This document shows positions 1 through 64,000 of a stretch of 64,000 nucleotides of DNA, in pieces. Below the pieces are notes generated by a model. The model searched no databases and had not been told where the DNA came from. It saw only the letters and a list, made by a program, of their open reading frames with translations. The DNA is from Branchiostoma floridae (Eukaryota > Chordata > Leptocardii > Amphioxiformes > Branchiostomatidae): positions 9,160,469 through 9,224,468 of the forward strand of contig NC_049994.1 in assembly GCF_000003815.2 (NCBI RefSeq), read 5' to 3'. A program made the translations under genes and the position numbers. Numbering within the stretch: the stretch's first letter is position 1; every line of letters starts with the position of its first letter.

Positions 1-1007
1 GCGAGATACGTTCGACTTTACCATGGGAGGAAACTCTCTGTACACATGTGAAACTGCAAACGGTATAAAGCTTGGAAAAGAGGCGAAACAAGGAACAAGA
101 TGTCGACAAAAACTAGGCGTTTAATATCCGGATGCAGACAAGTAACGTTACGCTGTACCACTAAATTACTGTATACTTTAGAATTTTTATCATGATCATT
201 ATAAGGAGTTGCTTACTACATTGAGATTTAACAATACAGAATAAAGAAGACAATGTACTCACCAATGTTGTCTGTCAGAATCCATATAGTTTCGGTAATA
301 TGAGAACAAAAACACAACAGCAGCAAATACGGACACACACACACGGTGTATACGTGAATAACACTGAACTTAAACGTTACGATGTCAACGTTACAGTCTT
401 GTTTGTTTCTCTGTGCTTTTATGTGTGTTTTTGTCTCAGTGGAGGGCAATGGAACACCATAAAACAGTGTTTTAAATCACTATTTGACTGTGCCAGATGT
501 CAGTGCAATGGGTACTGTAAATAAACTCGATCAGCTGATGGAAGGTCACATGATTTACGAAGATTCTATTTTGATATTGGGGATTTAGTTAATGATGATA
601 CATAAATGTCGAAAAATATACAATGCTGATATTAACGATAATATCTTTTATTTAATTCGGACATGATAAATCTATGTTACTCCAAAAATAGATACGGAAT
701 CAATTTTATTAGCAATTTGAATGTATTTTATATAAATTACACAACATTTCAATACCTGCTACAATATTGGAATATTCTTGGGGAAAGACCAATAAATTAT
801 GAAAAGGGCTTTAGGGAACACTTTTTGTTCCTCATACCTTCATAAAAGTATAAATACCTTACAAAATAGAATCATGAACAAAAGTAGTAAATACAACACC
901 ATATTAAGATGCATTTCTTGATCATAAGTAATCAAAACGTTCGACTTTCTCGATGGAATATTTGGCTGAGATCAATGGTTCACCCCTAAAGGGCACTTAA
1001 ATCCAAG
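1..1007. other. Window start and ATP6V1F upstream region
   Basis: No gene can be assigned with confidence. On the - strand an ATG at 285-283 opens a 23-nt stretch ending in a good donor (GTGAGT after 263). An acceptor-like TTTGCAG near 55 would continue the frame, open, to the window edge. This could be the first two exons of a divergent gene leaving the window, but the stretch is too short to test. The rest is AT-rich and without recognisable coding or RNA features. The last 50 bases before 1008 presumably hold the ATP6V1F 5' UTR; no TATA box is evident. Confidence 0.4.
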
Positions 1008-3605
1008 ATGGCGCGGATGATGAAAGCCGGAAAGCTGATCTCTGTGATCGGCGATGAAGTGAGTGGTTTCTGTAAATACCTTCACCTCCTTATGGTCGGT
1101 GTTTGAATCTTAAAGACTCGAAGAAGGTTTTGTAGTAATTTTTGGCGGGATTATTGTTCAGGGGACATCAAATTTCCGTGTTGAACATGATGTTAACGTT
1201 ACCAAATTTTTGGTGGTTTTCTATACACGCCTTTTTTTTCTCCCAAACCTTTTATCCACAAGTTATTGCCATGGTAAGAATTTAAGGTGTATTTAGCATT
1301 AGAATTGTATAGTCTTCATCATCGTATTGACAGAAATAGATCTCAGCAAATCTTGTTTTGTTTTTTCCCTTCAGCTTCCCATGCATAAATTTTGCCTGTC
1401 ACATGATAAATGACATCATCACTTTTTATTGTGCCTTGGCCAATAATTTAAGAGTACACGATGTCAAACTTGTACGTCGTATATGAATTCGGTGGAGGAA
1501 AGATTGATAACATTCGTAACATTTTAATGTGTATGTGTCATAAGATCATCCCTCCCAACATCTGCTTGGAGATTAAATCAACCCCCAACCCCCATAACTT
1601 ATCTCTTGACCACTACCCTACCAAGGTTATCATAGGTTTGGGGGTAGCCGGAATCCATCCTCTGATCCCATCCAAGCAGAATATGCGTGTTGCGACTTTT
1701 TTTTACAAACTCAGTGCAGATCCTTGCCAACCACAGGTTAGGTCACGACAGACTCTCAACCACAAAGAAGGTCGGAAATCCATAATCAGATTTGTTTGAC
1801 ATGGGCTTTTATAACATTTAGATGAAATGTGTATTGTTTTCTCCCCATAACATAGGACACCTGTACTGGGTTTCTGCTGGGAGGTATCGGGGAGATGAAC
1901 AAGGAAAGAAAGCCCAACTTCCTGGTTGTGGAAAAAGGTAGGCTAAAACTAAAAGTCAAGTCTAAATGTATAAAGTCAGAACATTTTATATTACAACTAC
2001 ACTTATGCGGAAGTTATGGCTGCCTCGCTGAGTATCACTTCTACAAGGCATTACACTTAGGCAGAGCCTAAAGGGGAATGACTTTTTTTTAAAGGCAAAA
2101 ATCAATTGTTGCAAAGATTTCTGATCTGGAAAATTGACTTGCTATGGTCATGAATAATACAGATTCATGTACATTGACTGATTTCTGTTTCCCTACAGAC
2201 ACCAGTGTAAGTGAGATAGAGGAAACTTTCAAGAGTTTTGTGCAAAGAACTGACATTGCTGTCATCCTCATCAACCAAAATGTAAGTCTTCTTAGCATTC
2301 TCTAGGCCTCTTTTAAAGGTTTGTCCATTTGGGTTTATCAACGTCCCAATCATGATAATGCATTATGATGCAGATATTGTAGTAAGCAGTGGTACATTGC
2401 ATATACATGTCTTTGTCCTATAAATTCGTTTTTCTGCACTGTGCCTTAATTTTGCAGTAGAACTAGAAGTGGAAAGGAGGATTTCCCAGTGTTTTAAGTT
2501 CATGCTTGAAACAGTTCTGTAGTACAGTATAGTGATACATTGGAAACACATAGTGCAGTGGGGATGTCACAGCACAAAAGTAAACCCACTGCAAATGTTT
2601 CAAGACATACAACTTACATGTACCTTTTCCGCAGGTAGTTAGAATTACGATTCCATTAATCAGGTGTTCAACAAATTAGCAATCAGCTACACATTTGACT
2701 GTTTCTTGTTCCCCTGGAACTGGAATACAAAGAAAAAGAAGAAAAAAATCTTAACGTAATATTTTCCATACAATTTACAGATAGCAGAGCTGATCCGCCA
2801 TGTGATCGACGCTCACACGAACCCCATTCCTGCTGTTCTGGAGATTCCGTCCAAAGACCATCCGTACGACGCCAGTAAGGATTCCATCCTCAGACGGGCA
2901 AAGGTAAACCCCCCTTACTAGCACCTCCTTCCTGCTGAATAAGCCTTTTTGCACCACATTTGAAGTGTTTAAAGGATAAGAAAGCAGGGGAAAATTTAAC
3001 CTTAAAGCAGAGTTGTCTCAAGGATCCGTCCTTCCATCTCGGGATGGAATTTGCTCGTTGGGACAGAAAATAATGTTACCCCAACCGTCCAAAAAATGAC
3101 ATGAAACTGTTGAAAATTTACATTGATAAGCTTGAAATGACAAATCTTGCCAGGAGAATCAACAACATTTGCTCCCAAACAATGCGTAGGACGGAAAAAA
3201 ATTTAAGCTGGAGACAGCCCTGCCTTAAAGTTTGTAATCCTCGAAGACAAAGGCATTTATTTCCTTACTATACTGAATTTTCTAACCTTCATTCTGCTGC
3301 CTGACACAATGTTTGTGCTTTAAGGTTACCTCAGCTGTAAGAGAGGTAAACTAGAGTATGCTGTTTCACTTTCTGGAACATTCTGTGTGTGTCCTTTTTA
3401 GTAGGACCACTGTATGTTTCCTTGTACATGTGTATATGATTTCATAAAATTTTTGGGCTTCTTGACTGAATAAAAGAAATAGTAGCAAACAAAGCCTATG
3501 GTGTATTGAAGTCATTTTGTGCACAATCAATGAACACCATCTGAATTCAATGACATTTTTGTTCTTTTCTTTCAGGGCATGTTCAACCCCGATGATTTCA
3601 GATAA
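1008..3605 (+). CDS. ATP6V1F: V-type proton ATPase subunit F
   Basis: This encodes subunit F of the cytosolic V1 sector. Subunit F forms the central rotor stalk with subunit D and couples ATP hydrolysis to proton pumping into endosomes, lysosomes and secretory vesicles. Five exons with GT-AG borders were read directly: 1008-1058, 1856-1937, 2199-2281, 2781-2903 and 3576-3605. They join in frame to 122 codons plus stop; the animal protein is usually about 119 aa. Recognisable family stretches are KLISVIGDE (exon 1), [13 protein letters not shown] (exon 2), the [12 protein letters not shown] strand (exon 3), and [15 protein letters not shown] (exon 4). The last exon gives the short tail GMFNPDDFR. 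The ATG lies in CAAGATGGCG, a good initiation context. The gene is compact and shows no defect. A Penelope-like element sits 0.3 kb downstream. Confidence 0.95.
2453..2612 (+). repeat. Dispersed ~160-bp repeat, copy in ATP6V1F intron 3
   Basis: The copy runs from GCAGTAGAA through TCCCAGTGTTTTAAGTTC and GTAGTACAGTA to CACTGCAAATGTTTCAAG. The same order of motifs recurs at 5023-5165 and 29502-29675, and in more decayed form near 19320-19430 and 21470-21602. No coding capacity is seen. Confidence 0.6.
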
Positions 3606-3975
3606 AGAGTCTGCAGACATTCCTTTGATGGTCTTAAGATTGTTACTGTCTAACTTGCAATGTAGTGTTAGGGGACCTTCTCTTTAGACTATCAATGTGA
3701 AGTAGTTACAATAGAACTCACTGAGTATTCAATAAGAAAAGGATATTCCACAAAAGTGTAGAAGTGTTGTAGAATGAATGATGATGTCATTAATGCCTGT
3801 AGCTGTCATTGCAACAGTTCAGAATTGCTAATTCTTTGTTGATGTACACTTTTTACAAAACAGGCTTTTCTTTACATGCTACAACTATGATACGTTTGTG
3901 AAGGTTAGACATCCAGGAATCGTTACAATTGAAGACGAATAAATCTTTACTTCTGGATACTTTATTTTTATACAG

Positions 3976-4008
3976 ACGTTTCGGAAGGCGTCCGCCTTCC
4001 TTCCTCAG
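3976..4008 (-). ncRNA. Hammerhead ribozyme motif, left terminal repeat of the Penelope-like element
   Basis: On the - strand the core reads CTGAGGA (4008-4002), then a stem GGAAGGC/GCCTTCC closed by a GGAC loop, then GAAA (3982-3979) and CGTC. This is the conserved CUGANGA - stem II - GAAA - GUC order of a minimal type I hammerhead. Only the motif is visible; self-cleavage activity is inferred from the family. Confidence 0.75.
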
Positions 4009-4255
4009 TGAAAAGAAAATGAAGACAAACAATTTCTTGAAACAAGGAATAATTCTTATGTTCTAAATAAACAAAAAAGGTAACGGCTAAGGTGTTCTAA
4101 AATAAACAACACAGGTAACTATAGAGGTGTTCTAACAATGTTCTAAACAAACAAAAAGGTAACTGACAAGGTTCTAGAATAATTCAAGCAAAGTAAAATG
4201 AACTAACAAGGAATAAGATATTAAAACATGATAAGTGTATAAATAAAACCATCAA

Positions 4256-4702
4256 TCACTTCAATAAACTATCCCAAGTACAAGAAAGCTCAGTTCTCAA
4301 CCCACCCCTACGGTTAAGCGAAGGACGATGAATCCGCTCATAAATTGCCTCCCTTACCCCCCTCTCAAACCAGCGAGATTCTCTGTCTAAGATGTCTGTA
4401 GTATCTAAGGAGAATGAATGATCGTTGTGAATGTTCAGATGATGCCAAATGGCCGATGAAAACTTGCTAGTACTCCCCCTACAATGCTGCTTGTACCTTT
4501 CCTTCAGGGGCTGACTTGTTTCACCAATGTAAGTCTCTAAACAATTCGGGTCATTGCATTTCAGTCTGTAAATGACATTAGACCTAATATTCTTGTTAAC
4601 TTTGTCCTTTGGGTGCACCAGTCTCTGTTTCAACGTTGAATAGGGTTTGAAATTTGTGGCGATGTCTTGACTTTGTAGGATCCGTCTTATCTTTTCTGAC
4701 AC
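4256..4702 (-). pseudogene. GIY-YIG endonuclease domain of a Penelope-like element (truncated ORF)
   Basis: This 148-residue frame is the C-terminal part of a Penelope-type polyprotein. It shows a paired-cysteine motif (CNDPNC), then TYIGETSQPLKERYKQH, which carries the YIG signature and the conserved arginine. Further on it has REAIYERIHRPSLNRRGG, with the catalytic-type glutamate and the LNR motif typical of these endonucleases. The domain nicks target DNA to prime retrotransposition. The reverse transcriptase that normally precedes it is absent because the element is truncated on its 5' side, so the frame cannot be autonomous. No frameshift is seen in the remaining part, which suggests a fairly recent insertion. 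Confidence 0.85.
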
Positions 4703-4786
4703 ACCTTGAACGTAAGGAATTGTGATGTTGACTGTCTTAGTTTTTGTCCTTGTTTCAAGAAATTGTTTGTCTTCATTTTCTTTTCA

Positions 4787-4820
4787 CTGAGGAAGGAAGG
4801 CGGACGCCTTCCGAAACGTC
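4787..4820 (+). ncRNA. Hammerhead ribozyme motif, right terminal repeat of the Penelope-like element
   Basis: This is the mirror copy of the motif at 3976-4008: CTGAGGA at 4787-4793, the stem GGAAGGC/GCCTTCC, GAAA at 4813-4816, then CGTC. It is on the opposite strand to the GIY-YIG frame, so the two ribozymes of this copy point away from each other. Confidence 0.75.
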
Positions 4821-4889
4821 TGTATAAAAATAAAGTATCCAGAAGTAAAGATTTATTCGTCTTCAATTACAACTATGATACTTTGTGAA

Positions 4890-6215
4890 TGTTGTATTTG
4901 TGAATATGAAGTGTTTTGTGTATGAAGAAGTAAATATAAATTTGAAAGATAGTGGTAGGAAATAGAAACTTACATAATGTAAAGTGTATGTAATGCAGTA
5001 AAAATACTGTGAGTGAATTTCACAGTAGAAGAGGGAAGAAGTCTTTGTGTTGTTTAAAGTTCATGATTGAAGCAATACTACAGTACAGTAGTACAACAAC
5101 ATTGAAAGCACATATTTATGGTGTCGTACATTTGCGGTGGAGTGGTCACTGCCAAACTGGAAACAACAGGACCATGTTTCAATATTTATGCTGCACCTAT
5201 CATGTTGAGTTGAATGATAACCAAACCAATGGACACATGCAGGATGTGATGTATATCAGGAAGTATATTAAACAGGACCAAGCAAACATCCTGTCATTTT
5301 GACGTTGTTGTCATTGAATCTATTTCTCTTTGGCATTCATTTTAGTCTTAAAATCTTGACACCTTAAATACTATAATGATCAACACCAGATATTTTTTAA
5401 GTTACAAGTTGTATTTTTAACAACAAGTCATCTGAGAAGTCAACATTCTTATTTCTTACATTAATTACATGAAACCACATGTAGTACTAACTAAGTCTTC
5501 ATTCCATACACATAATACCATTTTGATGCAAGTTCTATATTTTGATCTTTCATACATGTATATTTCAATGTTCGTGCAGTACCATGCTGCATTGCTTGTT
5601 GGTTATAGTAAGTGCTAAACTTTAATCAGCAAGGAACTTTATATCACTTCATATCAATATCAATGGCGGGTAACAGATCCACAAGTCTTTTGTATGTATT
5701 AGATTCTTCTAGTATTGTTGTATCGCATGCATTATTCAGATTTATTTTTGAACATGTTCAGAGTCCATTAACACCACCGCAAATAGGCCATTACTTCATG
5801 GGCATGCAGTTTGGCTTCTTTCTTTCTTAACTGGACAACTTGAGAAGAGTTTCAAAAAAATCTTCCTGATGCATTTCATTTGAAAGGGATGACATTCTAT
5901 CCCTGCACATTCTAACTACAGCAAATCCTGGTCATTTTCAAGGAGTCATAGTGACAAAAAAGGCAGCATACCACTCCCAGAAGGGAAATTTGCCACCAAA
6001 TCAACAGTTTCGTTTCCTTTGTAGCAGGGCTATCTCCAGGACCTGGCCTTCTAGCCTGGGATGGCAATTTTCCCTAATTGTTGAGATGGAAAAAAATCAC
6101 CCTGTCTATCCCAAAGAAAGGGCTCCAATAAAATGAGTGGGACAGAAATAAATTTCCAGCTGGAGACTGATCTGTGACCTAATTGCAACTGCAGAATTAT
6201 TGCAGTAGGTTGTCC
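4890..6215. other. Intergenic region between ATP6V1F/Penelope element and MSMO1 copy A
   Basis: No gene is recognised. It contains a copy of the dispersed ~160-bp repeat at 5023-5165 and otherwise AT-rich sequence. The MSMO1-A 3' UTR should occupy the right end; no clear poly(A) signal was pinned down. Confidence 0.5.
5023..5165 (+). repeat. Dispersed ~160-bp repeat, second copy
   Basis: It shares with the copy at 2453-2612 the series CAGTAGAAG, TTTAAAGTTCATG, ACAGTACAGTAGTA, ACATTGAAAGCACATA and GCGGTGGAGTGGTCACTGC. There is no reading frame. Confidence 0.55.
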
Positions 6216-8719
6216 CTAGTCCTTCTTCAGTCCCTCCTTGGTGCCCAGCTTGCTGCAGTACTCCTTGTACTGCTGGTCGGTGCCGAGCAGCTTGTCCCAC
6301 CATCTGAAGGTGGGGGCGTAGTTCCCGTTGAAGTTCATGTGGTGAAAGTCATGGAAACGTGCACCTGTTTGAAAACATGTACATGTTAGCATACCAAAAC
6401 ATACCATACAAGCGTCTTTTAAATTTGGATACACAACTACATTACACTAGCCAATATTAAGGTATAATTCATATCTGCATCTATATAAATACCCATTTCT
6501 CCATCTACCCATCAATCCATTCATCTATCCATCCACATGATTTTTCCATTCGTCCATCCAGTTGTCCATCCATCTATCCATTCATCTTATTATCCATGTA
6601 TCTGTCTATCCATCTAGTTTTATCCACCTATTCATTCCTCTATTGACTTACCCTTTCATCTATTTTTCTGTCCATCAATCAATCAATCCATCCTTTGATC
6701 TATTCCTCTATCCATCCATTCCTCCAACTGTCCACTCATTCCCTCTATAAGAATAACTATTGACTAGTGAGTATTCCCCAGAAGTACCTGTATAGAAGGG
6801 GAGGAGGTGCATGGGGTTGTAAGGGATGTCATATCCACTGTGCACATCTATGGTCTCCAGCAGACGGAACAGTCCCCAGACCCACATCTGCACAAAGTGG
6901 GTGCAGAAGAACAGGATGCCGAGGAAGAACCCTGTTCCCAGCACTGGGGAAATTTTGGGAAAAATTGTTAAAAATGAGCTTTACTCCTTATAAGGTTGCC
7001 TTTACACTAAAGTACCTATTTGGCTCCACATTCTCTGTTGGTTACAGGGCTAGGTATTAAACAGGGAGAAGTGTAAAAAGACAACACAATGTGTCCATGT
7101 TGGCACCAAACGTGCATTCACCTAATATTATAGTATGTTCACATTCACTGACTGCAACATTAATGGGTATGCTGATCAGCAAATTTGGCATGTATGATGT
7201 ACTGTAAATCTTGAAATCCCAGTGGTTTTGTTTTGGTGATGACCTCTCAACCACACATACCGGTATAAGTACTCTACAGAAATGTAGAATAATTGCAAAC
7301 TTAAACACTGCGAGAATCTCCTTTGCCCTTCTACCATGAAATAGTGTTCCTACAAAAAATAAATGAATTGACAGTACTCACCCACAGTCTCCACTGGGTG
7401 GGCATACTCTGCCACTGCTCCAAACGGTGCCTATAGTAGACAGGAGCAAGAGATGATAAAATTGCTTTATGCCAACATAATTAGAGTACAGTAAATTGAA
7501 GATCTTTCCATGTGTTATTCTAGAAAAACATAGTCGGGTCATCTACAGAATGTGTGATCTGCAGGCTTTTAGCCATGCATGCATCAATATGTCCTTTGGA
7601 TGTACTGTTCTAAACATATAATAACAAATTAGACCCCTACTTTTAGGCAAGATGCCTAACACACCCCTTACCCTGGGAGCACATTCTCTGACAAGCATAA
7701 AATTTTGATTGACCAGGGATGCTAGTTAAGCTACTAGGTCACATGTGGCCTGTCTGACAGTAATTTTGCTGTTTTCAACAAAACTTGTAACTCAAAATGC
7801 AGGAAATAGCCTGTTGGTCTGCACTGTCACACCTTTTGTGATAACATCATTATTCCACAAACTAAGTCCCTGCAGAAATAAAATAAATAAACAGTACTTA
7901 CCTGAAAGTTATGGTGCACCTTATGCACATACTTGTAGTAGTTCTTATGGTGCAGAACACGGTGGAGGAAGTAGTGCCAGACGTCTTCAACTATGAAGCA
8001 CCCAAATATCTGCAGGCCTAAGATATACCTGTCACAACAAACTTAGGGTTTTAGTCAGGCCTCTATCTTTGTATTAAAGATGTTTTTTTGTTATAATACA
8101 AAACAACAAATTTACATTTCTTCAATTTAGTGTTGAATGTGTGAGTTAATTAAAGAGAGAATGAATAGATGGATGGAACGATGGAAGAATGGATGGATGG
8201 AAGGAGAAATGGAAGGATGGATGGATGGATAGATGGAAAGATGGATGGATGGATGGAAGGATGGATGGATGGATGGATGGAATGATGGATGGATTATGGA
8301 TGGATAGATGGATGGATTAAGCATAGATGGCTGAAAGGATGGATGGATGGGTGGAAGGATGGATGGATGGATGGGTGGATGGATGGATTAAGGATGGATA
8401 GATGGATGGAAGGATGGATGGACAGCCAGAATGATGGAAGAATGGATGAATGATTGAATGAATAACTATAGGAAAAGACATTCTTACCATGGTGGGATGG
8501 AGTCATAGTCATAGGGAATGCCGAACCACTGAGTGAAGTGGTAGGTTCCACACATCAGAGGCATCTGGATGAAGAAATGGCTGAACATCAGCAGCTTAAA
8601 GCACTGCAGTTGTGCTTCCCATGTCTCAGGCTTGTTCTGTGGGAAAACAATTCATTTCATCATTTTCCTTTATTATTTCCCTCTGACTATTGTCACATGC
8701 ACGCAAAGCACGAGCGTGT

Positions 8720-8768
<49 letters not shown>

Positions 8769-9845
8769 GTGACACACAGTCATTGACTCTATCTCTCCCC
8801 CCTTCTCTCTCATTCTCTCTCTCAGTCTTTGCCTCTTTCTCTCTTTCACATATACTGTACATGCAATATGTATTTTGGAAACTAATTTTTATCCCTGCTT
8901 AAAAAATGATAAAGGATCCACAGACAAAAAGACAGTACAAACAGTATCCTTACAACTTTCTAAAGTAGAAAAACAAAAAAGTATTCCCGCTGTTGATTCT
9001 AAACGGCTATAGTTGTAATATGCAATATGGTGAATACCTGTTGGATCTTGTATTTCTGCATGAACGGAAGAAACTGGTAGAGAAAGCCAGGAAGGCAGAT
9101 CAGAAAGTATGTCACCTGTGAAAAAAAATGATCCATTGTTATTGTTAATAAAGACTAAAGTTTGTTTTACTTGTCAGCATTTTTTTTCATCTGTCAAGAA
9201 GTCAGTGACCTACAGAACGGTACAAAAGTGATCTGTAGCACAGTACAAAGGTCTCAAACCAGTGACTATGTAAACAACAGTCTCCTTACGTAAAATAAAC
9301 TTTGTGGTAAGCCACAACTATTCAGGAATAAATCAGCTTGCAATTGGAATGCCGATTCAATATGAAAATTATCAAAATATCTGAAAAATCATTTCATAGC
9401 CACGCGGACTACCATATATATGATTATAGCAATCTCGAACTCACAGTGCAAAGCAAGGACATTATTACAATGTCAATGAACAAAGGTAGTTCAAACGGCA
9501 AAGAATGAAACCAGTGTGCTCATCAATATCTGAATTAGCAGGTATTACAATCTTACGCAGGTGTCCCAAGCAAGGCTTCTGAGCAAAAGGACAGGTGTAA
9601 TGTTAACAAGACAGTCCGGTCCTTACAAGTACATAGATTTATGAAAAACAAGGCGTCAAAATGTTTGTAACGTAATGCGTCATACGTCAAAGGCCACCTT
9701 GTCACAGTAACCAATACCTTCTACATGTACTAACAGCCATCGCCTCCTTCACTTTAAATTTCGCAAAACCCACACCAGGACCTTACCTCATGAAAAAACA
9801 GAGATCCCCAGGTAGCGATCTGGTACTCGGTGTAGTGCTCCGTCA
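6216..9845 (-). CDS. MSMO1: C4-methylsterol monooxygenase, tandem copy A (start lost in gap)
   Basis: This is an ER-membrane di-iron enzyme of the fatty acid hydroxylase superfamily. It oxidises the C4 methyl groups of lanosterol-derived intermediates in cholesterol synthesis. Exons on the - strand in coding order are 9845-9787 (partial, preceded by the N run), 9115-9038, 8636-8488, 8028-7902, 7430-7382, 6943-6788 and 6364-6216. Every border and phase equals copy B. Exon 1 gives [15 protein letters not shown]. The histidine boxes are present: HYFLH, HKVHH and HDFHH. The missing start codon should lie in the gap 9846-10570. The C-terminus is KEGLKKD, so the lysines are at -2 and -3 and the canonical KKxx ER-retrieval signal of copy B is not preserved. 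Introns are longer and repeat-laden, with (CATC)n and (GGAT)n tracts. It looks functional apart from the unsequenced 5' end. Confidence 0.92.
6479..6750. repeat. Degenerate (ATCC/CATC)n tetranucleotide tract in MSMO1-A intron 6
   Basis: The + strand is dominated by CCATCTATCCAT-type units with many interruptions. It lies between exons 7 and 6 of MSMO1-A. The reverse-complement unit dominates 8157-8450 in intron 3 of the same gene. Confidence 0.85.
7664..7755 (+). repeat. Dispersed ~90-bp repeat in MSMO1-A intron 4
   Basis: It reads CCCCTTACCCTGGGAG, then CATAAAATTTTGATTGACC, then AGGGATGCTA and a GGTCACA end. A clear second copy in the same orientation is at 40463-40550. Confidence 0.6.
8157..8450. 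repeat. (GGAT)n tetranucleotide array in MSMO1-A intron 3
   Basis: Nearly 300 bases are built of GGAT/ATGG units with scattered substitutions. They lie between exon 4 (7902-8028) and exon 3 (8488-8636). Reading frames here such as those full of HPSIHPS are translation artefacts of the array. Confidence 0.95.
8727..8840. repeat. (GC)n-(CA)n microsatellite followed by a pyrimidine (TC)n tract
   Basis: GCGCGCGCG passes into about 20 CA repeats ending near 8766, then a CTCT-rich tract to about 8840, within MSMO1-A intron 2. Alternating purine-pyrimidine DNA of this kind can adopt the Z form; that is general knowledge and was not tested here. Confidence 0.95.
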
Positions 9846-10570
9846 NNNNNNNNNNNNNNNNNNNNNNNNNNNNNNNNNNNNNNNNNNNNNNNNNNNNNNN
9901 NNNNNNNNNNNNNNNNNNNNNNNNNNNNNNNNNNNNNNNNNNNNNNNNNNNNNNNNNNNNNNNNNNNNNNNNNNNNNNNNNNNNNNNNNNNNNNNNNNNN
10001 NNNNNNNNNNNNNNNNNNNNNNNNNNNNNNNNNNNNNNNNNNNNNNNNNNNNNNNNNNNNNNNNNNNNNNNNNNNNNNNNNNNNNNNNNNNNNNNNNNNN
10101 NNNNNNNNNNNNNNNNNNNNNNNNNNNNNNNNNNNNNNNNNNNNNNNNNNNNNNNNNNNNNNNNNNNNNNNNNNNNNNNNNNNNNNNNNNNNNNNNNNNN
10201 NNNNNNNNNNNNNNNNNNNNNNNNNNNNNNNNNNNNNNNNNNNNNNNNNNNNNNNNNNNNNNNNNNNNNNNNNNNNNNNNNNNNNNNNNNNNNNNNNNNN
10301 NNNNNNNNNNNNNNNNNNNNNNNNNNNNNNNNNNNNNNNNNNNNNNNNNNNNNNNNNNNNNNNNNNNNNNNNNNNNNNNNNNNNNNNNNNNNNNNNNNNN
10401 NNNNNNNNNNNNNNNNNNNNNNNNNNNNNNNNNNNNNNNNNNNNNNNNNNNNNNNNNNNNNNNNNNNNNNNNNNNNNNNNNNNNNNNNNNNNNNNNNNNN
10501 NNNNNNNNNNNNNNNNNNNNNNNNNNNNNNNNNNNNNNNNNNNNNNNNNNNNNNNNNNNNNNNNNNNNNN
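9846..10570. other. Assembly gap (725 N)
   Basis: This run of N removes the 5' end of MSMO1-A exon 1 and its promoter. Confidence 0.99.
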
Positions 10571-12188
10571 AAGTCAGGTAACGTTACCCGTTTTTACACC
10601 TGTGAGAAGTGAGTAAAGTATTGAAAAGTGTCTTTCCCAAAGGCATATACTAGTAATCGACAGTATAACAGAATCTAGTCTATTGGCATTTTAACAAACA
10701 AAACCCACTTTATTGGTATATAAAGGGAAAATATCATAACCCATTGTTCTGCTAGTGAAATGTTTCTCATTCTTCATCCTAAGTGGTGGCGATTTCGAAA
10801 TAAAAGTGTAAATAAACCCCAGAATACAAACCCCTTTGTGAGCCTTTCACAATTTCCCCATTCCCGAAAAGACCAAAAGTTGGCAATTTGACGGTCCCTT
10901 TTGCTACTTTTCTGTCAACGACCGGGAGCGGTACTGCACATTGGGCTCTGATAGGGTTTGCGATTCCGACTGGTAAACTATGAAAATATGCAATACATCA
11001 GTGAACAATTCCCTGAACAGGTCCAGACGCCTTCGCATACATGTCGATTTACATTTGAGACTACTTGACATAAAAGAAACCTTGAAAGAAACGATTTGTA
11101 GTCGCCGGGCAAGGGGCCAATGTAACACAATAGAAGCGCCACCTATATTCACGTTCAGATAATTTTTGTACGTGCTGAGGAGTTTTAAATTCAATGTGGA
11201 CAGTCCCTTCTTTTCTTGACAACCTCGGAAGTTTGACGTTTTTGTCCAGCTGTTCATCCGCAAATGATGGGCATCTGGTACCATCAGATTATAAAATGTT
11301 CTTTCAGGTTGTACATGTATATGTACGTTGTCCTGTTCAAGAAGATGGTGAAAGAAATGGACATAATTTCCTTTTTCATAAATTGGCCATCCGTTCGCAC
11401 CTCCTTTACTTACCTTTTACTAGATAATTAATAAGAGGCCATGGCCACAGACAATAAACAATAATAAAAAATAAAAAAAACAATCGAAAAAAATTCCCGA
11501 AGGAGGTAGTAACGTTATATGTCCTGCACAATATTCGGAATGATGTCACAATGTTTTTCTCTGTACCTTTATTTGACAGAAGGTCGTCACATTGCGAGTA
11601 CTATTCTTGAAATACACGATGTGCCAAAGGCAGGTTGTTCATGTTATCATGGAAAGTTACAATTCCTGTTGCTATACATAGAAATAAAGAAAACCTGATG
11701 AAAACTTTTATCAGCAATATATATCACTAGACCACAAATACCAACTTGACAACTGCTTTTATATCAGTAACATCAACTGTAAGAATTAAAAATATATTAT
11801 ACATAATAATGTGCAGTGTATTACTGTATTACCATTCACTATATCGGACTCAATCTATTTACATTCATATACTATATCCTTGCTTTGATAATGAATATCA
11901 CGTCAATTTAGAAAGTCACAAAGTGTCTACCAGACCTAATATTAGGTCAGTTTTTGTACGTCTGCACATATCATCTTCATACAACTATATTTTGTATGGG
12001 TACTTTGCTTCCTAGAGACGAACACCAAAGGTGCAGAAACAGACAAAATGTTCTCTAATCGTTGTCAGTAACGTTTGCACACACTTAAAAATTGAATCGT
12101 CCTAAATTTGATTACATATTGTACACGACATATTCTTACAAGGAAATCGCTCTTCTAAGACACTTCCACTGTACTTAAGTACTACAGG
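10571..12188. other. Region between the two MSMO1 copies
   Basis: No gene is recognised. The left end follows the gap and may contain the MSMO1-A promoter. The right end is the 3' UTR of copy B; TTTATT at 11568-11573 (AATAAA on the - strand) would give a UTR of about 620 nt. The middle is unremarkable AT-rich sequence. Confidence 0.5.
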
Positions 12189-15100
12189 TCACTCTTGTTT
12201 CTTTGCGCCCTCCTTAGTGGCCATCTTTTTCTGGTAGTCCTTGTACTGCTGGTCGGTGCCGAACAGCTGGTCCCACCAGGTGAAGGTTGAGGAGTAGTTC
12301 CCGGTGAAATTCATGTGGTGGAAGTCGTGGAACCGGGCGCCTGGCAAAATTAATAACGTATAACAAATATGTCAACTCTCATGTTTCATTTAACGACCAA
12401 ATGATGTACAAAAAGTAAATTTATGACCAATCTTTCATTACGAAGGATTACGCAACTACTAGCTGGCACGTAACATATTACGTCATCAATGTATCAAAGG
12501 TATCAGAAGTCGGCAACTTCCCCCTCCCCGATTTAATGAACGTTGACTTCTGAGTAAACATTTTTAGTGTACGTTTTTTTGCTGGAATGATAGATTTCTT
12601 AAATTTTACCTTAACAGCATGTAGGTAAGATCTATTTCATTCTATTCATCACTCAAATGCAGAGTAACAGCGCGACATGGCATGTCTCATTGGCTTTCGT
12701 ACGATTAGTGACAGAACCAACTGCCGACAAGGATCTATGAAAGAGTATAATATCCGTAACAAGATAGCCGGATTTGATACCACATATGCACGACATAGAA
12801 TACCCCTAGTTTGCGATCGTATGACGATCGTAGGACGAATGTGACAGGACGAAAGTTCGTCATGCAGTACTAACCTCCGTAGAAGGGAATGAGGTGAAGC
12901 GGGTTGAGGGGCACGTCGTAGCCGCTGTGCACGTCGATGGTCTCGATCAGTCGCACGGCCACCCATGCCCACATCTGCACCATGTGCGTGCAGCACGTCA
13001 GGATACCCAGGAAGAACCCGGTACCCAAAACTGCACGGTGAAACAAAATCAAACAAAACAAATATAAGATACACAAAGTATACAATAAAATACTACTGAT
13101 TTTAATGTTCGTGGTAGGAGGTGAAATATTTGAAACAACCGTTGTAGCACGAAATTAAAATCTTGCATATAGATTTGAGTATCATTACAGAACTATAGGC
13201 AGATGCTTACCGACTGTCTCCACCGGATGTGCGTATTCCGCCACAGCTCCGAACGGCACCTGAAAAAAAGAGGCAATTTTTCAATTCCTTGTAGATAATA
13301 ACGTAACATGTCTGATATATTTTCATGATCACCGCAAGTTTACATAACAAATCCACACTCACACGGCAACGAAAAAACCTTTCTGTTTTCTGGGGAAGGT
13401 ATCTATCAACAAAGAAAAAAAAAACATAGTTACGAGTGGCTGACCTGGAAGTGGTGGTGCACCTTGTGCACGTACTTGTAGTACCTGCGGTGGTGCATGA
13501 TGCGGTGCAGAACGTAGTGCCACAGGTCCTCAATCACGGCACAACAGAACACCTGCATGCACAACACGTACCTGCAACAACAGGTACAAAGACGAGGTGG
13601 TCACTTACACAGAATTGTACAGGGCATCGAAATTCGGGCCAAATTTTGGCCAACGTACCTCAGGTGTGCTTCCTGTTTATGTTACGTACAAAAGTTAGCT
13701 TGGCATTCCATGCAAATAAGTTTTGATCTCTGGACAATTTGAACAACTGCAGTTTGTTCTTAGAATGCACTGTATCCTAGACCAATACTTCTAGGTGTAT
13801 TGTGTACACGTCTTCCGTCCTGTGGTTCAATGACCTACATATCACCACCAACAGATTGGACAAAAGTGCAAACAACCTACAGGTCGCTAAATCGGCCAGC
13901 AGAGCAGGAAAATAAACTTATCAACATCGTAGCGGGTCATTTTCGTTCTGTAGCAACCTATAAAATCTGCACTAAAAGATCGTCTAAAAAATGGCGGCTC
14001 TAACGTTAGACCACAGTAAAGTTTCAAAACAACACACAGTGAGTTTCTAATATTATAGCCGTGTTACATGCTTCATCATTATTTTTATCAAGCTGATATT
14101 TTCTTGTTTAAACAAAGAAATGGGTGCCCAGATAGCAAAGTTGTGCGCATTTGTTAAAGGCTTCAACTTGTCTAAAGCGTTAATATTGACGGTATATCTA
14201 AACATAAGTAAACACACAAATAAACAAATACCATGGCGGCATGGAGTCGTAGTCGTAAGGAATGCCGAACCACTGGGTGAAGTGGTAGGTTCCGCACATG
14301 AGTGGCAGTTGGATGAAGAAGTGGTTGAACATGATGACCTTCAGACACTGTAACTGTCCGGCCAACGTCTCCGGCTTGTCCTGTAGGGAAAAGTGTTATC
14401 GTAAAGATGGACAAAAATAAAACATGGCACTATTAGTACTGTCATGTCCACACTCGAAAGTGTTTTCCAGAAATTATGTTTCTGTGGGTGGATGCGTTTG
14501 TTATACGTAATACTGTCGGAAAATGAAAGTACAAATAGTATGTACGCAGTAAGTCCAATCTATTTGCTATTTTTTCTACAATTCACTATCGTATCTTGTG
14601 ATTTTCTTCGTATTACGCATAACAACTAATTCTTGTGCTCTTCTCAAAAAGAACTAACACAGTTATACTTACGTTTTGGATCTTGTATTTTTGCATGAAA
14701 GGCAGGAACTGGAAGATGAAGCCTGGTAGGCAGATCAGGAAGTAGAGTAGCTGTGGTGGTAAGGTAGGAAAATGTCTTGTCAGTACATGTAATGTTACAT
14801 CTTCATGGGTAACGTTAACTCAACCGTCAAGATTTCCGTTTTGTTTACAATAGAGCGCATAAAAATACACTGCATTTTTTCTTGGCGTACTTTTCAAAAT
14901 TGTGTCAATCCCCGTTGCATAAATCTAAGAGTAATATCAGTGTTTCCGTGGAAAAGTTTCTTGATTAAAAAAAAAAACATTTCTGATTGTAAAGGTGCTA
15001 TTTTGTACCCATTATCTTCCGTGTTGCATTTCGTTATCTTTTATGCAACCTGCCAAGACCACCTGATGACGTCACATCGACTCATACTTATGATCCAATG

Positions 15101-16214
15101 GACGACGGCGTAGTGAGTCCACATTATCTCGGAGCAGATGTACGGGTTTCTTGGATCATGTCATTTAGATCACAATGTCTATACTATGAGACCGCTAGAT
15201 AAAATGCACANNNNNNNNNNNNNNNNNNNNNNNNNNNNNNNNNNNNNNNNNNNNNNNNNNNNNNNNNNNNNNNNNNNNNNNNNNNNNNNNNNNNNNNNNN
15301 NNNNNNNNNNNNNNNNNNNNNNNNNNNNNNNNNNNNNNNNNNNNNNNNNNNNNNNNNNNNNNNNNNNNNNNNNNNNNNNNNNNNNNNNNNNNNNNNNNNN
15401 NNNNNNNNNNNNNNNNNNNNNNNNNNNNNNNNNNNNNNNNNNNNNNNNNNNNNNNNNNNNNNNNNNNNNNNNNNNNNNNNNNNNNNNNNNNNNNNNNNNN
15501 NNNNNNNNNNNNNNNNNNNNNNNNNNNNNNNNNNAATAATGGAATATTTTCATTCCAAGCACGATTGTCTATTTCTATTTCTAATGTAGCACGAAAAAGT
15601 CGAAGCACAGCAATCTGTTATATAAATGGTATAATGCCCACAGTTTTTGCCTTTTTTCTTCTAATATTTCTAAAAGGAAACTGTCGTGATTTGGGGATTT
15701 GATTTCAACACGCACTGTTTTATTAGCAACTTATATAGGCCATCTTTTTGTATGATGCTATTTCGATTTTTAATTAACACATAATGACTTCCCAGAAAAT
15801 TACATTGAATGTAAAGAGAAGTTCGTCTTAAATGTTGTCATTTCTTAAGGTTTCATTTGCCACCTGTGATGATATTGAATGACGCTATAAATGCTATTAG
15901 AATTGATCGATGCCGAATCATGAGCTTGCGACATTCAATAAAACTTCACTGGATAACAAAATGGATCATAACCAGATATATTAACTACTGATTTTGTTAT
16001 AATTATAATTTCTATCCGATGACAATCAGTACGAATATATCTACCCTAACGTTACCTCATGAACAATGAGTGACCCCCAGGTTGCAATCTGGAACTCGGT
16101 GTAGTGAGCCGTCATGTACCGCCAACTCGCCTCGAAAGGGCCGCTCAGGGGGTTGTCGGGCATGTAGTCGGCCATCAGCCGAACTGTGGTGATCACGGAA
16201 TCGTTCATCTCCAT
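12189..16214 (-). CDS. MSMO1: C4-methylsterol monooxygenase, tandem copy B (complete)
   Basis: Seven exons on the - strand join in frame to 289 residues: 16214-16056, 14750-14673, 14380-14232, 13571-13445, 13259-13211, 13030-12875 and 12340-12189. The human enzyme is 293 aa. The protein starts [11 protein letters not shown] and contains [13 protein letters not shown]. It has the three di-iron histidine boxes H147xxxH151, H164xxH167H168 and H244xxH247H248, the [10 protein letters not shown] motif, and a C-terminal KKQE, which is a canonical KKxx ER-retrieval signal. It performs the first oxidations of C4 demethylation in sterol synthesis with NADPH and cytochrome b5. A second ATG six bases after the first would remove only two residues. 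Intron 1 contains an assembly gap that does not touch exons. The promoter region 16215-16440 carries CCAAT boxes and an SRE-like site. It is a head-to-tail duplicate of copy A. Confidence 0.96.
15211..15534. other. Assembly gap (324 N) in MSMO1-B intron 1
   Basis: This is a run of N. Neighbouring exons are intact, so the gap is intronic. Confidence 0.99.
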
Positions 16215-16331
16215 GATTATTGCACTCTATCGTCTCTAAAGTCTGCAGTTATCTCAGAGACACAGGTAGAACTGCGTTCGCCGGCTGTCAAGATCGCATC
16301 GTAATCCGCACCCTGTATGTCGAGCGCTGTG

Positions 16332-16430
16332 ATTGGTCCATTTGATCACCCGAAGGATCAGGTCATGCGGAGGACCAATCAGAGGGCTCGGGAAATCCAA
16401 GATTGCATAAGCGTCCTACATAAGAATTGG
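16332..16430 (-). promoter_or_regulatory. MSMO1-B promoter: CCAAT boxes around an SRE-like site
   Basis: About 120-215 bp upstream of the MSMO1-B start codon are ATTGG at 16332-16336, CCAAT at 16375-16379 and ATTGG at 16426-16430. ATCACCCGAA at 16345-16354 agrees with the sterol regulatory element ATCACCCCAC at 8 of 10 positions. Sterol genes of animals are classically controlled by SREBP acting with NF-Y on CCAAT boxes. The arrangement fits, but it is a short-motif match only. Confidence 0.4.
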
Positions 16431-16439
16431 TGCAGTTCA

Positions 16440-17620
16440 TCCTTGAATCGGTAGATGGCCTAAGCAGTCACTTTGAGTGCGGCATTGTATTTGATTTGTC
16501 TGTGAGCGTTTCTGCAGTTAAGTTATAATTTATGCCTGTACTTCCAGAGAGAGAGATCCGAAGAAACGAAGTCATTTCTAACTGTCTAGATCTAGTTTTC
16601 CAACAATCACAAGCATTTGGCAAATAAATTGATATACAGAACTTTATTGGTGCTGAAAACAAAACCCCCCGTTAGTAAGATCAAGAGTGCTTAACGACCC
16701 TTAACAAATGATAAATGTTTTATAACGTTAAACTTAACAATACAAAACATCAAGGAAAAGGTATAACTAGGTGCATTTAAAACTATCCCTTATTAGTAAG
16801 ATTGCAATAAAAGAACTTTGATAAACAATATAAAGAGAAAAAAAAGAAGTTATAGCTAGTTGCTGTTAGAAATATCACAACTACCAGTTCAACAGGAACT
16901 TCTTTTCACATATGTGAGTGCATGTACACAAATCTTTGTCATTCATTACCATCACAATCTTATCCCTTCACCATCTTACAGTTTTATAGATCAACATGGC
17001 AACATATCTATCGATGTGACATCTCAAGGTGACTTGTATTTCTTCAGTAAACTAAACCACACTTCAAAGGCCCTTCATATGGTGCTTTAACTCAACGTGG
17101 CTGTATGTGATATTTTTGAAGGTGTTTTCATTACTCTACAACCACTTAAAGAGCTCTGAACTAGAGATCTAAGCAGATATACAGATTCTGCTTTTGCACA
17201 TCTTCTTTTTTTTGTAAAATTCAAAAGTGGTAACGTTACATTTTGTCTCCATAAACAATCAGCCTGATGACTGTATTGCAGAACTATCACCTTTCTCATG
17301 TATGAAATACACACCTCAGAGCATATAGTATCACCATGCAACAAGCAATCATATTGCATCAAGAAGGCTACTAATAATGTCATCATTCAAACAGAAATCT
17401 CAGTGCAGTGGAATTTACTCTTCCCCTTGATTTATCTTTTTTTATCTTCTACACTGCAAAGTAGAAAGATAACATTTCACCTCACTATAACACCTCACTC
17501 TGCTTTCTTGCCTCCTTCTGACTTACTTTACATTACAGAAGGACTTTTCTTTTTTAAAATTAAGATAACCACTGAAATGGCTACATCATTTAAAACTGCT
17601 TATTTTCCCAACATGACACT
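16440..17620. other. Spacer between MSMO1-B promoter and MTRR stop; probable MTRR 3' UTR
   Basis: No gene is recognised. TTTATT at about 16642-16647 is AATAAA on the - strand and would give MTRR a 3' UTR of about 1 kb, ending some 0.4 kb from the MSMO1-B start codon. The remainder is AT-rich without repeats that I can name. Confidence 0.45.
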
Positions 17621-20600
17621 TCAAGTCCAGATATCTTCAATGTAGTGTCTGTCCTGTCTGAGCTGGAAGACTGTGTTCCTAGCCTCCTGAATGGTACAAC
17701 CTGAGGAAAACAGCAAGGATAATGTTAGGAATAGGAACTTAAGCAATGGAGACAGGTATTGGGATAAATTATTGAAGAACAATCATAAACACACAGACAC
17801 ATAGACATAGACACACTCACACAACAAAAACAATCCCTCCAGTCATACCTAGAGGTAACAAGTTATGGCATCAGATTCATTGCACTGTTAAACTGTAGTT
17901 ATTCTATAATACTACTAAATCTACATACTGTACACATGTATATTAATACATGATAAATTTCATTGACAGGTGAAACTGAAAGCTTACCTTTGTATTTCTG
18001 CACAATCTGTGTGATGACTTCATTCACATCCTTGGCCATGTTCTTGGCATCACTGGTGATACAATTCAGAAAGAAATCATCAAGGAAGTGATAGTGAAGT
18101 ACAATTTTTGGTGCGTCTATGTGAATTTCTACAATTCCTACTTACATTTAAATATACGAATGCAGTGTTGCCATCCTCATATTTTTGCCTGTGTGGGGAT
18201 GAAATGGTGAAAAATTCACAAAGCAGTATGGGTAAAGAGATGCAGTCTGCTATCTCTGATTGCCTTCTTAGATCTTGTGAAAGCTCAATGCTTGATAAAA
18301 CTGGATCCCATTTTTCTTTTTTCTAGAACAGTTGCTCACCCACAAACATACAGCACAGCTCCCTCATCCAACAGCATCCTCCCCACGTCATCACCATGGT
18401 GATGCAGGTTATCCTGTACATAACGGGCAGGTGGGGCTCCATCTGTTTCCGTGGCAACAGGCTCTTCCCTGGAGAAGCACACCACCAGGTGGTCCAGCAC
18501 ACCTGCAGCTTCCAACCGCTCCAGTTCTTCCCTATAGAGTAAACATCAATAAACGTCTCATTATTTGAAACATACAAATAGCTCCATACTTACAATGTTA
18601 TAATAACTTGTCCTGAGGCCTACATAGGAGGTACCATCAACACTCTATGCTAAATTCAGAAACACAGCGGCTATGTATTACCACAAATTTGGCAGATTGT
18701 CTTCACTTTACACTTAATTTGGCAATGACAATCTAAATAAACTGAACCAATTACATTTTTCTATGATAGATTTGAGCAGTTTGGCTACAGCTGATTAACT
18801 GCAGAAAATATAGGGAGAAGATAAACAGCACTTCTTTATGGTCCAAATTTGATCTTTAAACTTAAAACTCATTGGAGAAAAGAAAACTTATTCTACATAC
18901 AAATTTTTCAATCCTTAAATTGAATGACGAGTCAAACCAAAGGTGTTTCATTTCTTTTTGTTCCTAGCTTTTCTAGATGCACATAATTTGTGTCCAGACA
19001 GACTGAAGAGTTTTCCAACTGACCTGTAGAGTAGTCTGTGTAACGCAAACTCCGCTATCAGGAGCTTGTTGATGGATGCAGCAATATAGGACGGGCCTAA
19101 GAAGTGCGATTAAATCAGGCTAACCTGTAGAGATAGTCCCTGTCTCTGTGCCTGCATCCATAGAACAGCCAGCTGGGCCCACACACTGCATCATGGGATA
19201 GCTCTCTCTGTTTCTCCCTGTAACAAACAAACAGTCTGAGTACCATCAATTCATTTTTATCCAAAGAGAGCTAATTTCAGGATAGGAAGAGAAATGATGT
19301 TTTTGTGGAGTTCTAAGTCAGAAGTTGAAACAATCCTGAAGTACAGTATTGATACATGATTTCCCGGTCGAGATGTTGCTTCGAAAAAACGCAAAAATAA
19401 AATCACTGCATACATTCCAACTTTTAAGTAGATTTAATAGGTGAGAGGAAGAAACACTCTTCATCAACCCATCTGCAACTACTGTCAATCAAAAGTATAG
19501 TTTACCTGTGCTGTAGGAATCCTACAAAAGGTGCCACACCCGTCCCGGGTCCCACCATAATGATGGGTACAGAGAGATCAGTTGGGAGACGGAAGTGGCT
19601 GTTGGTTCTCAGGTAGATTGGAATCTGTAGAAAATAAGAATACAGCCTTCATTTCACATTATTCCCATTAAGTTACCTCAAAAAGCCTGAATAGCTTAAA
19701 CGAAGATCAAAAGTAAAGGAGCATGAATATGTTCTGAATGATACATCTAAGCCCCATCCTATGTAACATTGCCCGTTGGTCCTGAAAATTGATGCATCAT
19801 CTAACCAAATGTTTTTGAAATAAAAACAAACTGTAAAGACTGAGGTGTTGTACCAATACTGAATAACGTTTGCACTAAAAACATTTGCACTTGTAAATGA
19901 CAAAGTAATATACTTACCTTCAAAGGATCATTAAGGGACATCTGGCCTATCTTCTCTGCAACCCCATCTTCCTCAGCCATGTCCCCATACACCCCTGTCT
20001 GCATGTGCCTGGTGAGCCTGTCCAGCCATCCTGTGCACACACCAGTGCAGGGGGCAGCCCTCCCGCTGCCTGACGGGATGTGCACAATGTTGAACACAAA
20101 GTGTAGTTTGTCTGGACTGACCAGTGGGGAGCTGAAATATGAAATGGAGAAGAATATTTTGTCAATCTACAGTTCAAGCACTCTTTTCAGAACATGAAAC
20201 TTCCTAAAACCACACAAATGAGATATGCCTTTTTTTGCAATTTTTCTACCACAACACAGGAGAACATGGGTACATATATAAAGAAGTCCTTCTGGATTCT
20301 AAGATTAAGACCATTTTTCACGATAGGTAAATAAAGTCTTGAACATTTCATACCTTGACACAGAGTATGGTCTTGGTTGAAGCCTTGGCAGCATTTCTAT
20401 AAAAAAAAGAAGTTTAAAGAACGATTAAAAGGTTTTCCATCAGTATACTTAGGCTATTGCAGATGGCAAATGCGCAAACTATATTCAGACCAAAATTACT
20501 AAGTACAGAGTATCTTGTTACCTAGCAACCGCTCAAATGGAGGGCAGCATGATGGGAAAGCTGTCAGTACATCAAGCAGCCTCAGATTCGGCTCCCTGAT

Positions 20601-23600
20601 GAAGGCGGCATAATCTGCAGTACCCTGTTTACTGCACAGTTCTTGTAGGCGGCGCTTCTGCACAGCATCAGATGTGTGTTCTACCAACATTCTGAGGAAG
20701 GCCTGCAATGAAATAACACATTACAACTTCTAATATCATACAGGCTCTTAACCATTAAATGGTACATTTGTACACATTTTTCATATCTTGCAATAGTATA
20801 ATGCGGGCACTGCGAGGTATTTACTGTGCAAAAGGTTCATTTACTTTTGCTGGCATTTGATTTTGTATTAGGAAGGAAAAGTGGTTTTTGTTAAGTTTGC
20901 AGTTGCAACAATTCTGCAGTGTCAGTATCAACCCAAAGGCAGTGGCTGCTACGGGCTAATCAAGTGTTATCGGGTGCTTCAGGTGTCTCACCTTCTTAGG
21001 AACCGTCCTGATCTCCAGACAGGTGAGGAGTGCATGGCGGAAGGTACACCTGGCAGGCAGGTGGGCGGGGACTGCAGCTGCTGTAAGGACAGGTGAATAT
21101 TTCAGATGTGAGACACATTCTTAACACATATAAACACTGCAGAAGAATAAAATGGCTTTACTTTAGCATTCTCATGTATAAAAAAAAAGCAATAACATGA
21201 AAGCAATGATAAATCTACCTCGTTTCTTGGTTCCTTCGATGACCTTGGCACTGAAGGTCGTGTCAGCATGGTCTGTAAGGTCCAGTCTGTAGTTGAAGAT
21301 TTGTGAAAGTCAGATATTCAAGCAGTCAATCTATAATTTGCTGTTTTAAAAATAAATACATGTACATTACTAAAGCAGGTAGACATCAGTAAAGACCATA
21401 AAACATATTCAGTATTATCCAAATCATTTTCACATTATGTACTGTAAATCAATTTACTTGTTGTGGTCCTATCTTGCAATAGAATGGAAATTCTGTAGTA
21501 CAAGATTTTAAATTCTATTGTACTAGTAAAACAATGGAAACAAATATTTGTCCTTCGTCACAGTGGGGAGGTGACCATAAAAGTTTGAAAATTTACAGTA
21601 TTCAGCTGATGTAAGTATTTTTGCTATATGTTTTATCATACCTGTGAATCAAATCCTGCACCTCAGTCTCATCATTTGGGCAAACCACACCAAAGGAGTC
21701 GCCAGGCTCGTACTTAAAACTTGTATGCTGGAAGTTACAAGCACAAGTTTTAGTTATTGACACTAGGTATACAAATCATACAGTGATTACTGATGGCTGT
21801 TTAATATTGCGAATTGTTGAATATCCGTGAACAGTTTCATCAGGTTGGTACGTCACTGAATGAAGAGACTCTTTTTACACAACCAGTGCTTTATTCTCAC
21901 CGACGTTTCGGTGACCGTCTGTCACCTTCTTCAGGGACAATTCTGACTGGTTCACATTGTACTGCAGGACAGATGTCGCTGCTCACAGTTCAGATGCGGT
22001 CACAAAACGAAAAGTATTTACATATGTATATACAGACAGCTTTATGCACATATTACAATGCGGTCCCAAACGTAAAGGAGTGTAATACATCCATAACACA
22101 ATCAGTTGTCAATTAACGATGAATCAATGTAACAGTTTTTTCTACGTCTTAAGAATATAACATTAGATAAACTGATCCAACAGCACCAACAACCTTTGTA
22201 TAAAAAAAATGAAATCTATAAAAAAAAAAACACTTAAAAATGCAAATACTTGATAATTGCCATGCTACCATTGGTTGAACTGTGATGGACACTGAAGATT
22301 GGTCTCTATTGGTTACAACTACACAGCTACAGTCTTAAGATAGAAACAACTGCAAATACATGCATGAAGTCTCAAGATGGCCAGTGTTAGGAAGTCATGG
22401 AGGAGGCTGACACTAGAGCCAAACATAGTCCCCAAACCTCAGAAATTAGGATGGGCAAGACAATCTAAAAGATGTGTCAGCCTCCTCCATGACGCAGAGG
22501 TTGAGAAGTCTACATCATATGTCTTTTTATCTGGCCTTGTCTATGTGAAACCTCCCCCCTAAAGAAAAGGGCAGCGAGGAAACTGAAACGAAATAAAAAG
22601 TATACACACCGAGATATCCAGTTCTATGTCCAGTGCTGTCTTCACAGCATCATGCCTAGTGAGTCTAGTTGCCATGGTAACTGTTGCCATGACAACATCT
22701 GCAGCTGCTGAGGGAAAGGGACAGCCACCTTGCAAGGGCAGCTTCTCAATACACTGTAAATGGGAAAAGACTTGTTTAATCTTAATGTACGAATTCACCA
22801 ATATGTATACATAGAGTCAATTCCAAGTCACCGAGATGGTTTTGAAATAATATTTGTAATAAGTTTGAACTATTTTGAGTAAAAGAACATTTCAGTCACT
22901 AAAGTTTGAAATTGTTCAAACATTTCAAAATGAAACTTTAAGCATGTTTGAACCTTTTTATATTTGTTGGAACATTTGGGAAAGTAATGATATAATTATC
23001 TCTTTATTTAGACCAATTTTCAAACATCTATGTGTTTTTGTTATTGTTCCAACATGTTCCAACATTTTGTGTCATTTTTTCCCTCCATAAAAACTTTTAT
23101 TGCCCCCATAAACAAAGCTGCTAAGCTTGGTCCTTTGTTTGGCTCTTGTATTTTTAGATTTTCACTGGTGAGTCTTTTGTGAGAAGGTGGCAGACAGACA
23201 TAATTTCCTGCACTTGGCAGGGATGTGTGAATTGCCCTCTTCCCAGCCCACTGACCCAGTTTCATCATATTGTTTCTATGTTCGAACATGTGATCACAAA
23301 TGATACATCTATGTTGGAACAGTTTAGAAACTAACAGAGATAATGTATTTGATGTTAGAATTCTTTCTAACATGTTTGAATACTATAGAAATATTTAGAA
23401 CGTCACATAGATGTTATAAATAGTTCTAAACAGTTACTTATCACAGTTAGATTGTCACAAAGATTTCCAAAATGTTAGAACAAAAGGCAAGAAACACCCT
23501 CTCGGTAATATGGAATTGACTCTAATGGTTGTTGGTTTCAACTTGTTTAAAGCCATGAGACTTGTTTCTAATGACATATTAACTCTTTATCTTCCCCTTT

Positions 23601-26120
23601 TTCCATAGAGATGTTCTTTTCACCCAGACATACAATAGATGATTAAATTTTGTAACCATCACTTACCAGACTTTCCTCTGGGTGAAACTCCACCTCCAAA
23701 TATGGTACAGGCTTGGCTGGTAGAGTCAGTCCACTATCACACAGAGGGGGGACAGACACTCTCAGAGAGGGACCAGCTTGTTCCTTTACGGTATCCACAA
23801 CTTGCCCATCTCTGTCTTTACTGCCAGTGGTATCAGCCTCCAGGATGTGCTTCTCTGTGCCGCTAGCTTCTGCTGTTTTCTTATTTTCTGATTTGTCTGT
23901 CGTTTTGCTGTCTGTGGCATCAACACAGCAATCTGATGCAGTGTTCTCAGTTTGTGGACCTGTACTTTGCTTGGTAGTACTAATAACACCACCTTTGTTT
24001 TCCAGTTCAATACTGTGTGTAACTGCCTCTGCTACATCAGTATGAGCCATACTAGTCCTATCATTTGTGCTGTCTTCATAACTTTTAACAATTTCTTTGT
24101 TTTTAAAATCAGACTGAATCTCAATGACTTTTTCTGGATTATCATCATGTTGTCCATTAATTTCTGTTTCCCCTGTTCTTCCATCCTTCATATCAATCTT
24201 TCCTTCTGTTTCTCCACTACTATCCTGAACTACAGAGTTTGGGACACCTCCTGGTGCATGTTTATTGTCTGTGGTCTCCATGGATACAGTTTCCCCGGCA
24301 ACAGTGCAGCTCTCAGGCGGCAGACCCAGCTGTTTGCGCACTGCCGTCCATAACCCCTCTATCCAGGGGTCTACCACAATCTCCAGACTGAAAAAAAAAA
24401 TGAAACACTTATTACCTGCAGTTGGTCAAACCTATTTCTACATAAAAGCATGGAGATTAGGAAAATAACATCCTCCAATCTGACATAAGATTGCAAAACC
24501 TGAATCTTTAAGTACTAGTGCACTGTACATCTGCAGGGGTCTGTCAACCCTCTACTAACTAAATTCCGAAAGGCAGCTACTATGTATTATGTCAAATTGG
24601 GATATGCATAACACTAAATCGTCCAAGTGTCCATTATGCTATACGTAGAATACACTGAATACACTCTACATTCGATCTATGTGGAATTAAATGGCTGATT
24701 ACACAGGCAGGCCACCATCTACGTCCCAGGTCCTGCTAGAGAGAGCATCATGATGCTACACTGTGCTTTACTTGCAACTGTGGAGTATGATTTGTAAAAA
24801 TTGATGAACTTACTACATCCTGTGTTCTTAAATGTTATACAAGTTGAAGTTCATGTCGGAGCCAAATTTTTACCCTTATCCATACATTCCATTCCGTCTG
24901 CACTACAAACAGTGGACGTGTTGTTTCCTAGCTCTCACTTACCCCACAGCATCATCTGCATACCCCGTAGGGTAGAATGGTTTGGCCCCCAGCTCTTGTA
25001 GTCTCTTGTCCAGAGTTTTAGGACAGTTACAGAAGTTGGTGTAGTTGGAGTCTCCTAAACCTGCATTAAACATATAAAACTTAATAACACATTGTTGCAG
25101 GTAAATATTAAACAAGACATCAATTAGCATAAAGATATGACAGTGTAGCACTTGGAAGGATGTTGGATATACATAATGTTGCTGAAGACACAGAAAAAAA
25201 CATTGTTACAAATAAAACTCAAACTAGAAAGGCATCAATTAACCTAAAGATATGACAATGTAGCGCCTGGAAGGGCGTTTGGTATACAAAATGTTAGATA
25301 CAGAAAACAAAAATGATACGGACCTAAAACTGTGAAGCTGAGGTGAGCTAAGTGATCTGAAGGCAGTGTCTTCTTCTTCAGCCTGCGGAAGAACTTTGTG
25401 GCATTGTCTGGTGGGTCTCCGTCTCCGGTGGTGGAGCACACGAACACAACACACGACTCCTTTGTCACATCAAACTGTGGGGTGAATAAGGGAAAATATG
25501 GAAATACATAAATGATAAAGCATGTTTAATGCCAGACTAAGTACTTCAACTCCCCAGCTTGAGGTCTCATCCTTCAAAGTTTCCAAGAAGGCCCATTGCT
25601 TTTAAAAAAAGCCACTAGGGGGCTCAAACCTACACCAAAGAATCTTATTATCAAGCACAGCTTCTTGAACTTATACTGTCAAAATTATACAAACACACAT
25701 AACATCCTCAACCACTCCATCATTGCAAAAATGAAAACATAACCTTCTGGCAAAGGTAGTATGCATGCTACCACATCTTTTTCAGAAGAAAAAAATGGTC
25801 TAGCTTTCCAAATGGCCTTTTTTGACAGCTGCCATCCCATAATTAGAATCAACACTGTAAAATCTCCCAGGTGAGCACTACTTGCTGACCCGAGCGGGCG
25901 GGCAACACTTCCAACACCAACAACATAGGGCCTTTCCAATAGGATGGTTACCAAGCTGAACCTTTACCTTTTTCTCTGTGAGTTCCAGCCCAAACAGGTC
26001 GGTCCGGAGCCCGTGTCTCTCAGCGTTCTCGTGTATCTCCTCGGCGATGGCCTTCGCCTGGCCAGTCTGGGACCCGTACAGCAGGACCAGGCGGTTGTTC
26101 TGGGCCGGCATCATGGGCAT
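17621..26120 (-). CDS. MTRR: Methionine synthase reductase
   Basis: This NADPH-dependent diflavin reductase reactivates cobalamin-dependent methionine synthase. Sixteen exons on the - strand join in frame to 838 residues: 26120-25968, 25474-25324, 25060-24943, 24387-23667, 22753-22610, 21727-21642, 21286-21219, 21080-20992, 20702-20522, 20396-20354, 20131-19918, 19624-19506, 19217-19125, 18531-18340, 18052-17988 and 17700-17621. The FMN flavodoxin domain has [16 protein letters not shown] (14-29) and [12 protein letters not shown] Ser/Thr/Asp/Glu-rich linker (about 165-365) is longer than in vertebrates. The FAD domain has RPYS (579-582) and GVCTGWL (615-621). The NADPH domain has [11 protein letters not shown] (679-689) and [12 protein letters not shown], with the C-terminal aromatic in HYIEDIWT. 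An upstream 5' exon at 28095-28175 could add an in-frame N-terminal extension. The known human protein is about 700 aa; the excess is the linker. Confidence 0.95.
21900..21934 (-). ncRNA. Solo hammerhead ribozyme motif in MTRR intron 6-side sequence (Penelope type)
   Basis: The - strand reads CTGAAGA (21934-21928), the stem GGTGAC/GTCACC around a short loop, GAAA (21909-21906) and CGTC, then GGTGAGAATAAAGC. The order CUGANGA - stem II - GAAA - GUC and the AATAAA just after it match Penelope-type terminal repeats, like the pair at 3976 and 4787. No endonuclease or reverse transcriptase frame is nearby, so this is a solo terminal repeat or a very truncated copy. It lies in the intron between the exons at 22753-22610 and 21727-21642 and has the same strand as MTRR, so it would be present in the pre-mRNA. 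Confidence 0.7.
22394..22493. repeat. Perfect 20-bp inverted repeat with 60-nt loop in an MTRR intron
   Basis: The left arm GTCATGGAGGAGGCTGACAC at 22394-22413 recurs exactly as its reverse complement at 22474-22493. The loop is 60 nt. The hairpin is GC-rich in an AT-rich intron. No larger element with target duplication was found around it. Confidence 0.8.
22814..23522. mobile_element. Non-autonomous inverted-repeat DNA element with TA target duplication, MTRR intron 4
   Basis: The left end GAGTCAATTCCAAGTCACCG is mirrored at the right end by CGGTAATATGGAATTGACTC, with CCGAGA / TCTCGG continuing the match. TA is present outside both ends (22812-22813 and 23523-23524). The 709-bp interior is AT-rich, with many short TGTTCGAACA-like and GTTCTAAC words, and has no transposase frame. 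This fits a MITE-like element moved in trans; the superfamily is not determined. Confidence 0.7.
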
Positions 26121-26173
26121 TCTCCTGCTGGAGATATTTTGCAGTTTTGAAGCACAGATAGATAGCCTCCATA

Positions 26174-27378
26174 GGACGGTTATGATGTTGGGTTAGCAAA
26201 CCTGGCGGGCCCAGATTAGAATCCCGGAGCCAGGAGACTGTTTCCACTCGCTTCTATCTGAGTGCCAGCCTCTGTAGTGACTGCTGGCACAACCTTTAAC
26301 TGTTATGCTTGCTCAGTGGCGGCGGCACCGGGGGGGCAGGGGGGGCGGCTGCCCCCCCGAAAAATATGTTGGGGGGGCGTCGCCCCCCCAAAAAATCAAG
26401 CTGAAACCTTGTGTATTTTTTTGATGATGGAAATTTCATTCAATCAAACTAGTCTAACGTCAAAATTTACGCCTGAAAACGCAAGAAATGACGTTTCAGA
26501 GAGTCCCGATTTAAAAATTTCGCCAGAGTTCCCTTGTGACGACTCGCGTCTTCGGCCATGTCGGCGTAGGACAATATGTTGCGGGAGCGTCGCTCTCAAA
26601 AAACTTTTAAACTAATAGAAATTTAACTTTCGTACTTAGCTTAGTTTGCAAGCAGAATGTGGCCCTCAAATGCTGGAAATGACGTTTCAGGCGGTCAAGA
26701 TTTCAAAATTTTCTCCGGACCTCCCTAGCCGCGGATGACTAAGTGTGCCTCCGGCGCTCACAACGAAATGGTTGAGGCGTGGGTCATCGCCCCTTAAACA
26801 TCTTTCTTTGACAAAAATTGCATTAAATTTAGCATAGTCCCTCAGCAAAATTTGTCCCTCAAAATACAGAAAATGGGGTTTCAGAGGGTGCAGATTTTAA
26901 AATTTCCCCAGACCAACCTCGGACAGCTTGCACCTTCCGCACTCGAAATCGTGAATATATTTGGGGGGCATCGCCCTCGCTAAAACCATGTGTCTTTCTA
27001 ACAGAATTGCCATCAAAGTTAGCTTAGTCTCGCAGCAAAATTTGGCAGTCAAAACGCAGGAAATGGCGTTTTAGAGGGTCAAGATTTCAAATTTTCCCGG
27101 GGGAGCATGCCCCCGGACCCCCCTAGGATGGTCGCGCCTCCGGCGCGACAGGTAGTGCCTTCGGCACTACATGTGCGGCATAATTTTGTCAGTAAAAGTT
27201 CGCCCCCCCAAACGAAATTTGCTGCCGCCGCCTCTGTTGCTAATCCATGGTTAAGAAGCCAGCAGTCACTACAGAGGCTGGCACTCAGGCTACAAGATAG
27301 AGGCGTAGAAACAGTCTCCTGGCTCCCGGGGTTCGAATCCGGGCCCTCCAGTTTGCTAACCCAACATCATAACCGTCC
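26174..27378. mobile_element. 1.2-kb inverted-repeat DNA element in MTRR intron 1
   Basis: The first ~115 bases starting GGACGGTTATGATGTTGGG recur as reverse complement at the right end (ending CATAACCGTCC). They include the inner words GAGCCAGGAGACTGTTTC and TGCCAGCCTCTGTAGTGACT. TA flanks both ends (26172-26173, 27379-27380). There is no transposase. It lies only about 50 bp upstream of the MTRR start codon exon, between that exon and the 5' exon at 28.1 kb. A second element is nested within it. Confidence 0.8.
26314..27236. mobile_element. Nested 0.92-kb element with CAGTGGCGGCGG ends and four internal tandem units
   Basis: The left end CAGTGGCGGCGGCA and right end TGCCGCCGCCTCTG are inverted repeats. 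TTGCT is present immediately outside both (26309-26313 and 27237-27241), a 5-bp target duplication. Subterminal G- and C-runs form a palindrome. Inside are four diverged units of about 185-208 bp beginning near 26365, 26573, 26765 and 26950. Each has a GGGGGCGTCGCCCCC-like hairpin and ends with GAAATGACGTTTCAGAGGGT-like sequence. There is no transposase. I do not assign a superfamily. Confidence 0.75.
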
Positions 27379-28094
27379 TACTGTTACAGTTTTCCTGCTG
27401 ACCTGTCCACCATAAATTCATACGATGCCAATATGATTTTGGAATGTATTGCTATTGTACTATCCACAGGACTATCCATCGAATCATACCGCTACATTGC
27501 GCTAGTAAATAGATGTTGGGTAGGACAGGTAACACGTTAACAGTTACTAACTTAAAACGTACTTTCAACTTTCATTTCCATGAGTATCCTCGAATAGCTC
27601 CTATTGATTGTTTACAAAATAACACCATGTCAAACAAACAAGGTTTTTATTTATATATATTTACAATTTTAACTTGAAACCGTCCAATGATTATAAGGTG
27701 ACTATAGTGAAAGTTGCTATTGTGTCTGTCAAAATACTAGTAATGTGGCAACGGTGCTAAACCGGAAGTGTGGCGCGGGGGGGGGGGGGGGTTAGAGTTT
27801 GTCGGCGCTGTAGATGATCCCTTGAGATTACTAGTAGTTGTGTACGTGTGTGAAATTAGGATCAGATCGACAAGTTGTCTGCGTCACCTAACCGATGATG
27901 TTTCAAGAGGGTTATCATCATCCTGCCTGATGTGCTAGGTAACGTTATAAACTGAAGGCCGAAGCTGCCAGGTTTCCAAGAGCAGCGTGGCACTGCTATT
28001 ATTCAACGTTAACGATAGGCTTGAGAATAAATCGTTTCCAGTTTGAACAATTACCAATATTAACACCATACCAATCAAAATATTGTCTACTTAC

Positions 28095-28216
28095 CAACAA
28101 TAACAGCGAAAAACGACGTTTATTAGGTGCAGGCGCGAACGCATCCACCACCCATCAAGAGCAAATGCGAAAATGACGAAACTCCGTCGGCTGCTCTTTA
28201 TATAATCTAATTGGCC
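28095..28216 (-). promoter_or_regulatory. MTRR: Probable MTRR promoter, 5' exon and upstream ORF
   Basis: On the - strand, CCAAT (28214-28210) and TATATAAAG (28204-28196) precede a stretch ending in a strong donor (GTAAGT directly after 28095). Two start codons lie in the exon. ATG at 28155 opens a 10-codon upstream ORF ending TAA at 28123. ATG at 28144 opens MRSRLHLINVVFRCY and stays open through the donor. Joined to an acceptor just before the canonical MTRR start (CCAG at 26128, or CAG three bases later), this frame runs into MTRR. It would add an Arg-rich leader, as in mitochondrial isoforms of MTRR elsewhere. Splicing is inferred. Confidence 0.55.
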
Positions 28217-29772
28217 ACCGCCTAAAAGCGCTAAGAAGAAATCTACAATGTCTGATGCTTACTTTGCAATCAGAGATAGTTACATTGATACATAAAGATA
28301 TCAGATTTATTGTACAGAAAAAGGTGGGTATTGATTAATCTTCTGTGGCCGTTAATCCTGACGATAAATTTAATATATTTTTGTGACATTTGTATGTTGT
28401 GTAAGTGGGGTCAAAAGTCAAACTTAGTGTGAAAGGATAAGTTTTGACAAGGCTTCTTGGTTTTGGAAGCTTAATCCAGTCTTGTCGGCTCAGTCAGCCT
28501 CCAACGGTCGCTACCCCGTTGGCAGAAGAAGGCCCCAAGCTAAAGTTATGGTCTCAGGCACTTTCTAAACATCCATTCCTAACATTTTGCTATGTTGGTA
28601 GTGTTTGCTATCAACCTACGTGGCAGTGGGGACCCCTAGCAGTTTGTGTAATCATTGCAGGTCGACAGTGCGTGAAGTTTTGAGTAGAACTCTACTTTAT
28701 ATGTTTAATATGCTCTACCTATAATAATAGGTCTTGATTGGCCTCCGTTCGTCTAAGCAAGGATGTTCTGCTATATCATCCTTGGTTTAAGTAGATGTTG
28801 ATTAAAGCATTTATTATTTGTGCAGGCTCGCAAGTTTCCGAAAACCACGCCTTCCGCACTAGGTGCAGTACCGACAGTGATTAATAGAAGTCGCTTTTGA
28901 TCCACACAATGGGAGCTGATGATGCCTTCTCAAAACAAAACGTAAGCACTAAAAAGCAGCCTCATGCAGGATTGATCCAACCATGAACGTTTGGTTATTC
29001 CCGCCCTATTTTTTCTCAGCTTTCACCGTAGGAAAAAAAATCCGAGTCATAGTTTCTGTTCAAGGTGAGAGGATTTCATGGTCTATAATGGTTGTTAATT
29101 CTTCCTTCTTCCTTCCTTCTTATAATAAAGATAATGTTGGATAAGTTAAATTTGACTCCTAAGGAAATTCTGTCTGAAAGAAAGTCTTGGATTCACATAT
29201 TGCAAAAAAAAACACATTCCATAATTATGTGTAAAATTAAAATTCTTCAAAGATAATTTGCATTTAACACAACAATTAAGTTAACTTTTTTTGTTGGAAT
29301 GAATGCTGCACATAACGAATAAATAAGGTTTGGCACATGAAAACATTAACATTTAAATCTATTTGCACTTAAGCTACCAACATCAAATAAGAAATGTACC
29401 GTATAATGGAGACGGTGCAGATTCTAAGCATTTCTAAAGCAATTTCTTAGATACATTGTAGTCCATGCTTATTCAGCTATTTTTACAAGGACAAATTTAG
29501 CAGTAGAAGGAGAAAGTAGGTTTTCTCAGTGTTTTAAGTTTGCAATGAAAACAATTCTTTACTGTATAGTACAAATGTAGTAATAACTGTAATTGACTCA
29601 AACTGCATTGTGAATTTGTGGTGCAGAGGTCACTGCAAAAAACACAAAAATAAAAAAATGCAAACATTTCAAGATTTATAGTGATGAATAAGCTTTATTA
29701 AAATTTATTAACAATGATGAATCTGTGGCTAATTGTGATATTCCTTATCAAAATACAACACTATGAAGTCAT
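28217..29772. other. Intergenic region between MTRR promoter and PPCS 3' end
   Basis: No gene is recognised. It contains a copy of the dispersed ~160-bp repeat (29502-29675). TTTATT at 29694-29699, AATAAA on the - strand, would end PPCS about 75 nt after its stop codon. Confidence 0.5.
29502..29675 (+). repeat. Dispersed ~160-bp repeat, third copy
   Basis: It has GCAGTAGAAGGAGAAAG, TCTCAGTGTTTTAAGTTTGC, TGGTGCAGAGGTCACTGC and GCAAACATTTCAAGATTTA in the same order as the copies at 2453 and 5023. It is the best preserved of the family here. Confidence 0.65.
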
Positions 29773-32700
29773 CTATGTTCCCTGACAGAATGTCTCATGT
29801 CTTCTGACGAGGTCTGCGATGATTTTCTCCTCTATCTCCATCCCAGCTTCCAGCTCCGAGTCTGACATCATCACAACCTCCTCATCCTCTCTGGTTACTA
29901 TGGTTACGGTCTTCTTTCTTGTCTCGAGGATGTTGGCGATGACGACCTTGAGAACAGATGGAAGAATAGCAGTTGATTCATCCCTGCATTTTGTAATCTT
30001 CTCTCTTAAAGTCATGCTCATAAGTCATTGCTGTGACCTCATTGGTATAAGATAGCATCTGGAGTGATAGCATATGATTTGAGAAAGTAGCTTACAACAT
30101 CTCTATCCTCTGAAACAATGGAGGCTTGCCTATGCATTGGATCTGGGTGAATAGAATGCTGCAAGGCAGTAGGTATGATCTGTGATGAGGGGGATACACA
30201 CTTAGTCATGTTTAAGACTACAGTACATCCATGCCACTAAAGCGCCACCTAGCAGTTGGAATTAAAACCAGGCAGTGCTGCCAAAAGGAATGTTGGCATA
30301 TGTCATGAAGAGAAAGCATGTTAACCAATAGTCGTTTCTGAAAAGTAAACTTTTTCCTACAATTCCATACCTGATGACTGTACTTCTGCAGCGCTTGTTT
30401 TGCCTTTTTGATGAGAATGCTGGTGTCAGTCTCCAGCTGTGGGTGTCAATAGATAAGGAACAAATATGAGTGGATGTAGCTGTAGAAACAAATCACACTT
30501 AGAGGCACTGAACTTTCTACATGAAATGTTATCTACCGGTAGTAGGTTCCAAAATCATATCCAGTTGCTTGAGTTTCTGCTTTTTGGCATACCGGTAGTA
30601 CATTCATATAAAAAATTGCTACATTGTCTACTTGTAACTTTGTGACCTGTCCATGCTGTGAGACAGAGACAATGAACTGACCACAGGAGAAGCCAATAAG
30701 GGAAGTCAGTACTGACCTATTGATTGTACTTCAAATATGTAAAAAAAGAATCTACACCATCTCTTTGTATGTGATGGTAAACATTGTATTAGACAACACA
30801 ACAATTCACAATCATGAGATTACCTGGGAAAGCAGAATGAAGCACTTTACTCTCTATATATAAATAAAGATCATAAACTCTCACAGAAGCTGAGTACTTT
30901 GAAAGAAGATAGTTATTGGATGGACCAACTACTCTTAAGTAGCATACAATAGGTGGGGCTAAATCCCAAGGGTCTGGAAAGGCTGCCATTTGGCATTTAC
31001 TCAAGTGACCTCAATATGACTAGATATCTCCTACTGTTGTGCCCAATAAAAGGGCACAACATACAATGGGAGATCTAGAAAGAGCAGCCTTGAAATACCT
31101 CAGTCTGTAATAAGGAAGTTGAGACTGTACCTTAAAGGAGACAGTGAAGGCTTGAGGAGCCCACTCCTTAACCAGTGGAGACAGCATCTTGGGTGTCATC
31201 TGCATGGTGATCTGTAAAGGCCCATCGGCTGACTGGATCTTGTGCTCAGGCTGTAGGGAAGAAGGGGAGTATGCTTAACAATTAGATATTTAAAAGAATA
31301 CAGGGGTACGACCACCCCCAGAGAATGGAAGAAAAGTGGCACAGAAAGAACCCATGTGGATGATCCCGGAGGAGATGGACTGACAACATGAGGGAAGATC
31401 TTAATCTCCTTGAGTCTCAACCTACACAGGGACTACCCTTAAGACAGATGTTCTTGGTGAGCTGTCATCTTAAGCCCTCACCTGACAATCAGATGTTTCA
31501 GACACTATCCTGTGTCTTTCATCAGTGACACATTTTAAAGCAACTTTTAAGATCGTTTTTAAAGTGAAGTCCAGACTCACAAGCTCCTTGTGTGGAATGT
31601 AGAAGTCTGACACAGCAGCAGCAAGATAGAGCATGGCTGTCGGCCCGATGGGAGTGAAGGCCTCGGCCGCAGCCCTCAGCAGGTACAGGTAGTCAGACAG
31701 GGACAGGAAACTGATGGACAGGAGAGTGTCGGTGTCTCTAACCCGCTGGTATCCCTGCATGACTCTTACAAGCTGGGAAGTCTCCTTTGGATCAACTGGG
31801 AGGAATACAAGGTGTAACATTCATGCTATTGTAACAACACTTCACATCATTACTATTAGAGTAGAGTAGAGTTCTTATGTTGGATAGGAGTATCACTCCA
31901 GTTGGAACCGCTCCTCTTGAACTCACTTTTCCTACTATAGTACTAATGACTTAGCCTGGTAATGGTATCCATTACTACTCTAGCTCCCTTTGCTCCTCTG
32001 ATTGCCTCCATATGCAGAATAGTCTGGTACCTGTTAGAAGAGGAATGACTGGTATTTGAATATTGCCAAAAATATAGGAAAGAATTTTGATTGGCTCAAA
32101 GTTGTACAGTCCTTGCAATTGCATAGTAGAGGGTTTCACACAGGCATTCGGAAGTTTGAGAAACTTTTCACCAAAACAAACATCAAGACCAATGATGTCT
32201 TTGTACTGCTTGATGATCAAAACATACACCATCAGAAAGTCAGACTCTATCTGTTTGTGAATATGTCAAAATCATGCCCTTTAGATTGTAGGTACCTTGT
32301 ACACCTGTCCTGCCATCTGCTGTGGTTGTAAGACTAAGCAGGTCCAGGAAGTTGACCCTTGAGAAGTGCCTGGTGAAGGGTTCCAGGGAATTCAGTCTAT
32401 GCAGGAAGATCACAGCATAACCCTGTGCCAAAAAGTTTCTGAAAACAGCAGTCAAGGGTGCTCTGGAAACTTTTACCATGACTGCTATTTACTGTATCTA
32501 TCCGGGTCCCCTTTAACAATTATATACATTTCATTACATACTTGGACTGTGTTAGACAGGAATTTCAAACATAAAATAGTGATACTGCACATGGGGTTTT
32601 GTTCAACATAAACATTCTAATATTATAATAATAACATGAACCAAATTTCTTTCTAATACAATTGTCAGAGGATACTCAGCAGAGACAGAGCCTCTGGTTC

Positions 32701-33406
32701 CCACACTGAAGTTGTCGATGAAGCGCACTGTCCTGCTCTCCAGTGGTACTCTGGTACCTCCTGACTGGAACGGCAAAAACAACAAGACAAAGGAGACGTT
32801 ACATGTAACACTAACAGTGTACTCTCCAAGCATCTGGGTTAGGTTGGGCGGATTGTTTTGGATTGTTATGTTGTTTTCTTTTATCTAGCACTACTGAAAA
32901 TATAACCTTCATGAATATTTCATGGGGGTAACAACAGAAAATCATAAACAGACGTCCAAGACGAGCCGTGGCCCAAATGTTTCAACCTCCTTGTTTATGA
33001 TTATAAAGGTCACACGACATAATAATTGTATGCATTGTTACAAGCAACTGCAAGGGGAAACATTATATAAGAGGGTGACGGACTTGACACCATTAACAGT
33101 GCAAGAAATGAATTATATGAAAGCAATCACATGAAAAGTAGCTGTTTAAATCTGAAACCGTATTCAGCTATTAATGTTTGAAGTTGCAGAAAGCGCATTT
33201 GCCCCGCCCCTTTTACCCGACCAGACAAAGACTGATTTGTTGCGACCTCGACCAAATCAAGAGCCAACGGCTATACGTACAGTTACGAGGACAAGTCTTC
33301 TTCCGTCCTTAGAGTGTCTACTGACGAATTCCTGGATCCGTGTCTTGTTTTCGTCGTATTTTTCCGGAGGGTTCGAGCCCTCGAAATATGTTGTCCAGTC
33401 TGCCAT
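29773..33406 (-). CDS. PPCS: Phosphopantothenate-cysteine ligase
   Basis: This enzyme catalyses the second step of coenzyme A synthesis, the nucleotide-dependent ligation of 4'-phosphopantothenate with cysteine. Seven exons on the - strand join in frame to 310 residues (human 311): 33406-33281, 32764-32676, 32438-32296, 31795-31581, 31250-31131, 30436-30371 and 29946-29773. Family motifs are [11 protein letters not shown] (42-52), [10 protein letters not shown] (59-68), [41 protein letters not shown] and [10 protein letters not shown]. The start ATG lies in CAAAATGGCAG, with no competing upstream ATG in frame. The gene is intact. It is divergent from ALG6, with about 1.2 kb between the start codons. 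Confidence 0.96.
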
Positions 33407-34594
33407 TTTGGGTCAAAGGTTGTCTTTCGCAGAGTACATTTTGACATATAGGGGTATGTCACAAGTTATTGGGTGTAAAATCCTACAGCAAATGGGCACA
33501 TTACATCAATGATCACTAATGCAATCATCTATTAATTTATTTCATAAACTTTAAAGATATTCTAATGACATTTTAAGAAGACAACAGTTAGACTAAAATC
33601 CACCAACTTCCCCCTAGAAAAATAGTGTGGTAGCCCAGCACACAGGTGGTACATGTGACCTTTGATCCAAGAACAGACGTCTGGGGGAAAGAGTGCCAGA
33701 AAGCCGAGGTGAAAGCATCGTCAAGGTTTTACTAAAGTAAGTTGCATTCGTGTTTACAAACATGACATCCTAAGCACAATATCAGCACAATTCGAAGATC
33801 ATCGTCACTGGTCATATCTTTCCAGAAACACACAAAATTTGTCTTCGAAGTTCGTACTTTGAAGTTCGTACTTAAAATGGTACCTGCATACCATCTTCAG
33901 TCAAGTATGGAGTCGTCTCCTGTCGTGGACTGATCTAGTCACTTCATGATCAAGACTAGGCGTCAAAATGCATTATATCTTCCCAGAATCTATCCAGTTA
34001 GATCTTGAATTTGGTTGTTGTTGTTGTTGTCTCTGCAGTAGTAATCCGCTTGGTTCGTCGGATGATGGTCACATGTGCTGTCTTTACTCTCGCTGCTTTC
34101 TTGCTGTTTATTGTACTGCTTTTGACCACTCTGGTAGGGAGTTCCAATTTCTAAACTGGTCTTGTGCTAAAGGCCTGAGCTGTGCCCTAGTTCATGACTT
34201 TGCAAGGGGAACCATCATTTACAGGGGTATGCAGGGCTCATGGGAATTTATGCCTTTGTTCTCAGACATTCTGAAGTTAACATTTAGCAAGAGAAGTCAA
34301 GTACCAGTAGAAAACAATGGGCTAAGAGGAAAACTTGAATCTTAACATATTAGTTACTCTCTGACATTGTGTGTAACAATTCACCAAGGTACACTACTAG
34401 TCACTAGTCCCCCTCACAAGTTGTTTTCATGTTAATATTCCAGTTCAGCACTGCCTTCTAAAATCTGAGAACAAGCAACTAAATTGGCATGGCCTCAAGT
34501 AGTAAGAATGACATATCAACTTAAGATGTAACAGTATTATATGAAACCATTATATCCTATCTTCAGGCTCATCCTCTCTCTGAGAAATCCCACC
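33407..34594. promoter_or_regulatory. Divergent PPCS/ALG6 intergenic region with probable ALG6 5' exon
   Basis: The two genes are transcribed away from this 1.2-kb interval. A strong + strand donor (CTAAAGTAAGTTG, GT at 33737) followed by an acceptor TATCTTCAG ending at 34566 suggests an ALG6 5' noncoding exon near 33.7 kb. If so, the transcription starts of the two genes would be only a few hundred bases apart, as in a shared promoter. The frame at 33968-34345 has no recognisable similarity and would lie inside the intron. Confidence 0.5.
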
Positions 34595-36887
34595 ATGGAC
34601 ACCAGGTTTGGCACGCTGTGCACTGCTGTGGTGTTTGCTGTGTTCGTACGCTGGGCAGTCTCGCTGAACTCCTACTCGGGCATGGGGAAACCTCCGATGT
34701 ACGGGGACTACGAGGCACAGAGACACTGGATGGAGATCACCACCAGCCTCCCCCTCAAGCAATGGTGAGTTCCGTCTGTGTTTAAGGAGAGCCACACCTT
34801 GACTTAAGCACGTTAAAGAACCCAGCATATACATATATATGTACTAAGTATATATATTGCCTCCTTCGGTCAATATTGACTATGGTAAAATCCTACAGCG
34901 TTGACTGTGGCTAAACAGTCCTATACGAGAATGACAGTCTCTGCCACATAAGGCACATCTGTAAGCTGACTCAGGTCTGTTGCAGAGTTCTTCACACAAT
35001 ACTCGATAAGGGTCCATCTCTATGTGAGTGGATCAAGTAAATCTGCCCGGATTTGCAGTTTGTACTCTTCAGTAGAACCCTGGTTTCTTGCGCCATGAGC
35101 CGGAAATCTGGCAAGCCAGAATGCAGCCAACTTGGGTTGATCCATCTAGCAAATAGACATTTAGGTAACCAAAAAACAAACAAAACAAAGACGAATCATT
35201 TTGCAGTGATGTATGCCAAACATGTGGATGAAGTCACGTGTGCATATGTTATAGGCATTCCCATTCCAAACCTCAGGTCATTTGGTTTCAAAATTCAATA
35301 CCACAGGATCCAAAAATATATTTTCCATATATATTTCAGAGAAGAGAAGCAACAAAATTGCCATCAAATTGATTCGTGGCAGACATTGAATGCCTCCTTA
35401 TCTGTACTTATTTAGAATACATCCAACTACATGTGTGCAAGATTTAGTGCTTTTAGATAAATGTCACTTCACAATCTTTCAGCTATGCCACTTGACAATT
35501 TTTCCATGTTTTTGTTTTTGCTAGGTATTTCAATGGCACAGACAATGACCTTCTGTACTGGGGTCTGGACTACCCACCGCTGACTGCCTACCACATGTGG
35601 CTGTGCGGAAAGGTTGCCGGATGGATCAACCCCGATTGGACAGCCCTCTTCGCATCCCACGGATACGAGAGCTACGAGCATAAACTTTTCATGAGATACT
35701 CTGTGCTGATAGGAGATATCGTCATTTACATCCCTGCTGTTTTGCTGTATTGTTTCCTGCAGAAGAAGTTAAGCCACCTACAGAAGGTGCTACTGAGCTG
35801 TGTGTTGCTGCTATTTCCAGGCTTGATCATTATTGACTATGGACATTTCCAGTACAATAGTATTAGTCTAGGTCTAACGTTGTGGGCTGTGATAGCAATA
35901 AGTCATGGGCATGAAGTGATAGGTTCAGCTGCATTCATGCTTGCTTTATGCTACAAGCAGATGTCTCTCTATCATGCCATGCCATTCTTCTGCTACCTAC
36001 TGGGAAAGTGTTGGGAACAAAGGTGGAAGAAGGGTTTTGTTTCCCTCTGCTGTATTGGTGTAAGTGTGTTGGCAACATTCACCTTTGTGTGGCTCCCTTT
36101 TCTCACTGAGAAAGATCTCTTCCTCCAAGTCGTTCACAGAATCTTCCCCGTCGCTCGTGGTGTGTTTGAGGACAAGGTTTCTAACTTCTGGTGTAGTTTG
36201 TCAGTTGTTGTGAAGTTTCGTAATTTTATGTCCCAGGAAGGCCTTTTGTCATTATGCCTCGCTACAACTCTTCTCGGCCTAGTACCATCCTCTCTGGACC
36301 TCCTATTCCGTCCTTCCATCGCCAAGTTCAAGCTAGCCCTCGTAAACAGTTCTCTGGTTTTCTTCCTATTTTCCTTTCAAGTCCACGAGAAATCCATCCT
36401 CCTCCCAGCCCTCCCTGTCTGCCTCTTGTTGCCATGGCGACCGTTCACCTCCACCTGGTTCCTCACCATAGCAACCTTCAGCATGCTTCCCCTGTTGATC
36501 AAGGACGGCCTCGTCATCGCCACCCTTGTAACCTCTGTACTCTTCATCATAGCTGTTGAGTTAGGGCTACAAGGGGTATCTTCTGATCCAACGATTGGCT
36601 GTCCTGTATGCATGTGGTCCTCTAAAAATCTTCCCTGGCTCCCTCATAGGATGTTTTTCTATGTGGTGAAGTCAGCATTTTATGCTTCTCTCATGGGGGC
36701 TCTTTTCCTGGGTCTGTTAAGTGTTGTCATCCCCCCGCCCTCCTCACTACCAGATCTTTGGCCTGTGTTGATATCTGTGTACAGCTGTTTGCACTTCATA
36801 GGTTTTACCCTGTATTACCACATAGTACAACTCATGGCCCCTGGTGCTAAAGAAACAACAGCACAGAAGGCAAAGAAGACGCAGTAA
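34595..36887 (+). CDS. ALG6: Dolichyl pyrophosphate Man9GlcNAc2 alpha-1,3-glucosyltransferase
   Basis: This ER-membrane GT-C glycosyltransferase adds the first glucose from dolichyl-phosphate-glucose to the lipid-linked Man9GlcNAc2 precursor of N-glycans. Two coding exons, 34595-34764 and 35525-36887, join in frame (TG plus G gives Trp57) to 510 residues; the human protein is 507. The protein begins with a hydrophobic segment, then [21 protein letters not shown], with an Asp-containing first luminal loop. Next come [39 protein letters not shown] and the [10 protein letters not shown] motif. Many further hydrophobic helices and a Lys-rich tail ending KAKKTQ follow. I chose the start in CACCATGGAC; an ATG at 34541 is upstream of the likely acceptor. 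The rest of the protein is one large exon. Its 3' flank has a diverged second copy at about 51.5-52.5 kb. Confidence 0.96.
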
Positions 36888-38851
36888 AGATGGTTTACTA
36901 TTAGATAATGTCTAAACAGATCTTTTGACCAATCAGTGTTCAGTACCAATGGATACTGTCTTTCCAACCAAAACCTCATCTTTAAGATTATGATGTGATT
37001 TGTCATAATGCGGGTCGCTTTACAGATGTTAGAGTTTTTTTCACAATTTTCATTGATTTCTTCTGTGTTAGAATACATTATATTGATAAGATTTAAACAT
37101 GAATTGCTTAAATGGATGAAGTTTGTTGCTCAATTCTTAAGTTCTTTTCTATACATCATTCCGTACCACATACTTTTTGGGTAAAGGAATTTATTGAAAA
37201 AAAGGTGGTGCGAATCTTTTCATTGATGTAAAATGCTGATTACCATATGTTATCACTCTGTGTGTCAATCATGCCAAATTATGGTCTGCACTCATGAAAA
37301 TGCCCAGTACATTGATTTATACTCTTAAATGTAAGAGTTTTGTTGCATTAGTACTTGATTAAAGGCAGCTGCTATAATGAAATATGATTAAACATTGAGA
37401 ACATATTTTATGGTTATTCTTGATCTACTTCTGTTGCTATATGTTTTCACACAAGTAAGATACATGTTTCCACTAACAACCCAAGTGATTTTCATGTAAA
37501 TGGATGATAGTAGTATGGTTAAAAGTGAACATCACTCATTACCAACCACACAAATAGACCAGACATGTTTTATTTGCTAGGTGAGTCTACAATCATTAAC
37601 TGTTTGGGACAGGTTTGAAATTCTGTATGACGCTGTATTATTTTCACAAATATAAGTGTGTTATTGTAATGACAAAAAAAAGCCAATTGTGCAAAACGTC
37701 TATTCTGAATGTCAACTTTGCAATCAACAGGTAAAATAATTTTGATTTACTGGTGTTGAATCTTTGTTGCTGTCTTTACTATCCATTGATGGAATTATGA
37801 AATAGTACAGCAGTTACATCATGTGTCATTGGATATCTTAATGATGCATACAACTTGTTTTGTCTTTACCATGGGTGAATTTCATTTCCTTTACAATCTC
37901 TAAGATGTTACTTATTGCTGAATATTAAACATTTCTGTTTGGTTTCTAAACATGTGGTCCTTTTGTTTTTTTCCACCAGCCTATAAGCAAAATCTTGGTA
38001 CGAAGGCAACCTTAGATGGACAAATGTCTTAAACATAGTAGTTTCTAGTATCTCTCTATTACCTTATGCTCTAAATGCTATATTTCACACCAATTAAAAA
38101 GTTGCCACAAAATGGGTATTTGCATGAACCTTTCCCATCTAAGTATTAAAAGGAAGAAGGATAAAAAACAGGAAAGAAGACTTTTACATTCAAGGGAGCA
38201 GGCATCCAGTCCTAGCAATGGATATATGAGAAATGGCTAAATGTGATATGCTGGTACTACATGATATCAAGCTTATTGTACATTTTTGTCTAGTGCTATT
38301 CTAGTCATAATGCCTTGCGTACCATATCATATATCTATGCCACACAGAATATTCCTAGTTGCCCAGCTGAACACTACATACTGCATGCATCCATTTTATG
38401 ATACTTATAATTCATTGTAGCTATAACTAAATGGTGGTATCCAAATATCCCTATGCTAGCAGCACAGCCAAAACCACTATGATTTTTTGCATCCTATTCT
38501 GTTCAAAATCCTGACATGACCTTAAATGATAGCACCAAAATAGTTCACAAATCCTAAGTAGTTGCTCTTATAAAAAAAGTACTGGATTGCATTTGTCTTG
38601 CACCATATGCAGTCTACTTATAGTTCACTAGATACCATATTTGTCTAAGTCCATAATTGCTGAAGATCCTAAGCAATTTTTGTTCAAAGAAATAGAAGAC
38701 GTCATCTGCTTAGGCTGTAAGTTTAAGAACAATTATACACACACACACACACACACTACAAACATTTCTTTCAAAGTAAGCCCTAGATTTCTGAACATCG
38801 TTACGTTTTTCTGAAAGAACCGTTCAGAGAGGTGATCTTACGGTAAGTACT
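36888..38851. other. ALG6 3' flank and spacer to the ferritin-like gene
   Basis: There is no gene. The AT-rich sequence at 37245-38160 has an alignable second copy in the same orientation at 51525-52455. A short (AC)n tract is at about 38738-38756. Confidence 0.6.
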
Positions 38852-41197
38852 TTAAAGCTCAATGCGTTGCTGTTGCTGCTGCTGTTGGCCTTTCTCCTTA
38901 TAGTCGAACTCGTATGTGGGAGAGGCGTTGGGACCTCCTGGATAGATGGGTGTCTGCACGAGTTGGATGCCTTTCTTCTTAAGATCTACCATCTTATCAT
39001 CGGCGCAATCTGGCTTCAGCTTCTCCGGGTGTCCGTTCAGAGCATCGTGTAGGCACTGCATGACATCCACGTAGACTTTATTGAAGTCGTCTGACAGCTT
39101 CCTTGCCTCGGATCCAGGAGGGTACAGATCGGTGCTGGGGTTGGAGATGATTGGCCACACGTCGTTCTCATCGAAGGGCACTTGCGGTCCGTTGAAGGTA
39201 ATGTCGTTCTCACAGTTCTTGCCATCGCAAGGGGAAAAGTAATCGTGGCACCACGGGTCTCTCGCCCGGCAAGGTTTGCCTCCATACTCCACCGCCTTAC
39301 CGTGGACGATCTCGGCAAACTTGAAGTAGTGAGACGGTACATTCTTCTTATTGTTTTCCGCGAACTGGTCATCAACATAAGGGTTGCAAGCATCTCCGCC
39401 CTCCCCTTGGGAAATGATGAAGGCAATAGCTCTGATAGCCGTGGTAAGGTTGCTGACTTTGAAGGGAATCGAAACTTGACGCCCGGGATCTCCTGTGAAT
39501 ATGGTACCTTCGGGGCTTCCTTGTGCTTGTATCTCCAGCTTATACATGGGGCAGAGAATCTTGTGGATGTAGATCGCACCTATGGTGTCTGGGCTATAGC
39601 CCTCTTCGTCACATTTAGCCAAGAGTCCGGGAAAAGCGTCTTCCACCTTTTCAGACATTTTGTTGGACGCTTGTAGATCTGGGGATGCCGCTTTTGAGAG
39701 GTGATCATGAAATTTCGTGACGGAGTCTTCGCATTCGGGCGTTTCGATTCCCATGAAGACCCTTTCCGTGTGAGCCCTCGTCATCTTCTCCAGCGTCACG
39801 TTGAGGTCGGGGAGGCAGCCAGCGGGGAGGGGTCCCGGGTACCGCGGTGCTTTGGCTGCGTTCAGCACGGGCTTTCCCTTTATGGCGTTCAGCATGTTGG
39901 CCGCCAGCGCCATGTGATCCATCTCGTTCCCCAAGATGCTCCACAGTATACCATTCACCGGCTTGTTTGTGCCTTCCTTGATGCTGAGGGCAGCGTTCAG
40001 ATACGGAGGGATGGTGGCCCACTCCAGCTCTATGGCGCTTTGCAGGTTTTCCCTCAGCTTTTCTATCGTTACCCTGTCTGTGCCTGCGACACAAATGATG
40101 CAAGAGTTTGAGAATCATGCCTCCGTAAAATATCTTAAGTGTCTCGTATGTCTTCTTCAGTTTGAGTACATTAATTGTGATTTGATTTGATTAACATCAG
40201 GCCACATTGACTTAATTTTATTGATGACATCCTTTGGAGACCAAAACTAATGCGCGAGTTAAAAAAAAAAGAGAAAACCCAGCAAAAATTCTGCTAAACC
40301 GCAGAAGTAACATCTGGTCCATTTTTCCAGGTTTGGTTTGTCTTATGTTCACCTCCAGTAAGACTGCAAGAGACAATCGTCGCCATTTCAATAATGCTTT
40401 TTATTGCCATTCTTGTTTAAAGAGGGAACAAGGGCGCTGTGTCCCCATGCCCTGACCATTTGTCCCCTTACCTTGGAGAGTAGATCCTCTGGTAAACATA
40501 AAATTATGATTGACCAGGGATGCTATTTGGTTACAGTGCTGGTCACAGTTTTTTAGAACAGGCAAAAATCAGTGCGCGTGCGGATGTTATCCATAAAATT
40601 AAGTCAGTGTGGCCTTGCATGTATCCATTGATCACATCCTGTTACTCCACGGTGAACGTGACTGACATATGGAAAATATGTCACTTGCGTCAACAGACAC
40701 AAATACAGACCAAAAATACTTCCCTGCGAACTAGTAGCCTCTTTCATTGACCCTTACCTAGAAACCTAGAATGGCTGGCATGTCTGATAAATGACTAGTT
40801 CTACCACCTCTGAATTCTTCTTCCTGTCACACCCGCAAGTATGATCATTACCGTGACGCCATCTGTCTACTCATTGCCTACTATTCTACTGACAGTGTTT
40901 ACAAATACACTATGAACACACAAGAAGACACACATCCAGACACACCGAAAACAAACCTTCCGTACACGGAGGCAAATATGGATTAGAAAAGCGACGTATG
41001 ACATATCTGTTTCGTCACAGGTTTCAAGGGACTTGATGCCAGATTTTGCCTTCATTCCAGCTCATGTAATATATGTAGTATGCCCAACACAACTCTATTT
41101 AGACCGGGCTTTGTAAATCTTCTATACCTTGAGCGGAGACATCCGGCCATCCCGAGAAAAGACACGAAAGTGCCAGGAAGACTGTGAAGATTGCCAT
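38852..41197 (-). CDS. Secreted ferritin-like protein of the iminophenyl-pyruvate dimer synthase (VioB/RebD-like) family
   Basis: Two exons on the - strand, 41197-41128 and 40083-38852, join in frame to 433 residues. Exon 1 is almost exactly a signal peptide (MAIFTVFLALSCLFSGWPD then VSAQ). The rest resembles the ferritin-like domain of VioB/RebD-type proteins: AIELEWATIPPYL with E44, the helix NEMDHMALAANMLNAIKGKP with E77 and H80 as likely metal ligands, and SHYFKFAEIVHGK. A C-terminal helix, FNKVYVDVMQCLHDAL, follows. Several N-x-S/T sites (NVT, NLT, NAS) and many cysteines suit a secreted glycoprotein. The C-terminus has seven glutamines before RIEL. In bacteria, relatives act in indole-alkaloid pathways; the animal substrate is unknown. 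One very large exon with an intron only after the signal peptide, in a neighbourhood of multi-exon genes, hints at acquisition from a microbe. Confidence 0.82.
40463..40550 (+). repeat. Dispersed ~90-bp repeat, second copy
   Basis: CCCCTTACCTTGGAGAG, then CATAAAATTATGATTGACC and AGGGATGCTA, and a CTGGTCACAG end match the copy at 7664-7755 in the same orientation. It lies in the intron of the ferritin-like gene. Confidence 0.6.
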
Positions 41198-42763
41198 TGT
41201 GCCTGGGGGCAGAAAAAAAAATCGTTCACATATGATTGATTCCAAGTCAACTTTAATGTCGAGGGCTATGGGGATACTAGTACTAGAGTGATCGTCCTGC
41301 GAATAGCCACTTTCTACTCAGAGTCCCTGTTCCCCACGTTTGTAACCTGTCAGAGCTATCAGTAGTTTTAGAAGAAAGTAGTTCGTTACTGTAACACAAC
41401 ATGCGTTTGATAAGCGTTTTATACTGCGAGTGAGCGAGTAAACGGGGCTGACTCTTGGCACTGTATGCGCGGAGTAATTGTCCATTACGTTCCAGAGATG
41501 GCCCAATATAGAATTGAAAAGCTCAGAATTCAATCTCCAAGAACATTTCCCTCTAAATATATGAAGTATGAAGTTTATTGTATGGCCACTTTAAAGAAAT
41601 AACCATTACTTTTTCCATCTCGAGAAAACTGTAATCTACACGCAAATCTTCAAACTTTTTTTTTCAAATTCATAACCGTACTGTTGTGTTCACTATTGTC
41701 AACACAGATGACCTCCAAATTCAAGATGGCGGAAAGTTCATAGAGGTAGTGTGCACGTGATCATAGAGGTTTGGTTCCATCGTGTATTGCAGAATTTATT
41801 GATGTCCCAGGTCAAAGGCGACGATGGGCCAACGGCAGGTCTTCCACAAAATTAGATACACACAAGACAATGTTGTCTTATATCCAATGTGGGATATAAG
41901 ATAAGACTGTACATTTTGAAATGTTTGCGATGGTTTCATTTTTCGCGGTGAACTTAAACCGAGAAGGCATGGCACAGCGAATGTGTATTATGTGTATCTA
42001 ACGTTACCGTACATCATAAAGAACACATACAGTGCAGTTGTGTGGGTGGATTGGAATGCCTACGTAATTGAGTAAGGATTGTTTACAGCTTTTGAATCCA
42101 GCATAACAACAGATAGAGTAGCTTGAGTAAAAACGGACATTAACATTGGCGTTTTTCGATATCTAGCCATTTATCAACTCAACAGTAAGGCCGTTTCTTC
42201 CTTAGGATGGATCGTTGAAAATGTTGTCATCAAGCCGGCGTCACAATTCAAGTGAACGTCGGCTGAATTTGTGGATCGAATTTCAAAATCACCCTACTGT
42301 CGACCGTATTTTTCGCTGTATCTGTTCCCTCAAAAATTGGACGGCGCTCGGTCGACTTTCGTCCAACATTAACAGTTATAAATCCCCATGAGATAGCATA
42401 AAGACAAAAGTATCAAGGTACCGCCGCCTTGCCCTGCCGGAATTTTAAGATGGCCCGGATTAAGTTTTAAGTTTCATTTTGTGGTGGCCTGAAAAGCCTA
42501 AAGGGGGCGTGACCGAGCAGCAAAATTCTATTGTACTGAAAAGCGACTCTACGGGGATCGCTTGACGTTTTAGTGCTATCTCCACTGAGCCAGGGTGCTA
42601 TTTATTAACTTCGAGAAATGTACTTTCAAACCGGAGATTGTTTTAGGGTTCAATTTTGTTCTGATAGTTATTTTCTTCTCTTCTGATACTCAATAGTGCG
42701 TACGTGCCTGTGCGCAGCAGGCAAAGCTCTCAGTAGAACAACAAGTGCAAGGCACGCCTTGTG
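41198..42763. other. Spacer upstream of the ferritin-like gene
   Basis: No gene is recognised. On the - strand a good donor (GTAAGC after 43135) further right might belong to a 5' noncoding exon of the ferritin-like gene, whose ATG follows an acceptor-like CCCCCAG. About 150 bp around 41690-41840 (CTATTGTCAAC, CTCCAAATTC, AAGATGGCGGAAAGTTCA, GGTCAAAGGCGACGA) recur diverged at 50980-51090. A small hairpin CTTATATCC / GGATATAAG lies near 41880. Confidence 0.45.
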
Positions 42764-42970
42764 TACTCTCCAAGCAGAGGCCAGTTAGGCTCCGGCTGTT
42801 TTTTAAACTTTGTTTAGTCGTTTTTATCGGGCCTTCCATTTTGTCTTTTATGTTGCTGTGTCAAAACCTAAGACCGGACACAGCAAGATAAAATACAAAA
42901 TAGAAAGCCCGATAAAAAAGACAAAATAACGTTAAAAAACAGCCGGAGCCTAACCTCTACTTGGAGAGTA
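42764..42970. mobile_element. 207-bp foldback element with 9-bp target duplication
   Basis: The element is almost entirely an inverted repeat. TACTCTCCAAG at the left mirrors CTTGGAGAGTA at the right, and the arms include AGGCTCCGGCTGTTTTTTAA, CGGGC and TTGCTGTGTC. The flanks are CGCCTTGTG (42755-42763) and TGCCTTGTG (42971-42979), a 9-bp target duplication with one mismatch. A 9-bp duplication with long arms is usual for Mutator-type elements; the assignment is tentative. It has no coding capacity. Confidence 0.8.
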
Positions 42971-43168
42971 TGCCTTGTGTCCATATGCTGTTTACCAATA
43001 GATAGTTTTAGCGTTTGTTGTCTTCAATAAGGTAAAAAAGTAAGCTCTAGTATTGACGTCAACGTGACTTCAGCAATCGAAAATCATTGAACTACTAAAA
43101 CTTTAAGTACAGCTTCAAGGAACACATTGCTTACCTGTTCCACAGAGCAGCGTCACACAAACTGGCTG

Positions 43169-43877
43169 GGTACGAGGTAGGCTCTTGGACTCGATATGGC
43201 GAAACGCGAAGCGCGACCATCGCCATATAGGGGCGAAACGCGCGGCGCATATCGCCACCGGGGGCTAAAAGCGAGTTCTCGATTTTCTCCCCCTGAGAGC
43301 GGTAGCGCGAAGCGTAATCAAATCATGTGCTAATGGGGATCCGCCAGCGATTCGGCATGCAAATTGATGGTGGTCGAATGTAGTTCAGGGCCTAAAACTT
43401 TAAGATTTTTTTTCTTGGAAAAATGGGTAGAAATTCTGGCAGTTTTGAGGTCAATGTGACTGGGGAGGGTTTCTACCTTCTGATTATGGCCCAAAAGCTG
43501 AGTTTTTGTGGTTATCAGGGGATATGAAGTTGGGACTATTTCCTGGTTGTGTAAGGGTCTGTTTCCTTGGTTGTTATGAGTTTGAGGGGGTGGTAGGGTT
43601 TGGGCGTATTTTTCTGCAAATTATGCCGTATGATTTCTAATGACAGTGGGATTTTATCACAGCTGAGATGATGGGCTTTCATATGAGGGTAAGTTTGTAT
43701 GCCAGTAATGTCAGAAAGTTGAGTTATTGGCACTGTCTTTCTGTGCCTTTATGTACACATTTCAATGTGCCAAGGCTTGGCCTGCGTCTCCCCTAATCAT
43801 CGCGCTTAGCGCCATCACGGGGTGAAACGCGACATCTCGATTTTCTCCCCCTGGATACGGCAACGCGAAGCGTAATA
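43169..43877. repeat. Left arm of inverted composite repeat, interrupted by an insertion
   Basis: The arm consists of two related GC-rich units, each with CTCGATTTTCTCCCCCTG and CGCGAAGCGTAAT. It matches the reverse complement of 49775-50021. Here the two units are separated by a 458-bp insertion (43335-43792). Confidence 0.8.
43335..43792. mobile_element. 458-bp insertion with CTAAT target duplication and empty site elsewhere
   Basis: The sequence CTAAT stands on both sides (43330-43334 and 43793-43797). In the opposite arm at about 49850-49865 the same repeat reads through uninterrupted with a single CTAAT (as ATTAG). The insert starts GGGGATCC and ends GTCTCCC, suggesting very short inverted ends. 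It has no convincing reading frame. Confidence 0.75.
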
Positions 43878-46408
43878 GAAAACCCGCACTGACAACCAGT
43901 TACGAATTTGTCCACCGTGTACATTTTTTTACGAAACACGTAACGTAATTGGTATGTTTGCCCTTCTGTTACATGCTCAGCTTATAGTCATAATTGTAAT
44001 CAGCAATCGTTAGTTTCTAAATGACCGTTTATATTCATTAAGTGATGTTTAATTTTGCTGTCGCAGGACTCGCAGGACCCGGTTACGTGGCTGGGAATCA
44101 TCACAAGACAAATCGCAACAACTTACAAATGTGTGGTGCGATAACATCAACAAACATGAGACTGCAAGACTGTAATCTTGCTTACATTTATTAAAAATAG
44201 AAATACGGAAGTTACAAAACGGGTAGTTTTAGAATCGAGTGTTCAAGGCTAATTTACGACTTTATTTACGACCGGCTGCTGAAGGTCCCCTCTTCTGACA
44301 ATAAACTCAGACAACGCCATCGGGGTCTTTACGGAGACAAATCTACCACTAGAACAATTTAATAGAAGTACATAAACCATCATAACAGACATCTTAGCTT
44401 GTTATAGTCTATTTCAACATACATATTCAGCATTCTACAGAGCAGATTAGCCTGCTATTGCAGGCTCTGGTGACATTTTCGAGAAGTTTCCCTGACATAT
44501 CTTTCTGGACGCCTTCCCCACATGCGATTTCCTGTTTCATTTTCGTTCAGACGATGTACGTGTGTAAAATCACATGTGTTAATTTTTCCTAGTAATTACC
44601 CATAATAATATATGTGTTATGTAGTAATTTGAGGATTGTGAAATAACCTATACAAATGATACCGGTGCATGTGATTCTGTTGTTAGACGCCGGCGACGCA
44701 CGCAGTTTCGTGGGCATCCTGTCCGCCCCGCGCCGACAAATTGCCAATAAGACGATATCCAATATCCCTTCAACTGAGTGTATATTTTAGACTGATACCC
44801 CCTTCTTATCACTTTTGTTATAAAACACTACCCATGTACCAGTTAAAGGGAGAAAACATAATGTTTCCTACGCATTTCACACAAATATTTCCTTCTGCCG
44901 ACAACTGATGCTAGACCGTCATGCATTGCACGACACTAGGAAGCTGTCAGAATTGATTGATTTTGCCGTCGGCGCGGCACATATGATACTAGATCAAAGG
45001 ACCGTCGCCCAGTACAACTTTGATGTAGCGAACTTCTGACGTTCTGTACTGGAATTCCCACGATTTAGGGGACATTCTAATAGTAATAGCTGGGGGAGAA
45101 TCAAATGAACTTTTTTTTTCAAAAGTTGAGTAATTTGACCAGCTTCCTTTGTATATAGCAATACATACATAACTAGAAAGGCCGACATTTGCTTAAGAGC
45201 AAATACAGCATATTTCAGCCATACCCCTTCCAACGCAACATTGGACTGTTCCAAATCACCCCTGCGCAAAAATGGAACATCCTCTTAACAGTACATTATC
45301 CCCCAAAGTGGACTGGTATTGTGAATTGACTCCAGGTAAAAACAGAGCTTGCTTCTATTTTTCAGAAAATGACAATAATCACACCTTCCATTCAGAAAAT
45401 TTTCATCATGACTGAAAATTGTTGAATGACTTCATGTAATGTCATTAACAATTTTCAGTACGATAACTAGGTGTAAGTTTAAAAAAGTATAAGCTCCTTG
45501 TGATGTGGGTACATTTATTATTGCAATTAACTTTTTTTATTCAAGTAGGGCATACGATTTAATAATTATCAAGCAGGTGCAGGTACTGTAGGAGCGTTTG
45601 TTTTCTTCAAGCTGTAAAACTGTTAAACTGTTTTACTTTGTATGCAATCAACCATCGAGCCTATTCTTATTTTAGTTTAACAACTTCCTGCCAGACCCGG
45701 AAGATACGATTGAACCTTGTTCGAGGATTTATTTTCGTCTGTCTGGTCAGTCTGTTCATACCCTGGCGCTGAGAGTGTTTTATTGGGCTGAAACTCTGGC
45801 AGTTTAAAGTTACTTACAATTTAAATGTTCTAAGTTTATGCCAAACAACAACAGCACTAGGAAATGTGGCCACTATAGACAGGTGGTCACTATAGAGAAA
45901 ATGCTGATCTATTGACTAGGAGCCATACGTTACACATGATTTCAGTACACTGATCATTAATCATATAAACATTGCACAGGTAAGCCAATTGTTTAGATGT
46001 ACAATTAAGTTCAAATAATTCTGAAGAGAAATATTGATGAGAAAATAATCATTCTCGCCACTGTCTAACTTATAATTACGTATCAAAACTAAACGCAGAT
46101 TTTCTAACTAACGCACCTTTCGCCGACTTCATCATAGGACCGCCGGCTATCAATCAAACACGGCTGTTGATTAGACTTAGAGTTTCAAACAGTCATGTGC
46201 TGTGTGCCAGTTGACAGCGAACTTCATGCTACGTGATGTTTTACATTGCTTGGACCTTCTTTCCTACAGCGGTGCTTCTACAAAATATTTAGACTGTAAC
46301 ACTGAGTTTTATAGAATAGAATTTGACGCAGAACAGCGTTTTTTGCTGGGTATTTTTTTTGAAACATGTCCGTGGGAATATCAGCGAGGCGGCGACGTAG
46401 GGATATCA
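43878..46408. other. Gene-free repeat-region sequence
   Basis: No gene is seen. A hairpin CTGAAAATTGTTGAATGAC / GTCATTAACAATTTTCAG lies at 45412-45458. The rest is AT-rich without recognisable features. Confidence 0.5.
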
Positions 46409-47790
46409 GACCGTCAACAAAAGTCGCACGGCGGCTAACGGCGCAGCGAAGATACTAGCGCTATAAATAAGCGCTTCAACTAAGGATGGCAACCCGTACA
46501 ATATTTTTGTATACTGTTGAGCTAAGTAAAGTTTGTTGTTTATGAGGTTTTAGTTGTCTTTGAAGCTTTGACCCGAAATATTTTAAAGTCAAACTGCTGA
46601 AGAGAAGTAAGTGACTGCTACGATTATCGTAGATATGGCCCTAAAAAAACTGATAAAAGAAGCCTTCTCAATAGCCTAAAATGTAAGAGCTTCCGGGGGG
46701 GCTTCGCCCACCTGGGTCCCCCCCACAGTGGCCCTGCCCCTGGACCCCGCCAGGGACATTCGGCGGCCCCCGGACCCCTGTCCGACGCTTTGAAAAAATC
46801 CTGGCGAGAAGTCTGTACGGCCTGAGTCTTCAAGTTAACGTATTGTGTGGTCCCGCTTATGAATATTAATTAGCCTTCGCTTTCCTCTTCGCTGATTGGC
46901 TGAACCATTAATTGAATTAACTCTTCCTGCCGGCTAGACGCAGGTGCAGATGTCGGCTCTGTGGGGTGAACGTCCGAAAGGTCACGGCATGGAGAACGAA
47001 AGAAAACCAATTTCCCCTAAAAAAAGTGCTGTAATTAAGCCTTTTACAGTACTTTATGCCAAAAATTTTACTTGGATCATTTTACCAACTATATTATGCC
47101 TATCTATACCAAATGTTACTCATACCAGGGTACAGGGGTGCAAAATATACCGTTATAAGACCGTCAACAACAGTCGCACGGAGCTAACAGCGCAGCGAAA
47201 ATACCATCGCTAGCGTTTCAACTTCGGATAACAAGTTATAAGTACTGTTGAACTCAGTAACGTTAAAGTTTGTTTTTAGTTGCCTTTGACGGTTTGACCT
47301 GAAACAGTGTTACGCTAAACTCCTGAAGAGAAGTTAAGTGACTGCTGCGATTATCATAGATATGCCCCTAAGAACTGATACAATATAAAGCCTTCTGAAT
47401 AGTCTAAAATGCGAGAGCCTTAGGCGGGCTTTGCTCCCCCTGGCGGGAACACTGCTATATACGGGATCATGAGGCCCCGCTTATGAATATTAATTAGCCT
47501 TTGGCCTCCTCTTCGCTGATTGGCTAGGTCTTTGATTCAATTAACTCTCCGGCTGACGCGCACAGGTGTGGCTCTGTGCGGGGTCACGGAAGGTCACGTC
47601 AGGAGGCCAAAAGAAAACAAATTTCCCCTCAGAAAAGTGCCAAAATTAATCATTTTAAAGTTGTTTATGTCAAAAATTTTACTTGAATCTTGTTACCAAG
47701 TATCTAATGCCTATCTATACCAAATTTCAGGTCATTTAATTGTAATACCAGGGTACAGGAGCCAAAAGTGTCCTTTTTTGGTCAAAAATT
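46409..47790 (+). repeat. ~750-bp tandem duplication
   Basis: Unit 1 (46409-47158) and unit 2 (47159 onward) share GACCGTCAACAA, GTCGCACGG, GAAGAGAAGT, AGTGACTGCT, TATGAATATTAATTAGCC, CTTCGCTGATTGGCT, TTTCCCCT and ATGCCTATCTATACCAAAT in the same order. The family ends where the 162-bp array begins, and unit 1 ends with a partial array unit (ATACCAGGGTACAGG). Confidence 0.8.
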
Positions 47791-48290
47791 GGCCAAAAAT
47801 CGCAAAAATAAGCATTTTGTTGCACTGTACACCAAAAGTGTTATTGAATTTATATGAAGGGATTATCAAGGCACATCTGTGTCAAATTTCAGCTCATTCG
47901 GTTGCAATACCAAGGTACAGGAGCCAAAAGTGTCCTTTTTTGGTCAAAAATTGGTCAAAAAATCGCAAAAATAAGCATTTTGTTGTACTGTACACCAAAA
48001 GTGTTCTTAAATTTATATGGGGGCATTATCAAGGCACATCTCTGTCAAATTTCAGCTCATTTGGTTGTAATACCAGGGTACAGGGGCCAAAAGTGTCCTT
48101 TTTTGGTCAAAAATTGGTCAAAAAATCGCAAAAATAAGCATTTTGTTGTACTGTACACCAAAACTGATATTGAATCTATATGGGGGACTTATCAAGGCAC
48201 ATCTGTGCCAAATTTCAGCTCATTCGGTTATAATACCAGGGTACAGGGGGCCCAAATATACAGTTTTGGTCTTAAGATGACCAAAAAACC
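47700..48290 (+). repeat. 162-163-bp tandem array, about 3.5 units
   Basis: The word GGTACAGG recurs at 47752, 47914, 48077 and 48239, with spacings of 162, 163 and 162. Each unit holds CAAATTTCAGCTCATT, GTGTCCTTTTTTGGTCAAAA, AAAATAAGCATTTTGTTG and ACTGTACACCAAAA. Because one spacing is not a multiple of three, the long apparent reading frame at 47520-48137 is a by-product. Confidence 0.9.
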
Positions 48291-48804
48291 TTAATAAAAT
48301 CATTTAAGAGACAGATATGGAAAAAATGAAAAAAACGCCCGAGGGTATTGGCCCACTCTTCCCTTGTGCCAAATTTCAAGTCATTCGGTTGAGGAACAAC
48401 GGAGATACCGTGTTCTGAAGATTTGACAGGAGAAAGAAACATTACGAATACAATATATTTCACCATACCTATGGTATGGCTGAAATATAAAAATATGTAG
48501 CAACATTTAACAACCGTATGAAGTATCTAAATTAGAATTTTGTGATCACCCGTGAGACGTTTATCCCCTATAAAAATTGACCTTTCCAATTTTTACCGGC
48601 TACGCTCAGTTCTATTTTACTATTTCTAGATATCAAGTTGATATTCCTTAGTTAGCAATTGCTAGCTGTGTAGCTACATCGGTAGTATAGCTAGGAATTT
48701 GGGTTTCATCCCCTGGCTGGTCGTCAAGGGTGCAACTCGACATGAAGACCTACCTGTTGCTGGCGGAGCTCTTGGCGGTCGGAACATCGCCAGCTGCAGC
48801 GGAC

Positions 48805-49050
48805 GTTCCTGGACGGTCTTCGGTTGGGCAGTCGACCGACGCAGCCATTCTCTCATATTCAACTTTAATTAACATTTTTTTTTTAAATATTTGCGTATAT
48901 GTTCAAGTTCTGTTGTTCTTAAATAACGTTCCTGGACGGTCTTCGGTTGGGCAGTCGACCGACGCAGCCATACTCTCATATTCAACTTTAATTAACATTT
49001 TTTTTTTAAATATTTGCGTATATGTTCAAGTTCTGTTGTTCTTAAATAAC
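48805..49050 (+). repeat. 123-bp exact-looking tandem duplication
   Basis: The units 48805-48927 and 48928-49050 differ at hardly any position (CCATTCTC versus CCATACTC). Both run from GTTCCTGGACGGTC to CTTAAATAAC. The flanks at 48700-48804 and 49095-49240 are themselves diverged copies of one ~150-bp sequence with GGGTGCAACTC and GGAACATCGCCA, so the duplication sits in an older repeat. Confidence 0.9.
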
Positions 49051-49774
49051 ATCTATTCTAATTCTACTATGTAGTTAGAAACTTGGCTATAAAATCAAAA
49101 GTAAGATTCGGGTTTTCATCCGCCGGCATCCTGGACACTTGTCGAGGGTGCAACTCAGCCAAAAAGACCTCCCTGCGGAACTCTTGGATCGGAACATCGC
49201 CATGGGACGTTCCTGGTCGTCGGGCAGACGACCGACGCAACCATACGCCAAGGCATATATTTAACCTTTCAGCGATCCTTGATTGTGACATCTTGGTTTG
49301 ACAACATACACAGATATAGATATAAGGCATAAGGCAGTAAGTATATTGTGAAAGAATTAATCACCAATACTTGGTTCTACAATAACGTTATTGATATCAA
49401 AGGCGACTTGGTACTAGTAGTATGTGTAACGTTGCCGACAAGTTGCAATGTGTCCATGAATGAAAGGTAAGTTTATACCGGCTGTGCATGCTGGGATAGC
49501 CGTGAATTGCATATAACACCGGCCCTGTCCAATCACCATCTTGGAGCAGAGTCGCAAATTCCCCGACTTACCTTTCCCGAACTGATCGCATTTTCCCCGG
49601 TATATATAAAAACTTAACCCTTTCTTGAAGATTTAGAGACATTGAACAGTGTTAATAGAGAGATATGAGAAATAGGAACGTGTTTAAAGGGGGAAGGATC
49701 TGTATCGCGAACGGAACGAACTTGCAACTTTAGAAGAAGAACCGAACCGAACGATAATATCTAAACGGTTTTGT

Positions 49775-50021
49775 ATTACGCTTCGCTTTGTCGTATCCAG
49801 GGGGAGAAAATCGAGATGTCGCGTTTCACCCCGTGATAGCGCTAAGCGCGATGATTAGCACATGATTTGATTACGCTTCGCGCTACCGCTTTCAGGGGGA
49901 GAAAATCGAGAACTCGCTTTTAGCCCCCCGGTGGCGATATGCGCCGCGCGTTTCGCCCCTATATGGCGATGGTCGCGCTTCGCGTTTCGCCATATCGAGT
50001 CCAATGGCCTACCTGTGGGTA
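49775..50021. repeat. Right arm of the inverted composite repeat, uninterrupted
   Basis: This is the reverse complement of 43169-43334 joined to 43793-43877, without the 458-bp insertion. The flanking words GGACTCGATATGG and the GTAC..AGGTAGGC boundary are shared by both arms. Confidence 0.8.
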
Positions 50022-51123
50022 CACGTCAGGGCGGACGTTACGTTTTCAATTTCAAAAGTTGTTCCTCGTCACCTTCAGCCAGCAATTTTAAGAAACTCAG
50101 ACTTCTCTCTATAATACCAAGTCTTATGAAAACCCAATGTCGAATTTGAAGAATGCTCCCTATACTTACTTCTCTAGATTATCAGCACCGGTACCTAACC
50201 AGGCCCTGTGTTTGGCAATCAAAAAGTACAAACTTGATTCTTATGAAGAATATCGTCAAAGCCCTCCATGTTTACAACAGCTTTCTGTTAAATACGCTTC
50301 AAAATCATCCCGATACTTTTTTCTTACATTGATCCCTAATCTACAACACTATATATATATTAAAAAAAAGAGGATAAAAGTGTGGCTGAAGTTTTTGATT
50401 GAAACCATACTTTTCTAATGAATGTGGATAGGTAACACGAAACAAGGTATCTATTTAGTGATGCTACCATCGGTGCACGCGCAACAAACCTGTTCAACGA
50501 GTGAGAACAGCCGTCAGCCTGTACGTGACAATATTACAGATGGGTTGGTTCGAGTATAAAGTCGGCTGCAATTGTGTGCAAACTATGATCATGATCAGCG
50601 ATCAAAACCATACATCCCCTCCTCTACAGACAGCGGTAAAAATCAACTTGAGTTCTTCGGTTGAACATTGGTCTCTGTCCGTTTAGAAACCGTTCCATTA
50701 TCAGAACACATGGTCCAGATAAATGTTTTAGTTAGAATTTCATAGTAACGTGTTATAGTTAGAAGCGAGCAGTGAGAAAACATGTCCACACTGTTTCCGG
50801 CTCTGACATTAAAATACACTTCAGCCACTGAAAATCGGCTAGGTCCGGTACAAATGTCAACCCTAACGCACCACTTTCGTCATATGACTCATAATGGACT
50901 TAACTGTTACTTTTTACGTTTTACTTTGTGCTAAACGGCGTCCTTCAATGGAGCCATGCACACATTCGGGAGTGCGTGTCACTATTGTCAACGGTGACCT
51001 CCAAATCAAAGATGGCGGAAAGTTCACAAAGATGGTAAATATATTGAAGGATTTATTTGCATCACAGGTCAAATGTGACGACGGGCCTATTGTAGCTCTT
51101 CTACCTCATTGGAGACAAGACAA
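50022..51123. other. Spacer
   Basis: No gene is recognised. It contains the diverged second copy (50980-51090) of sequence at 41690-41840. Confidence 0.4.
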
Positions 51124-51300
51124 TACTGTATATCTTGGCATATTCGCGGTGGGTTTATTTTCGCGATGACGCGGTTTCGCGGTGTCAAGGCACCGCGAGA
51201 ATGCGTTATTCATATCTACTATTCTGCAGTTTCAACTGTAAACGTTAACACCGCAAAACACTTCCCCTCCTACCGCGAAAATAAAGGAATTTACAGTAAT
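51124..51300. mobile_element. ~177-bp foldback element with TACTGTA ends
   Basis: The left end TACTGTATATCTTGGCA, then TATTTTCGCG, is mirrored by CGCGAAAATAAAGG and ATTTACAGTAATA at the right, with TA at both borders. The interior has CGCGGTGTCAAGGCACCGCG, itself a palindrome. There is no coding capacity; it is MITE-like. Confidence 0.65.
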
Positions 51301-51524
51301 AATTCACCAATAAAACAAATGTTGCTTGTCTATCATACTTTCTATCATATTATAACCGTGTATTAGTTTATTTATTTGACTTATTTGAAGCTCCTTTGGA
51401 AGGAAAAACACATTTTGTGGCCTCAAAGGACAAAATACACAAGCGCTTCAGCTTGATTTTGTTCGCCACCCATATTATACTGGTCACTTTGTAATTGTCA
51501 ACATTGTAATAATTTGAATTGACG

Positions 51525-52455
51525 AATGTTTTCACTCCATCTGTCATTTATGCCAAATCATGGTCTGCACTCGTGAAAATACACAGTACATTAATTTACA
51601 CTCTTAAATGTAAAAGTTTTTGTTGCATCAGTACTTGATTAAAGGCAGCTGCTATAATGAAATATGATTTAACATTTGGAACATTTCTTATGGTTATTCT
51701 TGATCTATTGTAGTTGTCACTGTTGCTATATGTTTTCACACCAGTAAGATACATGTGTATTTTAAATGTCAGCTTTCCACTAACAAGCCTGGTGATTTTA
51801 TACGTAAATGGATAATAGAATTAAGGTTAAAAGTGAACATGACAAACCACACAAATAGACCAGACATATTTTATTTGTTAGAGTCTACAAATCAATTTCT
51901 GCTAGGGTCAGATGAAAAAACTTTGTTTGATACTATGTTATTCACAATTGTATATTGTGTGTTATTGTAATAGCAAAAAGTGAATTGTGGATAGCTTCTA
52001 TTCTGAAGGTCAACTTTGCAATCAACAGGTTAAATGATTTTGATTTACTGGTGCTGAATCTTTCTTGCTGTCTTTACTATCCATTGATGGAATTATGAAA
52101 TAGTACAGTACTTACAAATGTATATTATTTATATTGGATTGGATATGGTACATGCAACCTGTTTTGTCCTTATCATGGAAGAATTTCATCTCCTTTACAA
52201 TCTCTTAAGATGTTACTTGTTGCTGCAGAATCTTAAACATTTCTATTTGGTTTCTAAACATGTGGTCCTTTTCTTTTTTTCACCAGCCCTATAAGCGATA
52301 ACTTGGTACAACTTCAACCTTGCAGATGCCTTAAACAGACATATGATTTTCTAGCATATTTCTATTACCTTATGCTTTTTATGCTATGTTTCACACCAAT
52401 TATATAAAAAGTTGCCACAGAATAGGTGTTTGCATCACGCTTTCCCAACTTAGCA
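51525..52455 (+). repeat. Second copy of the ALG6 3' flank
   Basis: It aligns along its length with 37245-38160. Shared words include GCCAAAT.ATGGTCTGCACTC, GTACTTGATTAAAGGCAGC, GCTATATGTTTTCACAC, ACTATCCATTGATGGAATTA and AACATGTGGTCCTTTT. There is no trace of ALG6 coding sequence in front of it. Confidence 0.85.
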
Positions 52456-52583
52456 TTAGAAGGAAGGAATTCGAAGAATAAATAAGTGTGGCAATGAAAA
52501 AGCATTGCCATGGCGACGGCAATATACTTCATAGTTGTATGTTTTTAAATGGGGGTGTTGGAGGATCAGGATACATGTGTAGC

Positions 52584-53448
52584 TAAAACGGGAGATTGAG
52601 ATGTACTTATCAAAAAGGGAGTACTTTACGATTGCTACATTGCAACCCAAAAACGCTAAAAACAACAATAGCGAATCAGAACCATTCAAACCCTAAACCC
52701 TTTCGTGCCTATCTTAAAAACTAGTGCTAAGTTTTAACGGCTACAATGTTTCCTGTTAATTGACGAAGCGTAAAATAATGAATTCTTGGACCATCTTTCT
52801 TGAGGTGTGCTTCAACAGTCGGCCGTATGATTTTCGCCCGTACTGATATTATCTAATCTTTTAACAATAATAAGTGACACTGTTCCCTTTCAGCTTGTCA
52901 TTGGTCCGGGATGTATCCGTACATATGGGAATATGGTGTCGCGATCCATATTTTCTAAGACATCGGCGAAATGAACTTGCGATGTATAAACGATAAATAA
53001 CTCGCAACTCGCCCTGATAATCCGTCTCAAACTTTTTAAGGCATCTTATCCACTATCTAGTGAATAATCGAATAGTTTAGTCGATTTTTGTTTATCATGC
53101 ATCAAATACTGAGTCATTTCAAATTAAAAACTTCCGTTAACAGTCCTGGTTTTACTGACCCCCTATTTTCTTGTTCCCAAATGTGTCTAAATGGGGATTG
53201 CTACTCTGAGGTATATACTGCTCTAATTAGATACAAAATAAAACACGTTTGTATCCACTCCGCCACATTTATCTTCTATTAAACACATACCAACATGTCT
53301 AAGTGTAACAACCACAATCGAATGTATTGACATTTTAACAAAAAGAACTAGGGTATCCATTTGACACGCTGCAACTATAGCGGGAAAGAAATACATTGTG
53401 CATAGGTAGAATGATCTAGCAAAACCTCATGATTTGACCTAAACATGG
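52584..53448. repeat. Left arm of a large inverted repeat
   Basis: It pairs with 60033-60621 in opposite orientation. Shared words are AACGGGGATTGA-like, ATATTGCAACC, CGAATCAGAAC, AACGGCTACAATGTTTCCTG, GACGAAGCGTAAAA, TCATGCATCA.ATACTG and AGGTAGAATGATCTAGCAA. This arm holds about 250 bp (roughly 52817-53063) absent from the other. Confidence 0.8.
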
Positions 53449-56406
53449 CAAAAACGATTAAGGTTCACAATTCACTCTGGCACTAACGTGAATGTTTAAG
53501 TTGAGTCGGTGGGGAAGGGGGTTGGTACAATTTGGCAAAGAAAAGGCACGGGGCATGACACCACATGAACACGGTTTAGAGATTTTTAAAGCCGAAACCA
53601 TGGAGGCAAAAAATCTGGTTGTGGTTCAAAGATGTCAGAGATCAGGGGAGGATGTTTGGCCAAATCTGCTGTAATTAGCTGTCACAGAAAATGAGTTACG
53701 ACCAGGGCTTCGGCCAGAGGGTACGTATGAAATGTCAGAGTGGCCTTGACTGCACTGAAGGTGCACGGAACGAAGAGTAGAACAGATGGCAAAAATTATC
53801 GTGGTGATTCTCAGAATCCGGCGATGTGACAAATTTAGTCACTGTGTCAGATAGATAGTATGTCGACCAAACACCGAGAAAACCACGACAACGGAACTTT
53901 TATGCATTTTTCACGAAAATTCAAGACTACACATGTAAACTTTTACGCTAACAGTGATGGGGTTTTGTGCGCGTGAAAAGTTGCGCATGAAAAATCTGCG
54001 GGTGACAACATGCACATTCGCTTATTTCCCGGGGATTTGGAAAGTTTTTGTACTTTTACATTTGAGATACTTAAACAGAACGCTCAAAATCTTTTGATAA
54101 CCATTAGTGTTGATAGTTAGCAGGGATTTTAACCCATGTCCTATCCGGTAACTTCCCTGGGTGGTGTCCCTGCAGACGTGTTAGACGTTCGCGTATACAA
54201 GAACGGGATCCCGTCTGTATTTCCCTGTTGCCGTTATATCAGAAGAAAACTAAATCACATCCAGTATTCAGAATATATATAGACTGGCTGGCATCTCTCT
54301 ATTGTATTCATCCGCTAAAAGAATTCGTCACCATGGTCTTAGAACATGGCCATCTTTCCTCAGCCAATCAGGAGCGAGTATTTCTTGTGACTAAATCCAC
54401 ATAGTATGGCGTCCCTAGGGGTAGGGGTGTACTAAGTAACGAATAAATTGACTAAGTTGGAGACGCCCACCATTCAACTGAATGGTCTCCCTAGGGGTAG
54501 GGGTGTACCAACCAACGAATAAATTGACTAAGTTGGAGACGCCCACCTTTCTCATGCAAATAAAAGCACTTAAAGAATTAACAAAAAGGTAAACAGCAAA
54601 TCAACCTTTGTTACTGAACATCTTTATTCATAACATGAACAAAGGAAATTCAGAAAGGAAAAGTCAGAAAACGAACAAGACAATAATAAAGAGTTTCTTG
54701 TAACAAGAAAACGTACGAACAGAATTATCTAGCTAGTTACATCAAATACATGAAAAATATAACCGCCTTGGCAACGGTTACATCAAGCTAGGGAACAGGT
54801 TCTCAAGATAGTAAAGAAAAACTTTAAAAGTAGAGATGCTACATAAAAACATGCGCGTTAAATTGATAAAAATGAAGCAAACATGTGGTATACGATCAAT
54901 ACTTCCATAAAACTTTAAAAGAGAAACAAACTAAAATGGAGGAAGATGTGGTCTACCAGGAACGGGTCGAACTGGGAACAGGACAGCTCGTCAGGACGGT
55001 TACTCCAGCAGGGTGAATGAAATGGGGAGGGGGGAGGGGGCAGCGACATAATTTGGCTGGTCTGTCTGGCAGGAATTGGTCAGTATCAAAACTACAAAAC
55101 AGTTCGGCAGAGATGCCAATATGCTGCAGCAAAACGTCCGCCATCTCGAGCTGGAACTCAGCTGGAACTCAGCTGGAACTCGGGCTGTGTACGCGTACGG
55201 AACTCGCCTGTACATACTGTGAAAACGGCTTAACATACTCGAGAAATTGGCCTTCAAGAGATGCCACGTCCTACTCATTTGAGGTCAGGTTGAGAACTGG
55301 GATCAATCTGATCTCCTTGATCTGACATTCACCCAAAAACAATGGCATTGTGGTGCAAAAAAGTGTTGTAAAACCTGACATGAATTTCACACAAGCCTCA
55401 TGGGGAAAGGTGTGAGGCGCCATCACCAGGTTCATGAAAGAGAAATAGAAGAATGTAGCCTGTCTGTTCGCTTGCTAGGAAAACAAACTACATGTTTCTA
55501 GTGACTATAACAGTGTATTTTGCTTCTGAAAGATGGCCGTTCTAAGTCAGTTAGATCCTGGGAGTGGCCTGACTATGTGGATTTGGTACTGCTCCGCCCA
55601 CCCGAGGAGTTTGTTGGGGTCCCCGAGGGCGGCTACAGTGAGAACTTACTTTGGTATGCAATCACGCGACACATCACATATCGCTATCAAAGGAAAAGGC
55701 CGGTGTCATAACGTTGAGAGATCTTTTGTCGGCCTAACAGCAGAAAGCCATTTTTTTGCATATAGATTAATCGCCATCGAGAGAACTGTTATACGACATG
55801 GTGTGAATTAATACCTCCCGCGAGGCATTCTACCACCCTCTTGTATTAAAGGCCACATTTGTAACAAGGAGGTTTTATCCTTGATTGTATTAATAGGTAA
55901 CGGCGGAATTTTGATATCGCAACGTTCACAGACCAAACACCCAACGAAAGAATTAATGATTACAGACTTCAACCCCCGTACACGCCCGACAACACGTAGA
56001 AACTAAGTTTTCTATGCTGATCATGAGTCTCCGTGAGGTGAAGATCTCATTATGGCCCCAGGTGTATTATTTTAGACGTCATTTTCATGTCTAACAAATG
56101 AGCGCTCGAAATCATTACAGAAAGTTGAGAATGAACAAACAAGGCATAGCCACAAGTGGGAAGTAACAGAACATATCACGAGACAGATACATTTTAATAT
56201 ACAAAGGAGGTTTCTTGTTGATACAAACGTCCGGTGAGACACAATAGAGGCACGCCTGCGAATGTGGTGAAATTTCACCAAATTGCACTATTTTGTTTTT
56301 TCGTCTGCTTTCATTGTATGTGACCCCGGTGGTGGAAAGACGAAGTTAGCCTGGCCAATCCACGGTAGACTGGATTCCAGGTACTTTTGGACCAGCTCGA
56401 TCTTCA
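53449..56406. other. Gene-free region with short tandem repeats
   Basis: No gene is recognised. A 76-bp tandem duplication is at 54411-54548. A short GCTGGAACTCA triplication is at about 55149-55182. Reading frames here have no family resemblance and no splice-site support. Confidence 0.5.
54411..54548 (+). repeat. 76-bp tandem duplication
   Basis: CCCTAGGGGTAGGGGTGTAC begins at 54413 and again at 54489. Both units continue to AATAAATTGACTAAGTTGG and AGACGCCCACC. Confidence 0.9.
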
Positions 56407-56506
56407 NNNNNNNNNNNNNNNNNNNNNNNNNNNNNNNNNNNNNNNNNNNNNNNNNNNNNNNNNNNNNNNNNNNNNNNNNNNNNNNNNNNNNNNNNNNNNN
56501 NNNNNN
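56407..56506. other. Assembly gap (100 N)
   Basis: This is a run of exactly 100 N, the conventional size for a gap of unknown length. Confidence 0.99.
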
Positions 56507-56840
56507 ATCTTTACTGTTATTTGCTTTTGAATGTATATTCCATTACATTATTTTGTCGTACCCAACAGAAACATACTTTCTAAAGATACTTTGCTGCACC
56601 TTAAGGTGTTTGATACAAACTGCCCCAAGTGCATAGTAAACATGAACACACTCTTCATGCGTTGTCGACTTACAGTATCTTTGGTTTGGAATGTGGTAGT
56701 CACCCTTTGAGTCGGTGTGACAAATGGGCCTGTCATGCTCACGACTCTCTACACATACACGACTTATTAGCCCCAGGCAGGACTGAGTCCGGCATGTTAT
56801 GACAAATTTTCCCCTTTTTCCTTTTATTTCTATGTTGTAG

Positions 56841-57003
56841 GACCATTCGGTGCAAGCCGGGCTAAGAAAGCTACGAGAGGTGTGCCTCGATCACAACATT
56901 CATGTATATCCCTTAAAGATGAGTCGCGCCCTGGACCGCCTGATCAAGGCAGGCACGCAGGCGAAACCCAACAAAAACATACTGTATTGTCCAAACATTA
57001 CGT
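56841..57003 (+). other. Coding-like segment, possibly a terminal exon
   Basis: After an acceptor-like TATGTTGTAG the frame reads DHSVQAGLRKLREVCLDHN, then IHVYPLKMSRALDRLIKAGT, and ends at TAG 57001-57003. Residue composition and the absence of stops look coding, but I do not recognise the family and see no partner exon. The flanks carry a direct repeat: AAGATACYTTGCTGCACCTT with ACACTCTTCATG at about 56582-56670 and 57015-57105. It may be an exon remnant in a repeat. Confidence 0.3.
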
Positions 57004-57099
57004 AGTATAGCTTAAAGATACCTTGCTGCACCTTAGGGTGTTTGATACAAAATGTCTAAGGTATAGTACAGTAAACATGAATACACTCTTCATGTCGTG

Positions 57100-58398
57100 T
57101 AGACTCAAACATCAAGATGTTCTCGAGATACATAGCAGGACTGGTCTAACCATTTTAAAGCTAAGGGTACAAACCGACGTACGTGCAACTGCGAGTGCGT
57201 GGTGTCTACGTGCCACAACTGGTGCTGGTAAACGAGCTGCTAACTTCAGCTCGGTCTTGCAGATGGGGCATTGTGGACGGTTATAATTGTTTAACTTAAT
57301 TCAAGGTGAAATATGGTCAATGAGATCAGCCGTGTTGTATTTTATAAGGTCAAAAGTCACATAACAGCGTTTAACGGTTCATTTCTTATGGAATCCTATA
57401 CTGGTCTTCCCATAACTGTTGTTAGGCATAATTTGGAAAGATGTAAATGTTTTGAAGAAATATTAGACAAGTAAGAGAGGACGTCCTAGTCACAACGAGG
57501 TGTGATTAGAGGATGTAGTGCCCCACCGTTATACACATGGTTTAGCGTTTCTGTGTTTGTTCTGATCAGAATAAATGCGTTACTGATAACCAAAGGCATC
57601 CATGAAGGAGGGCCTCGAGGAAATAAGTACCACATAATCGCCCCCCCCCCCTTCACGGAGATGTAAACAAACCGCCACTGATCATTAGAACAGAACCACT
57701 CACACTCACAGAACAGAGCAGAACCATCGCGACGATAATCACGCTTACCCAAAAGGATGACATGTCTCTTCCTCCTCCTGACATAACCTTAAACTAAGAT
57801 GCCCCATCTCATGTTCTCCCTGGAGCGCCGAGCTTCCGATATTAAAGGCCCCGGCCACCCACGTCACCAAGCGGCAAGCGGGGAGATGGCACCCCGTGAC
57901 CGGCATGGGCCCGACGAACACGTGTCCCGGCATAGGAAGTAACCCTTCAGATTGACGTAAACCCGACCTCACTATACTTCTGGGCCTCCAAAACGTTCAT
58001 CGCTAGGTCGCTGCACGAAAACGTTGACGTATTGGAAAAATAGCTAGCAAAATAGGGCCAACGTCCGTGCCGAACCAGCACCTTGATTTGGTGCAGATTT
58101 CTGATGGGAGGGAGAGGCAGCAAGGCTATACATGTTGGTTTTAATAATGTAGTTTATTTGCAAGTTCTTGCCCGTGACTAATTGCAACAAGATGCATACA
58201 GTTGATTTAGTAAACATACATAAAATTATTTGGTATAGATAACAACGATGTCAATTGTAATCAAAGGAATATTCTATCAAAAATATTGACTGCAGTGAGC
58301 TACAATCTACGCATATGGGGTTTGACTTCTTTTTTGGGGGAAGAAGACGATGTACCCCACTTCTTCTATGATAAGTGGGTTATGTGACGTTAACAGCC
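57100..58398. other. Gene-free stretch
   Basis: No gene is recognised. A run of C at about 57642-57651 and GC-rich sequence at 57800-57930 are the only features. Confidence 0.4.
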
Positions 58399-58665
58399 TT
58401 ATAGTTTTATTTCGTCGGTAAGCGTTTCGATGTCTTTGTGTGTTTTGCATACCTCTTCATCTTTCCTGGTCATTGAGAGGCATTTAGCAATAAAATGTAT
58501 TTCGTCTTCCACCGGTTTTGCATTACAATGATTACAGGTTCTTTCGCCCACGGGTAGCTTTTTGTACTGCCCGCTCTCTATTTCAAGGGGGTGGGCGCTG
58601 ATTCTAAGTTTGCATATGGACGATCTGACCTCGATATTACCAAGTGACGTTAAATAAGTTTCCAT
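58399..58665 (-). pseudogene. LINE-type retrotransposon ORF, C-terminal fragment
   Basis: The 88-residue frame has LRISAHPLEIESGQY, then GERTCNHCN and VEDEIHFIAKC. This is the cysteine/histidine motif (CxxC...HxxxxC) typical of the C-terminal end of non-LTR retrotransposon polyproteins. No reverse transcriptase is in front of it, so it is a decayed 3' fragment. Confidence 0.7.
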
Positions 58666-58758
58666 TGAGTATCCCTTCTTTAGTTTCTTAAAATATCTTA
58701 ACCATTATCTATAGACGGTCTATAAGGAAATGTCTGTATGTACAATTGCTTTCTAACA

Positions 58759-59027
58759 CAGGTTAGCTGTGACCACTGTACAATAGATTTATATATACAC
58801 AAGTATAGCATTGAGCGTTTGTTTTTTATAGTGATTTTTAAAAAAAGAATATATTTTTATATGACAACACACCGCCATTTCTCAAACATGACCATTTAAT
58901 CGGACTCAGGTATAGCATTGAATGTTGGTTCTTCTAAAGAGAATAAAACATTGTCATCAAGTGACAAGTCTGTGTATTTAAGTGTCATTCTTCCCTTGTA
59001 TAGGAGTGAGATAGAGCCAGCTTAAGA
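58759..59027 (+). repeat. 269-bp direct repeat, copy 1
   Basis: It is near-identical to 59646-59914, from CAGGTTAGCT to CAGCTTAAGA, and has the same length. The copies are 887 bp apart. Neither has TG...CA ends, so they do not look like LTRs. Confidence 0.9.
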
Positions 59028-59645
59028 TTGACCGCCGCAACTTTTTCTGAGCACCTCCCGAGGGCTAGACAGCGGTTGTGGGGTGAGAATCAATACATAG
59101 AAAAATGATAACCTCTACGCCAAAACGGACACAACAAATGCTTGCTTGCACAACATGAAATCATCTGCTACACGGAATGGATCTAGGACAATCTCCTACG
59201 CACGACTCGAGTCTTGTTATATGCGAGAGTGGGTGAGGGGGGGGGGGGGTTCAGGGTGTGACCCTGCGTATCTCTTCGCACAATGCGCGAGTGGTTTGAC
59301 CGTCTGGGGACCCGGGTTCTAGACGCATACAGACAGCGCCTGGCACGTCTGGGCCACATACCGAGCTTCTCAGTTAGATACCAAGAGAAGATCCCGTCAT
59401 TAATTTGCACGGCGGCATCTTGCTCCAATCAGTTGCCGATGCCACCGATACAAAGTGGTACTGGCCTTATCAAAAGACAATACCGTTCAGGTCTGGTGAA
59501 TGTCGTGACCCAGGCTGTTGTTATTATCGGCCATGGGTTTGAGAATCTTGATAATACGCACGCGTAGACCTGACGTAAATTTTAGGTTTAAGCACACGCC
59601 GGGCATATCAGGTGACATACAAAAAGAGATGTTATCGACAATGAA

Positions 59646-59914
59646 CAGGTTAGCTTTGACCACTGTACAATAGATTTATATATACACAAGTATAGCATTG
59701 AGTGTTTGTTTTTTATAGTGATTTTTATACACAGAATATATTTCTTTATGACAACACACAGCCATTTCTCAAACATGACCATTTAATCGGACACAGGTAT
59801 AGCATTGAATGTTGGTTCTTCTAAAGTGAATAAAACATTGTCATCAAGTGACATGTCTGTGTATTTAAGTGTCATTCTTCCCTTGTATAGGAGTGAGATA
59901 GCGCCAGCTTAAGA
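59646..59914 (+). repeat. 269-bp direct repeat, copy 2
   Basis: This is the second copy of 58759-59027. The 618-bp segment between the copies has a long G run near 59237-59249 and no recognised gene. Confidence 0.9.
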
Positions 59915-60032
59915 CATGGTAGCTTACGAGGTAATAACTCATGTAACCCATACATTGTGGATTACGATAGGTACTCAGAAAGAAAATAAATACTCGTCAA
60001 TTGCAATGTACGAGTGGTAACTAGTACGCAGT

Positions 60033-60621
60033 CGTGTTTGGGTTAATTTTGAGGTCTTGCTAGATCATTCTACCTATGTACTATGTATATCTTATTTCCC
60101 CACAATAGTTACAGCGTGTCACAATATAGACTAGTTCTTTTTGTTAAAATGGCAATATATTCGTGTGTGATTGATACAACACATGTTGGTGTGTATCTGC
60201 ATACAAGATGAAAGGGCAAAGTCCTTTATTTTTGTATCTAATTAGAGTAGTATAAACCTCGGAGATGCAATGTCTAGTCACATTTTGGAAAAAGAAATAA
60301 GAGGTCAATATAACCAGGACTGTTCCCGGAGATACTGAATTTAACATCGCCCAGTATATGATGCATGATCAAAAATATCAACTAAACTACCCGATAAGCG
60401 CACCTCAGAGAAGACGGTACAAGATATATCTATTGTTTTACGCTTCGTCAATAAACAGGAAACATTGTAGCCGTTAAAACTTACTACTAATTTTTAAGGT
60501 AGGCATGAAAAGTTCCGGGTTATAATGTTCTGATTCGCTGCTATTGCATTTAGCGTTGTTAGGTTGCAATATACCCATCGTAAAATAGATCCTTTTTGGT
60601 TACATTTCAATCCCCGTTTTG
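60033..60621. repeat. Right arm of the large inverted repeat
   Basis: It is the reverse complement of 52584-53448 with an internal ~250-bp difference. It ends about 230 bp before the start codon of the hypothetical gene at 60851. Confidence 0.8.
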
Positions 60622-60699
60622 AATGCTGTGACTATATCGTCCCCGCTTGGATAGTTAAAACAAACAAATCGGGCGGTCCCTGGCCGTCGTCTGGACATC

Positions 60700-60850
60700 G
60701 TCTTGGGATTGGTCACCGTGCTGACGTCAGTCTGTAAACATTGACAAATAGGAACTGCACACGTACATTTTCCAACCAATGGCAGCCCTCAGAATAGCGT
60801 CAGTTTGCTTCCCAATAAAGATCGATCACTGACTATCTAGTCAGGCGGAG
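60700..60850 (+). promoter_or_regulatory. Promoter-like region with CRE and CCAAT motifs
   Basis: ATTGG near 60710, TGACGTCA (a consensus CRE) at about 60722-60729, and CCAAT at about 60776 precede an ATG in GGAGATGGCG at 60851. The motifs are exact; promoter function is inferred. Confidence 0.45.
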
Positions 60851-61509
60851 ATGGCGCGGCGGACAAGGTCGGCCGAGTTAGACGCGGCGCTTCAACTGGA
60901 CAGTGAACATGCACAAGCGACTCAATTTCGGTGAGAGTACCTTGCTAATGATAGCATGTATTATGCCACGTCACAATACGTCACAAGTTGTTAAGAGTGA
61001 CTAGAGCTAAATAAACCGAGAGCGTTACGATGTGAATCGTACCAGGTGGATTTTGGGACTGTGTGCTTGGGTTGAGTAACACTGCCAACCTTAATCTCGT
61101 GGACCCAAATCTTACCCCAAACCGCCCGAGACCTTGGTCTTCAAAAAGTCCGCCAACATCACGTTTCGGCAAGATAAAATATGAGTCCCATATTAACGGC
61201 ATTATAGTTTTGGCATTTTTACAGCGTATTGTTGTGTAGGAATTAGTCTTCATCTGTGACCTTGTTTCGCCAGAGTTTTTTGATTTTGTTTAGAGAATAT
61301 CTTTCAACGTGGAAACTTCTTGGCAGTTTGTTACTCATACCACATGTTGTTTACGGCACAACCAGGCACAACCCTTTTGTTTTTGATCGGCCGAAGATAT
61401 CAGAGCTCCATGAGGCCCTCCTGTGGAATTCCATTCGCCACCTTGCCGCCGCCGAACAACAAACGCTTCTGTTTCTCGTGGTCATATTCATCTGTTTCCC
61501 GTGGTCTTA
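60851..61509 (+). CDS. Hypothetical protein, exons 60851-60930 and 61294-61509
   Basis: Exon 1 reads MARRTRSAELDAALQLDSEH then AQATQF and ends in a good donor (CG before GTGAGA). The acceptor TTTTGTTTAG before 61294 supplies the third base of an Arg codon. The frame continues REYLSTWKLLGSLLLIPHV and PKISELHEALLWN to a TAA at 61507-61509. The joined product is about 98 aa with two hydrophobic stretches. I recognise no family. The promoter-like sequence just upstream supports a real gene start; the exon 2 choice is less certain and the gene may instead use the exons further right. Confidence 0.35.
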
Positions 61510-61603
61510 AAGTGAAAGATACGATTTGTTACCGGGGTCCCCGTTCTCAATCATCTTTTACTCTGCGTTTCACTCACCCTTTATCGTCTGTGGACTAGTA
61601 CAG

Positions 61604-62915
61604 TCAAGCACGTATCCACAGTTCTATAGCAATACTGCTGAGCACGAGTCGTCAATTAACCGACGATTGCCGGAACTGCCATACTCCCATCCGTCCTCCG
61701 ATCGCCCGCCGTCTTATCACTCTGACTGTAGCCAAAACGGTACCGGTAATCTGATCACCCATTGTCCTCCAAGCAGTTTAATAGCGGTGAGCGTACATGT
61801 GACTTATTTCATTCTGTCTTATTACAGGCAGGTGATGATATAGCCGTTGTATACAGGATGCTTTTCCAATCACCTTTACCACCCTTCCACACGTAGAAGT
61901 TGGATATCTCTTGCAAATGCAGCCGTTTTACTTGTATGATGGACGAAATATTCTGTATACTGGTTTACGCAACCCGACGTAACAGTGTACTGCATGTTAG
62001 ACCCGATAGCCGTCGCTTGTGGCTTTTAAGCCGACATGTATATTGATATTGTGATGTGCCTTCGATCATGCGAAGCCAAGCCGAGAAAGAATATTTTGTG
62101 TCATTATTTCTTATTCACGGTGGTACAATTTATTTCTGAAACTTCTTTAATGATTCAAAACTCGGGCTACACCAAAAGGTAAATGATAATGCACTTTTGT
62201 GCCCTTTGGTTATAAGAGAAATAGACCTCATCGGTCAAAGTAACAGCACGTTAGCATCACGAGTATTGTTGTCTGGCTGCACAAGCGTTATCGCCGGTGC
62301 AATGAGACGAGTGGGAAAAGTCTTCGCCATGCATTCGGTACGTCGTAAGTTCGATCCCCGGCCAATATAGTATGACGTGTTAAATGGTCGTGCTAATTTC
62401 TCAGCTTAGCACTCAGCATTCGGGAAAGAGTATGTAATTTGAACACACACCACAGCCAGTGTCCTGGCCCCCTACTGTAGTAATTGCATTTGTTTGGCCC
62501 AGGGTTACTCCAAGAACATGGGCGCCGCCCTATGCACCATGGAGCGGGAAGGACTTTGACTTGACATGACAATATAAGCGCTGTAATTCAATATGTATGA
62601 CTTTTGCTATAAATTATATCTGAATTACTTTGATGCCTTACATCACTACCGACGGCCTGTAACTAACAGAAAACAACACTTTACCGATCCAGACATACAA
62701 AAGTTGCTTAGTTAGTATCACTATTGCAAAAATACTTCATATCAATCCTTTCTCACAATCTGTCCCCACAGGTGAACGCCGGCATGACTACCCCCAGGTT
62801 ACAGGAAGAATCGACTGACAAGTACACCCCTTTGTCGCAATGGTTTGGTAACCAAATGAACATCACAACAATAAGAAAAAAAGGGATTCAAGCGTCACAC
62901 AACCATACAAAATGA
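61604..62915 (+). CDS. Hypothetical protein, coding-like terminal exons 61604-61786 and 62772-62915
   Basis: An acceptor CTAGTACAG opens SSTYPQFYSNTAEHESSINR, then LPELPYSHPSSDRPPSYHSD and CSQNGTGNLITHCPP. A donor GTGAGC follows GCG at 61786. A second acceptor (CCCCACAG) continues in phase 0 with VNAGMTTPRLQEESTDKYT, PLSQWFGNQ and a TGA at 62913-62915. The 108 residues are polar and Ser/Pro-rich with a PPSY (WW-binding type) motif, like the cytoplasmic tail of a membrane protein. The family is not recognised. The upstream exons, possibly those at 60851, are unresolved. Confidence 0.35.
62290..62570 (+). repeat. tRNA-derived SINE-like repeat
   Basis: AAGTTCGATCCCC at 62347-62359 matches the pol III B box. 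It is followed by a body and a tail GGACTTTGACTTGACATGAC at 62551-62570 resembling a short TTGAC repeat. An A box is not obvious. It lies in the intron between the coding-like exons at 61786 and 62772. The identity rests on the B box and tail only. Confidence 0.4.
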
Positions 62916-63373
62916 AATAACAGAAAGATATGAAATAAAAACCTTCAAACGAAACAAAACAATCCTCATACATACACGACATCATTACGCCGAATGGTCA
63001 AGCAAAAAATATAACTGACCCACAATTCTACCCTAACGATACATAATATCGGGTATTTTGTTAAAAAATGTAATGTGATGTATACTTGATGGTGAAACGA
63101 GTATTAAAACAAGAAATCCTGGTTTATAACATCGGTCACGTCATCTTATTATACGCCATACACAAAGCAGACTAAAGTCACACACAAAAACAAATTCCCT
63201 AGGGAATACCCGTAGAAAATACCCGTAGAAAAAAATACCCGTAGAAAAATTCCTCGCATGCCTGCGGAATTCCTAGAATTCCTGTCAAACGGTCGCACAC
63301 TATAAACATTAGGCTCGCCCCTGAGGCGTCGCCAAAAATGAGGCCTCCAGAAGGCTTGGTAAAAATGCTCTGC
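62916..63373. other. Spacer between convergent gene ends
   Basis: There is no gene. It should contain the 3' UTRs of the + strand hypothetical gene and the - strand membrane protein. A short repeat AATACCCGTAGAAA occurs three times at about 63206-63248. Confidence 0.5.
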
Positions 63374-63576
63374 TCATGTCCGCACGGACATCTCCGTGCC
63401 TGTGTTGGCGGCGTGGTACTGTGGCGTTTGGGGACCGCACCGGATAAACAACATAACGGCAACACCGATGACGACAAGCACAAGCCCTAACGCAATGCCA
63501 ACTCCCATCCCGATCGCACCCGGAGACAGGCCTTCTGATTGCCGATCTTTGCACTCTCCCAGGTCGCTCCCTCCAT
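63374..63576 (-). CDS. Single-pass membrane protein, last exon only
   Basis: On the - strand an acceptor TTGGGACAG precedes 63576. The frame reads GGSDLGECKDRQSEG, then a strong transmembrane helix GAIGMGVGIALGLVLVVIGV with AVMLFIRC, then a short tail GPQTPQYHAANTGTEMSVRT ending TGA at 63376-63374. This is a type I topology: an extracellular segment, one membrane span with small-residue (Gly) motifs, and a 20-residue cytoplasmic tail. The remaining exons lie beyond the right edge, so the extracellular domains and family are unknown. Confidence 0.6.
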
Positions 63577-64000
63577 CTGTCCCAACAAGGGAGGTAGAAT
63601 GGTTATTAATGAAATACATTTTATTAGTCAGTGTCCTAACAATGAGGTTGAAAGAAACAGATTATTACAAACAGTCGCTACAATTTCACCGAGCTTTTAC
63701 AATCTAGGACATCACCGAAAGACTATGCTTTTACTGAAATCACAAAACCCACTCATTTTGCAATGTGTGGGACAGTTCATTAACCACCACTTTCTGAGAA
63801 GAAGCCAAATCCAATAATAGGTGCACCTTCACTTGATTAGACATTAGTGTCATGTATTATTTTGTCTTCTCTGTGAATGTTAACGTTCACGCAATTAGCC
63901 TTCGAGCACGATTTTGCAAATAAGTAAATAAAAGTATCATTTGCATGGAATACGAGGGACGACACCGACGTCCAACCACGTTTTACCGTTGCTCACATCT
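63577..64000. other. Intron of the - strand membrane protein gene (window edge)
   Basis: No exon is recognised in this last stretch. It is presumably intronic to the gene ending at 63374. Confidence 0.4.

Follow-up and report, generated by a model that had tools for sequence, protein, structure and literature searches.

The window analysed here, a stretch of 64,000 nucleotides from Branchiostoma floridae, carries on its reverse strand a two-exon gene (Table 1) that is confirmed as a real gene and that encodes a ferritin-like protein. The intron runs in phase 1 from a CAAG/GTATAG donor (intron from 41127) to a TTTGTGTCGCAG/GCA acceptor (exon 2 from 40083), and exon 2 holds a single PF12902 domain (Pfam; E 5.7e-43, 147.8 bits against a curated cut-off of 22.3 bits). 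The strength of this match, together with the presence of 15 further family loci in the same genome, indicates that exon 2 is not open by chance. An earlier note on this DNA had proposed a 433-residue frame with a signal peptide, and this reading is borne out: the splice sites fit, and the signal peptide is shared by three paralogues (L016, L018 and L019) and partly by a fourth (L015). The three N-glycosylation sequons (N-X-S/T) that it mentioned are found at N118, N235 and N409, and the protein contains 11 cysteines.

Table 1. Features of the ferritin-like gene, in window positions
Feature	Position	Strand	Details or evidence
Gene	38852-41197	-	2 exons, 433 aa; ATG at 41197
Exon 1: start codon and signal peptide MAIFTVFLALSCLFSGWPDVSAQ, phase-1 donor	41128..41197	-	Signal-exon counterparts in L016, L018, L019, partly L015
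Phase-1 GT-AG intron	40084..41127	-	Splice-site reading
Exon 2: whole mature protein and stop, PF12902 ferritin-like (F) domain	38852..40083	-	Open frame, Pfam
E44, presumed metal ligand	40022..40024	-	Invariant in 64/64 rows
E77-M-D-H80 (ExxH), presumed ligands E77 and H80	39914..39925	-	Both invariant in 64/64 rows
E251 of GEG motif, presumed metal ligand	39401..39403	-	Invariant in 64/64 rows
H275 of SHYxxF motif, presumed metal ligand	39329..39331	-	Invariant in 64/64 rows
C-terminal RIEL, KDEL-like tail, after poly-Q run	38855..38866	-	C-terminal comparison

Elsewhere in the window, two tandem arrays were observed at 47721-48247 (period 163, 3.2 copies, 91% matches), underlying long open frames at 47520-48294, and at 48803-49050 (period 123, 2.0 copies, 99% matches). 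On the minus strand, a 175-aa open frame at 4256-4783 contains IYRLKCNDPNCLETYIGETSQPLKERYKQH and resembles what we take to be the GIY-YIG end of a retroelement. A 463-aa open frame on the plus strand (35496-36887), which adjoins the ferritin-like gene, presumably resembles an ALG8-type glucosyltransferase.

A PF12902 profile search of the amphioxus genome returned 17 matches, all of them over the cut-off, at 16 loci on seven contigs, with the last two matches being adjacent pieces of one locus. Eleven of these loci, on contigs C1, C5, C7, C10, C13 and C16, are long genes in which an N domain is followed by the F domain in every case (11/11). The remaining five are short genes with the F domain only, comprising the window gene, three genes on the same contig (9.24-9.30 Mb) and L015, whose 23.8 kb contig is the one exception to the 19-35 Mb contigs that hold 15 of the 16 loci. 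The bulk of the long form (the rest of N plus F) is encoded in one giant exon which, read from its candidate acceptor, is open to the end in six genes (L009, L010, L011, L012, L017 and L020; 871-973 codons); the other five of the 11 are irregular. In L014 the last piece is detached and lies in a separate frame, in L013 codon 15 of the giant exon is an in-frame stop, and the giant exons of L022, L023 and L024 change frame internally; for the latter four genes, decay, small introns, alleles and assembly error were not told apart. The long paralogues share only 40-52% identity with L009, which argues that the amphioxus family is not recent, and among the five short genes dN/dS ranges from 0.33 to 0.62, the upper value suggesting that they are constrained but loosely. 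The short-gene cluster also includes a broken extra copy, a piece of F domain that matches profile positions 235-362 over two frames and lies upstream of the L019 gene at L019:14-516 (G000:C16, about 9285513-9286015). No naming of these amphioxus genes was found in the open-access literature searched, and among papers on amphioxus and gene transfer the word 'ferritin' is absent from PMC12373286.

The assignment of the gene in the earlier note to a VioB/RebD-type ferritin-like family is backed by both the Pfam match and profile alignment to VioB. The family profile aligns nearly end to end with VioB of Chromobacterium subtsugae (hhalign probability 99.9, E 8e-33, 802 columns), and the F domain alone aligns with it at E 8e-16. 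VioB, the iminophenyl-pyruvate dimer synthase, is collinear with the long form, but their identity is only 17%. Against the VioB equivalog model (TIGR04492, NCBIfam; cut-off 1250 bits) the window protein has no match at E up to 0.1, and the two long forms tested score 18.3 (L009) and 13.9 bits (L013); the window protein was accordingly rejected as a VioB equivalog. The combination of an end-to-end profile alignment with the failed cut-off indicates that the long form has the VioB architecture without being VioB. By these profile matches, the amphioxus genome holds a family of VioB-related members of which the window gene is a short one, corresponding to the C-terminal half of a VioB-type architecture. 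Unlike VioB, the window gene has the F domain only, the whole N half of the VioB/RebD architecture being absent, and no relic of the N domain was found in its intron or upstream of the four short paralogues. The closest solved structure by sequence is PDB 3HL1 ('Ferritin like protein'; profile E 8e-25), which is presumably a Caulobacter protein and is followed by bacterioferritins; the match spans the LExxTIP, EMxH and GEG motifs but covers profile positions 5-204 of 337 only, and the listed record names no function.

Ferritin-like carboxylate proteins generally activate O2 or peroxide at a site with two metals, and RebD and VioB couple oxidised tryptophan units. The Glu, Glu-x-x-His, Glu, His set of the PF12902 family is present in the window protein, in which E44, E77 and H80 are as the earlier note claimed and E251 and H275 complete the set in a 64-row F-domain alignment (13 of 16 animal and 51 of 85 bacterial rows). 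The same five residues occur at aligned positions in VioB, as judged by profile alignment. Given this conservation pattern, we consider that the window protein probably binds two metal ions, themselves probably iron, through E44, E77, H80, E251 and H275. By analogy, it may possibly employ O2 or peroxide in oxidising or coupling a small metabolite, perhaps an aromatic one, a reading that we put forward tentatively. The passages of PMC10784701 on RebD and StaD hold no metal-site data.

Relatives of the long form are found in bacteria both as one protein and as two. A tblastn search with the long L009 protein against plasmids identified pairs of neighbouring genes in Aureibacter, Azospirillum, Mycetohabitans and Gloeothece, with L009 being 26.0-31.9% identical to the plasmid N proteins (n = 4; 501-526 columns) and 29.5-33.2% identical to the plasmid F proteins (n = 5; 421-428 columns). 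A scan of prokaryote genomes yielded at least 549 confirmed relatives, and a bacterial set of 85 loci was compiled from the best 80 of these and five plasmid loci. This set (best 80 of at least 549, plus five plasmid loci) comprises 13 fused N+F genes, 48 split adjacent pairs and 22 F genes alone; one of the 22 (L034) is truncated by its contig end. Two further loci were set apart: L046 is an N fragment, and L060 has F alone along with a second pair. The family is rare in bacteria: the L009 protein has matches at E 1e-20 in 3 of 100 Pseudomonadota and, at E 1e-40, in 4 of 195 Myxococcota, 2 of 296 Bacteroidota, 3 of 297 Acidobacteriota, 1 of 346 Actinomycetota and 1 of 339 Cyanobacteriota; each count includes the seed genome.

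The 13 fused 'ferritin-like' proteins among the best matches come from Undibacterium (L030 and L031), Myxococcaceae (L035), Acidobacteria (L043, L049, L061 and L070), Chitinophaga (L036) and others. Like the amphioxus long form, they have N and F in that order in one chain, with 33-40% identity in matched segments where these were called, and like the animal genes they have the same five ligand residues in the aligned rows; unlike them, they have no signal exon and 0-4 cysteines in F, against 10-17 in animals. The split pairs, as in Aureibacter, Mycetohabitans, Flavobacterium and Chromobacterium, have the same two domains but as two proteins, and they often lie by ebo genes, with Gloeothece having two ebo genes only. 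All five ebo genes tested are present at 12 of the 85 loci (ten split, two fused) and at least three at 14 of 85, in flanks of 5-7 kb of which some are cut by contig ends and in a set made up of the best 80 of at least 549 relatives and five plasmid loci; the five genes lie alongside the fused L030 and L031. PMC6282210 reports that a scytonemin precursor is exported by the ebo cluster, and that a Pseudomonas cluster containing ebo deters nematodes. No shared partner was detected in ten neighbour frames, five of them without a Pfam match, at five loci, of which four are fused and the fifth (L093) is F-only and adjoins a GMC oxidoreductase. A second, distant N-domain protein (L079:9335-11155; 39 bits, profile 1-562) adjoins the Nitrospirillum N+F pair.

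An F-domain tree was built from 100 rows, comprising the 85 bacterial loci (80 of them the best of at least 549), 14 of the 16 animal genes (L022 and L024 were left out) and VioB. In this tree the animal genes form one clade (100) beside the 13 fused bacterial genes (87 SH-aLRT), and the latter form one clade (97) although the fusion state is absent from the data. A second tree, based on N+F and unrooted, contains 68 rows (48 split, 13 fused and seven of the 11 long animal genes, with L014, L022, L023 and L024 left out and L013 taken from after its stop), and recovers the animals at 100/100, the fused bacterial genes at 98/92 and a 99/98 branch that separates animals plus the 13 fused from the 48 split. 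The animal branch is long, at 0.83, and midpoint rooting places the root there. When VioB serves as outgroup, the animals sit four nodes inside bacteria (supports 71, 85, 80 and 98), which we regard as a weak hint because the VioB branch is long (6.5), its placing is unsure and support at the outer nodes is 71-85. Forcing the animals together with the 13-row Bacteroidota split clade, an alternative picked after the tree was seen, was rejected (lnL lower by 14.2, p-AU 0.008). The sisterhood of amphioxus genes to bacteria may reflect a sampling effect, since the eukaryote rows come from one genome.

The animal genes have a host-type setting, with large contigs, phase-1 introns and signal exons. 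The bacterial N proteins start with MSYLxxPRLxFSG and have no signal peptide apparent by eye. In amphioxus, signal exons with phase-1 donors were identified in four long genes (L013, L020, L022 and L023) and in three short ones (the window gene, L016 and L019), with a low-complexity candidate for L009 and, by similarity, counterparts in L018 and partly in L015; a crude scan found none at the other six long loci. The first part of N (N1) occupies a separate exon at ten of the 11 long loci, L011 being the exception; its acceptor and donor are both phase 1 in 10/10 such exons, and a candidate phase-1 acceptor precedes the giant exon in 11/11. Cysteine density is 3.07 per 100 aa in the animal proteins versus 0.50 in the bacterial ones, and the aligned rows have 10-17 F-domain cysteines in 13 of the 16 animal genes versus 0-4 in 51 of the 85 bacterial genes. 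Eight alignment columns (141, 181, 256, 302, 309, 314, 367 and 383) are Cys in 13/13 animal rows and, except for column 383 (2/51), in 0/51 bacterial rows, a pattern of animal-specific cysteines that would fit an oxidising compartment. The proposal in the earlier note that a microbial gene had captured a secretion exon is thus supported across the family by signal exons and phase-1 introns, with the amendment that the form originally captured was probably the long two-domain one and the window gene a later, shortened one.

How the family reached amphioxus can be weighed against these results. The horizontal origin suggested in the earlier note agrees with the trees, which place the animal genes beside fused bacteria, and is qualified by the sampling of a single eukaryotic genome: a wider eukaryotic spread is conceivable, and fungi carry PF12902 genes, described beside lodA/lodB in PMC4417212. 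A family old in eukaryotes, or acquired via fungi, and lost from most lineages while amphioxus kept it would account for those fungal genes, for the long amphioxus branch, on which the unrooted tree permits a root, and for long paralogues that are only 40-52% identical to L009. Like the amphioxus genes, the fungal ones are eukaryotic, but they adjoin quinoprotein oxidase genes (PMC4417212). We hold this account to be unlikely, as nearly the whole protein lies in one exon despite an intron-rich host genome, and the nearest rows, among the matches listed, come from bacteria whose proteins are fused in the same way. The idea that the fungal partner LodA was transferred along with the family was dropped, the amphioxus genome having no LodA_C match in a profile search. 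Another report places PF12902 in Schistosoma vesicles (PMC7563238), where the domain count may be loosely named, and was hence set aside. That the relatives outside animals are bacterial could also suggest contamination of the assembly; since contigs of 19-35 Mb carry 15 of the 16 loci, and since the genes have spliceosomal introns, animal-only cysteines and signal exons, its probability is practically negligible. A phage or virus origin was dropped as well, the window protein having no match in phage records and none of 67 pattern stretches on viral contigs being relatives. A lateral origin of the amphioxus family is therefore the likely one on present sequence evidence, and we consider the entry of a fused bacterial gene into the amphioxus lineage to be quite probable.

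The location and role of the window protein admit further alternatives. Behind a variable Q-rich run, four of the five short proteins end in KDEL-like tails, namely RIEL (window), RIEL (L016), RNEL (L018) and HIEL (L015), versus none of the 11 long forms; L019 is the short form without one. HXEL tails are functional ER retrieval signals in carboxylesterases, including the HIEL of human CES1, according to PMC5818367 and PMC4676782. The window protein combines a signal peptide with RIEL, and L015 has a tail identical to the HIEL reported as functional, retrieval by RIEL itself being putative. The distribution of tails makes the earlier label 'secreted' doubtful for this copy and suggests an ER-lumenal protein instead; residence in the ER lumen is the reading we lean towards, while 'secreted' would suit the long forms better. 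True secretion, with RIEL a chance tail, remains the less favored reading but one of some weight: the protein has a signal peptide, three sequons and eleven cysteines, and a tail of this kind is absent from L019 and from the long forms, of which at least four have clear signal exons. Against it, the last residues are preserved behind variable poly-Q in four of the short genes; one of these is the diverged L015, whose HIEL is reported to be functional in human CES1 (sources as above). As to role, the window protein might not be an enzyme at all; it could be a secretory protein that holds metal or plays a structural part, such as a defence factor that binds iron, with the old site serving only to hold the iron. 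The absence of the N domain from the short form, the clustered copies and a dN/dS of up to 0.62 would suit such a fast-changing non-catalytic role, as would a genome without the LodA partner, but the five ligand residues are invariant in 64/64 rows, and F genes without an adjacent N also occur in bacteria, accounting for 22 of the 85 loci (L034, truncated by its contig end, among them; best 80 of at least 549 plus five plasmid loci). We judge this role improbable.

The explanation that we favor on balance, taken whole, is that a bacterial-type fused N+F protein of the wider VioB-related superfamily gave rise to an amphioxus family, with the window gene among its short members. Its directly supported parts, as read from gene and protein comparisons, are the homology, the collinearity, the fusion of the nearest bacterial rows, the expansion, the phase-1 signal exon, the animal-only cysteines and the conserved ligand residues. 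A fused bacterial gene would have entered the lineage, acquired disulphides and a signal exon, and given rise to many copies, after which one branch would have shed the N domain, retained the domain with the metal site and added a KDEL-like tail. A more far-reaching version, which we offer as speculative and rather unlikely in its entirety, is that a chordate took up a fused VioB-related bacterial gene and turned it into some 16 secretory-pathway metal proteins with new disulphides, in which secreted two-domain and ER-resident one-domain forms keep the bacterial-type oxidative chemistry and provide the animal with a metabolite pathway of its own. Enzymes related to bisindole synthases are usually thought of as microbial. 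With a cysteine-rich family of sixteen loci in a chordate, an animal would be running such chemistry, or reusing its metal site, inside the secretory pathway, and the family would also offer a case of a bacterial fused gene becoming an animal secretory gene through a signal exon, phase-1 introns, cysteines, domain loss and an ER tail.
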